A stretch of 64,000 bases of DNA from contig OY725490.1 in NCBI GenBank assembly GCA_963281255.1, forward strand, positions 4,898,001 through 4,962,000, in the 5' to 3' direction. Position 1 is the first letter of the stretch. Each line of letters begins with the position of its first letter. The notes under the pieces are model-generated. The model worked only from the letters and a program-made list of their open reading frames with translations, was not told the origin of the DNA and did no database searches. Positions 1-64,000 of this stretch are shown piece by piece. This DNA comes from Aphrocallistes beatrix (lineage: Eukaryota > Porifera > Hexactinellida > Sceptrulophora > Aphrocallistidae). Position numbers and translations under genes: made by a program.

Positions 1-633
1 TTTTTCGATTCTATGACTTAGAAATGTGTTTTGTACGGTGAGTTTTGAGAAAAAATAATGTGTCCTGGTCCGCAGCGAAAATCGTGAATCAGGGCCCACT
101 GCTTCTGTAAAAAATGTCTTCACAATCGATGTCCCATGACGATTTAGCACCTGCTAGCTTTCATTCGACATAGAAATATTTCATAAATCCACTGAATTCG
201 TAATCAGAAACGAGAAAAAGTTATTCAGTCGCAGTTCAAATTAGGTACATTTTGCAAAATTCCCCAAATGGCACTTTTTTTCACATCATAAAGAAATATG
301 ATCCAATTGGTCTTCAAAATGCACTGATCTGAACATCTTATATCTATACAAATTTAGAGTGTTCGAGGAAAATGTGTGAGCTAATTTTTCCTTGAATTTG
401 AAGATTCTGGGAAGATAACTTGAAAAGCAGTGGGCCCTGAATCACGATTTTAGCTGCGGACCAGGACACATATTTTTTCACAAAACACATTTCCAAGTCA
501 TAGAATCGAAAATCTTTTAAAATCATTGAAGATATTCGAATTACAATCTCTAAGGACAATAATAACTAAGATCGGCTTAGTATAAGAAATTTTATACCTA
601 ATGAAGCTTGTGACAGAACTTATTCCCACCCAG
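1..633. repeat. Fold-back miniature element, TA-type, left end cut by window
   Basis: This is a second copy of the family seen complete at 33485-34214. Both share the long segment around ATCACGATTTTAGCTGCGGA-like sequence, and the right end (ACAGAACTTATTCCCACCCA, then TA) matches the inverted repeat of the other copy. The two halves (about 1-130 and 420-500) are inverted relative to each other, so the transcript would fold back. No real coding capacity is seen; the short ORFs are by-products. The left terminus lies outside the window. Confidence 0.7.
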
Positions 634-660
634 TATACATTAATCGAGTTTTAATAGTAA

Positions 661-890
661 AGATATATATATCTGTAACGAATTGATTGAAGAAACTGCC
701 AGGCGTAAAAGTTGATTTTTCCATGTGGGAGTCTTTTGGCTATGGCTCCAATAAGTTCAGAGCTCAGAGCAAAATGTCGACTTATCATGTAATTATGACG
801 TCATTGTCACATTTTAAAAAGATAAGCAATACAGTTATTCGAGCATAACTCAGCCATTATGGGAGATAGAAGGCTGAAATTTTAATATAA
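661..890 (+). mobile_element. Helitron-like element family A, 5' half only
   Basis: It begins at the conserved CTGTAACGAATTGATTGAAG block and runs to GATAGAAGGCTGAAATTTTA, where an inverted copy starts. A short reversed 5' end (ATTAATCGAGTTTTAATAGT, about 638-657) lies directly before it. The family occurs at least ten times in this window. It is non-autonomous and about 550-600 bp long. Its 5' end is TCCTTACTATTAAAACTCG; the 3' part is GC-rich, with a GGCGGACAC/GTGTCCGCC hairpin followed by GCGCAAGCAAGCGAAGCGCG and CTTG. Confidence 0.6.
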
Positions 891-1638
891 TATAAGCGCG
901 CTTCGCTTGCTTGCGCTGCGCGGCTGGCAGACACTTTGTGTCCGCCGGAGGCTCCCTTCGGTCGCCTGGAGGTGAGGCTGGTTAATTATAAGGGGGATAT
1001 CATCTCTAAATATGTCCATCTTAGTTTTAAAAGCGATTTCACGCGAAAAATCACCAAATTTGTCAATTTTTAAAATTTTGATGAGTAATGATGACGTCAT
1101 TACAAAGTGATGAGTCATCATTTTTTGATGATAGTTGCATCATATGTGAAGTATGTTAGTATACAGATTCTATTAAAATTTCAGCCTTCTATCCTATAAT
1201 GGCTGAGTTATGCTCGAAAAACTGTGTTGCTTAACTTTTAAAAATGTGATAATGACGTCATAATTCCATGATGAGTCGACATTTTGCTCTGAGCTCAGAA
1301 CTTACTGGAACCATAGCCAAAATACTCCCACATGCCAAAAATTGGCATTCTATGACCAGCAGTTTCTTCAATCAATTCGTTACAGAGATATATATATATA
1401 CAGTTGACTCCGCTTAATACGGCCACTGTTTAATCGGGTCAGCCGCTTAATCGGGCCACTTTTGGTAGGACCAGAATAGCTCTCGCACATAGAAGCTAAT
1501 ACAGAATATTTTCGGTTAATAGGGTCCTCCGCTTAATCGGGGCAAAATGTCCTCTGACCGATGTGGCCCTATTAAGCGGAGTCGACTGTATATACATACA
1601 TATATATACAAACATTAATCGAGTTTTAATTGTAAGGA
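891..1638 (-). mobile_element. Helitron-like element family A, reverse copy with nested miniature element
   Basis: It reads from the GC-rich 3' end (AGCGCGCTTCGCTTGCTTGC at 893) back to the 5' end (GAGTTTTAATTGTAAGGA, ending at 1638). A pogo/Tigger-like miniature element at 1401-1588 is nested in the AT-rich segment. The next reverse copy starts immediately at 1639 with CAAGCGCGC, so the 3' end of one copy abuts the 5' end of the next with no spacer. This tandem arrangement is known for Helitrons. Confidence 0.65.
1401..1588. mobile_element. Pogo/Tigger-like miniature element (188 bp)
   Basis: The terminal inverted repeats are CAGTTGACTCCGCTTAATAC on the left and the inverse of TATTAAGCGGAGTCGACTG on the right. 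TA dinucleotides flank both sides. The interior repeats the same CCGCTTAATCGGG motif. Such CAGTTGACTC-type ends and TA duplications are typical of pogo/Tigger derivatives. It has no coding capacity. It sits inside a Helitron-like copy, so it is the younger insertion. Confidence 0.75.
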
Positions 1639-2384
1639 CAAGCGCGCTTCGCTTGCTTGCGTTGCGCGGCTAGCGGACACTTTGTGTCCGCCTGAGGCTC
1701 CCTTCGGTTGCCTGGAAGTGACATTGGTTAATTATAAGGGAGGTATCATCTCTAAATATGTCCATCTTAGTTTTAAAATCGATATCACTCGAAAAATCAC
1801 CAAAATTGTCAATTTTTAAAATTTTGATGAGTAATGATAACGTCATAACAAAGTGACGAGTCATCATTTTTTGATGATAATTGCATCATATGCAGGCTTT
1901 CATCTAGGCGTACGTACTAGGCGTACGGCGCGCCTATAGGCGCGTATTTGATCCCATGGATCATAATTAGGCGTATGATTTTTTGAGGCTAGGCGCGCGG
2001 CATACGCCTACTTAGTCGCGCGGCATAAAACATATATAAAATGCTATATAAAAATGAGTCTAGGCACGTAGAAAAATCGTGGCGTCCATTTAGGCGTATG
2101 AATTTGGAAAGCTGGATGAAACCCTGATCATATGTGAGACATGTTAGTATACAGATTCTATTAAGATTTCAGCCTGCTATCTCTTACAATGGCTGAGTTA
2201 TGCCCGAATAACTGTGTTGCTTAACTTATAAAAATGTGACAATGACGTCATAATTCCATGATGAGTCGACATTTTGCTCTGAGCTCAGAACTTACTGGAG
2301 CCATAGCCAAAATATTCCCACATGCCAAAAATTAGCTTTCTATGACCGGCAGTTTCTTCAATCAATTCGTTACAGATATATATA
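1639..2384 (-). mobile_element. Helitron-like element family A, reverse copy with nested hAT miniature element
   Basis: The GC-rich 3' end starts at 1639 (CAAGCGCGCTTCGCTTGCTT). The body matches the family consensus back to CAATTCGTTACAGATATATA near 2380. It is split by the hAT-type element at 1893-2126. It follows the previous reverse copy without a gap and is followed by a forward copy whose 5' TC is at 2385. Confidence 0.65.
1893..2126. mobile_element. hAT-type miniature element with 8-bp target duplication
   Basis: The ends are CAGGCTTTCATC and the inverse of GATGAAACCCTG (CAGGGTTTCATC). The 8-bp duplication ATCATATG occurs at 1885-1892 and 2127-2134. CAGG-type ends with 8-bp duplications are the hallmark of hAT elements. 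The interior is rich in TAGGCGTA/TACGCCTA motifs on both strands. It has no ORF. Confidence 0.85.
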
Positions 2385-2934
2385 TCCTAACTATTAAAAC
2401 TCGATTATTGTTTGTTTGTTTGTGTATATTTATACTAAATCTCTGTACGAATTGATTGAAGAAACTGTTAGGCACAGAAAGCTGATTTTTGGCATGTGGG
2501 AGTCTTTTGGCTATGGCTCCAGTAAGTTCTGAGGACAGAGCAAAATGTCGACTTATCATGGAATTATGACGTCATTGTCACATTTCTAAAAGTTAAGCAA
2601 TACAGTTATTCGAGCATAACTCAGCAAATAACAGGAGATAGAAGGCTGAAATTTTAATAGAATATGTATACTAATATACCTCACATATGTTGCAACTATC
2701 ATAAAAGAATAATGACTCATCACTTTATGACGTCATCATTACGCATCAAAAATTTCAAAATAGACAAATTTGGTGTTTTTTCGAGTGATATCGATTTTAA
2801 AACTAAGATGGACATATTTAGAGATGAAATATTCCGTTTAATTAACCAATGTCACATCCAGGCGACCGAAGGGAGCCTCCGGCGGACACTTTGTGTCCGC
2901 CAGCCGCGCAGCGCAAGCAAGCGATGCGCGCTTG
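2385..2934 (+). mobile_element. Helitron-like element family A, complete forward copy (550 bp)
   Basis: The 5' end is TCCTAACTATTAAAACTCGA at 2385, preceded by A. A GTTT-rich spacer, the CGAATTGATTGAAGAAACTG block and the conserved body follow. The GC-rich tail has the GGCGGACAC/GTGTCCGCC hairpin and ends in GCGCGCTTG at 2934, followed by T. It is the best uninterrupted copy for deriving a consensus. Confidence 0.7.
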
Positions 2935-2948
2935 TATATATATAAATA

Positions 2949-3248
2949 TACAATAATCGAGTTTTAATAGTAAGGATTTATGCCAACAAACCTCACATAT
3001 GATGCAACTATCATCAAAAAATGATGACTCATCACTTTGTTATGACGTCATCATTACTCATCAAAAAATTTTAAATTGATAAATTTGGCGATTTTTCGTG
3101 CGATATCGATTATACAATAGGATAGACGTATTTAGAGATGTTATCTCCAATATAACTAAATAATGGTGACCACAGGCGCCCAAAGGCCACCTCTGGCGGA
3201 CACAAAGTGTCCGCCAGCCGCGCAGCCCAAGCAAACGAAGCGCGCTTG
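2949..3248 (+). mobile_element. Helitron-like element family A, 3' half copy
   Basis: A reversed 5' end (AATCGAGTTTTAATAGTAAGG, about 2953-2973) is followed by the 3' half of a forward copy, from CCTCACATATGATGCAACTA to GCGCGCTTG at 3248. The 5' half is missing. The GC-rich tail is present with small changes. Confidence 0.6.
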
Positions 3249-3436
3249 TTTCTTATAATATCCCTGAGGTTTTATAATGGATTTAATCAGGCGAATTTTA
3301 TGTCATGTATCCACCTCCTACCAGTTAATTAATACTTCAAGCAACTCTGTTTGCTTTTTAAAAGGTCGGTTGTTTTGCTATCTTGCTAAATTGCAATAGA
3401 CACACAGTCAATGATTTTACAACAATATAAATTATA

Positions 3437-4477
3437 TCCTTACTATTAAAACTCGATTAATGTGTGAATATGTGTGTATATACAGTACCCGGACAAAAGT
3501 ATTCGACCACCACGAAAACCCCATACAAATAGTATTAAAGTGGGTCTATTTATAATGGAATTTTTACTAAAACTGTAAGAAATATTCCATTTTTGATTTC
3601 TAATTCGTAAACTACATATCCGAATTACCCATTTTTGAAACTTTCAACACAAATTCTCATTCCCATGTAGAAAATTATCAACTTGTGCCACTATGCGCCA
3701 TGAATCGTCATCATATTTAATGGCCCTGACTAGAGACAAATAGCATCAGGTATAGGAGTTAGAATTTGTTTAACTTGGGAGTTAGTAATTGAGTTGAAGC
3801 TCTAAATTATGAGTAATTAGAATCTGTAGATTACGAATTTGAAATCAAAAGTAGAGTATCTCTTAGAGTTTGAGTACACATTTCATTGTGGATAAACTTA
3901 CTTTAATACTATTTGTATGGCGGTTTTTTCGTGGTGGACGAATACTTTTGTCCGGCTAGTGTATATACATATATATCTGTAACGAAATGATTGAAGAAAC
4001 TGCCAGACGTAGAAGGCTGATTTTTGGCATGTGGAAGTCTTTTGGCTATGGCTCAAGCAAGTTCTGAGCTCAGAGCAAAATGTCGACTCATCATGGAATT
4101 ATGACGTCATTGTCACATTTTTGGAAGTTAAGCAATACAGTTAATCGAGCATATCTCATTATAGGAGATAGAAGGATGAAATTTTAATAGAATCTGTATA
4201 CTAACATACCTCACATATGATGCAACTATCGTCAGAAAATTATGAATCATCACTCTGTTATGACGTCATCATTACGCATCAAAATTTCAAAAATGGACAA
4301 ATTTGGTGATTTTTCGAGTGATATTGATTTTAATAATATGATATCACTAAGATGGACATATTTAGAGATGCTATCTCCCTTATAATTAACTGATGTGATC
4401 CCAGGCGACCGAAGGGAGCCTCTGGCGGACACTTTGTGTCCGCCAGCCGCGCAGCGCAAGCAAGCGAAGCGCTCTTG
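3437..4477 (+). mobile_element. Helitron-like element family A, forward copy interrupted by a mariner-type miniature element
   Basis: The 5' TCCTTACTATTAAAACTCGA is at 3437 and the 3' GCGCTCTTG ends at 4477. The AT-rich segment after the 5' end is interrupted at 3483-3962 by a TA-flanked miniature element. Removing that insertion leaves a copy of about 560 bp, the family norm. Confidence 0.65.
3483..3962. mobile_element. Tc1/mariner-type miniature element (480 bp)
   Basis: The ends are CAGTACCCGGACAAAAGTAT and the inverse of ACTTTTGTCCGGCTAGTG, with TA on both sides. The inner inverted repeat (ACCCCATACAAATAGTATTA and its inverse) makes the ends long. Related copies occur at 27195-27660, 43001-43628 and, broken, near 13733-14420 and 37985. 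Confidence 0.75.
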
Positions 4478-5613
4478 TGGTATACAATACCTCAAAGAAA
4501 AGTGCAATGCAGAAGGCTATTAAAATATAATGTATCATTATAACATTCTAAAAGAAAGATTCAAGATCGAATGAATTATAAACAAGTTTAGTTAAATTTA
4601 AAATGAACTTGCATCGCGGATTCAAAGCAAGGGCGGATTTCTGGGGGGGGCAGGGTGGGGGAATTGCTCTCACCAGATTATTTTGACTACATCCAAATTA
4701 TTCGTTATTTAGCAATAAAAATAAAGATTAAATAATGTTGTATTTTCTTACATTTATTGGAAATCAAAAAATGCTGAGACACAGAGATTTATTTTTAGTA
4801 GCAGGGAATCACACGCTCCACCATCATTGTCCACCTTTCCAGCACTTTGTCCAAATTTATTATCCTCACAATAACTCTATTTAAAGATATGTCATCATAT
4901 CACTAGCCCTTGCGCTATCAAAACTAGATCCAGCACAACTTGATATTCTGTTCATAGCTCAGAAGCTTCTTTCTCTTCCGTTCCATAGTAAGAAAATCAC
5001 ACTAAATATTCAAATTACTAATCGCAATGCTAAGACAAATAAATCAATTAGCTCATTGTTCATAGAAACAAGTATGGTTCTTGTAAAATGGACTCAAATA
5101 GTTGTCTTGAATTTACAGTAGAATCAGCATAAGCCAAATATGTAATCCAGAATTCCGATCAAGTGACTTAAATCGAGAACACACATCATTTCCTACATAG
5201 AAGAACCTCAACAATCCAGATTCAGGAACCGTATTTACCATAGTCAGACTGCCTAAGGATCACCCACCAATAAAACCTTGACGTTAACTGAGAACTTGTT
5301 AATACAAGACTCACATCTGTTTTACCATTCCAAACTTGTAAGTGCAAATGGTAACAATACACTTAAAAATAAGATTAATTTGATACCATAATTATAATCT
5401 TTAGTTTCATTTTCAGAGTATATTAGTATTCCATTACGTGCTATCTGTAAATTTTTAGGCATAGTGAGTTCAACTTTGCCCCACCCCCAAATTTTCCAAA
5501 GAATACGCCACTTATTCAAAATAGAGGAAAATTTCATAACACACTGTTGCTAAAGGCAAAATTATATATATGAGGGATATAAATTAATAAAAAAGAATTT
5601 AAGAATTACTAAC
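4478..5613. other. Gene-free stretch
   Basis: This is AT-rich single-copy-looking DNA. A short G run occurs at about 4645. I see no convincing ORF, splice-bounded exon or terminal repeat pair. The 71-codon ORF near 5322-5537 (minus) has no recognisable features. Confidence 0.4.
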
Positions 5614-5703
5614 TTCATTCTCATTACGAGATAACCCTACAGGATCCAATTTTAGAATCTTGAATGAGGGAGCAATCCATGCAATCATCTTTCCAAAAAA
5701 AAT
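5614..5703 (-). CDS. Monoacylglycerol lipase-like internal exon on the minus strand
   Basis: This is one exon of 90 nt (30 codons, phase 0 at both ends) on the minus strand. It is bounded by an acceptor (TTTTTCTCAATAG just upstream, AG at 5705-5704) and a donor (GTTAGT at 5613-5608). The translation contains FKILKLDPVGLSRNENE. This corresponds to the segment of MGLL between the GHSMG nucleophile region and the DPLxxxxG segment, where the human protein has LSRNKTEV. It would join in frame to the exon at 12232 (VRKYVEDPL), but that exon is on the plus strand. It is therefore either part of a divergently oriented paralogue or evidence of an inversion. I found no neighbouring minus-strand exon. 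Confidence 0.6.
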
Positions 5704-6654
5704 CTATTGAGAAAAATATAATAAAGAAGCACGTGAGAAGTTATGTATATGATAGGGTTGCCTACGACTAAATTTTTTAAATTCTACTTAGGCAAAATTA
5801 CCAAACGTGCTAGTTTCGCTTAAATATAAATTAAACAAAGTTTAACTAGGTGGAATATTTTCTATTCTCCATTCTTAGAAGATAAATTCTGGAGCAAACG
5901 TTACTAAATGCAATAGTTTGGATATGGTGATAAGGTAGAGAGAGAGGGAACTTATTGCACGCAATCATTATAATATTGCACGCAATCATTATAATAGAGG
6001 GTTTCATTATTAGATTCCATTGTTTCATCCAGCATTTCTAGAATTCACGCCCCAAATTTCCTCTGATCTGTTCTATTCGACCAGCCTATGCATTTAATAT
6101 TACGATATAAGAGTGAAAATGGTAGGGGCTAGAACTATATTGGTTTAAAATTACGTATCTGTAGGTGCGCCGCATATGCCTGGTAAAAGCCTAATTTGAT
6201 CTATATCAACACCATTATGAAATGAAATCGAAAATATTTAGATTAGCTAGGCCATATGTTACAAAATTAGTTTGACGTCTGCCGTAATAAATCTTAATCA
6301 TGTGATAAGCGGAATTCGTTCGATAACAATTTGTGTTCGCATGGAGTACAAAGGATGACTTTTAAATTTTGTAGTAGCCCTGAAATTATCATGTGCTGTC
6401 TGTACACATATAGGATGGGGGTTAAATGTTGAAAGAACAATCATTATTCGACAAAACGGAATCTTCTCCAACTTCAGCTCTGTAAAATAAAATGACAATG
6501 AAGTAGTATTAACTCAAGATTAGAAAGAATTAAGACCGATATTGAAATATATAAATGCTCCATTATTATATTCGATCGAATGCTAATAGCATTTAGAAAA
6601 AAGTTTTGTTCGGCATTCGAAAATCGCTAAATTCGGCTTTAAAATTACCTTGAG
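5704..6654. other. Gene-free stretch
   Basis: This is AT-rich sequence with no supported exon. It has a small direct repeat, TTGCAC(A/G)CAATCATTATAAT, at about 5953-5995. Confidence 0.4.
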
Positions 6655-6842
6655 CAATGATATAATGACTAATCAAAATTTATCAACATCTACGTGTACT
6701 CTGACATCATGTTCATATATGCTGATAATACATTCTTGAGGTTTATTCTGCGCGTTTGACGATTTTAGGTTAATCATGTCGTATTATTTCAGTCGGCTAC
6801 TACTTCATCTCTAGTCCATAATATTCAATCTACTGTGAGGCA
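6655..6842. repeat. Single arm fragment of the 7-bp-duplication fold-back family
   Basis: The stretch from AATGATATAATGACTAATCA to TACTGTGAGGCATCTTA matches, with divergence, the outer arm of the fold-back elements at 24861-27009 (ATGCTGGTAATACATTCTTA, CTGTGAGGCATTATTA). Only one arm is present. Confidence 0.55.
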
Positions 6843-7065
6843 TCTTATATATTAAAATGCTAGGATTTTTTTATTTTGTTTGTTTGTTTGTTTGTCCGAA
6901 TTGATTGAGGAATTGGAAAGTCATAGAGATGTGAAAATTGGCATGTAGATATCAAATGATATGACAACGATTAAGTTCAAAGATCTAAGCGAAATTTTCA
7001 CACCTCTGCAAAACAAATGGAAAAACTATTTTCACACCTTTTCTATACAAAATAAATGACTACAC
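6843..7065 (+). mobile_element. Helitron-like element family B, 5' fragment
   Basis: It starts with TCTTATATATTAAAATGCTA preceded by A, then a T/GTTT-rich segment, TTGTCCGAATTGATTGAGGA and GATGTGAAAATTGGCATGTA. The same start occurs at 40737, where the copy runs through to the GC-rich CTTG tail at 41428. Here the 3' part is missing and the hAT element at 7066 follows. Confidence 0.55.
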
Positions 7066-9473
7066 CAGGGGTGCTCAAACTTTTAAATCTACGGGCCACT
7101 TTAAAAATTAGGCTCCGCCTTACGGACCACAAATCATAGATCGCCTCTGGCTTTAGTTTAATCAATTTTCAAGCTATACTATTTGACCTCATATTGCATT
7201 AACAATGGATTCTACTTGTAAATTCAGGTTATTGACTTAAATTATAATCTTTTGAATGGATTCGAATCATTTGATGTCTCTTTTGAACTCAGCTTGTTTT
7301 CTAGCAAGTGGACAATAGTACTAAACCTAGATTTGGGGTATACTATATAATGTTCATAGTATTAGTAGTAGAATAACATTGTAGAAAAATCTACCTAAAC
7401 TACGAAATTTCGCTAATGAGAGTGATGATGTTGCTTGGATTTAACTAATAAATCAATATCTGCTTCTATATCAGTCGTTGCTAGACGAAGACACTGCTCC
7501 AAATGTGAATCAGTGATGGTTGATCTAATTGTGGATTTTGTATGCTTCATGCGGGAGAACATCTGCTCACATAAATATGTGTTTCCAAAGAGCGAAAATA
7601 TTTTTGCTGCGTGCGTTGTCAATATGGGAAAATTTTCCGCTGATACACATGTTTTATAAAATTGTAGCAGTGGCGTATCAGCGAACTTCGTTTTAATGTT
7701 CTCGTCACACTGAAGCTCAATGAGCTCCATTTGAAATTCTCCCGCTACCTCTTCCATCACATTCACAGAGAAGGGATTAGTAGCAATTTTCAGGTTACAT
7801 TCACGGGAGCGAAAATCTGGAAACCTCTCTTGGAATTCAGTCTGGAGTTGACATATCGAAGTTACATATTCTGGAGCGTATTCTGCGCATTGCAGTTTTG
7901 ACATTGCTTGAAAATGAATCAAAACCTTTTCTTGAAGCTGACTTTTGAAAAGATGTAACTTCATCTCGAACGCTTTCACGTGGTTGAAAAGGACATGGAC
8001 CAATTGATCTTTGTACTGAAGCTTCAAGTTGAGGTCATTCAAATGCGATGAAATATCAGTAAGAAAAGCGAAATCAGCAAGCCACTTTGGATCGTTGAAC
8101 TCGGGCACTGGTTTTCTTTTTTCTGTCATAAACGATTTGATAGCATCTCTTAACTCGAAAATCCTCGTTAGTACTTTTGAACGACTTAACCATCGCACAT
8201 CAGAATAATACACAACATCGCCATATTCAGCTTCCCATTCAGTTCGAAGAAAATTTTGGAACTGTCGATGGTTCAAACCTCTTGCTCGGATGAAGTTCAC
8301 AATGTCCGCGATTACCCTCATAACTTGCTCAAAGCGGAGAGATTTCGCGCACAAGTTTTCTTGATGGATTATGCAGTGGTAGCTCGTGAATCTTTCAGAG
8401 TCCACTCCTTCCTCTTCTTTCAAAAGAGCTACCACCCCGGCTTTTTTTCCAACCATACTAGGAGCTCCATCAGTCGCCACTCCAGCAAGATTTTTCAAAC
8501 TTAAGCCGTACCTAATAAGAGCCGTTTTCAACGCTTCCAGAATGTCTGTACCCCTTGTTCTTCCTTTCAAAGGGCACAATGCAAGCAGTTCTTCAAAAAT
8601 ATGGAATTTTTGATCAATTCCTCGAACGAAAACAGCTAGTTGTGCAGTGTCAGTTTGATCAGTACTTTCATCCAAAGCCAATGAGTAGAACATACATGTA
8701 TGTAATTTAGTTCTCAACGTTTCCTCGACATTCATAGCCAATTCTTCCACTCTTCTAGTGACAGTAGCTCGAGATAGAGATACATTTTTGAAATTGTCAA
8801 TATTTTTTGGGCAAACACATTCAGCTGCTGACACGAGACACTCTTTTACAAATTCTCCATCGGAAAATGGTTTTGACTTTTTGGCAATTTTTTGAGCAAT
8901 GACATAACTAGCTTTAACACAGTCATCAGCTTCCGTAGCTACTTTCTTAAAAATTGATTGCTGTGTTATTAGAGATTTCCTTAAACGATTTTGTTTGTCT
9001 GTACGTGTTTGACCTTGGAGACTAGCATACATGGCTGCATGCTTAGTATCGTAGTGTCTTTTTAAATTGTATTCCTTGATAGCAGACATTGCTTCTCCGC
9101 ATATTAAACAAACAGGCTTTCCATTACTCTCGACAAAAAATATAGATCTGTCCATTTTTCATTGAAACTGCGAGATACTTCACTGTAATCTCGTTTTCTG
9201 CTAGAACTCGCCATTTCTATTTAGGTTCTGCCTCCTAGGTTATACTTGTGAAGCTCTAATAATTGATAGAATTCGTAAATGCAACTATAGTTACCAAATA
9301 CTGTATTCATACTAGGAACATTGATGCATTTGTAGAGTATCTATATTATTTCTATACGGTGTTTAGAAAAAACAATTATTATCTGACGATTGAAGCACGT
9401 CAATCTACTGTATATATATGAATAATGAAATCAAGCGACGAATTATCCCCGGGCCACCGTTTGAGCACCCTTG
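7066..9473. mobile_element. Autonomous-type hAT transposon (2.4 kb)
   Basis: The terminal inverted repeats are CAGGGGTGCTCAAAC on the left (7066) and the inverse of GTTTGAGCACCCTTG on the right (ending 9473). A GGGCCAC motif follows subterminally at both ends. It encloses one transposase gene on the minus strand. The flanking octamers (GACTACAC and TATTAGCA) do not match, so the duplication has decayed or one end has been rearranged. Confidence 0.85.
7413..9214 (-). CDS. hAT transposase of the ZBED / GTF2IRD2 type, one frameshift near the N-terminus
   Basis: This DNA transposase would cut and paste the surrounding 2.4-kb element. The main frame is open from ATG at 9155 to the stop at 7413 (580 aa). 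It has an N-terminal BED-like C2H2 finger (CLICGEAMS...LKRHYDTKH, about residues 17-39). RNase H-fold signatures follow: LALDESTD (about residue 160), ATDGAPSMVG, the YHCIIHQE motif and a C-terminal hAT dimerisation block (FGNTYLCEQMFSRMKHTKS). A better start is ATG at 9214: that frame reads MASSSRKRDYSEV...EKWTDLYF, the usual head of this family, and joins the main frame if one base is restored in the T run at 9140-9135. Otherwise it looks intact and recently active. Related animal proteins include GTF2IRD2 and several ZBED genes. Confidence 0.92.
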
Positions 9474-9955
9474 TATTAGCATATACATCAAACTTGTTAG
9501 TTAAGACAGTTATTATTGAATAGTACATAACTAAATTTGCAATTAACACGCTGTTTAAAAGAGGTCAACATTCATTACTGGAGGTTCTCAAGGTTCCTGT
9601 TATGAATATTCACTCCCGGTAGAAAATATATTGGGTTCCCCGGATTGCAAACCATAATTGCAATATTGCTCGTTACTATTTGGTCTATAACAGCGAAATT
9701 GTGTCCGAGTTCTTTAACTTATTATTCATAATCACTTAATAAGTAAACAGGCTTCTAATAATTGCTCGTACTGCGGAACTTTCCACTCCACAAAAGTGAT
9801 ATGGAGGCTCTACTGTGATTATGTAGTACTATATTGAAATGGCATGAAAAACATTGAAGACTGATCAGATGAAATACAGCGCACTCCCGAATACAGGGAC
9901 ACCTCGTCCACAGCTGTGCGCCCGGTTATCGAGTATTTAGATGTACTATATAGAG
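9474..9955. other. Gene-free stretch
   Basis: This is AT-rich sequence between two hAT-type elements. No exon, terminal repeat or structured RNA is recognised. Confidence 0.4.
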
Positions 9956-10512
9956 CAGTATTTCTCAACCTTTTTCGCTTACCGCTCACTTAAGCCGTGC
10001 AAAACTTTCCAGCTCTCCCTTCTCGTAATACTGATAAACATATTATAAGAAATATAGACCACACATTTATTACTTTGGCTTCAAATCAGACACATAAGAA
10101 GTTGACAAATAGATGGTGAAGGAATAAAGCCATAACGCAAATAATTGACTGAATATTGTCGACATTTCTTTTTACCAGAATTAGCCATTTAGTTATTTTG
10201 CAATATGATAGAGTTGGTGATAATATATTAAATTTGAGATGTATTCGGAAATTTCTAATATATGTATTTATAGATTCCTCTAATCCTATATATACTAATT
10301 CGATTGGTATCAACGTCGTGTGAAGTTGATTTTTTATGGCACTAATGATGGATTTATAATATGAGTCTTGTTTGAATTACATTGTGTTAAGCATCTATTC
10401 TTTGTAATTTGTTAGTAGCAATTCACGAGATTTTGAATTCAAACAAATGCTTTATCAATTAACTGGTTTGTCAATCGAAAACTGGATCGGTGATTTATGA
10501 TAATACTATACC

Positions 10513-11141
10513 AGGGGCGTAGACAACATTATTAGTTTGGGGGGCTAACCGTCTAAAAAGGTGTCACTGTGGGAATACTTAAATTATGACTAAAGTATTG
10601 ATCAGTGTGATCAATTTGAATTAATATGAACCGATGCTATAATCGTATTTTCGCAGCTTTGTTTTACTTTCTAGGTTTCATTCAAAATGAGAATACTTTC
10701 TAGTATTAGCTAAAGTTGTTTGATAAATTTAAAGTTCATAAATTTCTGACATACTAAATCTACGAATCTATCGAATACTGTTATATATTTAACACATCTC
10801 TGGTTTTCATTACTGGGCTTCATTCCACTTTGTATTTATAGGTGTTTGTGATTAAATATTTAAAATTGTTAGCATTCATAATACGTTCAGATATGGCCCT
10901 AGCTCGATGGCTCGTACGAAAAGTTCAATCAGGATCAGGAGAGACTGATAAAGATTCAAGTTTGCTCCCAGATAATGAACAAATGCAATTGTTGAGAACT
11001 GAAGGTGAATGAACTTTGTATGAACTTCATGAATTAATAAAAAAACATAATTTCATACATGTTTCCAGGAATTTTCAGGAATTGATGAGGCAAAATTTGG
11101 GGAGGCTTGAGCCCCCCCAAGCCCCCCTTTGTCTACGGCTA
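10513..11141. mobile_element. hAT-like element, CAGGGGCGTAG type, carrying an exon-like ORF
   Basis: The left end is CAGGGGCGTAGACAACA. The right end, inverted, is CATAGCCGTAGACAAAG, with G/C homopolymer tracts (GGGGGG, CCCCCCC) just inside both ends. CAGGGGCGTAG-type ends are common in animal hAT miniature elements. Flanking sequence is TACTATAC on the left and TATACTAT on the right, so a duplication is only suggested. The interior includes the ORF at 10893-11012. Confidence 0.65.
10893..11012 (+). CDS. Short exon-like ORF inside a hAT-like element
   Basis: ATG at 10893 opens 39 codons that begin MALARWLVRKVQSGSGETD. They end near a possible donor site (GAAG followed by GTGAATGAA) at 11005. 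I do not recognise the protein. It may be the first exon of a degraded hAT transposase or a fragment of a captured host gene. The composition is more gene-like than its AT-rich surroundings. Confidence that it is coding is low. Confidence 0.25.
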   Translation: MALARWLVRKVQSGSGETDKDSSLLPDNEQMQLLRTEGE

Positions 11142-11318
11142 TGTATACTATATATAACCTTCTCTTGATCAAATTAATTCTTGCATCCAAAATTATACAA
11201 TAATTATGATGTAAAATATTCTCCCAGCGCCCCCTTACCGCCTCTTTGGTACCTAGCGCCTCCCTAGGCTCCCCGAACGCTCAACGGGGAGCGACAACGC
11301 CCACATTGAGAACCCCTG

Positions 11319-12231
11319 ATATATACTGCGAGCATAGCTCGTGACAAAAACAAAGCGTTTTAATAGCAATTATCTTAGGTCTGTGTGGAACAAGCATAAT
11401 CAATCATTATGTTATAGTAAGACCACTCAAAAGGTTGTACAGCACTTGCATACCCGCCAATCTTGTTGTTGCACCCTTGTATAGCATCTACATACGTACA
11501 CAGTCAGTTTGTCATCACATTGATTACAGTAAAACATTTTCCTGTGACTTAAATCCTTCGTGGCACCCAAACCCATCATTAATGCTGTAGCGACTCACGT
11601 TATGCATGTAGAAATTAATTAACCAACCTACGTAGGTTGCTGGAGGGGATCGTGCGGGCCTATGTTCAACTCAAAGTTACTGAGGTGTTTATATTAAGTA
11701 ACCGAGGTTGCTACTAGTTAGCAAATAGTATTTAATTAACTATGAACCTTGAACGAAACAGCTATTTGGCAATTTGTGTCCGATTTTGATGATCTTTACT
11801 AGTTTTATCTTCTTCTTTCAGCTTCTATAATAATAAAATAACCATTTTACGCCAAGTTAACGAAAACCTCAGGGTCTGCATTACTAGTAGTATTGTTGTA
11901 CCAAATCCATTATATTCACATTGCTAAATAAAACTCAATTATTTATCATCAATTATTGTGTCACATATTATCTCATCTAAATGCATCAATACAAGTGCTT
12001 TTGTTTAACTTACCATATTTTTCTTAATTCGAAAAATATATACGTAAAAGATGCGTCAGAAAGATAGAATTTTCCCGGCATATCGTATAAAATAGATATT
12101 CAAACAACAATCTTATGAAATACAATGGAATTTCGCCTTATTTCCACTTTTCGAATATCATTTATGTGTTATTGCAATGAATATAATAATGGTTAAGGTT
12201 CCAACGATATACTATATCTCATTTCTACTAG
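11319..12231. other. Gene-free stretch upstream of the lipase exon
   Basis: This is presumably intron of the lipase gene. A short palindrome, AACCTACGTAGGTT, is seen at about 11625-11638. No other feature is recognised. Confidence 0.4.
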
Positions 12232-12447
12232 GTTAGAAAGTATGTAGAAGATCCACTTGTTTATTCAGAAGGTATCAAAGCTGGACTAGCTGCCAATATG
12301 CTCAAGACGGTGGACTATGTACTTCCCCATCTCGGAGAGATAATACTACCCTGTCTAGTCTATCATGGTGCGGAGGATATTATAACATTTGTGGGAAGTT
12401 CCCATGTCTTTTTCAATGCAATTAGGAGTGAAGACAAACAAATCAAG
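12232..12447 (+). CDS. Monoacylglycerol lipase-like exon (catalytic Asp region)
   Basis: This 216-nt exon (72 codons, phase 0 at both ends) follows an acceptor TTTCTACTAG and is followed by a donor GTATGA. The translation runs VRKYVEDPLVYSEGIKAGLA... through PCLVYHGAEDIITFVGS to FFNAIRSEDKQIK. The DPLxYxxGxKxG segment and the HGAEDxxT segment match MGLL-type serine hydrolases, which hydrolyse monoacylglycerols such as 2-arachidonoylglycerol at membranes. The Asp in HGAED aligns with the catalytic Asp of the Ser-Asp-His triad. It continues directly into the exon at 36051, so the intervening intron is about 23.6 kb. The nucleophile exon (GxSxG) was not found in the window. Single-copy, well-conserved sequence and clean splice sites indicate a real host gene. 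Confidence 0.85.
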
Positions 12448-13569
12448 GTATGAAGCTATCCTACATTTTTCTCTTCATATTTATCTAATATGGAATAAAA
12501 ATGCTTTGTCTTAATCTTAGTATGTATCTTGTTTATTTTTATGTCCCACTGAAATTTCCTATTCAGAACTTTTTGATTTAATTAAAGTTCATGTTTCGAT
12601 AATTACAATACCATGATTTCAGTACTTAAAGTATTTATAAATTAGTAGTTCCAATATTTTCAATAGGAACTCTTTCAGTATATGAGATAAAATGTTGAAA
12701 TTGTAGAGTCATGAATGTATAATAATGTCACATGGGATAATACAATTATATCATATATAATTTTCGCAGTTATTAATAATCAACAATTATCGAATGAATA
12801 GAAAATTACAATATTGTAGATCATTAATTAGATACGAAAAAAAGATTTAACAGAAATCATTTAATTGAAGAAACCATATTCTTTATGGATATTAAGGTTG
12901 TTTTTTCCTTCCAGAACTAACTCATAAAGTTTTCATTATTTTCTCCTGAAGTTTTTTTGTGTAAACTGTTCTCGATGAGTTAAATTCAAAAATACTTGTA
13001 CACTTTTTTGGAGCTCATGAGGCAAGAAAGAAATCTTTAAAATAGTCACCTAATTTGTAAAGGACATTCGAGGAAACTTCAATGGTTTATGTTTATTTTA
13101 CTCAATTATTCTTGTACGAAATGGTTGAATAGATAATATAATAGGATTATAATTTTCAATTTTTACCCAATTAATTTTTTCCTGCCCATTTCGTAGCTAC
13201 AATAGAGTAAAATATCAAAAATCTGTCACTATCATTTTGTTCTATCTGCGAAGATCTTTCCAAAACCGTCGAGTCTTTTACTCTACGACCATGGTAATTG
13301 AAGATACAACAATGATTTTTTTAATTCCTAAAAACAGGCTATAGAGCAATTTTTGGAGGAAAGGCTTGATTTCCATAGTTTATCTGTATCCTAATATTAA
13401 ATAACATTCAAACGTCCTTATTCAACAACTTATAGCAGTAATTAACTGAATAACAAAAAAAAATTTCACATCATGACACCTTCAAAAGTGTGAAAAGCCA
13501 GGTTTGTGAAAAATTTCCTGTCCTTTGCTAGTCACGAGCAAACAAGAATCTTTCCAAATTTGGTTAATC
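12448..13569. other. Lipase intron, gene-free
   Basis: This is AT-rich intron sequence. The segment around 13440-13500 (TTTCACATCATGACACCTTC) matches, inverted, sequence at 46262-46290, so it is a dispersed repeat fragment. Nothing else is recognised. Confidence 0.45.
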
Positions 13570-13727
13570 CAGTGGAATTTGCTTATTAGCAATATTACTC
13601 TATTAGCAACCAATCTTCAGGTTCCAGTTGAAGATTTTGTGTTAATTCTGTTCCCTGATTAGCAACTTCGCGTAATAGCAACCATTTTATGAGCAAAAGT
13701 CGAGCTGCTATTAAGTGAATTCCACTG
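13570..13727. mobile_element. Miniature element with CAGTGGAATT ends
   Basis: The ends are CAGTGGAATTTGCTTATTAG and the inverse of TTAAGTGAATTCCACTG, with TA following the right end. A second copy is at 34664-34836, flanked by TA on both sides. Internal TTAGCAACCAATCTTCAGGT and TTAGCAACTTCGC motifs are shared. It is probably a Tc1/mariner- or pogo-derived miniature element. It has no ORF. Confidence 0.65.
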
Positions 13728-13884
13728 TATACTGTAATCGGACAAAAGTATTTTGAAATCCTTGCATTTTCCAGCATAACTAGTTATAAAGTGATCTATT
13801 CATGGAGAGAAATGTCAGGAGAAATGTCAATCAAACTGTATGTAACAGATACTGTAATTTCGATTTCAAATTGATAATCTACAC

Positions 13885-14067
13885 CAGGGCTGTCCAGCTA
13901 TATTTACTTCGGGCCGCAACTGCTTCATACAATTTAGTGGCGGGCCGCAATACAGGGGCGTGCACTCGGGATGGGTATGGATAGAGGTATTTTGGACGCA
14001 ACGCGGGCCGCACAAATCAAGGCCGCGAGCCGTATGCGGCCCGCGGGCCGCCTGTTGGACAGCGCTG
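13885..14067. mobile_element. GC-rich hAT miniature element with 8-bp target duplication (183 bp)
   Basis: The ends are CAGGGCTGTCCAGCTA and the inverse of GTTGGACAGCGCTG. Subterminal GCGGGCCGC repeats are present. The exact 8-bp duplication ATCTACAC occurs at 13877-13884 and 14068-14075. The high GC contrasts with the surroundings. It has no ORF. Confidence 0.88.
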
Positions 14068-14242
14068 ATCTACACATTCGAATTCCTCAGGTTTGAAGCC
14101 TTCTATTCTCAAATTCATTCATACGTTGAATTATTATCAATCTATGTCACTTTGTGCCACTTTTCACTCCATTACCATTAGACATTATGACGAGGAGTGG
14201 CAGAACGTGGCACAGTTTGATGAATCTTAACCTTAAAAAAAA

Positions 14243-14346
14243 CCCTCACAGACGGGCTAGAAGTGTACTTCCACATTCCTTGGATGATGACACAATACAT
14301 GTTATCCAAGGAATTTGGAAGCACACTTCTAGCCCGTCTGTGAGGG
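14243..14346 (+). repeat. Near-perfect 104-nt hairpin inside the lipase intron
   Basis: The left arm CCCTCACAGACGGGCTAGAA pairs with the right arm TTCTAGCCCGTCTGTGAGGG. Pairing continues inward with few mismatches through CCTTGGAT/ATCCAAGG to a small terminal loop near 14290-14305. The stem of roughly 45 bp is somewhat longer than a usual animal microRNA precursor. It could be a hairpin RNA gene or the folded core of a very small inverted-repeat element. It lies on the sense strand of the host gene. Confidence 0.6.
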
Positions 14347-14420
14347 GCTTTTCTTACATCAATTAAAATTTGTAGGATTAAAATTGTGGATGTAAATTTT
14401 TGGTAGTGTCACCATGATGA

Positions 14421-15010
14421 CGTCAGTATAATTGATTAGCATTTTTGTATTGTCATCTACACTGAACACCTATTGTCATCTACACTGAACACCTTCCTAC
14501 AACATATGTTTATTTCTATTTCTTGTCATTTTAACTCTATTAGTCATTTATAATGATTGCTGTATCATCATCATGATGTAAGCATAATTAATTAAGATAA
14601 TTTTGCTGAGACATCTATATTGAGCACTTTATTGAACAATTGTTTATCTCAAACTATTAAAATTTGAGCTCTAATAGGCATTTATCATTAAAATTAGGCG
14701 ATGATCACGCGACAAAACTTTTAACCGCAAATTGCTCAGAGGTTCTATGTCCGATGGATCTAGGAATGAAATAGGTTTTAGACGGCCTCATATTTCACCA
14801 GTGTTACCAATCTCTCAAGTCTAGCTCTTCTAGTTTTTGGGAATAAGCAAAATAATGAAATCACAAAATGCTACGTAATGATGTTGATTTAGCATATATT
14901 GAAAATCGTATGAGTAGGTCCGGAAGGTGTCTGAAGCGAATATAAACATATAAAGTGCAAGTATGCTTACTATGATTCATAAAATGTTTGAAGTACATAT
15001 TCTTAGGGCA
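14421..15010. other. Lipase intron with a short tandem duplication
   Basis: ATTGTCATCTACACTGAACA is directly repeated at about 14450-14492. ATGATGACGTCA and ATGATGTAAGCATAATTAAT are similar blocks repeated about 160 bp apart (14411 and 14571). No exon is seen. Confidence 0.4.
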
Positions 15011-15385
15011 TACCATAAACTGGGGCGACTTTGAACCTAAGAGCTGACTTTGTAGCACAATAGCGATTTTAATCCCGCCTATACCAGGAATGTGTTGCGT
15101 CATTTCCTGTTTAAGCCATTTTGGGCGGGGAAGCCATATAATTTGGGGTCCAGACTATAAATAGAAAAGACCCCAGGTAAAAGTGGAGTTAATAAAATAT
15201 GCTCAAACTTATGAATCAATGTAATCACGTTGCTAATATATTGAATGAAACTCTCAATATATCCAAAGGTATTTAAACTGCAGTGCACGTATTTCTAAGT
15301 TGGAGTATATTTTATTCAAATTGCTATTTTTTGACAAAGTCACCTCTTAAGGCCAAAGTCGCCCCAGTCAGTTCATGCTAAAAAC
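15011..15385. repeat. Possible miniature element with CTGGGGCGACTTTG ends
   Basis: ACTGGGGCGACTTTGAACCT near 15018 is mirrored by CAAAGTCGCCCCAGT near 15353. A block TGTTGCGTCATTTCCTGTTTAAGCC near 15090 recurs in the same orientation at 15723 together with about 80 bp of similar sequence (AAGCCAT...TTTGGGGTC...ACTATAAATAGAAAA). Boundaries and duplications are not clear. Confidence 0.4.
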
Positions 15386-15717
15386 CTTTAATGTTTGCCT
15401 AAAAATACATCAAGGAATCAATGTGTTGTTATATCATCTGTATCACTAATGGTAAAATAATTATTGTTACTCATTCTTTACCGCTGCAATGACATGGGAT
15501 CCATTCTATTGATAGCAGGGACCCCACATTACTAAGGTTTCCCCGCCCAAAATGACTTAATCGAAAATGAGTTACCAAAATCCATAGTACATTGATGTGA
15601 TATTATTAAATACGCAATTGTCGAAAAAAACTTTCACAACTTTGCAGATAAATGTAAAAAATCCCCACTTTTAGTACAGCTCTTAGGTATTAATTAATTA
15701 AAAGGCGCTTTGCGAGG

Positions 15718-15812
15718 TATTTTGTTGCGTCATTTCCGGGTTAAGCCATTTTGAACGAGGAAGCCATACAAGTTTGGGGTCTTACTATAAATAGAAAAAA
15801 CACCAAGCCAGC
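15718..15812. repeat. Direct repeat of the 15081-15175 segment
   Basis: About 90 bp, from TTTTGTTGCGTCATTTCCGG to CTATAAATAGAAAAAACACC, match the earlier segment with scattered changes. The two copies are 640 bp apart. This also makes two unrelated short ORFs end in similar peptides, which is a repeat artefact. Confidence 0.55.
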
Positions 15813-16746
15813 CGAGGGTTTTAATGTTTTTGGCATATATACGATATGTAAGTATGGCCGTATGTATGTATGTCGGTATATCCGTACGCTCGATCCTAGA
15901 AGATTTAACAGTCTGATTTATACTTAGATTCCCATATAGTATTGTACTGAATATGAAGGCTGCTTGTTCAGATCGATAAACTCTTCGGGTTGCTAATAAC
16001 ATGCTGAGCTGATCATGACAGTATCGTTCCCCAAAAATTGGCCAACTTACCCCAAGATTAGAACCACTGATGTTAAATTACTGATTAATATTTTAACTCC
16101 GATTACTCCACTTGCGCTTTAAGATAATTACTATGGGAACCATTAGAAAGTTGGGGTTGAATCTATAATTAGAAAACTCTAAATTAACTTATGGTTAAGG
16201 ATACTGCCCTCGAAAAACTTTGCCTAACGTAAAATAAAACAAAAATTTTTATTGTTAATTCCATTGTATAACTGAGCGTTCTACCATCTGATTGTACTAG
16301 TTGGAAGGGATTTATTTTGATTTTTATGAGTTAACACCCTAAAGTTTTGCGTTACTAAAAATCGAAAAATTATTGGAGGTTTTTGAAGCATTCATCAATT
16401 AGTTTCTTGCTTATTTGATATTTTTTTAATGAAATGGACCTCAAAGGTGTTTTGGCTCCATTGGAGATTATAAAACATTTAGAGGAAAGGGAAAATACAA
16501 TACAATCAAAATAGCTCTATAAGGGAGTTCATTTATATAATGCTCGGGAAATCGCCTGTTTGATATAAGATGTTTGGCGATCATCGGATCAGAAATAAAA
16601 TTCTGATCGTTAAAAAAAATTTGTTCGAATCCGACCATTTGTTCGTGAGATATCGCTTATTATAGGTAAAGTTCGGGCATAATATCTCTATATAGTCCCG
16701 AAAGAATCCGATGTCATATCTTAAAAACTATTGAAGATAAATAATA

Positions 16747-18069
16747 CAGGGTGACAAATAAGTTCTGTCCCATAGTTTGATGTAGGCTATTTCTTTACTA
16801 ACCAACCAAGTCAAGTAATATTGCTGTAACATCAGTTACTATGTTTATTGTAATCATATTTCTAAGTTATTTCAAACAATCGGAACCAATTAAATTTTTT
16901 TTTGAATCATGGAAGAATACAGGGCGGCTATTATCAAATTTTACCTTCAAGGGAAAAGTCCGAGCGAAATATTGAAATTTATGGATTTTCCCAAACGCGA
17001 CGTAAATTCATATACCGCACTATCAAAAGGTATAGGGACATTGGCAACACCACAGACAGGCCAAGAAGTGGACGTCCCGTCTCTGCAACCAACATACGGA
17101 ACAGAAAGGTTGTGCGTAGTCGGATTTGTCGAAATCCGCGACGTTCAATGCGAAAAATAGCGTCAGAAATTAAAATCTCTAGGGAATCTAATCTGTCCGT
17201 ACAATTGTAAAAAGAGATCTAGGCCTATTTCCTTATAAAAGAAGGAAAGTCACTTTATTTCGGCAGCGATCAAGCAGAAGAGGTTAGCAAGAAGTAAAAT
17301 TCTATGTGACCGGTTCGCAAGTCATGGACTGGATCAGATAATCTTTTCTGATGAGAAATTATTTACAGTTGAGCAAGCCCTAAATACCCAAAACGATCGG
17401 ATATTGTCTTCCTCTTCTTCCACTATCCCAGACGAGTATAGATTGGTTAAAAGAGTACAGAAACCTCAGTCAGTGATGGTTTGGGCCGGAATATCCGCAA
17501 AAGGCCGCACTCCCCTAGTTTTTATCCCACCAGGCGTGAAAATCAACGCTGTCAAGTATCAAGAGCTCGTCTTAAAGCCTATAGTGAAAGATCTTGGTAA
17601 GACAATGTTCAATAATCGTCCATTTTTGTTCCAGCAAGACGGAGCTCCTGCTCATACCGCGAATATCAACCAAGAGTGGTTACGGACGAATATTCCAGAT
17701 TTCATTTCGAAGGAGGAATGGCCGCCATCCAGTCCGGATCTCAATCCTCTGGACTTTTCGATATTGGCAATATTGGAGACAAATGCTTGTTCTACCAGCC
17801 ACAAGAGTATCGAGTCTCTAAAAAGCTCTCTTTGCAGAGAATAGGCGAAAATTCCACAGGAAACGATGCGTATCGCTGTTGAATCCATTCCTAAGCGACT
17901 GAGGGCCGTTATCAAAAACAAGGGAGGCTACATTGAATGAACAGCTAAATTTGTAATGAATCTGTATGTACTTACTAAGATAACTTTCAGCAAAATTACA
18001 AGTTAATATCTCGTCTTATGATAAAGTTATAACAATTTTTAAATGGGACAGAACTTATTTGTCACCCTG
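16747..18069. mobile_element. Mariner-like transposon with TA duplication (1.3 kb)
   Basis: The terminal inverted repeats CAGGGTGACAAATAAGTTCT and, inverted, the same sequence at the right end are perfect over about 25 bp. TA occurs at 16745-16746 and 18070-18071. It contains one transposase reading frame with breaks. It is inserted in the TTAA-type element at 16199-19350 and is therefore the younger of the two. Confidence 0.92.
16909..17940 (+). pseudogene. Mariner-like transposase, DD37D spacing, broken by frameshifts and a stop
   Basis: Reading starts at ATG 16909 (MEEYRAAIIKFYLQGKSPSE, a helix-turn-helix head) and ends at the TGA 17938-17940 after KNKGGYIE. A frame change near 16990 leads into IKRYRDIGNTTDRPRSGRP, the hinge region before the catalytic domain; another change occurs near 17205. 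The catalytic domain has IIFSDEKLF (first Asp), VMVWAGISAKG, FQQDGAPAHTA (second Asp) and WPPSSPDLNPLDF (third Asp). I count 37 residues between the second and third Asp, which fits the maT (DD37D) mariner group. A TAG interrupts the frame near 17842. It is inactive as read; only the ends could be mobilised. Confidence 0.8.
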
Positions 18070-19555
18070 TATATTATAATCTCTAATGAAAGAATATATG
18101 CGAAAATATATAGGTTCCTCAAACATTCATTTGTCAAAAATAAATATTTCTCGACTTATCATTGACTTGATTGTAATACAAATTCTGTGGATAACATTGA
18201 ATATATTATAAAATGCCGAATCAAATCATGAAAAATGTACCCAAATGTGGCTATTATGCTAAATAATGAATACAATTGTCGTTAATAATATATACAGAAA
18301 AAATGGAAAACTTTTGATAATTATTTTGAAAGTTTTGGCCTTGGACCTCCCATATTCGGTCAAAAATCCCGTTTAGGGTCTAAAAAGTGATATCTCTCTA
18401 TCTCTGTAAATTATGCCCAAATTCTTAGTTCTAACTTCCTAATATACTTTTTATGAGGGTATATATACGATTCTTTGATAATAATTGCACTACATCCTAT
18501 GGAATGTCAAGTTTTAGATTTTTGTCATATGATGACGTACCATTTTTCGAAAATCCAACTTGGAAACTATAGGTCGTAGACCTTCGATATAACTTCTTAA
18601 TATACTTTTTTGAAGCTCTTTATTCATTCTAAACTGATGGATTATACTTCGCAGTGCTAGGAATATGAATTATTATCTCAATTATCTCAAAATATTCGGG
18701 GTTAGGGGCCTCAAGGAAATTTTTGGATTTTCAGGGTACTTTTGCTATTTTATGTAAATATTTGGCTCGAATATTCCTAAATCAGCTGTATAAATGCGAA
18801 TAAATGTCTGTGAATGCTTTTGTTCGTTTTTAATAACTCATTTTACATTGTTCTTAACATCTAAACTTAATATCTCTATATCCCGGGACTTTAAAATTTC
18901 AAAATTCACCATCTTTACAGAATTTTAAATCAAAATTGGTTTGTGGGAGTGGTTTGAAAATTTCAAGAGTTGTTCCATATCATTAGGCGATGACTGTAGG
19001 ACCACTTTATTTTCGATATCTTATAACATGGTGATTTTTTCATGATTCCCCAAAAAAACAGACATTTTTGGCCCTTTTTTGGCCCTTTTTTTTCGGACAC
19101 CGATAAAATTTACTATTTTTGTCATTTTTGCTTTCTTTTGGTCCTATGAAGTGGTAAATATGATAGACTATCCATGACTCGATTTTGGAAGCATTTGTTT
19201 CCTTGGTATCCTAAACAATACTTTGAGTGTCTCGATTTCTACCATTAAGATGTGCTAGCGATAAAAAAAAACAGACTTTGAGACGCTGTATCTCAAAAAC
19301 TAGAAACGAGAATCAAAAACGGTTTGGAATGTGTCAGTATTTCTTGACGAAGATACCTACCACAGTGGCACGAAACCTCATTTTGGTGGTATTGACACTT
19401 TTTGTTGATTATAGGGGTTTAAGCAAGTATTATTGACCTATAGGTTATCGAACCTTTTAAATCGATTGCGATTATCAGAAATTTTGTAAGGGTTCAGATT
19501 CGCAAATTATGACGTCATCGCAGTTATGCTACAATTCCCAAATATTAGTAAAATA

Positions 19556-20010
19556 CAGGGTTGAAACCGAATAGTTGATTATTTGGTTTAACCAAATATT
19601 ATTTGCAAATAATTGATATTTGGTTTGTAACCAAATATCATTATTTGGTATTCGGTTGAGAACCAAATAATTTGGTCAACCGAATATTTGGTAAAACAAA
19701 TAATTTGCATGCTTTCCCAATATAATCACACGTTCTTACATGAGGTGGTCCGAACACAAATAAATCTAATAGGCCTACTTATACTTGATTATATTTTTGT
19801 ATAAATATATATATAATATATGAACATTTATGCAAAAATAAAATCAAGTATTATTTGGTTAACCAAATTATTTGGTTGACCAAATATTCGGTTGACCAAA
19901 TTATTCGGTTAACCAAATTATTCGGTTTGACCATTATTCGGTTAACCAAATTATTCGGTTTGACCATTATTCGGTTAAAATGGTATTTGGTTGAAGCGGT
20001 TTCAAGCTTG
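19556..20010. mobile_element. hAT miniature element built of ATTTGGTT repeats, exact 8-bp duplication (455 bp)
   Basis: The ends are CAGGGTTGAAACCG and the inverse of CGGTTTCAAGCTTG. The duplication GTAAAATA is exact at 19548-19555 and 20011-20018. Both halves are arrays of AACCAAATAATTTGGTTGAC-like units in opposite orientation, so the element can fold extensively. A related copy is at 37452. Chance ORFs through the arrays are not genes. Confidence 0.9.
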
Positions 20011-20143
20011 GTAAAATATAATATATCCAAGAAAATGAGATGTTTAATCATCTTCTGGAAAGATAATCGAATTTAGAAGTTTTTCCTGGTCACTAATATC
20101 CTCAATTAACACGCTAGCGTCTGGGACTGATTTCCTTACCCTT

Positions 20144-22949
20144 CTATTGAGTAAAAGGAGTGGGTCGCTCTTGACACAGCAACCGGGTAAAAACATCTTT
20201 AATATTATCTTCAAAGCTGAATTTACGAGATAAGCGTTCTCTTAATCGACGAATCAACTTATTACTCGCTTCAAGCCCTTCTTCCGATAATTGTTCCAGC
20301 CCTAAGCCATTATTGAAACAAGAAATTATGTCTGGTGCGTGTGCTAATACCTTGTGTAGCGTTGGTGTAATATTTGCCCAAAGAATTAGTAGATAGAGTT
20401 TCCGGCACACGAGTGCTAGTTCTTCCGTGTCTATACGACGTCCAGAGTTATACACTCTCAAGATTGCTCCAAGGTAGGTATGAATCAAAAGGATAGCTTC
20501 TTTGTAATCTGTCTTTATCGTTGAAAGTACCCAATATAAGAAATCCTTCTCACTGCTCTTTCTTTGGAATAAACAACGCCTGGCTACATTCCCAGTAGTG
20601 GAAGTTCCCCCTTGTGAAGATGCAAAATCAATCAGAATATTTAATTTTTCTCTTAGTAATCCGCAGACAAAATTTCTTGCACTTTTGACCTTCACTGAAC
20701 TCGGTGACCATGTGCAAATTCCACCATTTAGATGACCGATTAAGTCCATGAACCAACTAAAACATCTTAGATAGGCGTGCAAAGGTGAATTGGGAATTAT
20801 ATCGATATCAGATAAAGGAACATGCGTGAGATTAAAACGTTGATCGCTGGTTAGAGAGAGAAATTCTTCTTCATTGACTTCTTGGAAGAGAACCTTGGCA
20901 TCGCTGATAAGTATGTTTATTGGAAAACCATCGCTGACTAAGTCTACATCGTGAATTTGTTTGAATGTAGCAGTGCAGAACTGGCAGGATGCACCTCCAG
21001 TACCTCTAAGAATGTGGGCCATTTTACCATCTAACTGCGAACGTAAAATATCTACGGTAGCATGATGCCCATTATTTAGATCCAACCCATTTTTTTAAGA
21101 ACATCAGTTTCCGTGTTGATCATCGTTTTGATTAAAAAACTGACATTTGCTGAATTTTCTGGAAGTGCTAGTAGTGCAATAGGCTGGATCGAAAAGGGAG
21201 AATTAGGTACAGGATTTTTCCAAAGAGTTGCTATGAATATCTGAAATCGTTATCACTTTGAAACCAAACAGGAGGAAATTTTTAGTTGAAATGTCCGAAT
21301 GAGAGGTTACTTGATGATATACACGATGGGATCCAGACCCATCTAGTCCGTCAGAGATACGAACTTGTAGTGGCTGTTTAGAATAATCAATCGAGATATT
21401 CGCTAAAATTCTATTAACCGTATGAGTGAGTAATGCTGTATGGTATGCCTATGCCAACTGAATAGCCTTCTCTCTCCACAAAATGAATATCATCGACTAA
21501 ACTAATTTGATTACGATGAAGAGCTACGCTATTGTAACCTGGAAGAGTAGTGGATTCTGTCAATAATACACGCCTCAAATCAAGATATTTCGACTTGCCT
21601 ATTTCTAGAAAGTCCAACAAAAAAGCTGATGCTGTCCAGAGACAGTTTGCAATTGAGCTTCCCGAATGTTCCAGTACTGATGATCTCTTTCATCGCTTTA
21701 CTAGCAGTGCAATTGTCGTGCTCTTCCAGTGAATAAAATTTTACTAGGTAGATAGCTATTGTTTTAGGAGTAGAATCATCATGTTGAGCAACAGCTTCAA
21801 CGTGCGACCTGAGCTCAGCTAGTCGATTACGAATTGACCTATTCTGCAACTCGCTAATGTGCCTAACATGTTTTCGAATGAAATTTTCCTTGAATTCAAC
21901 TGTCGGGTGAGAAGTTTGCAATCTGTCGATGGAGAAGTCGCAGTCTGAGGATTGAGGGAATTCACTATGTAATGGATTTATGAAAGGTGTGCAAAAATGC
22001 AACTGGTTCCAGCCAAGGTTGTGTCAAACTCAATTATTTGAATTATTTTTTTGTAATATTGCATCAGATCATTTACATAAAACACACCAGATCAATCAAT
22101 TCAATCATTTGCGCTTATTCAAATCGTTCAGCTCATTCATTTTAATCATTCAATTAAATTCAAATCAATCAATTCAACTCAATTCAATTCAAATCAAATC
22201 AATTCAATTCAATTCAAATCAATTCAAATCAATTCAAATCAATTCAATTTAATTCAATTCAGATCATTTAATTCAATTCAGATACCGTAGATAATTTTTA
22301 GCCCCATTTAGCATTTAACCCCTGAAGAAAAATAAATGTTTCACAATACATATGCAAGAGAGCTTTCGATAAATATAACCGCACGAGTGAACCAAGAAAT
22401 TTAGAACCCTCTTTTTGGAGGGGGATGGTTCGAAGGCCGGTAACTATTCGAGTATATACGGTGATTACGGTCATTCAAATAAAAATCAATTCAGATAACT
22501 CGAATCAATTATAATCAGTTCAAATCAATTCAACTCAATTCAAATCAAATCAAATCAAATCAAATCAATTCAAATCAATTCAACTCAATTCAATTCAATT
22601 CAATTCAATTCAATGAAAATTCAGATCATTCAGATCATTTTATTTTATTCAATGACAACATTCAGATCAATCAACTCAATCATTTCTTATTAACCAACTC
22701 AATCAAATCAAATCAAAAAATGAAGTTTTTTTCAAATCAAATTGATTTGACTCAACCTTGGTTCCAGCTCGTTAAGTCAGATCTTTTTACATAGACTAGT
22801 CTCTCCTTCTTCATATCGGAGAATTTCCTGCGAAAATATTCCGATTTAGATTCTTCTAATCCATATTTCTGGATGAACAAGCGGGAAATATCACTAAAGG
22901 TTTTGTCAGAGTTGGAGGTGAAGAAATGATATGCATCTTCGCTGTTCAT
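20144..22949 (-). pseudogene. RAG1-like transposase (RAG1L/Transib-type core), interrupted by a 749-bp insertion and small frameshifts
   Basis: This minus-strand gene runs from ATG 22949 (MNSEDAYHFF) to the stop at 20144, about 690 codons once the insertion at 22013-22761 is discounted. In order I see an N-terminal helical region; GLSRNRQVEI followed by LPGYNSVALHRNQI, resembling the pre-catalytic region of RAG1-like proteins; VRISDGLDGSGSH (first catalytic Asp, aligning with RAG1 D600); LWKNPVPNSPFS; QLDGKMAH (aligning with D708); GGASCQFCTAT (zinc ligands aligning with C727/C730); TGNVARR; HKVLAHAPDII (aligning with H937/H942); and SEEGLEASNKLIRRLRE (aligning with E962). All these residues are retained. 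Frames change near 21600, 21415, 21240 and 21095. No RING/ZDD head, no RAG2-like kelch gene and no RSS-like terminal repeats were found. It lies in the lipase intron, opposite to that gene. Confidence 0.85.
22013..22761. mobile_element. 749-bp inverted-repeat element filled with TCAAT-type repeats, inserted in the RAG1-like gene
   Basis: The terminal inverted repeats are CCAAGGTTGTGTCAAACTCA on the left and, inverted, CCAAGGTTGAGTCAAATCAA on the right. The 6-bp duplication TTCCAG is at 22007-22012 and 22762-22767. The interior is mostly degenerate AATTC/TCAAA pentamer arrays (22120-22280, 22495-22615) flanking a unique segment of about 200 bp (22285-22485). Deleting the element plus one duplication restores an unbroken reading frame across the junction. 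The superfamily is unassigned. Confidence 0.85.
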
Positions 22950-22956
22950 CGTTATA

Positions 22957-23003
22957 CTAATTTCTAATTGCTAATCAAATTGATTAGCAATTAGAAATTA
23001 GTA
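22957..23003. repeat. Perfect 47-bp palindrome next to the RAG1-like start
   Basis: The 23-base arms ACTAATTTCTAATTGCTAAT... and their exact complement surround one central A. It begins 8 bases before the ATG of the RAG1-like gene and abuts a second palindrome. Confidence 0.85.
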
Positions 23004-23055
23004 TCCGAATTTTATTTTATGGTTGATTAAATCAACCATAAAATAAAATTCGGAT
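23004..23055. repeat. Second palindrome, adjoining the first
   Basis: The arms ATCCGAATTTTATTTTATGG... and the inverse pair completely apart from one unpaired base. It shares no spacer with the first palindrome, and the two have unrelated arm sequences. Together they form a double cruciform-capable block of 99 bp. Confidence 0.85.
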
Positions 23056-23400
23056 TTTTTATCTAATTTTTAATGGATTTAACAGCAGTCAAATTGGGAA
23101 AACATTCAAATGGTTATTAGGACAAACTCCGGTAGGGCTGGAAATTATTTTATATTTTGAACTTTGTTAACAATGTCTGTTGTAAAAGAGAAATTTAGTG
23201 CATTAAATAGGATTCGAACCACCAGGTTTTTGACGCATTTATAGTTGATTGATGAATTATTTATTTTTTCATGTTATTGGACCTCAAATTATAATTCGTC
23301 ACTTTGGATACTTGATACAAATATAAATTATAAACGAACAAACCAAATTCCTCAAAATATGACTGAAAGAAATGTTTTCCTATGTTTGTTTATTGGCATA

Positions 23401-23465
23401 CAACGCCCTTCGCTTGCATGCGCGCTGCGCGGCCTGCACATATTGCATGCCCGCAGAAGAGTAGC
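23401..23465 (-). repeat. Degraded GC-rich tail of a Helitron-like element
   Basis: CGCCCTTCGCTTGCATGCGCGCTGCGCGG resembles the reversed 3' tail of family A. No body is attached. Confidence 0.4.
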
Positions 23466-23574
23466 CCTGTAAGTACCTGGGGTTACTCAAGAAACAGTTG
23501 ATTTGTTTTCCAATTCTTTATTAAAAAAAGGTAATTTATCTACTATTAATCATGAATTCAGAACTGGAGAAGGA

Positions 23575-23840
23575 AATTAAGTTCACGAGTAAGAAGTTGG
23601 CAGCAAATTCAATTCCAAAAACCATGTTCACTTCAATTACATATTTAACCCACTTCCCGTTTAGCTAGAGGTCTAACCCTGATGTCATTTGAAAGTACAA
23701 GGTTGGTGGATTATTTTTATAAAATCAGATTTGTCAAAATATGCATGATAACTTAAAAATAGCCCGACCATGTTGAATATAATATACAATTTAACAACTT
23801 TATCCTTATTATTTCGATCTGATATCTATACCATATGTTC
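23575..23840. repeat. Dispersed repeat, inverted partner at 32515-32790
   Basis: Landmarks such as AGTAAGAAGTTGGCAGC, ACTTCCCGTTTAGCTAGAGG and TTTCGATCTGATATC recur in inverted orientation at 32515-32790. The two copies lie 8.7 kb apart in the same intron. No termini were defined. Confidence 0.65.
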
Positions 23841-24091
23841 CTAAGCGTTAGTGGATCATGTTTTTCAAATTCTATTAAAAAATCATCCCTAACCTGTAAG
23901 ATATTATTTTTCTAAACTATTTTTTGACATAATTACTATATGTACTTAATTTTGATCAAGTCGATATTTTGTGATTTAAGAATATGGATTGATCTATAAT
24001 TGCAGGAGTATATGCATTAGTATGGCAATGTTAATTAACTAAGATCAATATTCACAGGTTATCGATAAATTCGTGTGTAAAAGAGGAACAT

Positions 24092-24143
24092 CCGGACCGG
24101 CCTGTCAAAACGAACGAAGGGTCGTTTTGACAGGCCGGTCCGG
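24092..24143. repeat. Perfect GC-rich hairpin, 22-bp stem and 8-nt loop
   Basis: CCGGACCGGCCTGTCAAAAC plus two bases pairs perfectly with its complement across the loop ACGAAGGG. It is followed by a GC-rich stretch to about 24240 in otherwise AT-rich DNA. It could be a structured RNA, part of a transposon end or a palindromic insertion. Confidence 0.8.
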
Positions 24144-24483
24144 TCAAGGCAACCCAGCCAGGGCTTCGAGAGCATGAGTAGCTTCATGTCAAATCGCATT
24201 CTGGGCCCGAGTCAGATTACATAAGGGGCCCCTTGGACCCTACCATTCCCCAACCGGTCTGCCTTCTTGGATATAGATATATTAATAACGATATTTTTCA
24301 TATACACACTCCCTGATTTTAATGAAAACTAGATTCTAATACACTTTGTCCAAATCATTAATTGATGTAAAACATAGCAAACAAAATTAACAAATTAAAA
24401 TTTTGTTCAAAAAGGTATAGAAATAAATTCTCGACTCAATCATTTAAGCCAATGTAATAATCAATGTAAAAGCTTGTCTCAGC

Positions 24484-24729
24484 TCACTCAGGTAGGGTGG
24501 GTTGTTCAGCTGTTGATCGCACTTGTACTTTCAGATAGTTCATATAAGCTAAAGTCATTTTAATTCCTGACACTAAGAACGTCATACGGGGGAAATCGAT
24601 CAAGATTGTTTTTTTGAATGTAGTTGTGTAATGATTTTGAATCATCACCCCTAAATAAAGAAATCTGTTGTTGTCAGCTGAGCTTTTAGAATGATCTAAT
24701 TCAGCATTATTCTTATCAACATCCTCCAA
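24484..24729 (-). other. ORF of 81 codons, doubtful
   Basis: The frame is MEDVDKNNAELDHSKSSADN... with no recognisable domain. ATG is at 24729. It lies in intron sequence just before the fold-back element. Chance is likely. Confidence 0.15.
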
Positions 24730-24860
24730 GGTTTACTTTCCAGGAAGTCATCCAAATGCTTTTGTTGGGGTTGATCATTTGAAGAGAAGATTCTAAGATT
24801 GAAATATTGATCTTGATTTTTTAAAATCTTCATACAATGTAGTATATTTAAAATGATTAC

Positions 24861-27009
24861 CATAGCCTACTGTATATAAGGCCTCACAGTAGCTTGCGGA
24901 TTTGGGACTAGGGATGCGGTAGAAGATGGTTGAACTAATACTTGAGCTCCCTTGAATCATTAACAAAGCACAATAGAGCTTAGGAATGTATTACCAGCAT
25001 ATATAAATATGATGTCAAAGTACCCATATCCGTCGTTAAAATTTAGATTAGTCACCATATGGTTGCGCAATATTATATATTTGCGACAAATTAGGTGATT
25101 TTCAGAGGCCTTTTAGGAGCACGTCTAGGTGTTTTTATTATAAATTTTTTCACAGAAAACTGAGATGTGAATGGGTTAATACATAGCCTACTCTAATAAT
25201 GCCTCACAGTAGACTGAAAATCATGGACTAGGGATGAAGTAATAGCCGAATGGATTAATACACGATTAGCCTGAAATCGTTAACCATGCAGAATAGCCAT
25301 TAAGAATGTATTACCAGCATATATAAACATGGTATCAAAGTACATATATCCGTTGGAAAAATTTCGATTCGTCATCATATCATTGCGCAACAGGTCATTC
25401 TAAGGACAATTTTAGCGATTTTCTAAGCTGTTTTAACCCTATCTCTAAATGGTATTAAGGTGTGATTTTTGTGTAGAACCAAGATTAGTACGAGTTGATT
25501 TGAAAAATTTAGAATTTTTCAATGGAATGTTGTTACATTCCTGCGTTGCCATGGTAAAGCATTTTGGTCAGTTTGGGCCATTTCGTGCAAACTGTAGTAG
25601 CTATATCTTCAAATTCGATCGTGTTTGATAGGCAATGGCCTACTTCCTATTAGGTGATAATACAACTTGAACTTCTAAATTCGACGAGTTTTGAGTTATG
25701 GGTTGATTTTAAGAATGTGGCCAAAACACTAAATTGTCTCATAACTCTATAGTCTGTTAATTTAGAAGTTTAAATTGTATTATTACCTAATAGGAAGTAG
25801 CCAATTGCCTATCAAATAAAATCAAATTTGAAGACCTAGTTCTTACAGTTTGCAGGATATGGCCCAAACTGACCAAAATGCTTTACCATGGCAACGCAGG
25901 AATGTAACAACATTCCATTGAAAAATTCTAAATTTTTCAAATCAACTCGTACTAATCTTGGTTCTACACAAAAATCACACCCTAATACCATTTAGAAATA
26001 AGGTTAAAACAGCTTAGAAAAATGCTAAAATCGTGCTTAAAATGACCTGTTGCGCAATGATATGATGACGAATCGAAATCTTGACAACGGATATATGTTA
26101 TTTGATGCCATGTTTATATATGCTGGTAATACATTCTTAATGCCTATCCTACATGGTTGACGACTTTAGGCTAATCGTGTATTAATCCATTCGGCTATTA
26201 CCGCATCCTTGGTTATTTTACTGTGAGGCATTATTATAGTAGGCTATGGTTAATACGAAAAATTTGGAATTTTTTCATGGAATATTGATACATTCCAGTG
26301 TTGCTATGGAAACGTGTTTTGGTCAGTTAGGGTTTTATCTTGAAAACTGCAATAGCTTCACATTCAAATGAAATTCCATTTGATAGTGAATATACTACTT
26401 TCTATTAAGTGATAATATAATTTATTTGTCTAAATTCAATGGTTTATGTGTTATTGACAATTTATCATATTGGTTACATTTGGTAATTTGTCGAATATCT
26501 CGTAAACCATTGAATTTAGACAAATAAATTATATTATCACTTAATAGGCAATAATATATTGGCTATCAAATGGAATTACATTTGAATGTCTAGCTATCGC
26601 GGTTCAAGATATGACCCCAACTGACCAAAGCACGTTTCCATAGCAACACTGGAATGTAGCAACATTCCATGAAAATATTCCAAATGTTCGTATTAACCCA
26701 TTCTCATCGCAGTTTTAATCGAAAAGTTTTACAATAAAAACACTTAGAAGTGCCTTTAAACGACCTCTAAATCACCAAATTTGTTACAAATATACCCTAT
26801 TGCGCAACCATATGGTGACTAATCTAAATTTTAACAACGGATATGGGTACTTTGACACCATATTTATATATGCTGGTAATGCATTCCTAAGCTCTATTGT
26901 GCTTTGTTAATGTTTTAAGGGAGCTCATGTATTAGTTCAACCATTTTCTACCGCATTCCTAGTCCCAAATCCGCAAGTTACTGTGAGGCCTTATATACAG
27001 GAGGCTATG
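24861..27009. mobile_element. 2.1-kb fold-back element with 7-bp duplication
   Basis: The ends are CATAGCCTACTGTATATAAG and, inverted, CATAGCCTCCTGTATATAAG. The 7-bp duplication TGATTAC is at 24854-24860 and 27010-27016. The arms pair over most of the element. A younger member of the same family (25182-26248) sits in the left arm, and the intact right arm records the empty site. No ORF is seen. Other single arms are at 6655-6842 and 38041-38395. Confidence 0.85.
25182..26248. mobile_element. Nested 1.07-kb fold-back element of the same family
   Basis: The ends are CATAGCCTACTCTAATAATG and, inverted, CATAGCCTACTATAATAATG. The 7-bp duplication GTTAATA is at 25175-25181 and 26249-26255. The two arms match closely to a centre near 25715, including TTTCAATGGAATGTTGTTAC and its inverse. 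No ORF is present. Confidence 0.87.
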
Positions 27010-27194
27010 TGATTACCTTATCTGAATGCGAAGAAAGCTACTTTTCTTAACTGCCTTATAAAATTGCGAATAGTTTTCAACCAACCATCCATCAATATAA
27101 CTTCTGTCTTTCCAATTACATTAGATATTTATTCGAAATTGTAATTTATCGAATTAACTAATATGGCTGGCTATAAAGTGGTAATAAGTATATA

Positions 27195-27660
27195 CACTAA
27201 CCAAAAAAGTATTTGAACAATTAATTATTTTACATACAAATAGTGCTAAATGACTATATTGGTGACGACTAATACTTCTAAACGGTAAGGGATACAACTA
27301 ATCGGATTTCTGATTCGAAAACTAAACATTCGAATTAGTCATAGAAAATTTCTAATCTATTCATTCTCAAGTTTTCAAATTATTAATTAGTGCCGTTGTG
27401 TGCTACATATGTCAATTTTAACTATTATACATGATGGTGATGAATTCCCGTCGTGGGTTGATAATTTTATTTTTGGGATAATCAATTTATTAGAAATCTT
27501 CAACTTGGTTAATTCGATTGCATAGATTTCAAATCTGAAGGCAGAATCTTAGTATCTCCTAGAGTTTGAACGCATTCTCCTTTATTACACGTAAAATATC
27601 CAATTTAGTACTATTTGTATGGGAAATAATGAAGTGGTTAAATACCTTTCCCAGTTAGTG
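27195..27660. mobile_element. Tc1/mariner-type miniature element (466 bp)
   Basis: The ends are CACTAACCAAAAAAGTATTT and the inverse of AAATACCTTTCCCAGTTAGTG, with TA on each side (27193-27194, 27661-27662). It is a relative of the 3483-3962 element, with ACATACAAATAGTGCTAAAT and its inverse inside. Confidence 0.75.
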
Positions 27661-27662
27661 TA

Positions 27663-28265
27663 TATTGTTAAAATAATGCATATATAATACATATAAACAT
27701 ATTAAATTAGAACCATAGATAATATGCGTCTATATGAGAGTACCAATCAACGTAGATACTAGATAAATATTTACTGGATGAGATATGTACGTAAATAATT
27801 GGAAAGGAAGAGATTAGTTTTCACTCCTGAGATATCCAATTTCCTAATATGTATTATTACACTGTTCATAATACAATATTCATAATATTGGTATTGGGTG
27901 GAACTAACTAGATAAATAATGAATTAACTTATTTAGTCGTTTCCGACAGTCATACCCTCCTTGAGCATTTGATTATCCGTTCTGGCCTATAAAATGTCTG
28001 GTTTTGGAAATTATTAGCCATCTTGTTTAATTATATTTTAGACACAAAAATAAACTTCCAATTATCCCATTGTCAGTTGGACTACAATCAGAAGGAAGTC
28101 AATACTTTTTGATGATTGGATAAATTGAATGATTGGATATTCTATGCTTGGTTCGAAACTCATCAGAATAATTAATGACCCACACCTTTCATTTCATTTT
28201 CCAGATCGTACAAAAATGCACAAGGCGGATATTACTGTGGGAAATACTGTAGTTGTACAAATTAA
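27663..28265. other. Gene-free stretch
   Basis: This is AT-rich intron sequence. No exon, terminal repeat or hairpin was recognised. Confidence 0.4.
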
Positions 28266-30393
28266 TCAAATTTTCAATGTACTGCCATTATCATAACAAA
28301 TACAATCACCAGAAGACGGGTCATATTTAATATCTAATATAGGACAATAATGGTTATCCTGCAATCGGAGATAAATTCCTTCTTTAGAAGGTGATTCATA
28401 AGCATTTGACAAATCAAACCCTAACTTTGAAAATAATTGCCATTTGGAAACAGAATATCCCAAGTATACCCAAATATCAATGTTACATAATAATGCAGCC
28501 GCAAAAATCTCTAAATCGGTCCCCCAAATCCATGACGCTGCCATCCTAGACCTATTAAAATATTGAGAGATACATTCCTATAATAAGACTCGATATAGAT
28601 AGTTTTAGGAGTATGATATCTTGTACAAATGTTGCTCAAAGAATTATTCATATTCTACGTGATTATTTGCCTAAGTTGGAAATGATTCTCTTGTGACCTG
28701 GTAAATATATGTGATAGTGCACGGAATAGACTACCTACTCCAATTGTTGCTTCCACTTTTGTCAGAATACAATGCTTCAAATTAAACTCAAGATACTTTA
28801 AATAGTTAAGATTAGTAACATATTCTAACCCATATTTTTCTGCTATTTGTTTCTGCAAAACTGCATCTATTGGATGAAAACCAGGTATTTTATAGGATTT
28901 TGTACTAATATAAACCACATCATTTTCATAATTACAATTATCTTTATCATTTTTGTTATTATGTGTAGAGTAGAAGTACATTCTTTGTCTAATTGTTGTT
29001 TTCCTTTCTTAATTTAGAATCTATCTTCAAATTTGTTGGAGCTCCTGCCACTTTTTGGTTTATATTTTTTAATGACTGGCAGTTTATCAATATTTTTAAG
29101 AGGTTCAGTATATTTAGTTACATCTGATTTTTAAAAATAACTTTCCTTTCCGATTTTTCTTTTTTTCCATACTTCCTTGCATTCATGATCATTAGGGATT
29201 GCTCTCTTTGGTTTACTAGTAGTGAATAACTATTCCGAAATTGACTTAAATCCAAAACAAAATGCTAATACTCTACCCTTTAAATGTGGGTACAGTTTCC
29301 TGATAAAATCTCCAGGTCTAAATTTGGTGCAATATTTCATTATTGTATGTTTCAAAATTGTGTTCCAGTTTTCTACTGCAGCATTACTGTATTAAAGAAT
29401 CATTTTAAGTGTTTTGAACAGAAGATTGCTCCATAATGGTAGTATCGGCATAAAATAAGTATGTAAATACTCGACTATCGTTGGATAATAAAAATGATTA
29501 TTTTGCGAAGATATAGCGGGTTGATTATTTGATGTATCTTTATTTTTATAATTTTTTCATAAATTGCAGAAATAAATCGGGCAAAAGGAGATTGAACCTT
29601 ATTAGTAGATCCATACTCTTTTGCTCTCATACTTCTCTGCCTTATCTATTTCAATTATATCTTGCTCATCAATTACTACACCCTTGATATAACTTTCAAG
29701 TATTAAAATATTTTAAGTTATCTTGGGTCATAATAGGTGCGGACAATACCTGGCAAAGACATTTAAATATATTTACTAGGTCTTTATAACTTAAAAAATG
29801 ATTTAATCATTTACCAAAAATTTATGCAGGAGAAATTTTAAAAATATTTATTTATTTAAATTTTGTTTCCAATTTATGACTCAAATTAGGCAATAAATGA
29901 GCGGAACATAGTATATGTATAATAATCTTTGTTTCCACTGTGGATTCAAAATCGGACATGCAATAGTTCATCAAATATCCAGATCATTTATTATATTAGT
30001 ATTGTTGAAAGTACTAACAACACTGAATCTTGTGAAACATTTAAATGTTTACCATGCAGAGATCTACATGTAAGGTTCCATTTATTCAAAAAATGTGAGA
30101 TTTCTGAGGTCAGAACTTATCATTTCTCCTGCTGGAATTGGGCTAGTTCTTACGAATGGATGTTGTATAGTTAATGAGTAATAATATACATTCTTATGGT
30201 TAGCATCAATTTTACGTATCAGTGACCCAGTAGCATCCAAGTGTAATACGATAGGATGTGACTTGAAATAATTCAATGCGCCAAGTTGTTCTTCAGTAAA
30301 CATGTGGATTACGAAAGGCTCTCGAGCAAGATATTGTATATACCCCGAAACTTTGCGACTGTATTGTGTGCAACACAATCTTTCTGCATTCAA
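28266..30393 (-). pseudogene. Decayed Mutator/NOF-like transposase with C-terminal OTU-like domain
   Basis: The pieces follow one another on the minus strand. At 30393-30082 is a block with FKSHPIVLHLDATGSLIRK and VYYYSLTIQ...PAGEMISS, like the first catalytic-Asp region of MULE-type transposases. At about 29400-29240 is NAAVENWNTILKHTIMKYCT...RPGDFIRKLYPHL, with an Asn-Glu motif in the position of the last acidic residue. At 28981-28655 is a segment ending IGVGSLFRALSHIF...NHFQLRQII. At 28580-28266 is SWIWGTDLEIFAAA...NHYCPILDI. The last two match the two halves of an OTU cysteine-protease fold, but the DGNC motif reads GVGS, so the catalytic Cys and preceding Asp are lost while the His in NHY remains. 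Several stops separate the blocks. The family name is my inference; the OTU call is stronger. Confidence 0.6.
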
Positions 30394-30848
30394 AGAAATT
30401 CATCCCAACTATCATCAGATAATATCTCACTTGATCAATATTCTAGCTTAGCTTTTGATAAAGATTATTTACTTTTTACTTCGGTTAAGTTCCCACTACT
30501 AATTAAAGCTAATGTTTTCGATTATTATATTGGAGATTATAGCGATTACTTACGCCTTCCTGACAAATGTTTAATACAGTGTGCCGCCTCTTTTATCCAG
30601 AAAGATATCTAGAGTGTGAAGTGCACCCATTATCGTTCAAAGCTGAGTAATGACCAAATGTCTGATACGATACACAAATGAATTTTGCATCCGAACAAGG
30701 AATGTTATTTATATTGAAACAAAACTTAAAACAATTAGAAAATTTACATTCGGCTCTAGCAGAGAAAATCTACTATATATAACAAGGCTTGTAATTCAGT
30801 TTATAATAATTAAACTTAAGGCAACATTGTGGAAATATCGAAGACATT

Positions 30849-31097
30849 TTAAGTTTTAAAAAAATTTGTCCAATCTCGTGATAGTTTTAAGTTTCCAAGG
30901 TCATCTGTAGCTAATAGTTCATCCCACTCGATACTATTAAAAACGAATTCTCCAGAACTATGTAACTCTAAACTCACTCCAACAATGTCAATATCTTGGG
31001 AATAAAATGAACAAGTATCTACACAATCAACTTCATGTGTGATGGATTGTTCGAATGCAGAAGTATCTGCATTCAAACAATCTATCTCATATGGCAT
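30849..31097 (-). other. ORF of 82 codons upstream of the decayed transposase
   Basis: The frame MPYEIDCLNADTSAFEQSIT... is acidic and has no recognised domain. It lies on the same strand 450 bp upstream of the transposase remnant. Further upstream (31490-31270, minus) another open stretch reads KYYRGCALLGSQHHLTHYRN. Both could be N-terminal parts of the same decayed gene. Confidence 0.3.
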
Positions 31098-31584
31098 TAA
31101 AGGTACAGATGAAGTTGATACAACATTGCTGTCGTGACTGTCGTGAATCGTGACTACCTCTGAATTAATTTTATGACCCGGTCTTTATCAATCTTTATCA
31201 AAAGAATATTCTATGCACAATTCTAGAACCCATCTCATGAACTTATCGACTGTACCAGTTGCTAGATAGTATTAAGCAGAACCAAACAGAGTGATACGAG
31301 AACAACTTGCATTCTCAAGTAAACCCAGAGATCTAACAAATTAGGACATTTTAAGATTTTGAATTCTAATAAATCAGATAACTCACGTCTGAAATTCCTA
31401 TAATGAGTAAGATGATGCTGAGAACCGAGTAAAGCACAACCTCTATAATATTTAAATTCGTCAAATTTGAAAGATTTTAAAGCATCGCACCAAATGTAAT
31501 CAAGAATTGTGATAAAATCAGTGCCTTTGTATTCCTAAATAAAATCCTGGGCAGATAGATACAAGTTATGAATACATTTCTGTG

Positions 31585-31692
31585 CCTGGCTCTGAGCTCA
31601 GAACTTACTGTAGCCATAGCCAAAAGACTCCCACATGCCAAAATCAACTTTATGTGCCTCGCAGTTTCTTCAATCAATTCGTTACAGATATA
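31585..31692 (-). mobile_element. Helitron-like family A, short reversed fragment
   Basis: TCTGAGCTCAGAACTTACTG to CAATTCGTTACAGATATA is the inverse of the first 110 bp of the adjoining forward copy. The pair forms a large palindrome centred near 31700. Confidence 0.65.
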
Positions 31693-31704
31693 AGTATATA
31701 TATA

Positions 31705-32201
31705 TATATCTGTAACGAATTGATTGAAGAAACTGCGAGGCACATAAAGTTGATTTTGGCATGTGGGAGTTTTTTGGCTATGGCTACAGTAAGTTCTGAG
31801 CTCAGAGCAAAATGTCGACTCATCATGGAATGATGACGTAATTGTCACATTTAAAAAAGTTAAGCAACAGAGTTATTCGAGCATAACTCAGCCATTATAG
31901 GAGATAGAAGGCTGAAATTTTTATAGAATATCTATACTAACATATCTCACATATGATACAACTATCATCAAAAAATGATGACTCATCACTTTTTTATAAC
32001 GTCATTATTACTCATCAAAATTTTAAAATTGATATTTTTGGTGATTTTTCGTGCCATATTGATTAGATCAGTGGGACAGACGTATTTAGAGGTGTTATCT
32101 CCTTTATAATTAACCAGTGTGACCCCAGGCGACCGAAGGGAGCCTCCGGCGGACACAAAGTGTCCGCCAGCCGCGCAGCGCAAGCAAGCGAAGCGCGCTT
32201 G
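31705..32201 (+). mobile_element. Helitron-like family A, forward copy
   Basis: It runs from CTGTAACGAATTGATTGAAG to the GC-rich tail GCGAAGCGCGCTTG ending at 32201. The extreme 5' TC segment is replaced by the reversed fragment before it. The GGCGGACACAAAGTGTCCGCC hairpin is intact. Confidence 0.7.
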
Positions 32202-32204
32202 TGT

Positions 32205-32473
32205 ATATTAATATTCCTCACATATGACCCAACTATTATCAAAAAATGATGACTCATCACTCTGTTATCACGTCATCATTACTCATCAAAATTTTCAAAA
32301 TTGATAATCTTGGTAATCTTTTGTGCGATATCGATTATGACGGTAGAACAGACGTATTTAGAGATGTTATTTTCCTTATAATTAATCAATGTGACTCCAG
32401 GAGCCTAAAGGGCGCCTCCGGCGGACACAAAGTGTCCGTCAGCCGCACAGCGCAAGCAAGCGAAGCGCGCTTG
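32205..32473 (+). mobile_element. Helitron-like family A, 3' half copy
   Basis: It starts at ATATTCCTCACATATGACCC and ends with GCGAAGCGCGCTTG at 32473. It directly follows the previous copy's tail, giving tandem 3' ends like those at 2385-3248. Confidence 0.65.
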
Positions 32474-32514
32474 TAGAATTTGAAAACATGATCCAGCAAC
32501 GCTTGAGAACATGT

Positions 32515-32790
32515 GGTAGAGATATCAGATCGAAATAATATGGATAAAGTAGTTAAATTGCATATTATATTCGACGTGGTCGAGATATTTCTTAATGGCT
32601 TAATGCTAAGCCATCATGCATAGTTTGACAAATCTGATGTCATAAAAATAATCCCTATACTTTTAAATGATATCAAGTTTAGACCTCTAGCTAAACGGGA
32701 AGTGGGGTGAATATGTGATTAATGTGAACATGGTTTTTGAAATTAAGTTCGCTGCCAACTTCTTACTCATATTAAGTTCATGATAAATGG
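32515..32790. repeat. Inverted partner of the 23575-23840 repeat
   Basis: Shared landmarks include ATATCAGATCGAAATAATAT, CCTCTAGCTAAACGGGAAGT and GCTGCCAACTTCTTACTC. Confidence 0.65.
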
Positions 32791-32868
32791 AATTTGCTTA
32801 ATATTCAGCTAACTAATCCAAAAATGTAATGTCAATTTGAAACTACTAAATTCCTCTTTTAAAGATTT

Positions 32869-33420
32869 CAAGCGCGCTTCGTTTGCTTCCGCTGCGCAGC
32901 TGGCGGACACTATTTGTCGGCCAGAGGCACCCTTTGGGCGCCTAGGGTCATATTGATTAATTATAAGGTGGATAACATCTCTAAATACGTCTGTCACAAT
33001 GTTATAATCTATATCACTCGAAAAATTACCAAATTTCAAATTTTGACGCGTAATAATGACGTCATAGCAGTGATGGGTCATCATTTTTGGATGATAGTTG
33101 TATCATCTGTGGGATGTATTAACGTACACAGTTTATTAAAATTCCAGCCTTATAGTATTACTAGTATATACCACTTAAAATGACTGAGTTATATTCAAAA
33201 ACTGAAATTTCTAATTATAAAAATGGTGACAATGACGTCAGAATTCTATGATGAGTCGAAATTTTCGTCTAATTTCAGAAGTTAGCGGAGCCATAACCAA
33301 AAGACTGCAACATTCCAAAAATCAGTTTCTGTGCCTGGCAGTTTCTTTAATCAATTCGTTACAGAGGAATATTTATATGCACAAACGATCAAATAAATAT
33401 TAATCGAGTTATTGTAAGGA
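32869..33420 (-). mobile_element. Helitron-like family A, reverse copy
   Basis: It begins with the tail CAAGCGCGCTTCGTTTGCTT and ends with TTAATCGAGTTATTGTAAGGA at 33420, with a full-length body between (552 bp). It is more diverged than the copies near position 2000. Confidence 0.65.
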
Positions 33421-33484
33421 TTATATTTAAACCACTCAAACAACTTGGGTCAAGTAACCTTAACGACAATCGATGTATATGTTA

Positions 33485-34214
33485 CAGGGTGGCTCATAAG
33501 TTCTGATACAAGCTTCGTTAGGTTAAAAAAATCTTATACTCAAACAATCTTAGTTATTATGGGCTTTAGAGATAGTAATTCGAATATTTTCAATGATTTT
33601 AAAAGAGTTTTCGAGTCTACGACCTGGAACTGTGTTTTGTATCATGATTTTTATGGGAGAAGGTGTGTCTTAGCACGCAGCGAAAATTGAGAATCAAGGT
33701 CACTACTTCTGTAAAAATATCTTCATGATCAATGTTCTATGACGATTTAGCATCAGTTACCATTGATTCAAATCAAATTCAAACGAAACGAAATCAAATT
33801 CAAATTCAATCAGATTCAAATCAAATCACCCAAAATTGCACTTTTTTCACATCACCAAAAATCTGATCCAAATGGTTCTCAATATGTACTGATATAAACA
33901 TCTTGTATTTCTACAAATTTAGAGTGTTCGAGGAAAATGTGAGTGCCAATTTTTCATAGAATTTGAAGACTCTAGAATGATCATTTGAAAAGCAGTGGAT
34001 CCTGATTCTCAATTTTCGATGCGTGCTAGGACACACTTTTTTCTATAAAAATCACGATACAAAACACAGTTCCAGGTCGTAGACTCGAGAACTCTTTCAA
34101 AATCATTGAAAATATTCCAGTTACAATCTGTAAAGACCCTAATAACTATGATTATTTGAGTATAAGAAATTATATACCAAATGAAGCTTCTCACAGAACT
34201 TATGAGCCACCCTG
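33485..34214. mobile_element. TA-flanked fold-back miniature element (730 bp)
   Basis: The ends are CAGGGTGGCTCATAAGTTCT and the exact inverse at the right, with TA at 33483-33484 and 34215-34216. The two arms (for example TTCGAGTCTACGACCTGGAA and its inverse) pair over about 200 bp. A short ATTCAAATCAAATTC array lies near 33775-33830. The truncated sibling is at 1-633. Mariner-type origin is likely. Confidence 0.85.
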
Positions 34215-34484
34215 TATGTACTATAATCAATCATTTTGGTCATAAAATAGCTTTCAATGATCAAATAATAGACTCGAAATAGCTGAATTCAATCATTTAG
34301 TGAAATAGAATCGTGTGAATCGCAATATAATAACCTTATAATTGATTGGTTCTAACTTTAACCAATGAATTTTAATCACAAATAGTCCCTTCAATTGTAT
34401 GTATTGTAAATGTAAGCCATGGCTGTTTAGATCCCAATGTATTTGAATTATAAAATATTCGAGTTTGATTGGTCAGCACAACCT

Positions 34485-34640
34485 ATCTCGGCAAGGTGTG
34501 AAAATTTCGGTTAGATCTTCAAACTCAAACGTAGATTCATCATTTGACACCTACATGCTATTTTTCTTATCTCTACAACTTGCCAATTCTTTAATCAATT
34601 GGGACAAACAAAATTTCTCCGAACCTTATAATATTCAATG
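34485..34640 (-). repeat. Helitron-like family B fragment, reverse
   Basis: CCAATTCTTTAATCAATTGGGACAAACAAA and TGACACCTACATGC resemble, inverted, the start of the copies at 6843 and 40737. Confidence 0.45.
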
Positions 34641-34663
34641 TTGATCATCTCTAAAATATAATA

Positions 34664-34836
34664 CAGTGGAATTTACTTATTCGCAAATCCCTTATTAGCA
34701 ATATTTCTCTATTAGCACCCAATCTTCAGGTCCCAGGTGAAGTTTTTGTGTTAATTATATTCCCTTATTAGCAACTTCGCTTATCAGCACCATTTTATTA
34801 CAAAAAACTCGAGTTTCTAATAAACGAATTCCACTG
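34664..34836. mobile_element. Miniature element with CAGTGGAATT ends, TA-flanked (173 bp)
   Basis: The ends are CAGTGGAATTTACTTATTCG and the inverse of TAATAAACGAATTCCACTG. TA occurs at 34662-34663 and 34837-34838. It is the sister copy of 13570-13727. Confidence 0.75.
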
Positions 34837-35176
34837 TAATCAAATTTGGCTTGAAATAAATGTTTGAAATTTTCAAATGTTAATCCATCTGATTTTGTGA
34901 TACGGGAAAATCAAAACTTTTATTTTTAATTGGTATATAATTTATATATTTTTTCATTTCAACATTTTTCTGGGGATTTTTCCTCTTTTTAAAAATCAAA
35001 AAAATGAAATGTTAATAAAATGGAAAACAATTTTTCAAACCTTTTCTATGCAATAATATGTACAGCTTCACTTTCACAATAGAAATCATTATACTACACT
35101 ACTGTAGGCTGTCATTGTTATTAATATTTCAAAGCAATAAGTTATATATATGCCTCAATTATATTGTAGTGTATAG

Positions 35177-35604
35177 CAATGCTCAAATTATGCTCAAAAT
35201 ATGCTCAAATTATGCTCAAAATATGCTCAAATTATGCTCAAAATATGCTCAGAATATGCTCAAAATATGCTCAAGTTATGCTCAAAATATGCTCAAAAAA
35301 TGTTCAAATTTTGCTCAAAATATGTTCAAAATATGCTCAAAATATGCTCAAGTTATGCTCAAAATATGCTCAAGTTATGCTCAAAATATGCTCAAAAAAT
35401 GTTCAAATTTTGCTCAAAATATGTTCAAAATATGCTCAAAATATGCTCAAGTTATGCTCAAAATATGCTCAAGTTATGCTCAAAATATGCTCAAAAAATG
35501 TTCAAATTTTGCTCAAAATATGCTCAAAATATGCTCCAAATATGCTCAAAAAATGTTCAAATTTTGCTCCAAATATGCTCAAATTATGCTCGAAATATGC
35601 TCAC
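35177..35604. repeat. 11-bp minisatellite with a 99-bp higher-order period
   Basis: The unit is ATGCTCAAAAT with variants (AAATT, AAGTT, GTTCAAA). The marker variant GCTCAAAAAATGTTC occurs at about 35291, 35390 and 35489, spaced exactly 99 bp, i.e. nine units. Because 11 is not a multiple of 3 and the unit lacks stop codons, all three forward frames are open. The long ORFs here (MLKICSKYAQN repeats) are artefacts. Confidence 0.92.
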
Positions 35605-36050
35605 TATGACGGGAAATTAAAATGAAATAACCCAACTTTGAGGATCTCAAAAACTAGTTATGAAAATCAAAAATGGTTTGGATACGTAAAATATATCCTA
35701 ACGCAGACTTACCCACGCTTAACATCTTCGATATCTCTCTTTTTAACTTGTTTTGAAGCTCAAATCGGAAGATGTTCAGTGGGCGGTATCATTAGTCTGA
35801 ATTGTAATTTAATTCACAAAAGAATATATAATACTGTTATTTCCTTCCCAATTTAAATTTATTTGCAGCTATAACATACTTTGATGGGAGAGAGATTTTG
35901 GTGCAAATATTATGAAACATTTATTAAAATCTCAGCTTGAAATCAAAGCAATTCGCCTGTTAATTGAAGTTGTTATTAGTAATTTTATAATTTGTTGATT
36001 ATTTCCCAGCTCGTATATTTAACAATGTGTTATTTTAATTTTATATATAG

Positions 36051-36149
36051 ATATGGCCTGGTGCGAGACATGAACTACACAATGAGATAGAACCTGATCG
36101 AACTGAAATAATTATATCTTACCTATCTTTTGTACAACAGCGGATATGA
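36051..36149 (+). CDS. Monoacylglycerol lipase-like terminal exon (catalytic His)
   Basis: After the acceptor TTTTATATATAG the exon reads IWPGARHELHNEIEPDRTEI...SFVQQRI and stops with TGA at 36147-36149. It has 32 codons. The RHELHNE motif matches the catalytic-His segment of MGLL (human YHVLHKE). It joins in phase 0 to the end of the 12232-12447 exon (DKQIK then IWPG), giving an alignment without gap to the family. This is the C-terminus of the host protein. A possible AATAAA-like signal (CATAAATAAC) follows at 36151. Confidence 0.85.
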   Translation: MWPGARHELHNEIEPDRTEIIISYLSFVQQRI

Positions 36150-36549
36150 ACCATAAATAACGATTTTCTTGATCGCTGAGATTATTCAGGATTTTCTAAT
36201 ATCTTATTAGACATTTAGCAGCTTGTTTTATTAGATTGTTTTTATTTCTATATATTCTTTTTGAAGTGTCTAGTTAATTAGAATTCAACTGTATTGGTGG
36301 TTGTTTTCTATTGTATCTATTAATTTTAGAATTTTCAAAATATTTTTTAATTGAAATTACTATAGATTTGTTACTAACTCATCATAACGTCATTATGACA
36401 AAATTCGCATAATATTGTAGAATTCTCGATGTTAAACTGTTTATCAATCATATATTCACTTCTTTTTATTCCCGAGATATCAACTTTCGTAGATTTAGAA
36501 AATGATGACGCGACCTAATTTTTGAATGCAAATAATTCTGCGATACATT

Positions 36550-37115
36550 TAGGGTTGCCAGACGCCCGATCTTGACCCGGACAGTCCGGGTTTCGAGCCA
36601 TTTGTCCGGAGTCCGGGAATGGGATGAATTTGTCCGGGTTTGGAGAATTTTGAGTCCTGTCCGACTACTCACTACTCAGGACTGTCAATATATTATATCC
36701 GTATCTAAGTTATTTAGTTAGCTATTGCTCTGGTGCAAACGTGTCACTCTCTAATATTTGAAGAAAGAGTGCAAGTTTGTGAAATTTGGATTATTACTGA
36801 TTTGTAATGCTACCATAGTGTACGTATACTGCTGAGTACTACTAAGGGTCTTTTTATGTCTTTGCAGCTCTGGTTTACAGTGAATTACCTACATTCAAAT
36901 TGTTATTTCAAATTGTTATTCTCTGAGATTTTAGTTTCCCCGCAATAACTAATAGACGAAATATAATTTATAATTTCTCTTGATTATTTATGTATTCTGT
37001 ATATTTTGACGATAAGTTATTAATACAAATTTAAAATTAGATAACATTACAATAAGCATTTTTTTACAGAATAAATTATGTCCGGGTTTGGCCTTTTGAA
37101 AATCTGGCAACCCTA
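36550..37115. mobile_element. hAT-type element with exact 8-bp duplication (566 bp)
   Basis: The ends are TAGGGTTGCCAGACG and the inverse of TCTGGCAACCCTA. The duplication GATACATT is at 36542-36549 and 37116-37123. Subterminal TCCGGGTTT motifs are present at both ends. It is non-coding. It lies 400 bp downstream of the lipase stop codon. Confidence 0.85.
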
Positions 37116-37451
37116 GATACATTGTCAGAAATAATTTCAAATTTTTATCAAAAGAAAAGAATCACATTACTGCATAATGTTGAAGATTCGGCATTATTTA
37201 AATTTCAGGATTAGGTGCAAATTTACATAATGTCTCATCATCATTTAATACGAAGTTTTCTGGTTATTATCTTTTGAACTGTTGTTAAAGGGGGAATTAC
37301 TGCGGTAGGCTAGCATCAACACTCATTTTAGAACTGTACACTTATACTAGTACTATACTAGTACTAATGCACGAAGCGAAATGAAAATAGGCATTGAAAT
37401 TCAGTTTGTTTTAGGATACTAAATAAGAAAGAGAGAAAGATTAATTTACAC

Positions 37452-37917
37452 CAGGGTTGAAACCGAATAATTGATTATTCGGTTTAACCAAATATTATTT
37501 GCAAATAATTGATATTTGGTTTGTAACCAAATATCATTATTTGGTATTCGGTTGAGAACCAAATAATTTGGTCAACCGAATAATTTGGTCAACCAAATAA
37601 TATGGTCAACCGAATAATTTGGTCAACCGAATATTTGGCCAAACAAATAATTTGCATGTTTTCCCAACACAATAATCACATGTTCTTACATGAAGTGGTC
37701 CGAACACAAATAAATATAATTGGCTTACTTATACTTGAATATATTTTTGTATAACTATTTATATAAACATTTATGCAAAAATATAATCAAGTATTATTTG
37801 GTTGACCAAATTATTCGGTTAACCAAATTATTCGGTCGACCAAATTATTCGGTCTGACCATTATTCGGTTAACTAAATTATTCGGTTTGACCATTATTCG
37901 GTTTGACCATTATTCGG
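37452..37917. mobile_element. Second copy of the ATTTGGTT hAT miniature element, right end lost
   Basis: The left end CAGGGTTGAAACCGAATAAT matches 19556. The central unique part (TGCATGTTTTCCCAACACAA ... TTCTTACATGAAGTGGTCCG) also matches. At the right, similarity ends in TTCGGT and the GGTTTCAA terminus is missing, so no duplication can be scored. Confidence 0.75.
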
Positions 37918-38040
37918 TGCTTATTATTTAAAGCAGTCACTACGATAATTATATTTTCTGATTAAAATTTTAATAAATCTATGTATACTGCTTGGACAAA
38001 TGTATCTGCACACTTCAATATTTCACGTACATAATACTAA

Positions 38041-38395
38041 ATGAATGTAACAACATTCCATTGAAAAATTCAAAAATTTTCAAATCAGCTCATGCTAACC
38101 TTAGTTCTACACAAAAGTTCTACTTTAATAACATTTAGAAGTAGCTTAAAACAGCTTAGAAAATTGGCAAAATCGTGCTTAAAATGACCTGTTGCGCAAT
38201 GATATGATGACTAATCGAAATTTTGACAACGGACATATGTACTTTGATACCATGTTTAATATATGCAGGTAATACATTCTTAATGACTATCCTACATGGT
38301 TAACGATTTTAAGCTAATCATCTATTAATCCATTCGGCTATTACCACATCCTTGGTTATTTTACTGTGAGGCATTATTAGAGTAAGCTATGCTAT
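38041..38395. repeat. Single arm of the 7-bp-duplication fold-back family
   Basis: The stretch from ATGTAACAACATTCCATTGA to CTGTGAGGCATTATTAGAGT closely matches the right arm of the 25182-26248 element. The other arm is absent. Confidence 0.75.
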
Positions 38396-39516
38396 ATCAT
38401 TATCGAATCACACGAGAATTATATAATCAAATATGACTGAAAATATGTTGCCATTTTGTTATTTAGACTACTATTTAATTTATTTTTTGAGTTTAACTTT
38501 CCAAATACTAGATGCAATAATAGGTTAAAATATAAAAAGAACAGACTCATGAGAACATTTACCCCATGTTAATAAATACTAAAGAATGTCTCAGACAACT
38601 GCATTTCTGAAGTAAATCCATCCAAACCCCTCTAGAAAAGTTCCGAGATTTAGTGCAATTCCAGTATTATATCAGCAAATCCATAGAATTTAACCCATTT
38701 TACGATTGTATTCCCTAATAACATTCTTGTATGTTCTAGGGATTCTAGAAACTATATTATTCACATTTCAGATACTTAGTAAGCATTATATAAAAAGTAA
38801 TGGTTATATATTTTTCTCAAAATCCCGAAATTCGGTGTAATTCCAGGGATAATTGGCAACTAGGGATATTATAAATAATCCTATAATACACGTAATCATA
38901 ACTATTACTAGTATTTTGTAGTAGGAAATGTATTAAGCAACGCCGAGGGTGAATAATATTTTTACAGCCACAACATCTTATTCCAACCCATTTGGGTTTA
39001 GTGCCAACATATGTTTAGTATTTAGATATTTTTAAGGGTTTTTAGCATTATATAATGCAAGCTGGTATCCTGCAACAGTTTGTCAATAGGAAGTGGGACG
39101 TTAGGGCTGGGTTGAAAGTAGATTTTTATACTTTCTCGATGTATACTGACCGCAGAGAGATAATGACAGACGCCATGAACCAGGCGAGTGTGCTATGACG
39201 ACTAATAGTGTCATTCCACAAATTATTCTGCTGTTTGGTCGTTTTGCAAAGTATCCAAGCATTTACAATTGCATAGTCAAGAATATAGAAAAAAGATTAA
39301 GGTAGCCACCTGGCCGGAGTGAGTAGTTTAGATGAGTTCATGTTTGCATATTGTGCACTAGCCTAGTTTAGCTTCGAACCGTTCTGCTGAGCTAAAAGGC
39401 TTTCTGCAAGCTCGTTATAATTGACCAAATGTAACATGGTGAACAGTTCCTCATATTAATTCAGTATCATATGGGATCTGAATTCAGGTAGAAAGTAGAT
39501 GTTATAATTACAATGA
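38396..39516. other. Gene-free stretch
   Basis: This is AT-rich sequence with two loosely similar blocks (CCGAGATTTAGTGCAATTCCAG near 38643 and CCGAAATTCGGTGTAATTCCAG near 38823). No exon is supported. Confidence 0.4.
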
Positions 39517-40106
39517 CAAGCGCGCTTCGCTTGTTTGCGCTGCGCGGCTGGCGGAAAATTTGTGTCCACCGGAGTAATTAATCGTGTGTGACCCCAGGCG
39601 CCCTTTGGGCACCTGTGGTCACACGCGATTAATTATAAGGGAGATGACATCTCTAAATACGTCTTTCCTACTGTTATAATTGAAATCGCACGAAAATCAC
39701 CAAATTTGTCAATTTTTGAAATTTTGATGCGTAATGATAACGTCATAACAGAGTGATGAGTCATTATTTTTTATGATAGTTGCATCATTGTGAGGTATAT
39801 TAATATACACATTCTACTAAAAGCTCAGCCTTCTATCACCTAAAATAGTTTACTATAGTCGAAAAATGAAATTTCTAATTTTGAAAAAGGTGACAATGGC
39901 GTCATAATTCCATGATGAGTCTACATTTTAGTCTGAGGTCCGAACTTAGTGTAGCCATATCCAAAAGACTCCCACATGCCTCAAATCAGCTTTCTGTGCC
40001 TGGCAGTTTCTTCAATCAATTCTTTAAATAAATAAATATATATATATATACGTATATATAGTATATATAGCATGTGCACTCATTAATCTAGTTTTAATAG
40101 TTGGGA
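39517..40106 (-). mobile_element. Helitron-like family A, full-length reverse copy
   Basis: It begins with CAAGCGCGCTTCGCTTGTTT, preceded by ATGA, and ends with TTAATCTAGTTTTAATAGTTGGGA at 40106, followed by T. In element orientation it therefore starts TC and ends CTTG, between A and T. A local palindrome (TGACCCCAGGCGCC / GGCACCTGTGGTCA) surrounds 39600. Confidence 0.7.
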
Positions 40107-40480
40107 TAAGCACGACGGTTAGGCATCGCATCTCCTCGTAAACTGGTTCCTACCACCTGTAGTATTCACGCTGCTCACGGAACAGTTTTGTATGTTCGAA
40201 AATATTTTGGATGACGGATTAAGGAAGGATTGTGTTGAAGAATTCTATCGGATCTTTGCACTCGAGGGATACCTCTATTCTTCTGATAAGGAGTGACTCA
40301 GGCTTGGCTAGTTGGGGTGGAGAGTCTAACAAGGCTGTTTTATTGCTCTCCGCACTTTCGAAATACACTGTCCTGTGGTCTTCTCACGTATAATCAGCCC
40401 CGTGGAGAGGGGATACTTGGGTTAGAACCGGGGGGGCCCGGAGGCAGTTGTGGCCCGAAGCAGAGGGTCCAGAAATTGAG
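40107..40480 (+). other. GC-richer stretch with an open frame, possible exon
   Basis: A plus frame from about 40135 reads LLVNWFLPPVVFTLLTEQFC ... GLRKDCVEEFYRIFALEGYL and stops near 40291. I do not recognise it and see no clear splice sites. The following GGGGGGGCCCGGAGGC segment resembles remains of a hAT end. Confidence 0.25.
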
Positions 40481-40658
40481 ATGACGCAGAAATATTTTTT
40501 CCTGCAAAATATCAAATTTATCGCATCACAAAGAAAACTTAGTCTGTGAACACATGCACTTACTTCTATTAGTAATTTGTTATGAATTAACATCTTACTA
40601 TTAATAAATATATTTCACTTGAATCCCTGTTTTGATTTCATACTTACACCTCAAAGTA

Positions 40659-41523
40659 TAGTAGAACTCGGTTGGTACATACCCCTCCGGGAAGCGGAAA
40701 AATGTACTTACTAACCGAGTTGATATTACATAGGATTCTTATATATTAAATTGCTAGGATTTTTTTCTTTTTGTTTTTTTGTTTGTCCGAATTGATTGGA
40801 GAATTGGGAAGTCAGATATGTGAAAATTGGCTTGCAGGTGTCAAATGATATGACTACGATTAATTTCTAAAATCTAAGCGAGATTTTAACATCTCTGCAA
40901 AAAATCTCAAAATTATGTTAGAAACTTGCTTTCAACGATTGACATGTGGTTTTCAGGGGTGTAGATTTCGAACATCATATTTTGAGTAAATTTGATAATC
41001 AATTTGTTTACTTTTGTTTACAATAGATACATAAAGTAAACAAATCTCAAAAATATGCTAGAAACTTGGTTTCAACTGTTGACATGGGATTTTCAGGGGT
41101 GTAGATTTCGAATATCATATTTTCGAGTAAATTTGATGATCAATTTGTTTACTTTTGTTTACAATAGATATTTAAAGTAAACAAATTACAAGAATCGTCT
41201 AGAGACTAGCTTCCAAAAGTTGACATGGGTTTTTTAGTGCTGTAGATTTCGATATTATATTTTCGGATCCATATGAGAAATTATTCGTTGACCTTTGTTT
41301 GCAATATTTATATAAAGGAAAAAATTCCTAAAATATGTTAGATTGAGTAACTCCAGGCACCCGCAGGGCGACTCTGCGGACACACAGTGTCCGCAAGCCG
41401 CGCAGCGCAAGCAAGCGAAGCGTGCTTGTCTTTATAATAAATGAATTTTGGTTCAGAGAAATTAGTACGTACTAAGCCGAAATACGTCTTATCCAAGTAC
41501 GTACTAACCTAGTTGTTCTACTG
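40659..41523. mobile_element. TA-type miniature element split by a Helitron-like insertion
   Basis: AGTAGAACTCGGTTGGTACA on the left and, inverted, CAGTAGAACAACTAGGTTAG on the right are terminal repeats, with TA at the right side. GTACTTACTAACC and its inverse recur inside. The Helitron-like copy at 40737-41428 occupies the middle. Confidence 0.55.
40737..41428 (+). mobile_element. Helitron-like element family B, complete copy (692 bp)
   Basis: The 5' end is TCTTATATATTAAATTGCTA. The body contains two direct repeats of about 130 bp (AAACTTGCTTTCAACGATTGACATG... near 40922, 41051 and a weaker third near 41203). The 3' end is the same GC-rich tail as family A (GTGTCCGCAAGCCGCGCAGC, ending GCGTGCTTG then T). 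It therefore shares the 3' end but not the 5' end with family A. Confidence 0.65.
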
Positions 41524-41823
41524 TATTAGCTATAAAATTATATCAAGTAAAATATGTTTTCTACATGTTAGTAATGCACATGCCAGTCTACATTTACTTC
41601 AACACTAAATTCATATATATACGTATAAACGAATATTTGACTATACTCGTATTAATATTAACGATCAATTATGTCTTACAGCCACAAATCAGGTTTACAA
41701 AAGCTCGAAGAGGTTACTTTTAGAGAACTTTGTTATAATTACGTATATTTTGATGATGTAATATAAATATATATTATTTATAAGATCATTAAGCTTACTA
41801 CTTCGAAACTTCAACGCTTATAA

Positions 41824-42056
41824 TATGCAGCTAAAAATTTCTAGGAAAATAATTAGTGGCCCCGGGTTCCAACCTAGCCAGAGGGCCCAAAAAATCTCCA
41901 CGGCACTGCGTATAATGAGTCCTCACAAGTTTCGTTATAGAAGGGAAGAGCTTCCAATTGAGCAAGGCTACAGATTGTGTGATCATAGTTGTACTTACCG
42001 TAATCAGTCAACAGATCGGGGACAAATTCATACTGTATCGGAACAGAAGTAATATG
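41824..42056. other. Unassigned GC-richer segment
   Basis: The plus strand has a 75-codon ORF from 41825. The minus strand has a competing open frame (YEFVPDLLTDYGKYNYDHTI) next to a GTAAGT donor-like site. I cannot decide whether either is an exon. Left-hand sequence GGCCCCGGGTTCCAACC resembles transposon-end debris. Confidence 0.2.
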
Positions 42057-42483
42057 GAGTCAGTTTTTTTTGTCGCTAGATCTAGTATGTAAACATTGTT
42101 AATTTAGTACATACCAATTATATTATAAAGTATATTACAAGTATAAAGTCAATTTTTGTTGTCGACTAGGTGATGAAATCAACTATTAGACTTCAACTGT
42201 ATTCCCAATTGTTCCTTACATAAATAAAATACTCCCTGAAAAGCTAGAAATGAAATGCAAAATGAACATAAAGATCAATACAAAATTTTGGCCCTTCAGA
42301 CCTCTCCATATGGTATATAGGAGGGAAGTTATATTTAGGCATCCAATGTCAAAGTTAAGAAGTTATATTTAGGCATCCAAAAAATTTTTTGAAAATTGCA
42401 TGGATATCTCTACACTATAATCGCAACAACATTTTTTATATATTGAGTCAAAATCTAAACAGATCTGTTAAATAAATATATAC

Positions 42484-42680
42484 TTGGGTGATGCAGTGGT
42501 TAGGGCATTCGAACACCAAGACTTAGGTCACCGGTTCTAACCTCGCTCTAGTCATTTGGATTTTACTCTCAATTACATTGCTTCGGGAATGTAATCTGAG
42601 CCTACACTTTTGCAGAACCTTAGTGAGCTGAAAGAACTAAGGATGTCATCTCGTTGAAAAGTAAAGTTAAGTCAGGTGCT
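42484..42680 (+). repeat. tRNA-derived SINE-like sequence
   Basis: GATGCAGTGGTTAGGGCATT resembles an RNA polymerase III A box and GGTTCTAACCTC a B box, spaced about 45 bp apart, as in tRNA-derived SINEs. The 3' part, TTACATTGCTTCGGGAATGTAA, forms a hairpin. No tRNA cloverleaf is complete, so it is not a tRNA gene. Confidence 0.55.
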
Positions 42681-43000
42681 ATCTTTCTTGCCTACTGTTA
42701 GCCGAGTTTTTCTTTGTAACACTATCATATGCATACACACTTGCCGTATACACCACTATCAGTAGGTTTAGCACCCTACCCAGATTGTAAACCCCCTGAG
42801 AACATATTAGCATGGATTCGGGGGGTATATAAATCTTTAAAATTTTTTCCTTTTTTCCTATCCTTGAAATTAAAAGAATTCTGATCACTTGAAATTAAAT
42901 CTATTTTGACTGGGCAATCTACGGATTTATTAATCTCTAAAGCATTATTCTTAGCAACTGCGTCACCTCGTTCCACTCGCCACTTGTAATTACCATTATA

Positions 43001-43628
43001 CACTAACCGGACAAAAGTATTTGTACACTATTATTCCCCATACAAATAATACTAAATTGGGTATTTTCATGATGTATAAAAGATTCAACCTGCTGTTAAG
43101 AGTCTGATTTAAGAATCGAAATTTTCCAATACGAATTATAATAGTTGAAGATTTTTAATAAATTGCCCAATCCAATGAGTAAATTATCAAACTGTGGCAC
43201 AAGTGGTAGTACATCACCATCATGAATAGTGATCAAAAGGGACATATGATGCACATGGTGGCAGTGATTGATAATTTGAAAACCTCGGAAATTAATAATT
43301 GACAAGCGCGCTTTGCTTGCTTGCGCTGCGCGACTGGCGGACACTTTGTGTCCGCCAGAGGTGCCTGGATTCACAATGATTAATTTAAGGGAGATATCAT
43401 TTCTAAATATGTCTGTCTTACGTTGAAAATCGATATCACTCGAAAAATTACCAATTATAATTATAATATTCTACAATAAGTAATTCGAGTGTAGTATAGA
43501 TTTCCAATTTAATGTCATATTTTCAGTAGCTGTAATTGTTTTAATCAATTAGTCTCCATGGATAGATATTTTGGTATTATTTATGTTGCAAAGCCATTTG
43601 GTTTTCGAATACTTTTTGCCATGCAGTG
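43001..43628. mobile_element. Tc1/mariner-type miniature element with nested Helitron-like fragment
   Basis: The ends are CACTAACCGGACAAAAGTAT and the inverse of AATACTTTTTGCCATGCAGTG, with TA at 42999-43000 and 43629-43630. It belongs to the 3483/27195 family. A reversed family A Helitron-like copy starts at 43303 (CAAGCGCGCTTTGCTTGCTT) and is cut off near 43455. Confidence 0.7.
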
Positions 43629-44491
43629 TATGCCCTTATTAAGGTTGGCTTTTCCTATAACAGCTAATATTTGACTTTTTTCACAGATTTGTTAAAATTT
43701 TTAAGTGGAGATTTGAATCGCAGAGTTATATGCAAAATTGCATTGATAAATAAAGAAATAATAGTGAAAAAAATTTGTTGAACCAATTTTCAAGGAAAAA
43801 ATCAGACACAATATTAATCACTTTAGAAACTTACAAATATTCTCATTAGAGGGTGATCTAACTGCGGTACAGACAACTTTTTGAAATTTTGAAAATTGGT
43901 AAAAATTTAGGCTGAAACACTCGTGCAATATTTTTTTAATAATTTCGGAGTTATTTTTTATGTAATTCTTTTTTCTTCGTAATATCAAAAGGTTGTCTGT
44001 ATCAGAGTTGTCCATCGTCGAAATCTATCAAAAACTGTTGAGGATTCGTTTCTATGTTGAATTTACGAAATGTAATCAACTTATAAGTGTTAATTCCAGC
44101 GATTTGATATTAATTGACCATGTTTATTTTTGTTGTGCCTAACAACGGCCAGGAATTTATTCACATACCTTGCCATTGCTATGAACACGCAGCAAAGGAA
44201 TTCTCCAAATAGGGTCAATATATATCAAAACGCTGGAAATTCAGTGCTGGACACGAATTCAGCATTAAAATGATGACCTAGCGTGCCTAAAAGTGGTTTT
44301 AGATATGGGACATTTCGCTTCGAAAATGTGTCCTTTTTAGTGCGACATCAGGTGGTACAAGTGGCTCTAAGTGCAAAAATATAAGCATTGGAGCTATTTA
44401 AATTGATATTAAGGTTAGTGTTTCCCATGGGACACTTGTTTTTACTAAAAATGTGCCCAAATTGCTTTTTTATCATTTTTAGATCCTTATA

Positions 44492-45829
44492 CAGGGTGTT
44501 CCATAAGTATTGGCCGGTAGTATAAGTTACTATAATTATTTTTAAGCAAATAATATAAGTCAATTTTATTTTCCAATGTAATCTCCATCCTTTTCTATAA
44601 CTAGTTTAACACGATTCGGCATGCTACAAATTAAATTTGCTAAAAAATCTGGAGGGATTGATCTCCATGCTTCTATAAAATTTTTTCCAGGCCCTTTAGA
44701 GTATTTGCATCTCCCATTTCCCTGATCTTCTCCTTCATATATGCCCACACGTTTTCAATTGGATTAAGGTCAGGCGAGACCTGGCCATTCCGCTTTACGC
44801 CAGAAGTTTGGGAACTTCTATGAACACCATTCTTGGGTCGAATTGGCAGTGTGAGCTGGTGCACCATCCTGCATGAAAAATAACTCGGACATGTTTGGTA
44901 GCATTGACCGTTCCAAAATTGAGCCTCTCTTCCGTTTACGTTTAATCGCATCCAAACAAGTTTTGGCTAATATCGAGTCCCTATAATAAGCTCCATTAAC
45001 CATCTGCCCTTTCGGTATTAAATGAAATTCCGACACTGCCTGAAACGAAATTATCCCCCACACTTGAATTTTCGGTGGAAATTTAATACGGAGACATGGC
45101 TCAATGTTTCTTGAAGATTTTGACCAAACTCTGTCGTTCTGGCAATTTGGAAGAGAAAATAGTTCAAAGGAGGATTCGTCGCACCACAGGACCTTTTTCC
45201 ATTGCTCGATTGTCCACTTTTCTGTTTTACGGGCGAATTTTAGTCGATTTTCTTTCATTTTTCCGTTAATCGGGGCTTTTTGGGTCTTTTGTAAGATTTT
45301 AGGCCAAGAGTACCCTTTAGATAACGGTGTACTGTTGATTTTGAGATAGTTATTCCGCTATTGGATAGTCTAGTAGCAATTCTTCGCGTTGATTGTCTCC
45401 TTTTCCCCACAGATTTCGAAATTACAATTTTAGCAACTCGGCTAATCGTTTTTGGACGACCTTGTTTGGGTCTACTTTCGAGGCGATTTCCGGCTTTGTG
45501 TGCATGCCACCAACGCCTCAGTGATCTTTCACTAACAGATAACCTCTGTTAAACAATTTTATGCGTTAAACCGCCCTCTAGAAGTCCAATTGCCTTAGAA
45601 CGAATCGCGATTCCATAATCTTGGACATTCATTATTGATTTGTTCAAGCTAGGCCTATTAATATTATAGCTTTGTATTATGACTAGATTGTAAACTAAGT
45701 GATAGAAATTACTCGCAAGTTATTTACTTCAATAATTGAAAGTAACTTGTCTTATTTAACAATGGTTTTGCAATAAAATTTTGATAATTCAAAAATCTGA
45801 AGACTGGCCAATACTTATGGGACACCCTG
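44492..45829. mobile_element. Tc1-like transposon with TA duplication (1.34 kb)
   Basis: The ends are CAGGGTGTTCCATAAGTATT and the inverse of AATACTTATGGGACACCCTG, with TA at 44490-44491 and 45830-45831. One transposase frame lies on the minus strand. Confidence 0.9.
44566..45632 (-). pseudogene. Tc1-like transposase (DD34E-type), frameshifted
   Basis: It reads from ATG 45632 (MNVQDYGIAIRSKAIGLLEG) to the stop at 44566 after EKDGDYIGK. The N-terminal part is a helix-turn-helix DNA-binding region with GRPKT-type hinge. The catalytic part shows VLWCDESSFELF (first Asp), FMQDGAPAHTANSTQEW (second Asp) and SPDLNPIENVWAYMK (Glu in IEN), the usual Tc1 pattern. The C-terminus SIPPDFLANLICSMPNRVK is typical. 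Stops or frame changes occur near 45550, 45260, 44820 and 44700. Length is near the usual 340-350 residues. It is inactive as read. Confidence 0.85.
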
Positions 45830-46316
45830 TAGTGGTCCTAAACAATAATTCCGATTTTTATAACTCCAGCACCAATATTTCGCCATTTTGAGGCACTTGT
45901 ATCACCTGGTGTCGCACTAAAAACGACACATTTTAAATGCGTAATGTCCCACAGCTATAACTTCTTTTAACAGTGCCAGATCATCTTTTTAATGCTGAGT
46001 TCATGCTCAGCACTAGATTTCATGCAATTTGATATATATTGACCATATTTGGAAACATTTTGCTAGGAAAAGGCAACCAAAATATTCTCCAAAGATGGTT
46101 AATATATAAATCAAATTGCTGGAAATTTAGTGCTGAGCACGAATTCAGTATTAAAATAACGACCTGGCATAGTCAAATTAAGTTAAAGATATGGGATTTC
46201 GGCGGATACTATCGGACATGGTCATTTTTGGGTCCCCAGTCATAACTGACAACTTTTTCACACTTTTGATGGTGTCATGATGTGAAATTTTTTGATATGC
46301 CATATTTTGAAGTTAA

Positions 46317-48261
46317 GGATACCGCCCTCGAAAAATCTTGCCTGGCGTAAAAAAAAACAGCAAAATGTTTTATTGCTAATTTCATTGTATTACTGATCGA
46401 TCTACCATCTGATAGCACTATTTGGACGGCATTTTCTTTTATTTTTTGCGAAATAATCCCCTAAAGTTTAGCGTTAATAAAAATTGAAAAATTATTAGCG
46501 GATTTTAACTCATTTACCAATTAGTTTTTAACTTATTTGATATTTTTTTAATGATATAAACCTTAACATTGTTTTAGCACCTTTGGAGATTATAAAACAC
46601 AAAGATTTAAAAGAATAGGCGAATAAAATCCAAACAAAATAGCTCTATAAGGGAGTACATTTATATAATCCTCGGGAAATCGCAAGTTTGATCTCAGATA
46701 TTTAGCGATCCCTGGGTCAGAAATAAAATTCTGATCGTTTCAAAAAAAAAATTGTTCAGATCCGACCATTTGTTCTTGAGATATCGCATATTATAGGTAA
46801 AGTTCGGCCATAATATCCCTCTAAGGTCCCGAAAGAGGCTGATGTCATATCTTAAAAACTATTGTTGATATATAATATATTATATCCTTAAATGGAAGGA
46901 AATATGCGAAAATATATAGGTTCCTCGACCATTCCTTTGTCAAAAAATAAATAATTCTCGACTTATCATTGATTTAATTGTAATACAAATTCTATGGAGA
47001 ACTTTGAATCTATTAGAAAATGGCGAATCTAATCATTAAATATGTGTCCAAATTTAGCTATTATGCTAAATAGTGAATACAATTGCCGCTAATAATATGT
47101 ACAGAAAAATTGGAGAACTTTTGATAATTATTTTGAAAGTTCTGGCCTTGGACCTCGCAGATTCGGTCAAAAACCCCCATTTAGGGTCCAAAAAGAGATA
47201 TCACTCTATCTTTATAAATAAAAGTCCAAATTCTTAGTTCTCACTTCCTAATATACTTTTTATGAGTGTGCATATATGATTCTTTGATAATAATTGCACT
47301 ACACCCTATGGAATGTTAAGTTTTACATTTTTGTCATATGATGATGTAGCATTTTTCGAAAATCCTAACTTCGAAACTAAAGGTCGTAGACTTTCGCTCT
47401 AACTTCCTAATATACTTTTTGGAACCTTTTAATTCATTCTAAACTGATAGATTATACTTCGCAGTGCCAGGAATATGAAATATTATCTACAATTATCTCA
47501 AAATATTCGGAGTTGTTAGGGGCCTCAAGGAAATTTGTGGATTTTCAGGGTACTTTTGCTATTTTTGGTTAATATTTGGCTTTCATATACCTAAATCAGC
47601 AGTATGGATGCGAATAAATGTATGTGGATGCTTAGGTGCATTATTAATCACTCATTTTACATTCTTCTTGAACACCTAAACTTAAAATATCTATATCTGG
47701 GGACTTTAAAATTTCAAAATTGACCGTCTTTGCAGAATTATTTCTCAAATTTGGTTTGAGATAGAAGTTTGAAAATTTCAAGAGTTGTTTCATATCATTA
47801 GGCGATGAACGTAGGACCACCATTTTTTGGATATATTCTAACTCGGTGATTTTATTCATGATTTTCCCCAAAAAACAGACATTTTTCGCCGTTTTTTGGC
47901 CCTTTTTTTTTGGACACCGATAAAATTTACAATATTTGTCATTTTAACTTTCTTCTGGTCCTATGAAGTTGCAAATATGGTAGACTATCTATGATTCGAT
48001 TTTGGAAGCGTTTGATTCCTAGGTATGTTCTAAACAATTCATTGAGTGCCTAAATTTCTACCATTAAGATGTGCTAGCGGAAAATTAAAAAAACAGACTT
48101 TGAGACACTGTATCTCAAAATCTAGAAATGAGAATCAAAAACGGTTTGGACTTTGCCAGTATTTCTTGATGGAGATACCTCCCCACGCTTAGCATCTCTT
48201 ATAGCTCTACTTTCATCGTATGCTGTAATGCAAATCATATGTTTTTTCGAGGGCGGTATCC
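46317..48261. mobile_element. TTAA-flanked 1.95-kb non-autonomous element, complete
   Basis: The perfect terminal inverted repeats are GGATACCGCCCTCGAAAAA at the left and its inverse at the right. The tetranucleotide TTAA occurs at 46313-46316 and 48262-48265. TTAA duplications are typical of piggyBac and Kolobok superfamilies; the transposase that moves it is not in the window. Its own ORFs are short and not conserved. Partial copies are at 16199-19350, 48640-49750 (inverted) and 55130-55795. Confidence 0.87.
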
Positions 48262-48639
48262 TTAAGTACTACTATAAGTTGTTGATTTAGGATGTTGGAT
48301 GTTATTTAATACTAGGATCCAGTAAAAACTAATGGAAATCAAGCCTTTCAGAAGAAAATTGCTTTGTACCCTGTTTTTAGCACTTGAAAAAGTCAATTTT
48401 ACAAAGGAGGAATCTTTAGTAACAAAGGTCGTAGAGTAAAAAACTCGACGGTTTTGGAAAGATCTCGTCACGTAGAACAAAATGATAGAGATAGATTTTC
48501 GATATTCTACTTTGGAAAAACGTTAAATATTTTTCCTTTCGAAAATCTGCTTCTAAATATTGTAGCAACGAAATTGGAAAGAAAAAATTAATTGGGTTAA
48601 AATTGAAAATTATATTTCTATTTTTTCTTTATTCAACCA

Positions 48640-49750
48640 TTTTGTGCAAGAATAATTGAGTAAAAGAGGCATTAGCCAATGAAGTTTCCTTGAATGTCCT
48701 ATAAATTAGGTAATTTGGGGAAAAAAAATTTCTTGCTTCGTGTCTCAAAGTCTGTTTTTTTCGTTTTCCGCTAGCACATTTTAATTGTAGAAATTCGGGC
48801 AAAAGGAATTGTTTAGGACATACCAAAGAATCAAATGCTTCGAAAATCGAATCATAGATAGTCTACCATATTTGAAATTTCATAAGGATCAGAAGAAAGT
48901 TAAAATGACAAAAATTGTAAATTTGATCGGTGACCGAAAAAAAATGGCCAAAAATGTCTATTTTGGGGGGAAACCGGAATAAAACCACCAAGTTAGAAGA
49001 TATCGGAAAAATGGTGGTCCTACGTTCATCGCCAAATAATATGGAGGAACATTTGAAATTTTCAAACCTCTATCTCAAACCAATTTTGAGTTAAAATTCT
49101 GTAAAGTCGGTCAAATTTGAAATATTAAAGTCCCAAGATATAGAGATTTTAAGGTTAGATGTTAAGAAGAATGTAGAATGAGTATTAATAATGAACAAAA
49201 GCATTCACAGACATTTATTCTCGTATATACTGCTGATTTAGGTATATTTGAACCAAATATTTACAAAAAATAGCAAGAGTACCCTGAAAATCCACAAATT
49301 TCCTTGAGGCCCCTAACCCCGAATGTTTTGGGATAATTGTGAATAATAATTCATATTACTAGCACTACGAAGTATAATCCATCATATCAGTCATCATATG
49401 ACAAAAATCTAAAACTTACATTCCATAGGGTGTAGTGCAATTATTATCAAAGAATCATATATGTACACTCATAAAAAGTATATTAGAAAGTGAGAACTAA
49501 GAATTTGGACTTATATTTACAGAGATATAGAGATATCTCTTTTTGGACCCTAAATGGGGGTTTTTGACCGAATCTGCGAGGTCCAAGCCAAGAACTTTCA
49601 AAATAATTATCAAAAGTTCAACAATTTTTCTGTACACATTATTAACGACAATTGTATTCATTATTTAGCATAATAGCCACATTTGGACAAATATTTAATG
49701 ATTAGATTCGCCATTTTCTAAAATATTCAAAGTTCTCCATAGAATTTATA
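48640..49750 (-). mobile_element. Inverted partial copy of the TTAA element
   Basis: Sequence such as CTCAAAGTCTGTTTTTTTCG, GGTCCTACGTTCATCGCC and CCATAGGGTGTAGTGCAATT is the inverse of 47280-48115. The copy lies in opposite orientation just beyond the complete element, so the two form a large inverted pair. Terminal repeats are missing at both ends. Confidence 0.75.
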
Positions 49751-49751
49751 T

Positions 49752-49968
49752 TGGGTCATTCCATGTGAAATCGACCAATTCGACCAACTGTTCCATGTCG
49801 AGCATCTCAGAAATTCTTGTAATTTTGCCTGTAAGTTTTGCATACTAGTGCATGATCATTTGTACAATATCAGCTTTCAATACCTTTTGGTTTTATAATT
49901 ATAGCCATTTCAAAATTTGACGATTTTCATAGTTCGGACACTCTTGTTTTAGAGGCCCCTTAAGGTTA
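49752..49968. repeat. Dispersed repeat, second copy at 55796-55990
   Basis: GGTCATTCCATGTGAAATCG through TGTTCCATGTCGAGCATCTC and TCGGACACTCTTGTTTTAGA to GGCCCCTTAA match the segment at 55796-55990. The second copy is cut exactly at its TTAA by the fold-back element. Confidence 0.8.
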
Positions 49969-50245
49969 ATCTTCTGCCAGATTCTGAAAATTTGGAAAAT
50001 TCGGTTAGAAATTCAAACTCTAACGAAATTGGTGCATATATCTACCTAAGGATCCAAACTAACTTGACTATAAGTTTGGAAGACTAATTTTGTATTTGCG
50101 CACCCTTCTAAGGCTTCAGACATGAGCTAAATTTAGATATTTAGATAAATAATATTTTAGTAAATTATTTTAGTTAAAATTCATTAATACCTAATTTTGA
50201 TGAATTCAATATAAAATAACTTGTTTTACAAAATTATTTTGTGCG

Positions 50246-50350
50246 GGGGAAGGTGACCTGGTGGTTAGCGCGTTGTGAAGTGCACTCTAGCAGTGCTCTA
50301 GGGTATCGTCGCATGACTATAGCAAAGTTCGAGCCCCCCTAACTCCGCCT
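50246..50350 (+). repeat. tRNA-derived SINE-like head
   Basis: GACCTGGTGGTTAGCGCGTT resembles an A box and AAAGTTCGAGCCCCCCTA a B box. It is preceded by GGGGGAAGG. No full cloverleaf and no clear 3' tail were seen. It lies 320 bp upstream of the MULE gene. Confidence 0.5.
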
Positions 50351-50666
50351 ACCTTTTGCTAAAACATACTACCCAAGTGAGGATCGAACGTGTTTATTAC
50401 TAACCCATTTAATTAATCATAATTCTACTTTCTCTAAATATTACTTCATTCAAAATATAGAGCTCAATGCTATGTTCTATGTACATACAATGTACTTTCA
50501 TTATGTACTCATTACATTTTCAATCCTTTTCGCTGTATATTTCTTTACTCCCATTACATTCCCCGCCGCCCTATTATAACCACGTTTACTGATTTTGTAT
50601 TAGCAACTATTCTTGTGACGAATCCGTTCCACAGCATTCCTATATGTATATACAGACTTTCCTACG

Positions 50667-53260
50667 ATGTCCGATCCTGAATTCGAACCAGATTCTGACG
50701 AGACTGGAGCTGAGACTGGAGCAGAGACTGGAGCTGAAGCAGAGAGTTTCCTAAGATTTCAAGCTGAGGGAGGTACTACTGAGGTGACACAGATGTCTCA
50801 AGTTTCGTCCCTCGGTGAGTCCATTCCATTACATTCGGGAATTTCTCAGTGTATAGAAAATGTTGGTTTATATACTAGCAGTAGTTCTTTCAGTACTGCG
50901 ACACCAATAACTAAACGTCGCAAGTTTTTTGGGTCGAAATCGCGGAAGCGAAAAGGTAGTTTATATTCTCGTAAATACCCGAAGCGATCCCAAAAACTTG
51001 CTGACGATACCCAGTCTGAAATTTCTACCCATTCACAATCCGTACTAAATCTTGATGATTCTTTTGTTATTCCTACCGTGTTTGATTCTAGCAGGGATAC
51101 CACTACTGCAGAAGGTAAAATATCAATTTCAATACCCACCAAAAAGCCGCCTAGTAAGGTATTGACTGTGTATGACAGTGCAACATACGCTGAAAAAAAA
51201 TCAAATTGACTCCAATTTCTAGTCAGCGTATTGTTTTTGATGTTTCCGTTTTGGAATCGATGTTTGAAAATTCCTTTCAATGTAAATTTTGCCACCATGT
51301 GCCTGTAAAACTTTTTCAGTCATCTGCCCAACATTGTTTAGGAATATATATCTACCTAAGGTGTGAGTATTGCTTTACAACTAAAAATTACTGGATTGTG
51401 TCGGAGAGATTTAGTGAAAATATCCCTGTAGGTAATTTTACTGTTGCAAAGCGAAATGCTAGTTCTTATGAAGCTGTTTTAGGTGCCCGACTTGCTGGTA
51501 TCGGCAAAAGGGGCCTAGATTTTATTTTTTGCAGTGTAGGAATTGGAAGACCACTGGCATATTCAACATTTAGTCAGGTAAACCGAGATCTTTGCGTCGT
51601 ACTAGAGCATATTGCCACCGAATCCATGCAGAGGACTATTGAAGACCTTAGGTTTTCAAATGGCCTGACGCTGGATGATATAGTTCATATCACCGGCTCG
51701 TACGACGGTGCATATCAAAAGCGTTGCAGTAGGATGGGCGGAGGTTTTTCCCGCTATTGTTTTGTGTCACTAATAGAGGTAAAAACAGGTAGGGTTGTTG
51801 CATATCAAGTGGTATGCAATTCATGCCCTGAATGTACGGTATTGCGTCATCATTTTACGGGGGGAATTTTGTCAGCCGAAGAACACCGTGACAAATTTGA
51901 GTTACATTTGAACATCTGTCCCGCAAATTATAGGGATTTTTCAAGCGTATCTCTTGAGTACGAGGTTTCCCCGGAGATTATGACTCAAGGATACGAAAGG
52001 GGAGTAATTTGCGATGGCTTAGTTTGCGATGGGGATAATAAATCTTTTGAAAAATAAGAGAAGTTGACCCGTATGCATATGGATTTGAATGTCTAAGCCA
52101 TTGCGTAAAACGGATGAAGGGCCATCTTATTGAATATCAGAAAAATAAACTTAGACTGGCCAGAAGTGATAAGGCAGCCAAAGTAAAATCAGGTGTGGGT
52201 AAGGCCATAATTCAGGATGAATTTAGGGGTAAATTAGTCCGAAAAAACATTCCCAGAGGGGAATGGTCTGATTCTTCACAAAAAAATGCTGTAGAAATGA
52301 AATTCCTCACAGACATTATGTGTGCACGTATTGCATCAATGTATCAGTTGGCAGTAAAACATCATAAGGGATGTGTAGACCAAATTTTGAATTATATCCG
52401 TGCCATCCCTTATCACTATAGCGCCACTGATCAATCAGCCGCAATTGATCATAATAGGTGTCCTCTAGGTGCTGATTCTTGGTGTAAATACCAAGCAGCC
52501 GTGGCCAAAGGTGTCAATCCACCTAAACACCCAAATTACCTTGGGCCCGAAGCTGTGAAATTAGTCCTAGAGGTATTTGACCATTATAACTATGATAAGC
52601 CATTTTTTATTGATCAAATTGCTGATGGGCTAACAACAAATCACAATGAGGCCCTCCATAATGTTTTATTCACAATGGTGCCAAAAACTGAAGCCATTAG
52701 CTACACTACCATGAGGTTGGGTAGTGCCTTAGCTGTTATCAGATACAACGGGGTGACTTATCACGTGTCTTTGAGATCTTAGGTATAAAGGAGAGTGCTG
52801 CCATCAAAGATCTTTTTACAGAATTGGATGCAAAGAGGGTGAGACAGTCCCGCACGATTCATAAAATTCAAACGCAGAGATTCATGGACAGCAGAGTAGG
52901 AGCAGAAAAGATTCAAGCAAGAGGAAAAAGCACGGGGTTGGCTATCAATCAGGTAAGTTCTCTGGTTCAGCTGTGATACCCGAAGATGAAACTTTAGAGG
53001 AGCTGGAGTTCCAAGTCCCAGATATGAATCCAGAGGCTTCATGTACTATACCCCAAAAAGTCAACGTGAAGCGGGCAAGCTGTGGTGTATGCGGGGAGGA
53101 AGAAGCCGGAACCGACGATGACACCTCAGACCTACCGGAAGGTAAGTTGTCATGGGTAGAGTGTGAAGAGTGTTCTGTGTGGTACCATTTTGTATGTGTT
53201 GGTGTTGTTAACAATGATAGTTTAGGCCAATATTGGGTATGTGATAAATGTTTAAATTAG
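50667..53260 (+). pseudogene. Mutator-like transposase with C-terminal PHD finger, four frameshifts
   Basis: ATG at 50667 starts an acidic head (MSDPEFEPDSDETG, then GAET repeats) and a basic stretch (KRRKFFGSKSRKRKGS). A zinc-ligand region CKFCHHV...CEYCF follows at about 51280-51375. The DDE core then has ITGSYDGAYQKR (first Asp), CNSCPECTVL, CDGDNKSFEKI (second Asp) and TTNHNEALHNVLF (Glu), the pattern of Mutator-like transposases of the type widespread in arthropods and molluscs. The C-terminal 60 residues form a PHD finger (CGVCGEEE...CEECSVWYHFVC...WVCDKC). Frames change at about 51190 (A8 run), 52050 (A run), 52755 and 52932 (A run); nothing else is lost. Terminal repeats were not identified. 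Confidence 0.85.
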
Positions 53261-54045
53261 ATATTTTATGTATTTTAATCGTTTTATATGTATTTCTATC
53301 ATCTTGAGTATTTCTATCATTTTGTGTATTTCTATCTATTATGTATGTCTTTCTATTATTCATGTTTTCGGGGGTTTTTATTATTAATATATATCTATTA
53401 AACTCAATATAATAACCTTGTTACTTTCTTTATTTAAATATGGGATAAATCGAAATGAAGTAGAAAAATGAGATGAAATTTTTCTGTTTTTTTCCAGATG
53501 AGCGAATTATTGTAAACTAGTTTGGGAAAAATATTTATTATAGAGTCAAAGTTAGGATATGTAACGATGCAGTATTGATTGGGGAACAGCCTAAGCATAT
53601 AATTGAATTCTCTATTAAACACTAAAGATTTCCAAAATACATGAAAACTCAAAAATTTGGAATAGCGTCGAGTCATCTGATAAATTGCAAATTAAAAATA
53701 AATTTTAATCTAGTTCTAAAAACTCAAAAATAAGTAGCAAATAAATACTTGACAATGTAATAATCCGACTTTGTACAACGCTAGTTTTTTCATAAAGAGA
53801 ATTGAATTCAAACTCTAAGAGATTTGGGATTCTGATTCAAAATTCGAAATCTACACATCGACTTAGCATAAGATATATATCTAAGAAATTGCATCAACCC
53901 AATAATTCAAATGTAAATCTGTGGGCTGTGGCACAGGAGGTAATTCATTACAATCATGTAAAGTGTCTAATGCTACTGCACTGATAGCTAGTATTAGACA
54001 ATATGTACAGTGTAGAATCAGTAAAAGATAACGATTAGCTAGTTT
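53261..54045. other. Gene-free stretch 3' of the MULE gene
   Basis: It starts with a TATTTCTATCATTTTGTGTA-type short tandem repeat (53275-53345). No terminal inverted repeat matching the region before 50667 could be found by eye. Confidence 0.4.
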
Positions 54046-54047
54046 TA

Positions 54048-54620
54048 CTTAGGGCGGTCAGAAAGTTCTAATCAGTGCTATCATATACTCTTATTGTACC
54101 TTATTGGATCGATATTGAAGCTTGAATTTACTTCTTAACACATTCACAAGTGATACCAATTTACAGAATCAAAATCTAGAGAAAACTCTTTGTATACCAC
54201 GTCCTATATATTGTGTCGCTTGAGCCACCGTGTAAAATTATGGCCTCAAATCACCCGTTCACCACTCGTCCTTCCCTAAAAAGTAGTCTCCATTATCAGA
54301 TATTTGAATCTGAGAGAGTATCATTCCCATCAACTTCATAAGATTGATTTGTATTTGAGCATTCGTATCGCTTAGTAATGCCCTTGTAATGTCGTTACTC
54401 TTGAGGGAAGGTCGGGTGGTTTGTGGCCATAATTTTACACGGTGGCTCAAGCGACAATATATAGGAAGTGGTATACAAAGAGTTTTCTCTAGATTTTGAT
54501 TTTGTAAATTGGTATCACTTGTTAATGTGTTAAGAAGTAAATTCAAGCTTCAATATCAATCTAATAAGGTACAATAAGAGTGTATGATAACACTGATTAG
54601 AACTTTCTGACCGCCCTAAG
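54048..54620. mobile_element. TA-flanked fold-back element, 573 bp
   Basis: The ends are CTTAGGGCGGTCAGAAAGTT and its inverse at the right, with TA at 54046-54047 and 54621-54622. The arms pair nearly perfectly for about 220 bp (through GGTGGCTCAAGCGACA and its inverse), leaving a central loop near 54280-54390. The high arm identity suggests recent insertion or arm conversion. It is non-coding. Confidence 0.88.
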
Positions 54621-54622
54621 TA

Positions 54623-55125
54623 GTATCAACAGTAGGTGAATAAATAGTGTATTCTAAGTATATCAGCTTACTTGTGCATATTTCCAAACTCATGATTATT
54701 TTGAATTTCTATTTTTGGCTCCTATAGAAATTAATACTATAGAAATTCAGCAGCACAACAAAACCTACGTTAAATCATTTACTTTCAGTATTCATACTAC
54801 GTCTAACAAGAATAATGTATCGCTCTATCGTCGATATTTAGCTCTTATTTGATTTCTCTTTAATTTATAGTTTGATCAATCAAGTGAACGCCGAATTTTC
54901 GATTAGTTATAACTTTTTATAACTGGGTTATTTTGAACTTTCAACCCCAATATTAAAATCTTAGAGGTAAATGTTGAATTATGCTTCGATAGATCTAAAA
55001 ATTGATATTATACAGCTAGGTCCAGCTTCAATGCAAAAACATGACTTAAAATAATGTTAGACTCAATTGAACGAATACACTTATTGAAAAAATTATTCTG
55101 AGAAAATCCAATTTAAAGTTTAAGA
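54623..55125. other. Gene-free stretch
   Basis: This is AT-rich sequence between repeats. No exon or terminal repeat was recognised. Confidence 0.4.
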
Positions 55126-55129
55126 TACC

Positions 55130-55795
55130 GCCCTCGAAAAACCTTGCCTGGCGTAAAAAAAAACGGCAAAATATTTTATTGCTAATTTCATTGTATTACT
55201 GATCGGTCTACCATCTGAAAGCACTATTTGGACAGTATTTATTTTGATTTTTGTGAGCTAACCCCCTAAAGTTTAGCGTTAATAAAAATTGTAAAATTAT
55301 TGGAGGTTTTTGACTCATTTACCAATTAGTTTTTAACTTATTTGATATTTTTTTAATGATATGGATCTTAACATTGTTTTGGCACCTTTGGAGATTATAT
55401 AACACAAAGATTTAAAAGAATGGGCAAATAAAATCCAAACAAAATAGCTCTATAAGGGAGTTCATTTATATAATGCTAGGGAAATCGCAAGTTTGATCTC
55501 AGATATTTATCGATCACTGGGTCAGAAATAAAATTCTGATCGTTTCGAAAAAAAATTTGTTCGGATCCGACCATTTGTTCTTGAGATATCGCTTATTATA
55601 GGTAAAGTTCGGACATAATATCTCTCTATGGTCCCGAAAGAGGGCGAAGTCATATCTTAAAGACTATTGAAGATATATAATCTATTATATTCTTAACTAA
55701 AAGGATATATGCGAAAATATATAGGTTCCTCGAACATTCCTTTGTCAAAAAATAAATAATTTTCGCCTTATCATTGATTTAATTGTAATAAGGTC
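55130..55795 (+). mobile_element. Partial copy of the TTAA element (left part)
   Basis: The left end reads TTTAAGATACCGCCCTCGAA and the body follows the 46317-48261 element for about 670 bp, to TTGATTTAATTGTAATA. There it joins the repeat shared with 49752. The same join occurs at 49745-49755, so the two repeats may be parts of one longer composite. Confidence 0.75.
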
Positions 55796-56960
55796 ATTCC
55801 ATCCCAATTCGACCTACTGTTCCATGTCGAGCATCTCAGAAATTCTTGTATTTGCCTGTAAGTTTTGCATACTAGTGTATGATCATTTGTACAATATCAG
55901 CTTTCAATACCTTTTGGTTTTATAATTATAGCCATTTCAAAATTTGACGATTTTCATAGTTCGGACACTCTTGTTTTAGAGGCCCCTTAATCAAATGTGA
56001 CATATATCTTTCAATTCTTGACTTAGATGTCCAGTTTTTTACTGGTTGTTAATCATATAGTTACCTAATATTCTTAGCTAAATTGAGTATTCTTATTGCC
56101 TAGTTTAGATTTAATTCTTATCTAAACATATATTTCCATCAATTTACCAAAAATAATTCAAAATAATAATTCTTCATGTCTCCAATGGTTTAGAATTTGC
56201 CCATTTACTTTTTAATTTTGCTCTATATATATATATAATCTTCCTGGTAAATTTCATGGCTTACATCAGTTCATTTACTGTTAAATTCCAACCTATTTTA
56301 AATCATTCCAAATTTTAATTGTTATCAATTTATTCAAATTTTCTTGATGCCTACGAATGAAGAACTCTAATTGATATTTGTTTCTATTTCTTAGTCCTAC
56401 AGTTATATAGATATACTTTCTCCAGTTGTGCGAATTGTAGTTGAAATTTGTGTGTGTGTTTTATCACTTGTAATATATATTAGAAGTATTTGTACAAGTA
56501 CTAATAATTTTCTTTTTTCCTAATGTTGTGAAACGATTATCTTTAATTTCTTTAGTTATCAATATGCTTGCTTTCTATTGACAAAATGATTAATATATTG
56601 TTCTGTTTATACACATAGAATGGCAACGTTTCGTTACCATCCAAAACTTGTCAAATGTGGTTTCTAATTCGGGATCAAATTTCATCTGCACAACTTTGCA
56701 TATAATTAAGTATTGTAATAGTAATCCATTTAAGGGTTCTGTTTATTTCGCATAGCATGGCAAGTTTATGATGTTATGTAAAACTTGCCAAATACGGTTT
56801 CTATTTCGGGATCGAATTCCAGCTGCACAACTTTGTAGATAATGAAGGATTGTCATAAGTGTTGTAATAACATAAATACTTTGGTGTCGTCGTATAATTA
56901 TGCGAAAACTGTAATCATTGATAATTCAGATGTATATAATTTGTTCTTGTCTAAAGAAAT

Positions 56961-57359
56961 ATGGATATTCCAGGGTGTTCTGTTGGTATAATTTTATACG
57001 AAAATTGCCACAAAACGAAATATGATAGAAAACAAGGCCTTAAGAAAATATCTGATCTCGATAATGATGCAATACATCTTTTGGAGATCAGAGCTGGTCA
57101 CATCTTTACACCAGAAATTAATACAATCTGTCTTCATCATGAACAAGTTTATATCTCAAAGTATTCCAGTTGGCAGTTATCTTGCTGTGACCCATGGCAG
57201 TTGCACAATAAAAAAATAGTAAACAAATACCTTAAAACTCTCAATACTTCATTAGCAGACGCTCTAAACAATATCATCCCAACAACAAATGAGTTTACTA
57301 TCAAGCTAGGTCAAAAGTTGCTCTATCAGTGTTTCCATAAATTTTCTTTGCAAATTTAA
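56961..57359 (+). CDS. 132-aa Cys/His-rich protein encoded in the fold-back element
   Basis: ATG at 56961 opens a frame of 132 codons (MDIPGCSVGIILYENCHKTK...) ending in TAA. It has a Cys/His arrangement: CSV...NCHKT, then ICLHHEQVYISKYSSWQLSCCDPWQLHNKK, then IKLGQKLLYQC. I recall similar HHE...CCDP...H.KK segments in predicted proteins of invertebrate repetitive DNA, but I know no function; zinc binding is an inference. The final KLLYQC replaces what is usually a paired-Cys ending, so the protein may be truncated. It sits in the loop between two long inverted arms. No promoter is obvious. Confidence 0.6.
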   Translation: MDIPGCSVGIILYENCHKTKYDRKQGLKKISDLDNDAIHLLEIRAGHIFTPEINTICLHHEQVYISKYSSWQLSCCDPWQLHNKKIVNKYLKTLNTSLADALNNIIPTTNEFTIKLGQKLLYQCFHKFSLQI

Positions 57360-57776
57360 AAAAATTCACTTGGCTATGAAATTAATTGGATTGCTATAAT
57401 AATTAATTCATTATCTGCAAAGTAGTGCAGCTAGAATTCGATCCCGAAATAGAAACCGTATTTATAAGTTTTAAATAGCAACAGAAACTTGCCATGCTAT
57501 GCGAAATAAACAACCCTTATTAGATGGATTACTATTACAATACTTAATTATATGCAAAGTTGTGCAGATGAAATTTGATCCAGAATTAGAAACCACATTT
57601 GACAAGTTTTGGATGGTAACGAAACGTTGCCATGGTATGTGTATAAACAGAACAATATATTAATTATTTTGTCAATAGAAAGCAAGACATATTGATAACT
57701 AAAGAAATTAAGAAGATAATTGTTTTACAATATTAGGAAAAAAGAAGATTATTAGTACTTGTACAAATACTTCTAA

Positions 57777-58270
57777 CAAGCACGCTTCGCTTGCTTGTGC
57801 TGCGCGGCTGGCGGACACTTTGTGTCCGCCGGAGGCTCCCTTCGGTCGCCTAGGGTGACAATGGTTAATTATAAGGGAGATATCATCTCTAAATATGTCC
57901 ATCTTAGTTCAAAAATCGATATCACTCGAGAAATCACCAAATTTGTCAATTATAAAATTTTTGATGCGTAATGATGACGTCATAACAAAGTGATGAGTCG
58001 TCATTTTTTGATGATAGTTGCATCATATGTGAGTTACATTAATATACACATTCTATTAAAATTTCAGCCTTCTATCTGCTATAATGGCTGAGTTATGCTC
58101 GAATAACTGTGTTGCTTAACTTTTAAAAATGTGACAATGACGTCATAATTCCATGATGAGTCGACATTTTGCTCTGAGCTCAGAACTTACTGGAGCCATA
58201 GCCAAAATACTCCCACATACCAAAAATCAGCTTTCTGCGCCCTGCAGTTTCTTCAATCAATTCGTTACAG

Positions 58271-58313
<43 letters not shown>

Positions 58314-58343
58314 CAAACATTAATCAAGTTTTAATATTAAGGA
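57777..58343 (-). mobile_element. Helitron-like family A copy inserted in the fold-back arm
   Basis: It begins CAAGCACGCTTCGCTTGCTT and ends AAGTTTTAATATTAAGGA. The opposite arm of the fold-back element gives the uninterrupted sequence (inverse of ATATATTAGAAGTATTTGTA at 56473). Comparison shows insertion exactly between A and T with no base duplicated or lost. In element orientation it starts TCCTTAATATTAAAACTTGA and ends GCTTG. This is Helitron behaviour, with CTTG in place of the canonical CTRR end. Confidence 0.8.
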
Positions 58344-58840
58344 TATATAGTACAAGTGATAAAACACACACACAAATTTCAACTACAATTCGCACAACTG
58401 GAGAAAGTATATCTATATAACTGTAGGACTAAGAAATAGAAACAAATATCAATTATTTCATGAGTTCTTCATTCGTAGGCATCAGGAAAATTTGAAAAAA
58501 TTGAAAACAATTATAAATTTGGAATGATTTAAAATAGGTTGGAATTTAACAGTAAAAGAACTGATGTAAGCCATGAAATTTACCAGGAAGATTATACATA
58601 TATAAAGTAAAATTAAAAAGTAAATGGGCAAATTCTAAACCATTGGAGACATGAAGAATTATTATTTTGAATTTTTTTTGATAAATTGATGAAAATATAT
58701 GTTTAGATAAGAATTAAATCTAAACTAGGCAATAAGAATACCGAATTTAGCTAAGAATATTAGGTAACTATATGATTAACAACCAGTAAAAAACTGGACA
58801 TCTAAGTCAAGAAATGAAAGATAATGTCACATTTGATTAA

Positions 58841-60003
58841 GCGTGGGCACGTAACGCACCTAAAGGTATTGACGCATTCAAATCAACTTTGCATTCCTAG
58901 TTTTTGAGTTACAGCATCTTATGCTCGGTTTTCTCCATTTTACATCAACACATCATAGTGGTAGACCCCATCTACTCTGCATAAAGTTTGGAACATATGA
59001 TAAGAAGAAATGCTTCCAAAATTGAATCATATTTTTTTAATATTTGGTACCCCAAATATTTAAAAAAAAAAACAAATATAAAAAAGTTTAACATATTTGG
59101 TACCCCCATAGGACCAAATTAAGTTAAAAGGATGAAATTTGCAAATATTAAAGAGGTTTGCTAAAAAAGTTGGAAAAAATCCGAAAAATGCTCTTTATTA
59201 ATCAAAAATATAATCGCCAACTTATACGATAATGAAAATCGAGTGACCCTACGTTTATCGCACAATGATAAGAAACAACTATTGAAATTTTGGGCCTTTT
59301 ATCTCAAACCAATCATGACTATTTTTATTTTCAAAAAGGTCTAATGTAAATTTTAATGGTATTTACCATAGGATTCCTTATAGGCTCTATTGTAGCATAC
59401 TCGAGTTTTCATTGTCGAGTATATTTTACACTGGCCACGGAGTTGAAAAAACATGCATTCTGAGCGTATCAGATGAATTGAAACTCATTTTTGTTATGAT
59501 ATTTTTAGATGTCGATTTTCGTTCCCATAGAAATTAGTGACTTGCGATGTTCTAGAATGTTCTCTATCATTGATTTAGCAAGTATTAACCATGGTGTTAT
59601 TAACCTGCATGCTCGATTTTCCATATCTCTACTTATAATGTATTAATTCACTATGATGACTGTCGATCGCAGATTTGACGATTTAGGGACGAATTTTGTT
59701 CAAATTTTAATTATATCTAAAGAATCAGATCGAATTTTAGAAATTTTATACTAGATTTCTTCATTATAATGTGTAGAAAAGATTAATTAAATTTATTTAT
59801 CTCCTTATCCTCTAATATTCTCAATTTTTTGTTTGAAAAGAGGTTTATTGCTTCAAAATATATTTATGAGAAAAACACTTTTTGTAGTCTCTCTTCAATA
59901 TAATAAGCCTCCAAACAAAAGAATACACGGAATAACAATTTATTACCACAGTTATTGCAGAAATAATAATCAGGAATGCTCTTCTTAGAGGTTATTGTAA
60001 TAC
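58841..60003. other. Gene-free stretch with faint similarity to the TTAA family
   Basis: TTTTTGAGTTACAGCATCTT, ACCCTACGTTTATCGC and related phrases recall the inverted TTAA element (48740-49100) but are strongly diverged. No exon is supported. Confidence 0.4.
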
Positions 60004-60310
60004 AATGCCAATGAAAGTTCCCATTACAGCCGTCGTAACTGATCCAGTTATAAGTCTTGGATCTTGCTGGATGTCGACAAGCTCAATTGATACTCGTCAC
60101 AAACAATGTTTGAATCCTGCTATCAAGATCCATCTCAGGTCCATCCAAAATGAACCATATGTTGTGCCCTTATCGCAGCGCTTCCGTGATGCTTCCGCTA
60201 AAACTCCTTGCAATGCAATCTGTCTCCTGCGAAGTTGTCTCATCTGTCGAACGGCCGAATTCAGGCAAAATTTCAGATGTGATCTCGTCTCAAAGGAACG
60301 CTATTGATTG
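60004..60310. other. GC-richer segment open on several frames, possible exon
   Basis: The plus strand has a 100-codon ORF (60005-60307). The minus strand, after an acceptor-like TTATCAATCAATAG at 60305, has an open frame including KGTTYGSFWMDLRWILIAGF and, after a frame change, DPRLITGSVTTAVMGTFIGI before a GTATTA donor-like site. The latter faintly recalls the first membrane segment of ABCG-type transporters. I cannot choose between strands. Confidence 0.25.
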
Positions 60311-60847
60311 ATAACCTGAAGGTATTCCGAGGGAAATCAAAACGGACGCGAATGTAGTACTTTACCCATAAGTGGTCATAACTCACGAATCAATGGTCAG
60401 ATCTGAACATTTGTTTTCAAATAATCTGAATATTCTTTCTGATGCAATTTTCACTAGATTTCTGCCATTAAACTTAGATTATCGAAAACTCGCGATATCG
60501 TGGATCCTCCAGCCATTTTCAATGGGAAAGAAGCCATAACGTTGTATCACTGTGGTACATTTCGGTAGTCTTGGGTTAAACCTGCCATTCCCTGAGAATT
60601 TTTGAAAGATTTTACATTTTAGATCTTTTGTCAAGGGATTTTAACGGTCTTTCTACAAATTTCTTGCATTATTTAACACCTAAGGGGCTAGAACATTGTT
60701 TGAAGTCCATATAATTCTAAAATATCAAATACGTAAAACAACTGATAAATGCGTCAAAAACCCAATTATTATGTTTTAAGTTGCTCTAAACATTAGGGAG
60801 TAGAATTATATAAATAAAATAGCTAAGGTCTAATTAGTACGATTAGT

Positions 60848-61142
60848 TGGTAGGCCACCGTAGTAATACAGTAATACAATGAAATCAACGATACAAATTT
60901 GTTCTTTTCTTTTACTTTTGTTGCGATCTAAAAGGGGGCGAGCCTAGTCTTATCAATATATTAACTGAGAAGGAAACAAGTTATGATAAGCAAGGAGCCA
61001 CAAGTAAGAAGGATAGAAATACAGAAAATAAATGTAAACAATTAAGTGAATGCCTATGCCTAAAGTGATACCTAAGTATTGGCTGGTTATTCCACTCTCT
61101 GTTAATGGTCAACTAATAACTGAACTAATCTACTCTACAACA
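60848..61142 (-). mobile_element. Putative 3' LTR of the Ty3/Gypsy element
   Basis: On the minus strand a polypurine tract (AATTAGGGAGGGGG) directly precedes TGATGTTGTAGAGTAG at 61142, a plausible LTR start. A plausible end is CCTACCA at 60848. Length would be about 295 bp. The matching 5' LTR lies beyond the window, so the limits cannot be confirmed. Confidence 0.45.
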
Positions 61143-61153
61143 TCACCCCCTCC

Positions 61154-63973
61154 CTAATTATTTCTCGTCTCCAGACGAGTCGGGATAATTAGGCCATCCC
61201 GAATCCAGTAGTTTCCGCGGAGGTCTGCATATTCTACCTGATCTGCGCGGTATCGTGTCAATTTCCGAAGACTCGGGTACACTATATTCTGAGGGGCTTT
61301 CGGAACTTTGTTCATCGTGTCATGAAGTTTCACCTTGATAATCATTCGCTTCGGTTGTGGCCTCCGATTCGTTCTCGTTTGCCTCCGGGATCGCTAGTGA
61401 ACTTGGGATTTCTGTGCGATACCAACTTGGAGGACCCAATACCTTACATCTATTGAGATGTACCCACTTTTCTGACATTTTCCCTTCCGATCTTCCTTTC
61501 TAATACGAACGTTTGGACCTATTCTCTCTATCACGGTCAAAGGTCCTTCGAATCTCCGGTCCAGACCGCTTTTCCTAACTCGGTTATCCAGTAGTACTAG
61601 GTCCCCGGGTTTGACGTCAGAATTACCCTTGCCCTTGTCATAGGCCTCTTTCATCCTACCTCGAGATAGTCCTAAATTCTCTTTCACTTCTTCATTTAGT
61701 ACTATTTCACTGGAAGATTGGATCTCTTTCGTCCACTCGAGGGGGTCGTAACCATGGTCTTGGGTATTGATGTTCAATGTCGCAGTAGCTACAGGTTTAG
61801 GATCTACCCCATACATAACTCTGTAGGGAGTGAAACGCGTGCTTGTATTCGGGCTGGAATTCAGAATGTAGGAAACCTCCGGGAGTAGTGACGGCCAACT
61901 GTTTTTCGCTATGTTCCTCTCCTCCAATACACAACGTAACACCTGTTTTACCGACTGAATTCCTCGTTCACTTTGTCCATCTCCTGGGTGATAGGTTGAA
62001 CTGCGTCTCTTACTGATCCCATATACTGCCAAAGCTTCCCTGACTTCAGTGCTATCGACATTGGGCCCTTGATCACTAAGTACATAGCTTGGCGGGCCAT
62101 GTTTATATATCCATCCGTTCTTTATTGCGTCCACTATAGTCCCTGACTCTTGATCCGCCATCGGATATAATTCGATGAATTTCGAAAACAGGTCCACCAT
62201 AAGTAGAAAATACCTGTGGTTATTCGTAGCCCATGGGAGAGTCGCTACGTCGAACGCGACTATCTCCCTTGGTCTCGATGCTATATTGAGAGGTACCAGT
62301 TTCTCCCTAGGCGTATTTTGGGCTTGTTTCTGTGGCATGTGAGACATCCTCTACAGAATGTCTCAATGTCGGCGTCCATCCTTTTTAGTAAAACTGTTGC
62401 CGAACTAGCCGCGTCGTTTTGTCTATGCCCAAATGTCCTTCGTTGTGTACTAGAGTTAATATTTCGTTCTTCATTTCACTCGGAACAATTACTTTACGCC
62501 CACGACACAATAATCCTTCTGTCAGATTGACTCCTAATTGATTTTTGAACTGCCCTTCGGTGATACCCCCAGAAGACTTCAACTGGTTGATTGCGGATGA
62601 CGTTGCAGGATTGTGCTTTTGCCCCAGTATTAGTCTCCCTCGAATGCCAGTGACCTCTTCTCTAGTTGCGTAAACGTGCCTCTCGAAATACTTTTCGTTG
62701 TTGACCTCCCAATCTATCTCTGCTTCAACCCTAGAAAGGTAATCGGCTGGAGCATTTTCGACTCCCTTGACGTGTTCTATGCGATATTCCAAGGATTCTA
62801 ACACTTGAATCCACCTGGAAAATTTTCCACGGGGGTCTTTCTGCCTACGTAGCCAGACCAAAGGGTTGTGATCTGTAAGGAAACATAAGCTTGGAGCTGC
62901 CTGCAAGTATTTTCGGAATTTGCGGCTTGCGGCAATTACTGCCCAACATTCCAGCTCCCCTGCTGAATAATTCTTCTGGGCCGGCGTGAGTCCTGAAGAA
63001 AAGAATGCTAACGGTTTTAGTATGTATTCCCCTTCTCTCTGTGACAAAATACCCCCCACGGCTGTCGAAGACGCATCCACCTGAAGTACAAATTCACTCT
63101 CCCAATCTGGGAATGCGAGTATCACCGGGGAAGCCGTTAATTTGCTCTTAAGAGAATCAAAAGCAGACGCGGCGTTATCCTTCCATGCCCAATGTGACTT
63201 GTCCTGAGTCAACTGGTATAACGGTCCTGCGATGGCAGCGAAATTTGGAACGTATTCTCTATATAAATTTGCCAGGCCTAGGAACCTCAAGAGATCCTTC
63301 TTAGATCTGGGGGTCGCGGCATTACGAATCTTGTCAACCAGCCTGGGGCTCTGTGTGTGTCCCTCTCTTGAAACCACATGGCCCAAGAATTCTCCTTGAA
63401 GATATCCAAATGTGCACTTGTCTCGTCTGAGCTGTATTCGGGCTTTCCGAAAAGCCTTCAGCGTTCCTTCCAGGTCAGAGAGATGATGGTCGAATCCGTT
63501 GGAATGCACGCATACGTCGTCAATGTACGGGTCAGCGTGTTCTATTGGTCTTAAAGTCTCGTCCAATAACCTTTGGTAGGTGGAACCGCTGTTAACCAGG
63601 CCAAAAGGCATCCGATTAAATTCAAAGAGCCCCTTAGGTGTTGCGAAGGCTGTTTTGAATTTATCCGCCTCGTTTATTTCGACTGCCCAGTAAGCCGACG
63701 CTCATCCAGAAAAGAATAATGTGTGTCTCCATGCATTCGGTCCAATATGTCTCTTGGATTTGGCATCGGATATGAATCCACTCTCGTCGTCCTATTCAGT
63801 TCTCTGAAGTCCACGCAGAATCGCTTGGTTCCATCGCGCTTCGTGACTAAAATCACCCTACTTGCCCACGGTGAATTGGACGGTCGACATATATTGTTAT
63901 GGAGCATCTCCTCTACTTGGCGGGTTATTTCCTCCTCTACCACGGGAGCTACGGGACTCAGTCTCTGTTTCAC
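61154..63973 (-). pseudogene. Ty3/Gypsy retrotransposon pol region, frameshifted, 5' part outside window
   Basis: The order on the minus strand is reverse transcriptase (VDFRELN near 63800, YIDDV near 63530), RNase H (VLQVDASSTAVGG near 63080, LTDHNPL near 62860), an HHCC zinc-binding domain (HNEGHLG ... CRGCLTC, 62440-62350) and integrase core (FDVATLPW, LSDQGPN, HPGDGQSERG; Asp-Asp-Glu pattern, 62260-61960). A C-terminal tail to about 61154 follows. This is the usual Ty3/Gypsy order. The frame is broken near 63680 (within reverse transcriptase), near 62385 (stop plus shift before the integrase finger) and between 61394 and 61345. The element runs off the right edge, so gag, protease and the 5' LTR are not visible. 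No env-like ORF is present. The higher GC than its surroundings suggests a recent arrival. Confidence 0.9.
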
Positions 63974-64000
63974 TGGTTGTGCATCGCCCGTATCGAAGTG

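What the first reader, a model, noticed from the sequence alone, without database searches (positions are those of the whole stretch)
20144..22949. RAG1-like transposase with catalytic and zinc residues intact, inside a lipase intron
Seen: motifs DGLDGSGSH, LDGKM, CQFC, HKVLAHAPDII and EGLEASNK in the order and approximate spacing of the RAG1 core. Known: vertebrate RAG1 uses D600, D708 and E962, with zinc ligands C727, C730, H937 and H942. RAG1-like (RAGL/ProtoRAG) transposons are known from several invertebrate lineages and Transib is the wider superfamily. Inference: this is a RAG1L-type relative lacking the RING head, damaged only by one insertion and a few single-base shifts, so it is probably a young loss. 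It bears on how widely RAG-like transposons spread.
Basis: partly seen in the sequence, partly recalled or inferred. Interest (0 to 1): 0.9.

Follow-up and report, generated by a model that had tools for sequence, protein, structure and literature searches.

The report
Decayed RAG1-related transposon in glass sponge
A broken jumping gene in what is probably a glass-sponge genome makes an enzyme of the family that gave rise to the antibody-gene recombinase RAG1; better-preserved relatives in the same genome have ends that resemble antibody-gene recombination signals, but it has no RAG2 partner and sits on the Transib side of the family rather than being a RAG transposon.

Summary
On the minus strand lies a decayed DNA transposon whose transposase keeps every RAG1-type catalytic (D, D, E) and zinc (C, C, H, H) position. 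It runs from 19361 to about 23153: the 3' end has an RSS heptamer (CACAGTG); the 5' 474 bp are lost. It sits between two apparent exons of a monoacylglycerol-lipase-like gene. The interpretation changes. The nearest solved relative is HzTransib, not RAG1L, and an unrooted tree separates the sponge clade from an 11-row RAG1L/RAG1 clade. The four elements examined (A-D) are about 3 kb with one gene and no RAG2L. It is a Transib-clan element, most like 'Subgroup I' of Tao et al. 2022. The genome, probably a glass sponge, holds at least 135 matches; one family has five over-99%-identical full-length copies with 5-bp duplications (one displaced by a base). In 6 of 8 family representatives the ends fit a two-part, asymmetric pattern (13 bp, 4- or 13-bp spacer, 10 bp), the spacing reported for an algal RAG1L-RAG2L transposon. 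The predicted structure covers the RAG1 core, including a nonamer-binding-domain-like fold. A new member of a known kind, useful for testing whether the two-part signal predates RAG2.

The parts
19361..23153 (-). Remnant of family A transposon (3' end at 19361; 5' 474 bp of the 3005-bp element absent)
   Evidence: blastn of the L021 element against the window: 96.5% over 2023 bp plus blocks of 97.7, 96.4 and 96.0%
19361..19396 (-). 3' terminal inverted repeat: 13-bp element with heptamer CACAGTG, 13-bp spacer, 10-bp second element (division by comparison with other families)
   Evidence: the first 34 bp recur with up to 3 mismatches at 36 places in the genome (this one included), backwards control 0
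19556..20010 (.). Insert in the 3' non-coding part, ends CAGGGTTGAAACCG / CAAGCTTGAAACCG, 8-bp repeat GTAAAATA; hAT-type non-autonomous element (inferred)
20147..21094 (-). Transposase fragment (316 aa): second catalytic D, ZnC2 CQFC, ZnH2 HKVLAH, catalytic E, C-terminal domain
21206..21448 (-). Transposase fragment with first catalytic D (DGLDGSGSH)
21417..21689 (-). Transposase fragment, dimerisation/DNA-binding and pre-RNase H part (placed by eye)
21583..22023 (-). Transposase fragment with nonamer-binding-domain-like region
   Evidence: residues 105-171 of relative P0077 align to RAG1 NBD 3gna
22014..22760 (.). TCAAT-rich insert interrupting the coding region, ends CAAGGTTG / CAACCTTG, 8-bp repeat GTTCCAGC; hAT-type non-autonomous element (inferred)
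22761..22949 (-). N-terminal transposase fragment (MNSEDAYHFF..., read by eye)
   Evidence: 97.7% to L021
12232..12450 (+). Exon of Hydrolase_4 / monoacylglycerol-lipase-like host gene
   Evidence: PF12146, 3.3e-13; GT follows
36051..36146 (+). Probable last exon of the same gene (GARHELHNEI...)
   Evidence: motif recalled

Best explanation
The sequence is a dead copy of a single-gene cut-and-paste DNA transposon of the RAG1/Transib superfamily. It belongs to a sponge clade on the Transib side, most like the Subgroup I Transibs of Tao et al. 2022. A RAG1-core transposase binds the two ends: the nonamer-binding-like domain is expected to read the inner 10-bp element, and the catalytic core the CACAGTG heptamer. 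It nicks at the heptamer, makes hairpins on the flanking DNA and inserts the excised element with a 5-bp stagger. The copy in the window can no longer do this. Shown: protein homology, conserved catalytic and zinc residues, predicted core fold, heptamer ends, 5-bp duplications, asymmetric two-part ends over the set of families, near-identical dispersed copies of a sister family. Inferred: nick-hairpin chemistry, NBD contact with the inner element, and activity.
Against: The window copy has lost its 5' end, so its own duplication cannot be tested. L021, the only family A copy among the 20 loci with the whole frame open, has Q for an otherwise invariant zinc-ligand His, so family A may be extinct as an autonomous element here. 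Ends of families other than A and B come from a scan that asked for CACNNTG and scored the duplication, so they are partly chosen for what they show. At the fixed 4/13 positions D scores 4 of 10 and H 1 of 10; taken one by one, the top-scoring offset is 9 in 4 of 8 (B, C, E, F). PF12940 does not match family C at E 1 or less and is under its cut-off for B. Grouping with P0150, P0154 and P0060 has 85-87% bootstrap; P0067 falls outside. AU tests do not reject sponge+HzTransib (p 0.217) or sponge+RAG1L (p 0.064). HzTransib is a long branch in both trees. No bacterial or named Subgroup I sequence could be fetched.
Confidence: 0.88

Rival explanations
1. RAG1L-type element that lost RAG2L: the first reader's reading, a RAGL/ProtoRAG relative lacking the RING head.
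For: 20 of 42 sponge-like proteins with a readable C-terminus carry the Cx2Cx3GHxnC tail motif of invertebrate RAG1L (the pattern also allowed E or N for G); the stretch between ZnC2 and the conserved His is long, as in RAG1L; NBD-like fold; sponge+RAG1L not rejected (AU p 0.064).
Against: RAG1L/RAG1 form their own clade at 100/100 in both trees (11 rows; 8 rows). Sequence is nearer HzTransib. Elements A-D have one gene. Precomputed Pfam shows PF26100 or nothing on the listed sponge hits, but PF26100 with up to five more models (PF26024, 26025, 26101, 26104, 26105; not looked up) on most RAG1L hits. Tao et al. 2022 (main text read) report the tail and the ZnB region in Subgroup I Transibs, and an NBD equivalent in both subgroups.
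Confidence: 0.08
2. Domesticated host gene rather than a transposon.
For: Catalytic and zinc codons survive in a damaged copy.
Against: Broken frames, an insert in the coding part and a terminal repeat in the window; dispersed copies with terminal repeats and 5-bp duplications.
Confidence: 0.02
3. Chance motifs or another DDE superfamily (P element, hAT).
Confidence: 0.01

Closest known systems
Subgroup I Transib transposons (Tao et al. 2022, PMC9435367)
   Same: Single RAG1-core gene; CTT1-type zinc-knuckle tail in part of the families; [quoted passage not shown] NBD-like domain; asymmetric terminal repeats; 5-bp duplications.
   Different: Separate sponge clade; family A and several relatives lack the CTT1 tail; named Subgroup I sequences could not be compared directly.
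HzTransib (Subgroup II Transib, PDB 6pqn/6pqx)
   Same: Best solved match by sequence and fold; same catalytic and zinc positions; single gene (recalled).
   Different: About 22-28% identical; its solved chains align only from model residue 179 on, so show no NBD counterpart, although Tao et al. report an NBD equivalent in Subgroup II too; much shorter stretch between ZnC2 and the conserved His.
ProtoRAG / RAGL transposons, including AanRAGL of Aureococcus
   Same: Core fold, heptamer ends, 5-bp duplications, tail motif (some families), 4/13-bp spacing as stated for AanRAGL.
   Different: No RAG2L in elements A-D, no ZDD/RING head found, outside the RAG1L clade.
Vertebrate RAG1 with 12/23 RSS
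   Same: CACAGTG heptamer on 13 of 16 ends of the 8 family representatives (ends of six families found by a CACNNTG scan); two-part asymmetric signal; NBD-like fold.
   Different: Spacer 4/13 by the 13+10 definition rather than 12/23; inner element is not the RSS nonamer; mobile element without RAG2.

Membership tests
Transib superfamily | RAG1-core DDE transposase with ZnC2/ZnH2 | tested here: met
Transib superfamily | Single-gene element | tested here: met
   Elements A, B and C hold one ORF of 727-761 aa, next longest 123 aa; D has the same gene split by a frame shift, next longest 114 aa. Families E-H not examined
Transib superfamily | 5-bp target duplications | tested here: met
   Family representatives (chosen partly on this): 5/5 in 5 of 8, 4/5 in 2, none in 1. 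Family B: 4 of 5 flush, 1 displaced. Short A copies, 13 of 36 places fetched, 9 with both ends: 3 exact, 3 with one mismatch, 3 exact but displaced 2 nt; mispaired flanks 0 of 90 exact, 1 of 90 at 4/5. The window copy cannot be tested
Transib superfamily | CAC-heptamer terminal repeats | tested here: met
   Families A and B, ends found by comparing copies; six more by a scan that required CACNNTG; 13 of 16 ends CACAGTG
Transib Subgroup I (Tao et al. 2022) | Asymmetric terminal repeats | tested here: met
   Common offset 9 bp, 0 of 1000 shuffles as good; at 4/13 six of 8 representatives score 6-10 of 10, D 4, H 1 (H fits 4/15 by eye)
Transib Subgroup I (Tao et al. 2022) | CTT1 tail (Cx2Cx3GHx4C) | tested here: inconclusive
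   A Cx2Cx3[GEN]H tail in 20 of 42 sponge-like proteins, exact x4 form in P0080 and P0088, x5 form in families B, C and D; absent in family A
Transib Subgroup I (Tao et al. [quoted passage not shown]
   66 residues from ZnC2 to the conserved His in P0077 against 31 in HzTransib by chain numbering; individual helices not matched
Transib Subgroup I (Tao et al. 2022) | Groups with Subgroup I in a tree | tested here: inconclusive
   Groups with P0150, P0154 and P0060 at 85-87%; these are Subgroup-I-like by features, not by name; P0067 falls elsewhere
RAGL / ProtoRAG (RAG1L) | Inside the RAG1L/RAG1 clade | tested here: not met
   RAG1L/RAG1 rows alone form a 100/100 group
RAGL / ProtoRAG (RAG1L) | Linked RAG2L gene | tested here: not met
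   Absent from elements A-D; no Kelch_1 match within 356 kb of a found transposase match. The genome-wide PF03089 search was empty but its control rang nowhere
RAGL / ProtoRAG (RAG1L) | N-terminal ZDD/RING | tested here: not met
   No such Pfam match at E 1 or less in the 4 full-length ORFs
Functional transposon | Excision and integration | not testable with these tools
   needs experiment

The most novel reading that the evidence does not exclude
Sponge elements keep the state that preceded RAG2. A lone RAG1-core transposase with an NBD uses two-part, length-asymmetric, CACAGTG-headed ends with the same 4/13 spacing as a RAG1L-RAG2L transposon in an alga. The two-part asymmetric recombination signal and its reader would then be older than the RAG1-RAG2 partnership. 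One sponge lineage lost the CTT1 tail and kept spreading, in parallel to vertebrate RAG1.
Probability: 0.35. Interest if true: 0.8.

Novelty: new member of a known kind. Interest (0 to 1): 0.52.

Why it matters
RAG's origin is usually told as Transib plus RAG2L, but the elements nearest RAG1L are thinly sampled. Here is a diverse set, with over-99%-identical full-length copies in one family, from what is probably a glass sponge. Five-bp duplications, CACAGTG heptamers and a measurable asymmetry let one ask directly whether a RAG2-free transposase reads a two-part signal and obeys a length rule. In the held library no paper held both Transib and 'glass sponge', or RAG1 and Hexactinellida. Searches of Transib with RAG1, transposon and sponge (12 papers), with Porifera, RAG1 and repeats (54 papers holding 3 of 4 terms, 25 listed) and with Amphimedon (5 papers) were seen as listings, apart from the papers named in the report. 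In the main texts of the Oopsacas and Aphrocallistes genome papers the word Transib does not occur (passages; supplements not searched); the first reports 15.44% DNA transposons.

Tried and rejected
Lipase serine motif (GxSxG) search in the window: only hits judged unrelated; the lipase was found through a Pfam match instead. Genome-wide RAG2 (PF03089): empty, but no positive control rang, so not used as proof. Bacterial Transibs as outgroup: two scans of genome contigs (12 and 20 pattern matches) and one of viral contigs (53), none confirmed, so the trees are unrooted.

Family ends: 13 loci searched. L022, L024 and L040 gave no pair. L038's best pair (7.9 kb apart, duplication 2 of 5) was rejected. 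L026 is another B copy. Eight representatives were kept. The right end of H and both ends of D are less sure; G has no duplication.

A MAFFT global alignment of the window copy misplaced the stretch before element position about 800 because of the insert; only later gaps were used.

Tree rows: one search used 30; one search used 22, leaving out P0067, P0073, P0077, P0090, P0170, P0175, P0196 and the window fragment. P0071 was never used. The tree program warned of long branches (HzTransib, P0073, P0067) and of the odd make-up of the amphioxus row.

Kelch distances used match starts, one or a few per cluster, typed. The host name is not proven: every listed hit with an organism name is Oopsacas minuta, but transposons can move between hosts, and no host gene was tested against a database. 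Papers: main text of PMC9435367 read (figures not seen); passages of PMC7204232, PMC8355894, PMC4411706, PMC10280926 and PMC10282587.

Full report
Observation. Minus-strand frames between 20144 and 22949 hold DGLDGSGSH, LDGKM, CQFC, HKVLAHAPD and SEEGLEASNK in RAG1-core order; the codons are located. The 316-aa fragment matches HzTransib (2.7e-13) and amphioxus RAG1L (6.7e-4) in the PDB and Pfam RAG1 at 21.9 bits, under its cut-off of 25. It has 135 matches in the window's own 100.5-Mb genome, 126 of 235 candidates being scored.

Extent and damage. A copy on another contig (L021; 95% identical in the C-terminal fragment) has an open frame of 727 aa inside a 3005-bp element bounded by CACAATGG and CCACTGTG with a TAGCC duplication. 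Against it the window copy spans 19361 to about 23153, keeps the 3' end and lacks the first 474 bp. It carries inserts at 22014-22760 and 19556-20010, each between 8-bp repeats, a small palindrome near 22979-23029, and five frame-shifting indels of 1-2 nt in the coding part after the first insert. All catalytic and zinc codons survive. L021 itself has Q for the second His of ZnH2, invariant in the 21- and 11-row alignments.

Setting. A Hydrolase_4 exon on the + strand at 12232-12450 is followed by a GT, and a probable last exon lies at 36051-36146 after an AG. The element lies in this interval of about 23.6 kb of a monoacylglycerol-lipase-like gene; other exons between were not excluded.

What kind. 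Every listed database hit with an organism name is from the glass sponge Oopsacas minuta (73 hits; 120 of 151 listed). A maximum-likelihood tree of 30 rows puts 13 sponge-group rows together (100/100; six of them without an organism name) and 11 RAG1L/RAG1 rows together (100/100), with HzTransib and the Subgroup-I-like proteins on the sponge side of that branch. A 22-row tree repeats this; AU p is 0.064 for sponge+RAG1L and 0.217 for sponge+HzTransib, so neither is rejected. Trees are unrooted and HzTransib is a long branch. Sequence similarity favours HzTransib over RAG1L for families A and B. PF12940 is over its cut-off for L021 and P0077, under it for B, and not matched by C.

Ends. The ends of A and B were found by comparing copies. 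A scan of 13 loci for CACNNTG pairs gave 8 family representatives; its CAC ends, and partly its duplications, are therefore selected for. 13 of 16 ends are CACAGTG. Sliding left ends against right ends, the best common offset is 9 bp (54 of 80 identities), reached by 0 of 1000 shuffles (mean 34, maximum 43). Read as 13 bp, spacer, 10 bp, at 4/13 six families score 6-10 of 10 (A 6, G 7, F 7, E 8, C 9, B 10), D 4 and H 1; H fits 4/15 by eye. Taken singly, the top offset is 9 in B, C, E and F. The short spacer is on the 5' side of the gene in the six. Tao et al. give 13 bp, 4/13 spacer, 10 bp for AanRAGL, a RAG1L-RAG2L transposon; I could not see their Subgroup I end figure, so this spacing may already be known for Subgroup I.

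Mobility. Family B has five copies with both ends, 3412-3425 bp; four are 99.3-99.8% identical to L028, and three of the five have the whole 734-aa frame (L028, L029, L030). Four have flush 5-bp duplications (CAAAT, GAAAA, TAATT, CCATT); in L029 the duplication is displaced by one base. The B 5' end occurs at 13 places and the A 3' end at 36, backwards controls 0. Of 13 A copies fetched out of these 36, 9 have both ends, 1121-1135 bp apart: 3 exact duplications, 3 with one mismatch, 3 exact but displaced by 2 bases. Mispaired flanks gave 0 of 90 exact matches at any allowed offset and 1 of 90 with 4 of 5 flush, so the displaced duplications are unlikely to be chance. They suggest that 1-2 flank bases sometimes travel with, or are added at, an end.

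RAG2. No second gene lies inside elements A-D. No Kelch_1 match lies nearer than 356 kb to a found transposase match on its contig. The genome-wide RAG2 profile found nothing, but without a working control.

Verdict. A Transib-clan element, Subgroup-I-like, from a probable glass sponge; the window copy is dead. The superfamily and residue claims stand, the RAG1L label does not. What merits follow-up is the use, by a lone transposase, of two-part, RSS-headed, length-asymmetric ends.

Noticed in passing
L029, L042, L043, L051: Exact 5-bp target duplications displaced by 1-2 nt from one terminus (4 of 10 copies compared; 0 of 90 mispaired controls).
   Followed up: partly
L032:2753-3884: Short family A element inserted inside a family B copy with 5 bp missing relative to L028 instead of a duplication.
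   Followed up: partly
window 7413-9158 -: 581-aa open frame of a hAT-like transposase with a Spin-doc zinc finger (PF18658; PF14291 and PF05699 under their cut-offs).
   Followed up: no
window 51194-53260 +: Mutator-like transposase (PF20700) followed by a frame with a cysteine-rich, PHD-like tail (tail judged by eye).
   Followed up: no
window 61394-63701 -: LTR-retrotransposon pol-like frames (by eye); integrase core PF00665 in 61397-62350.
   Followed up: no
window 35019-35625 +: Three overlapping long frames made of a short repeat (AQNMLKICSKY...), a satellite-like array.
   Followed up: no
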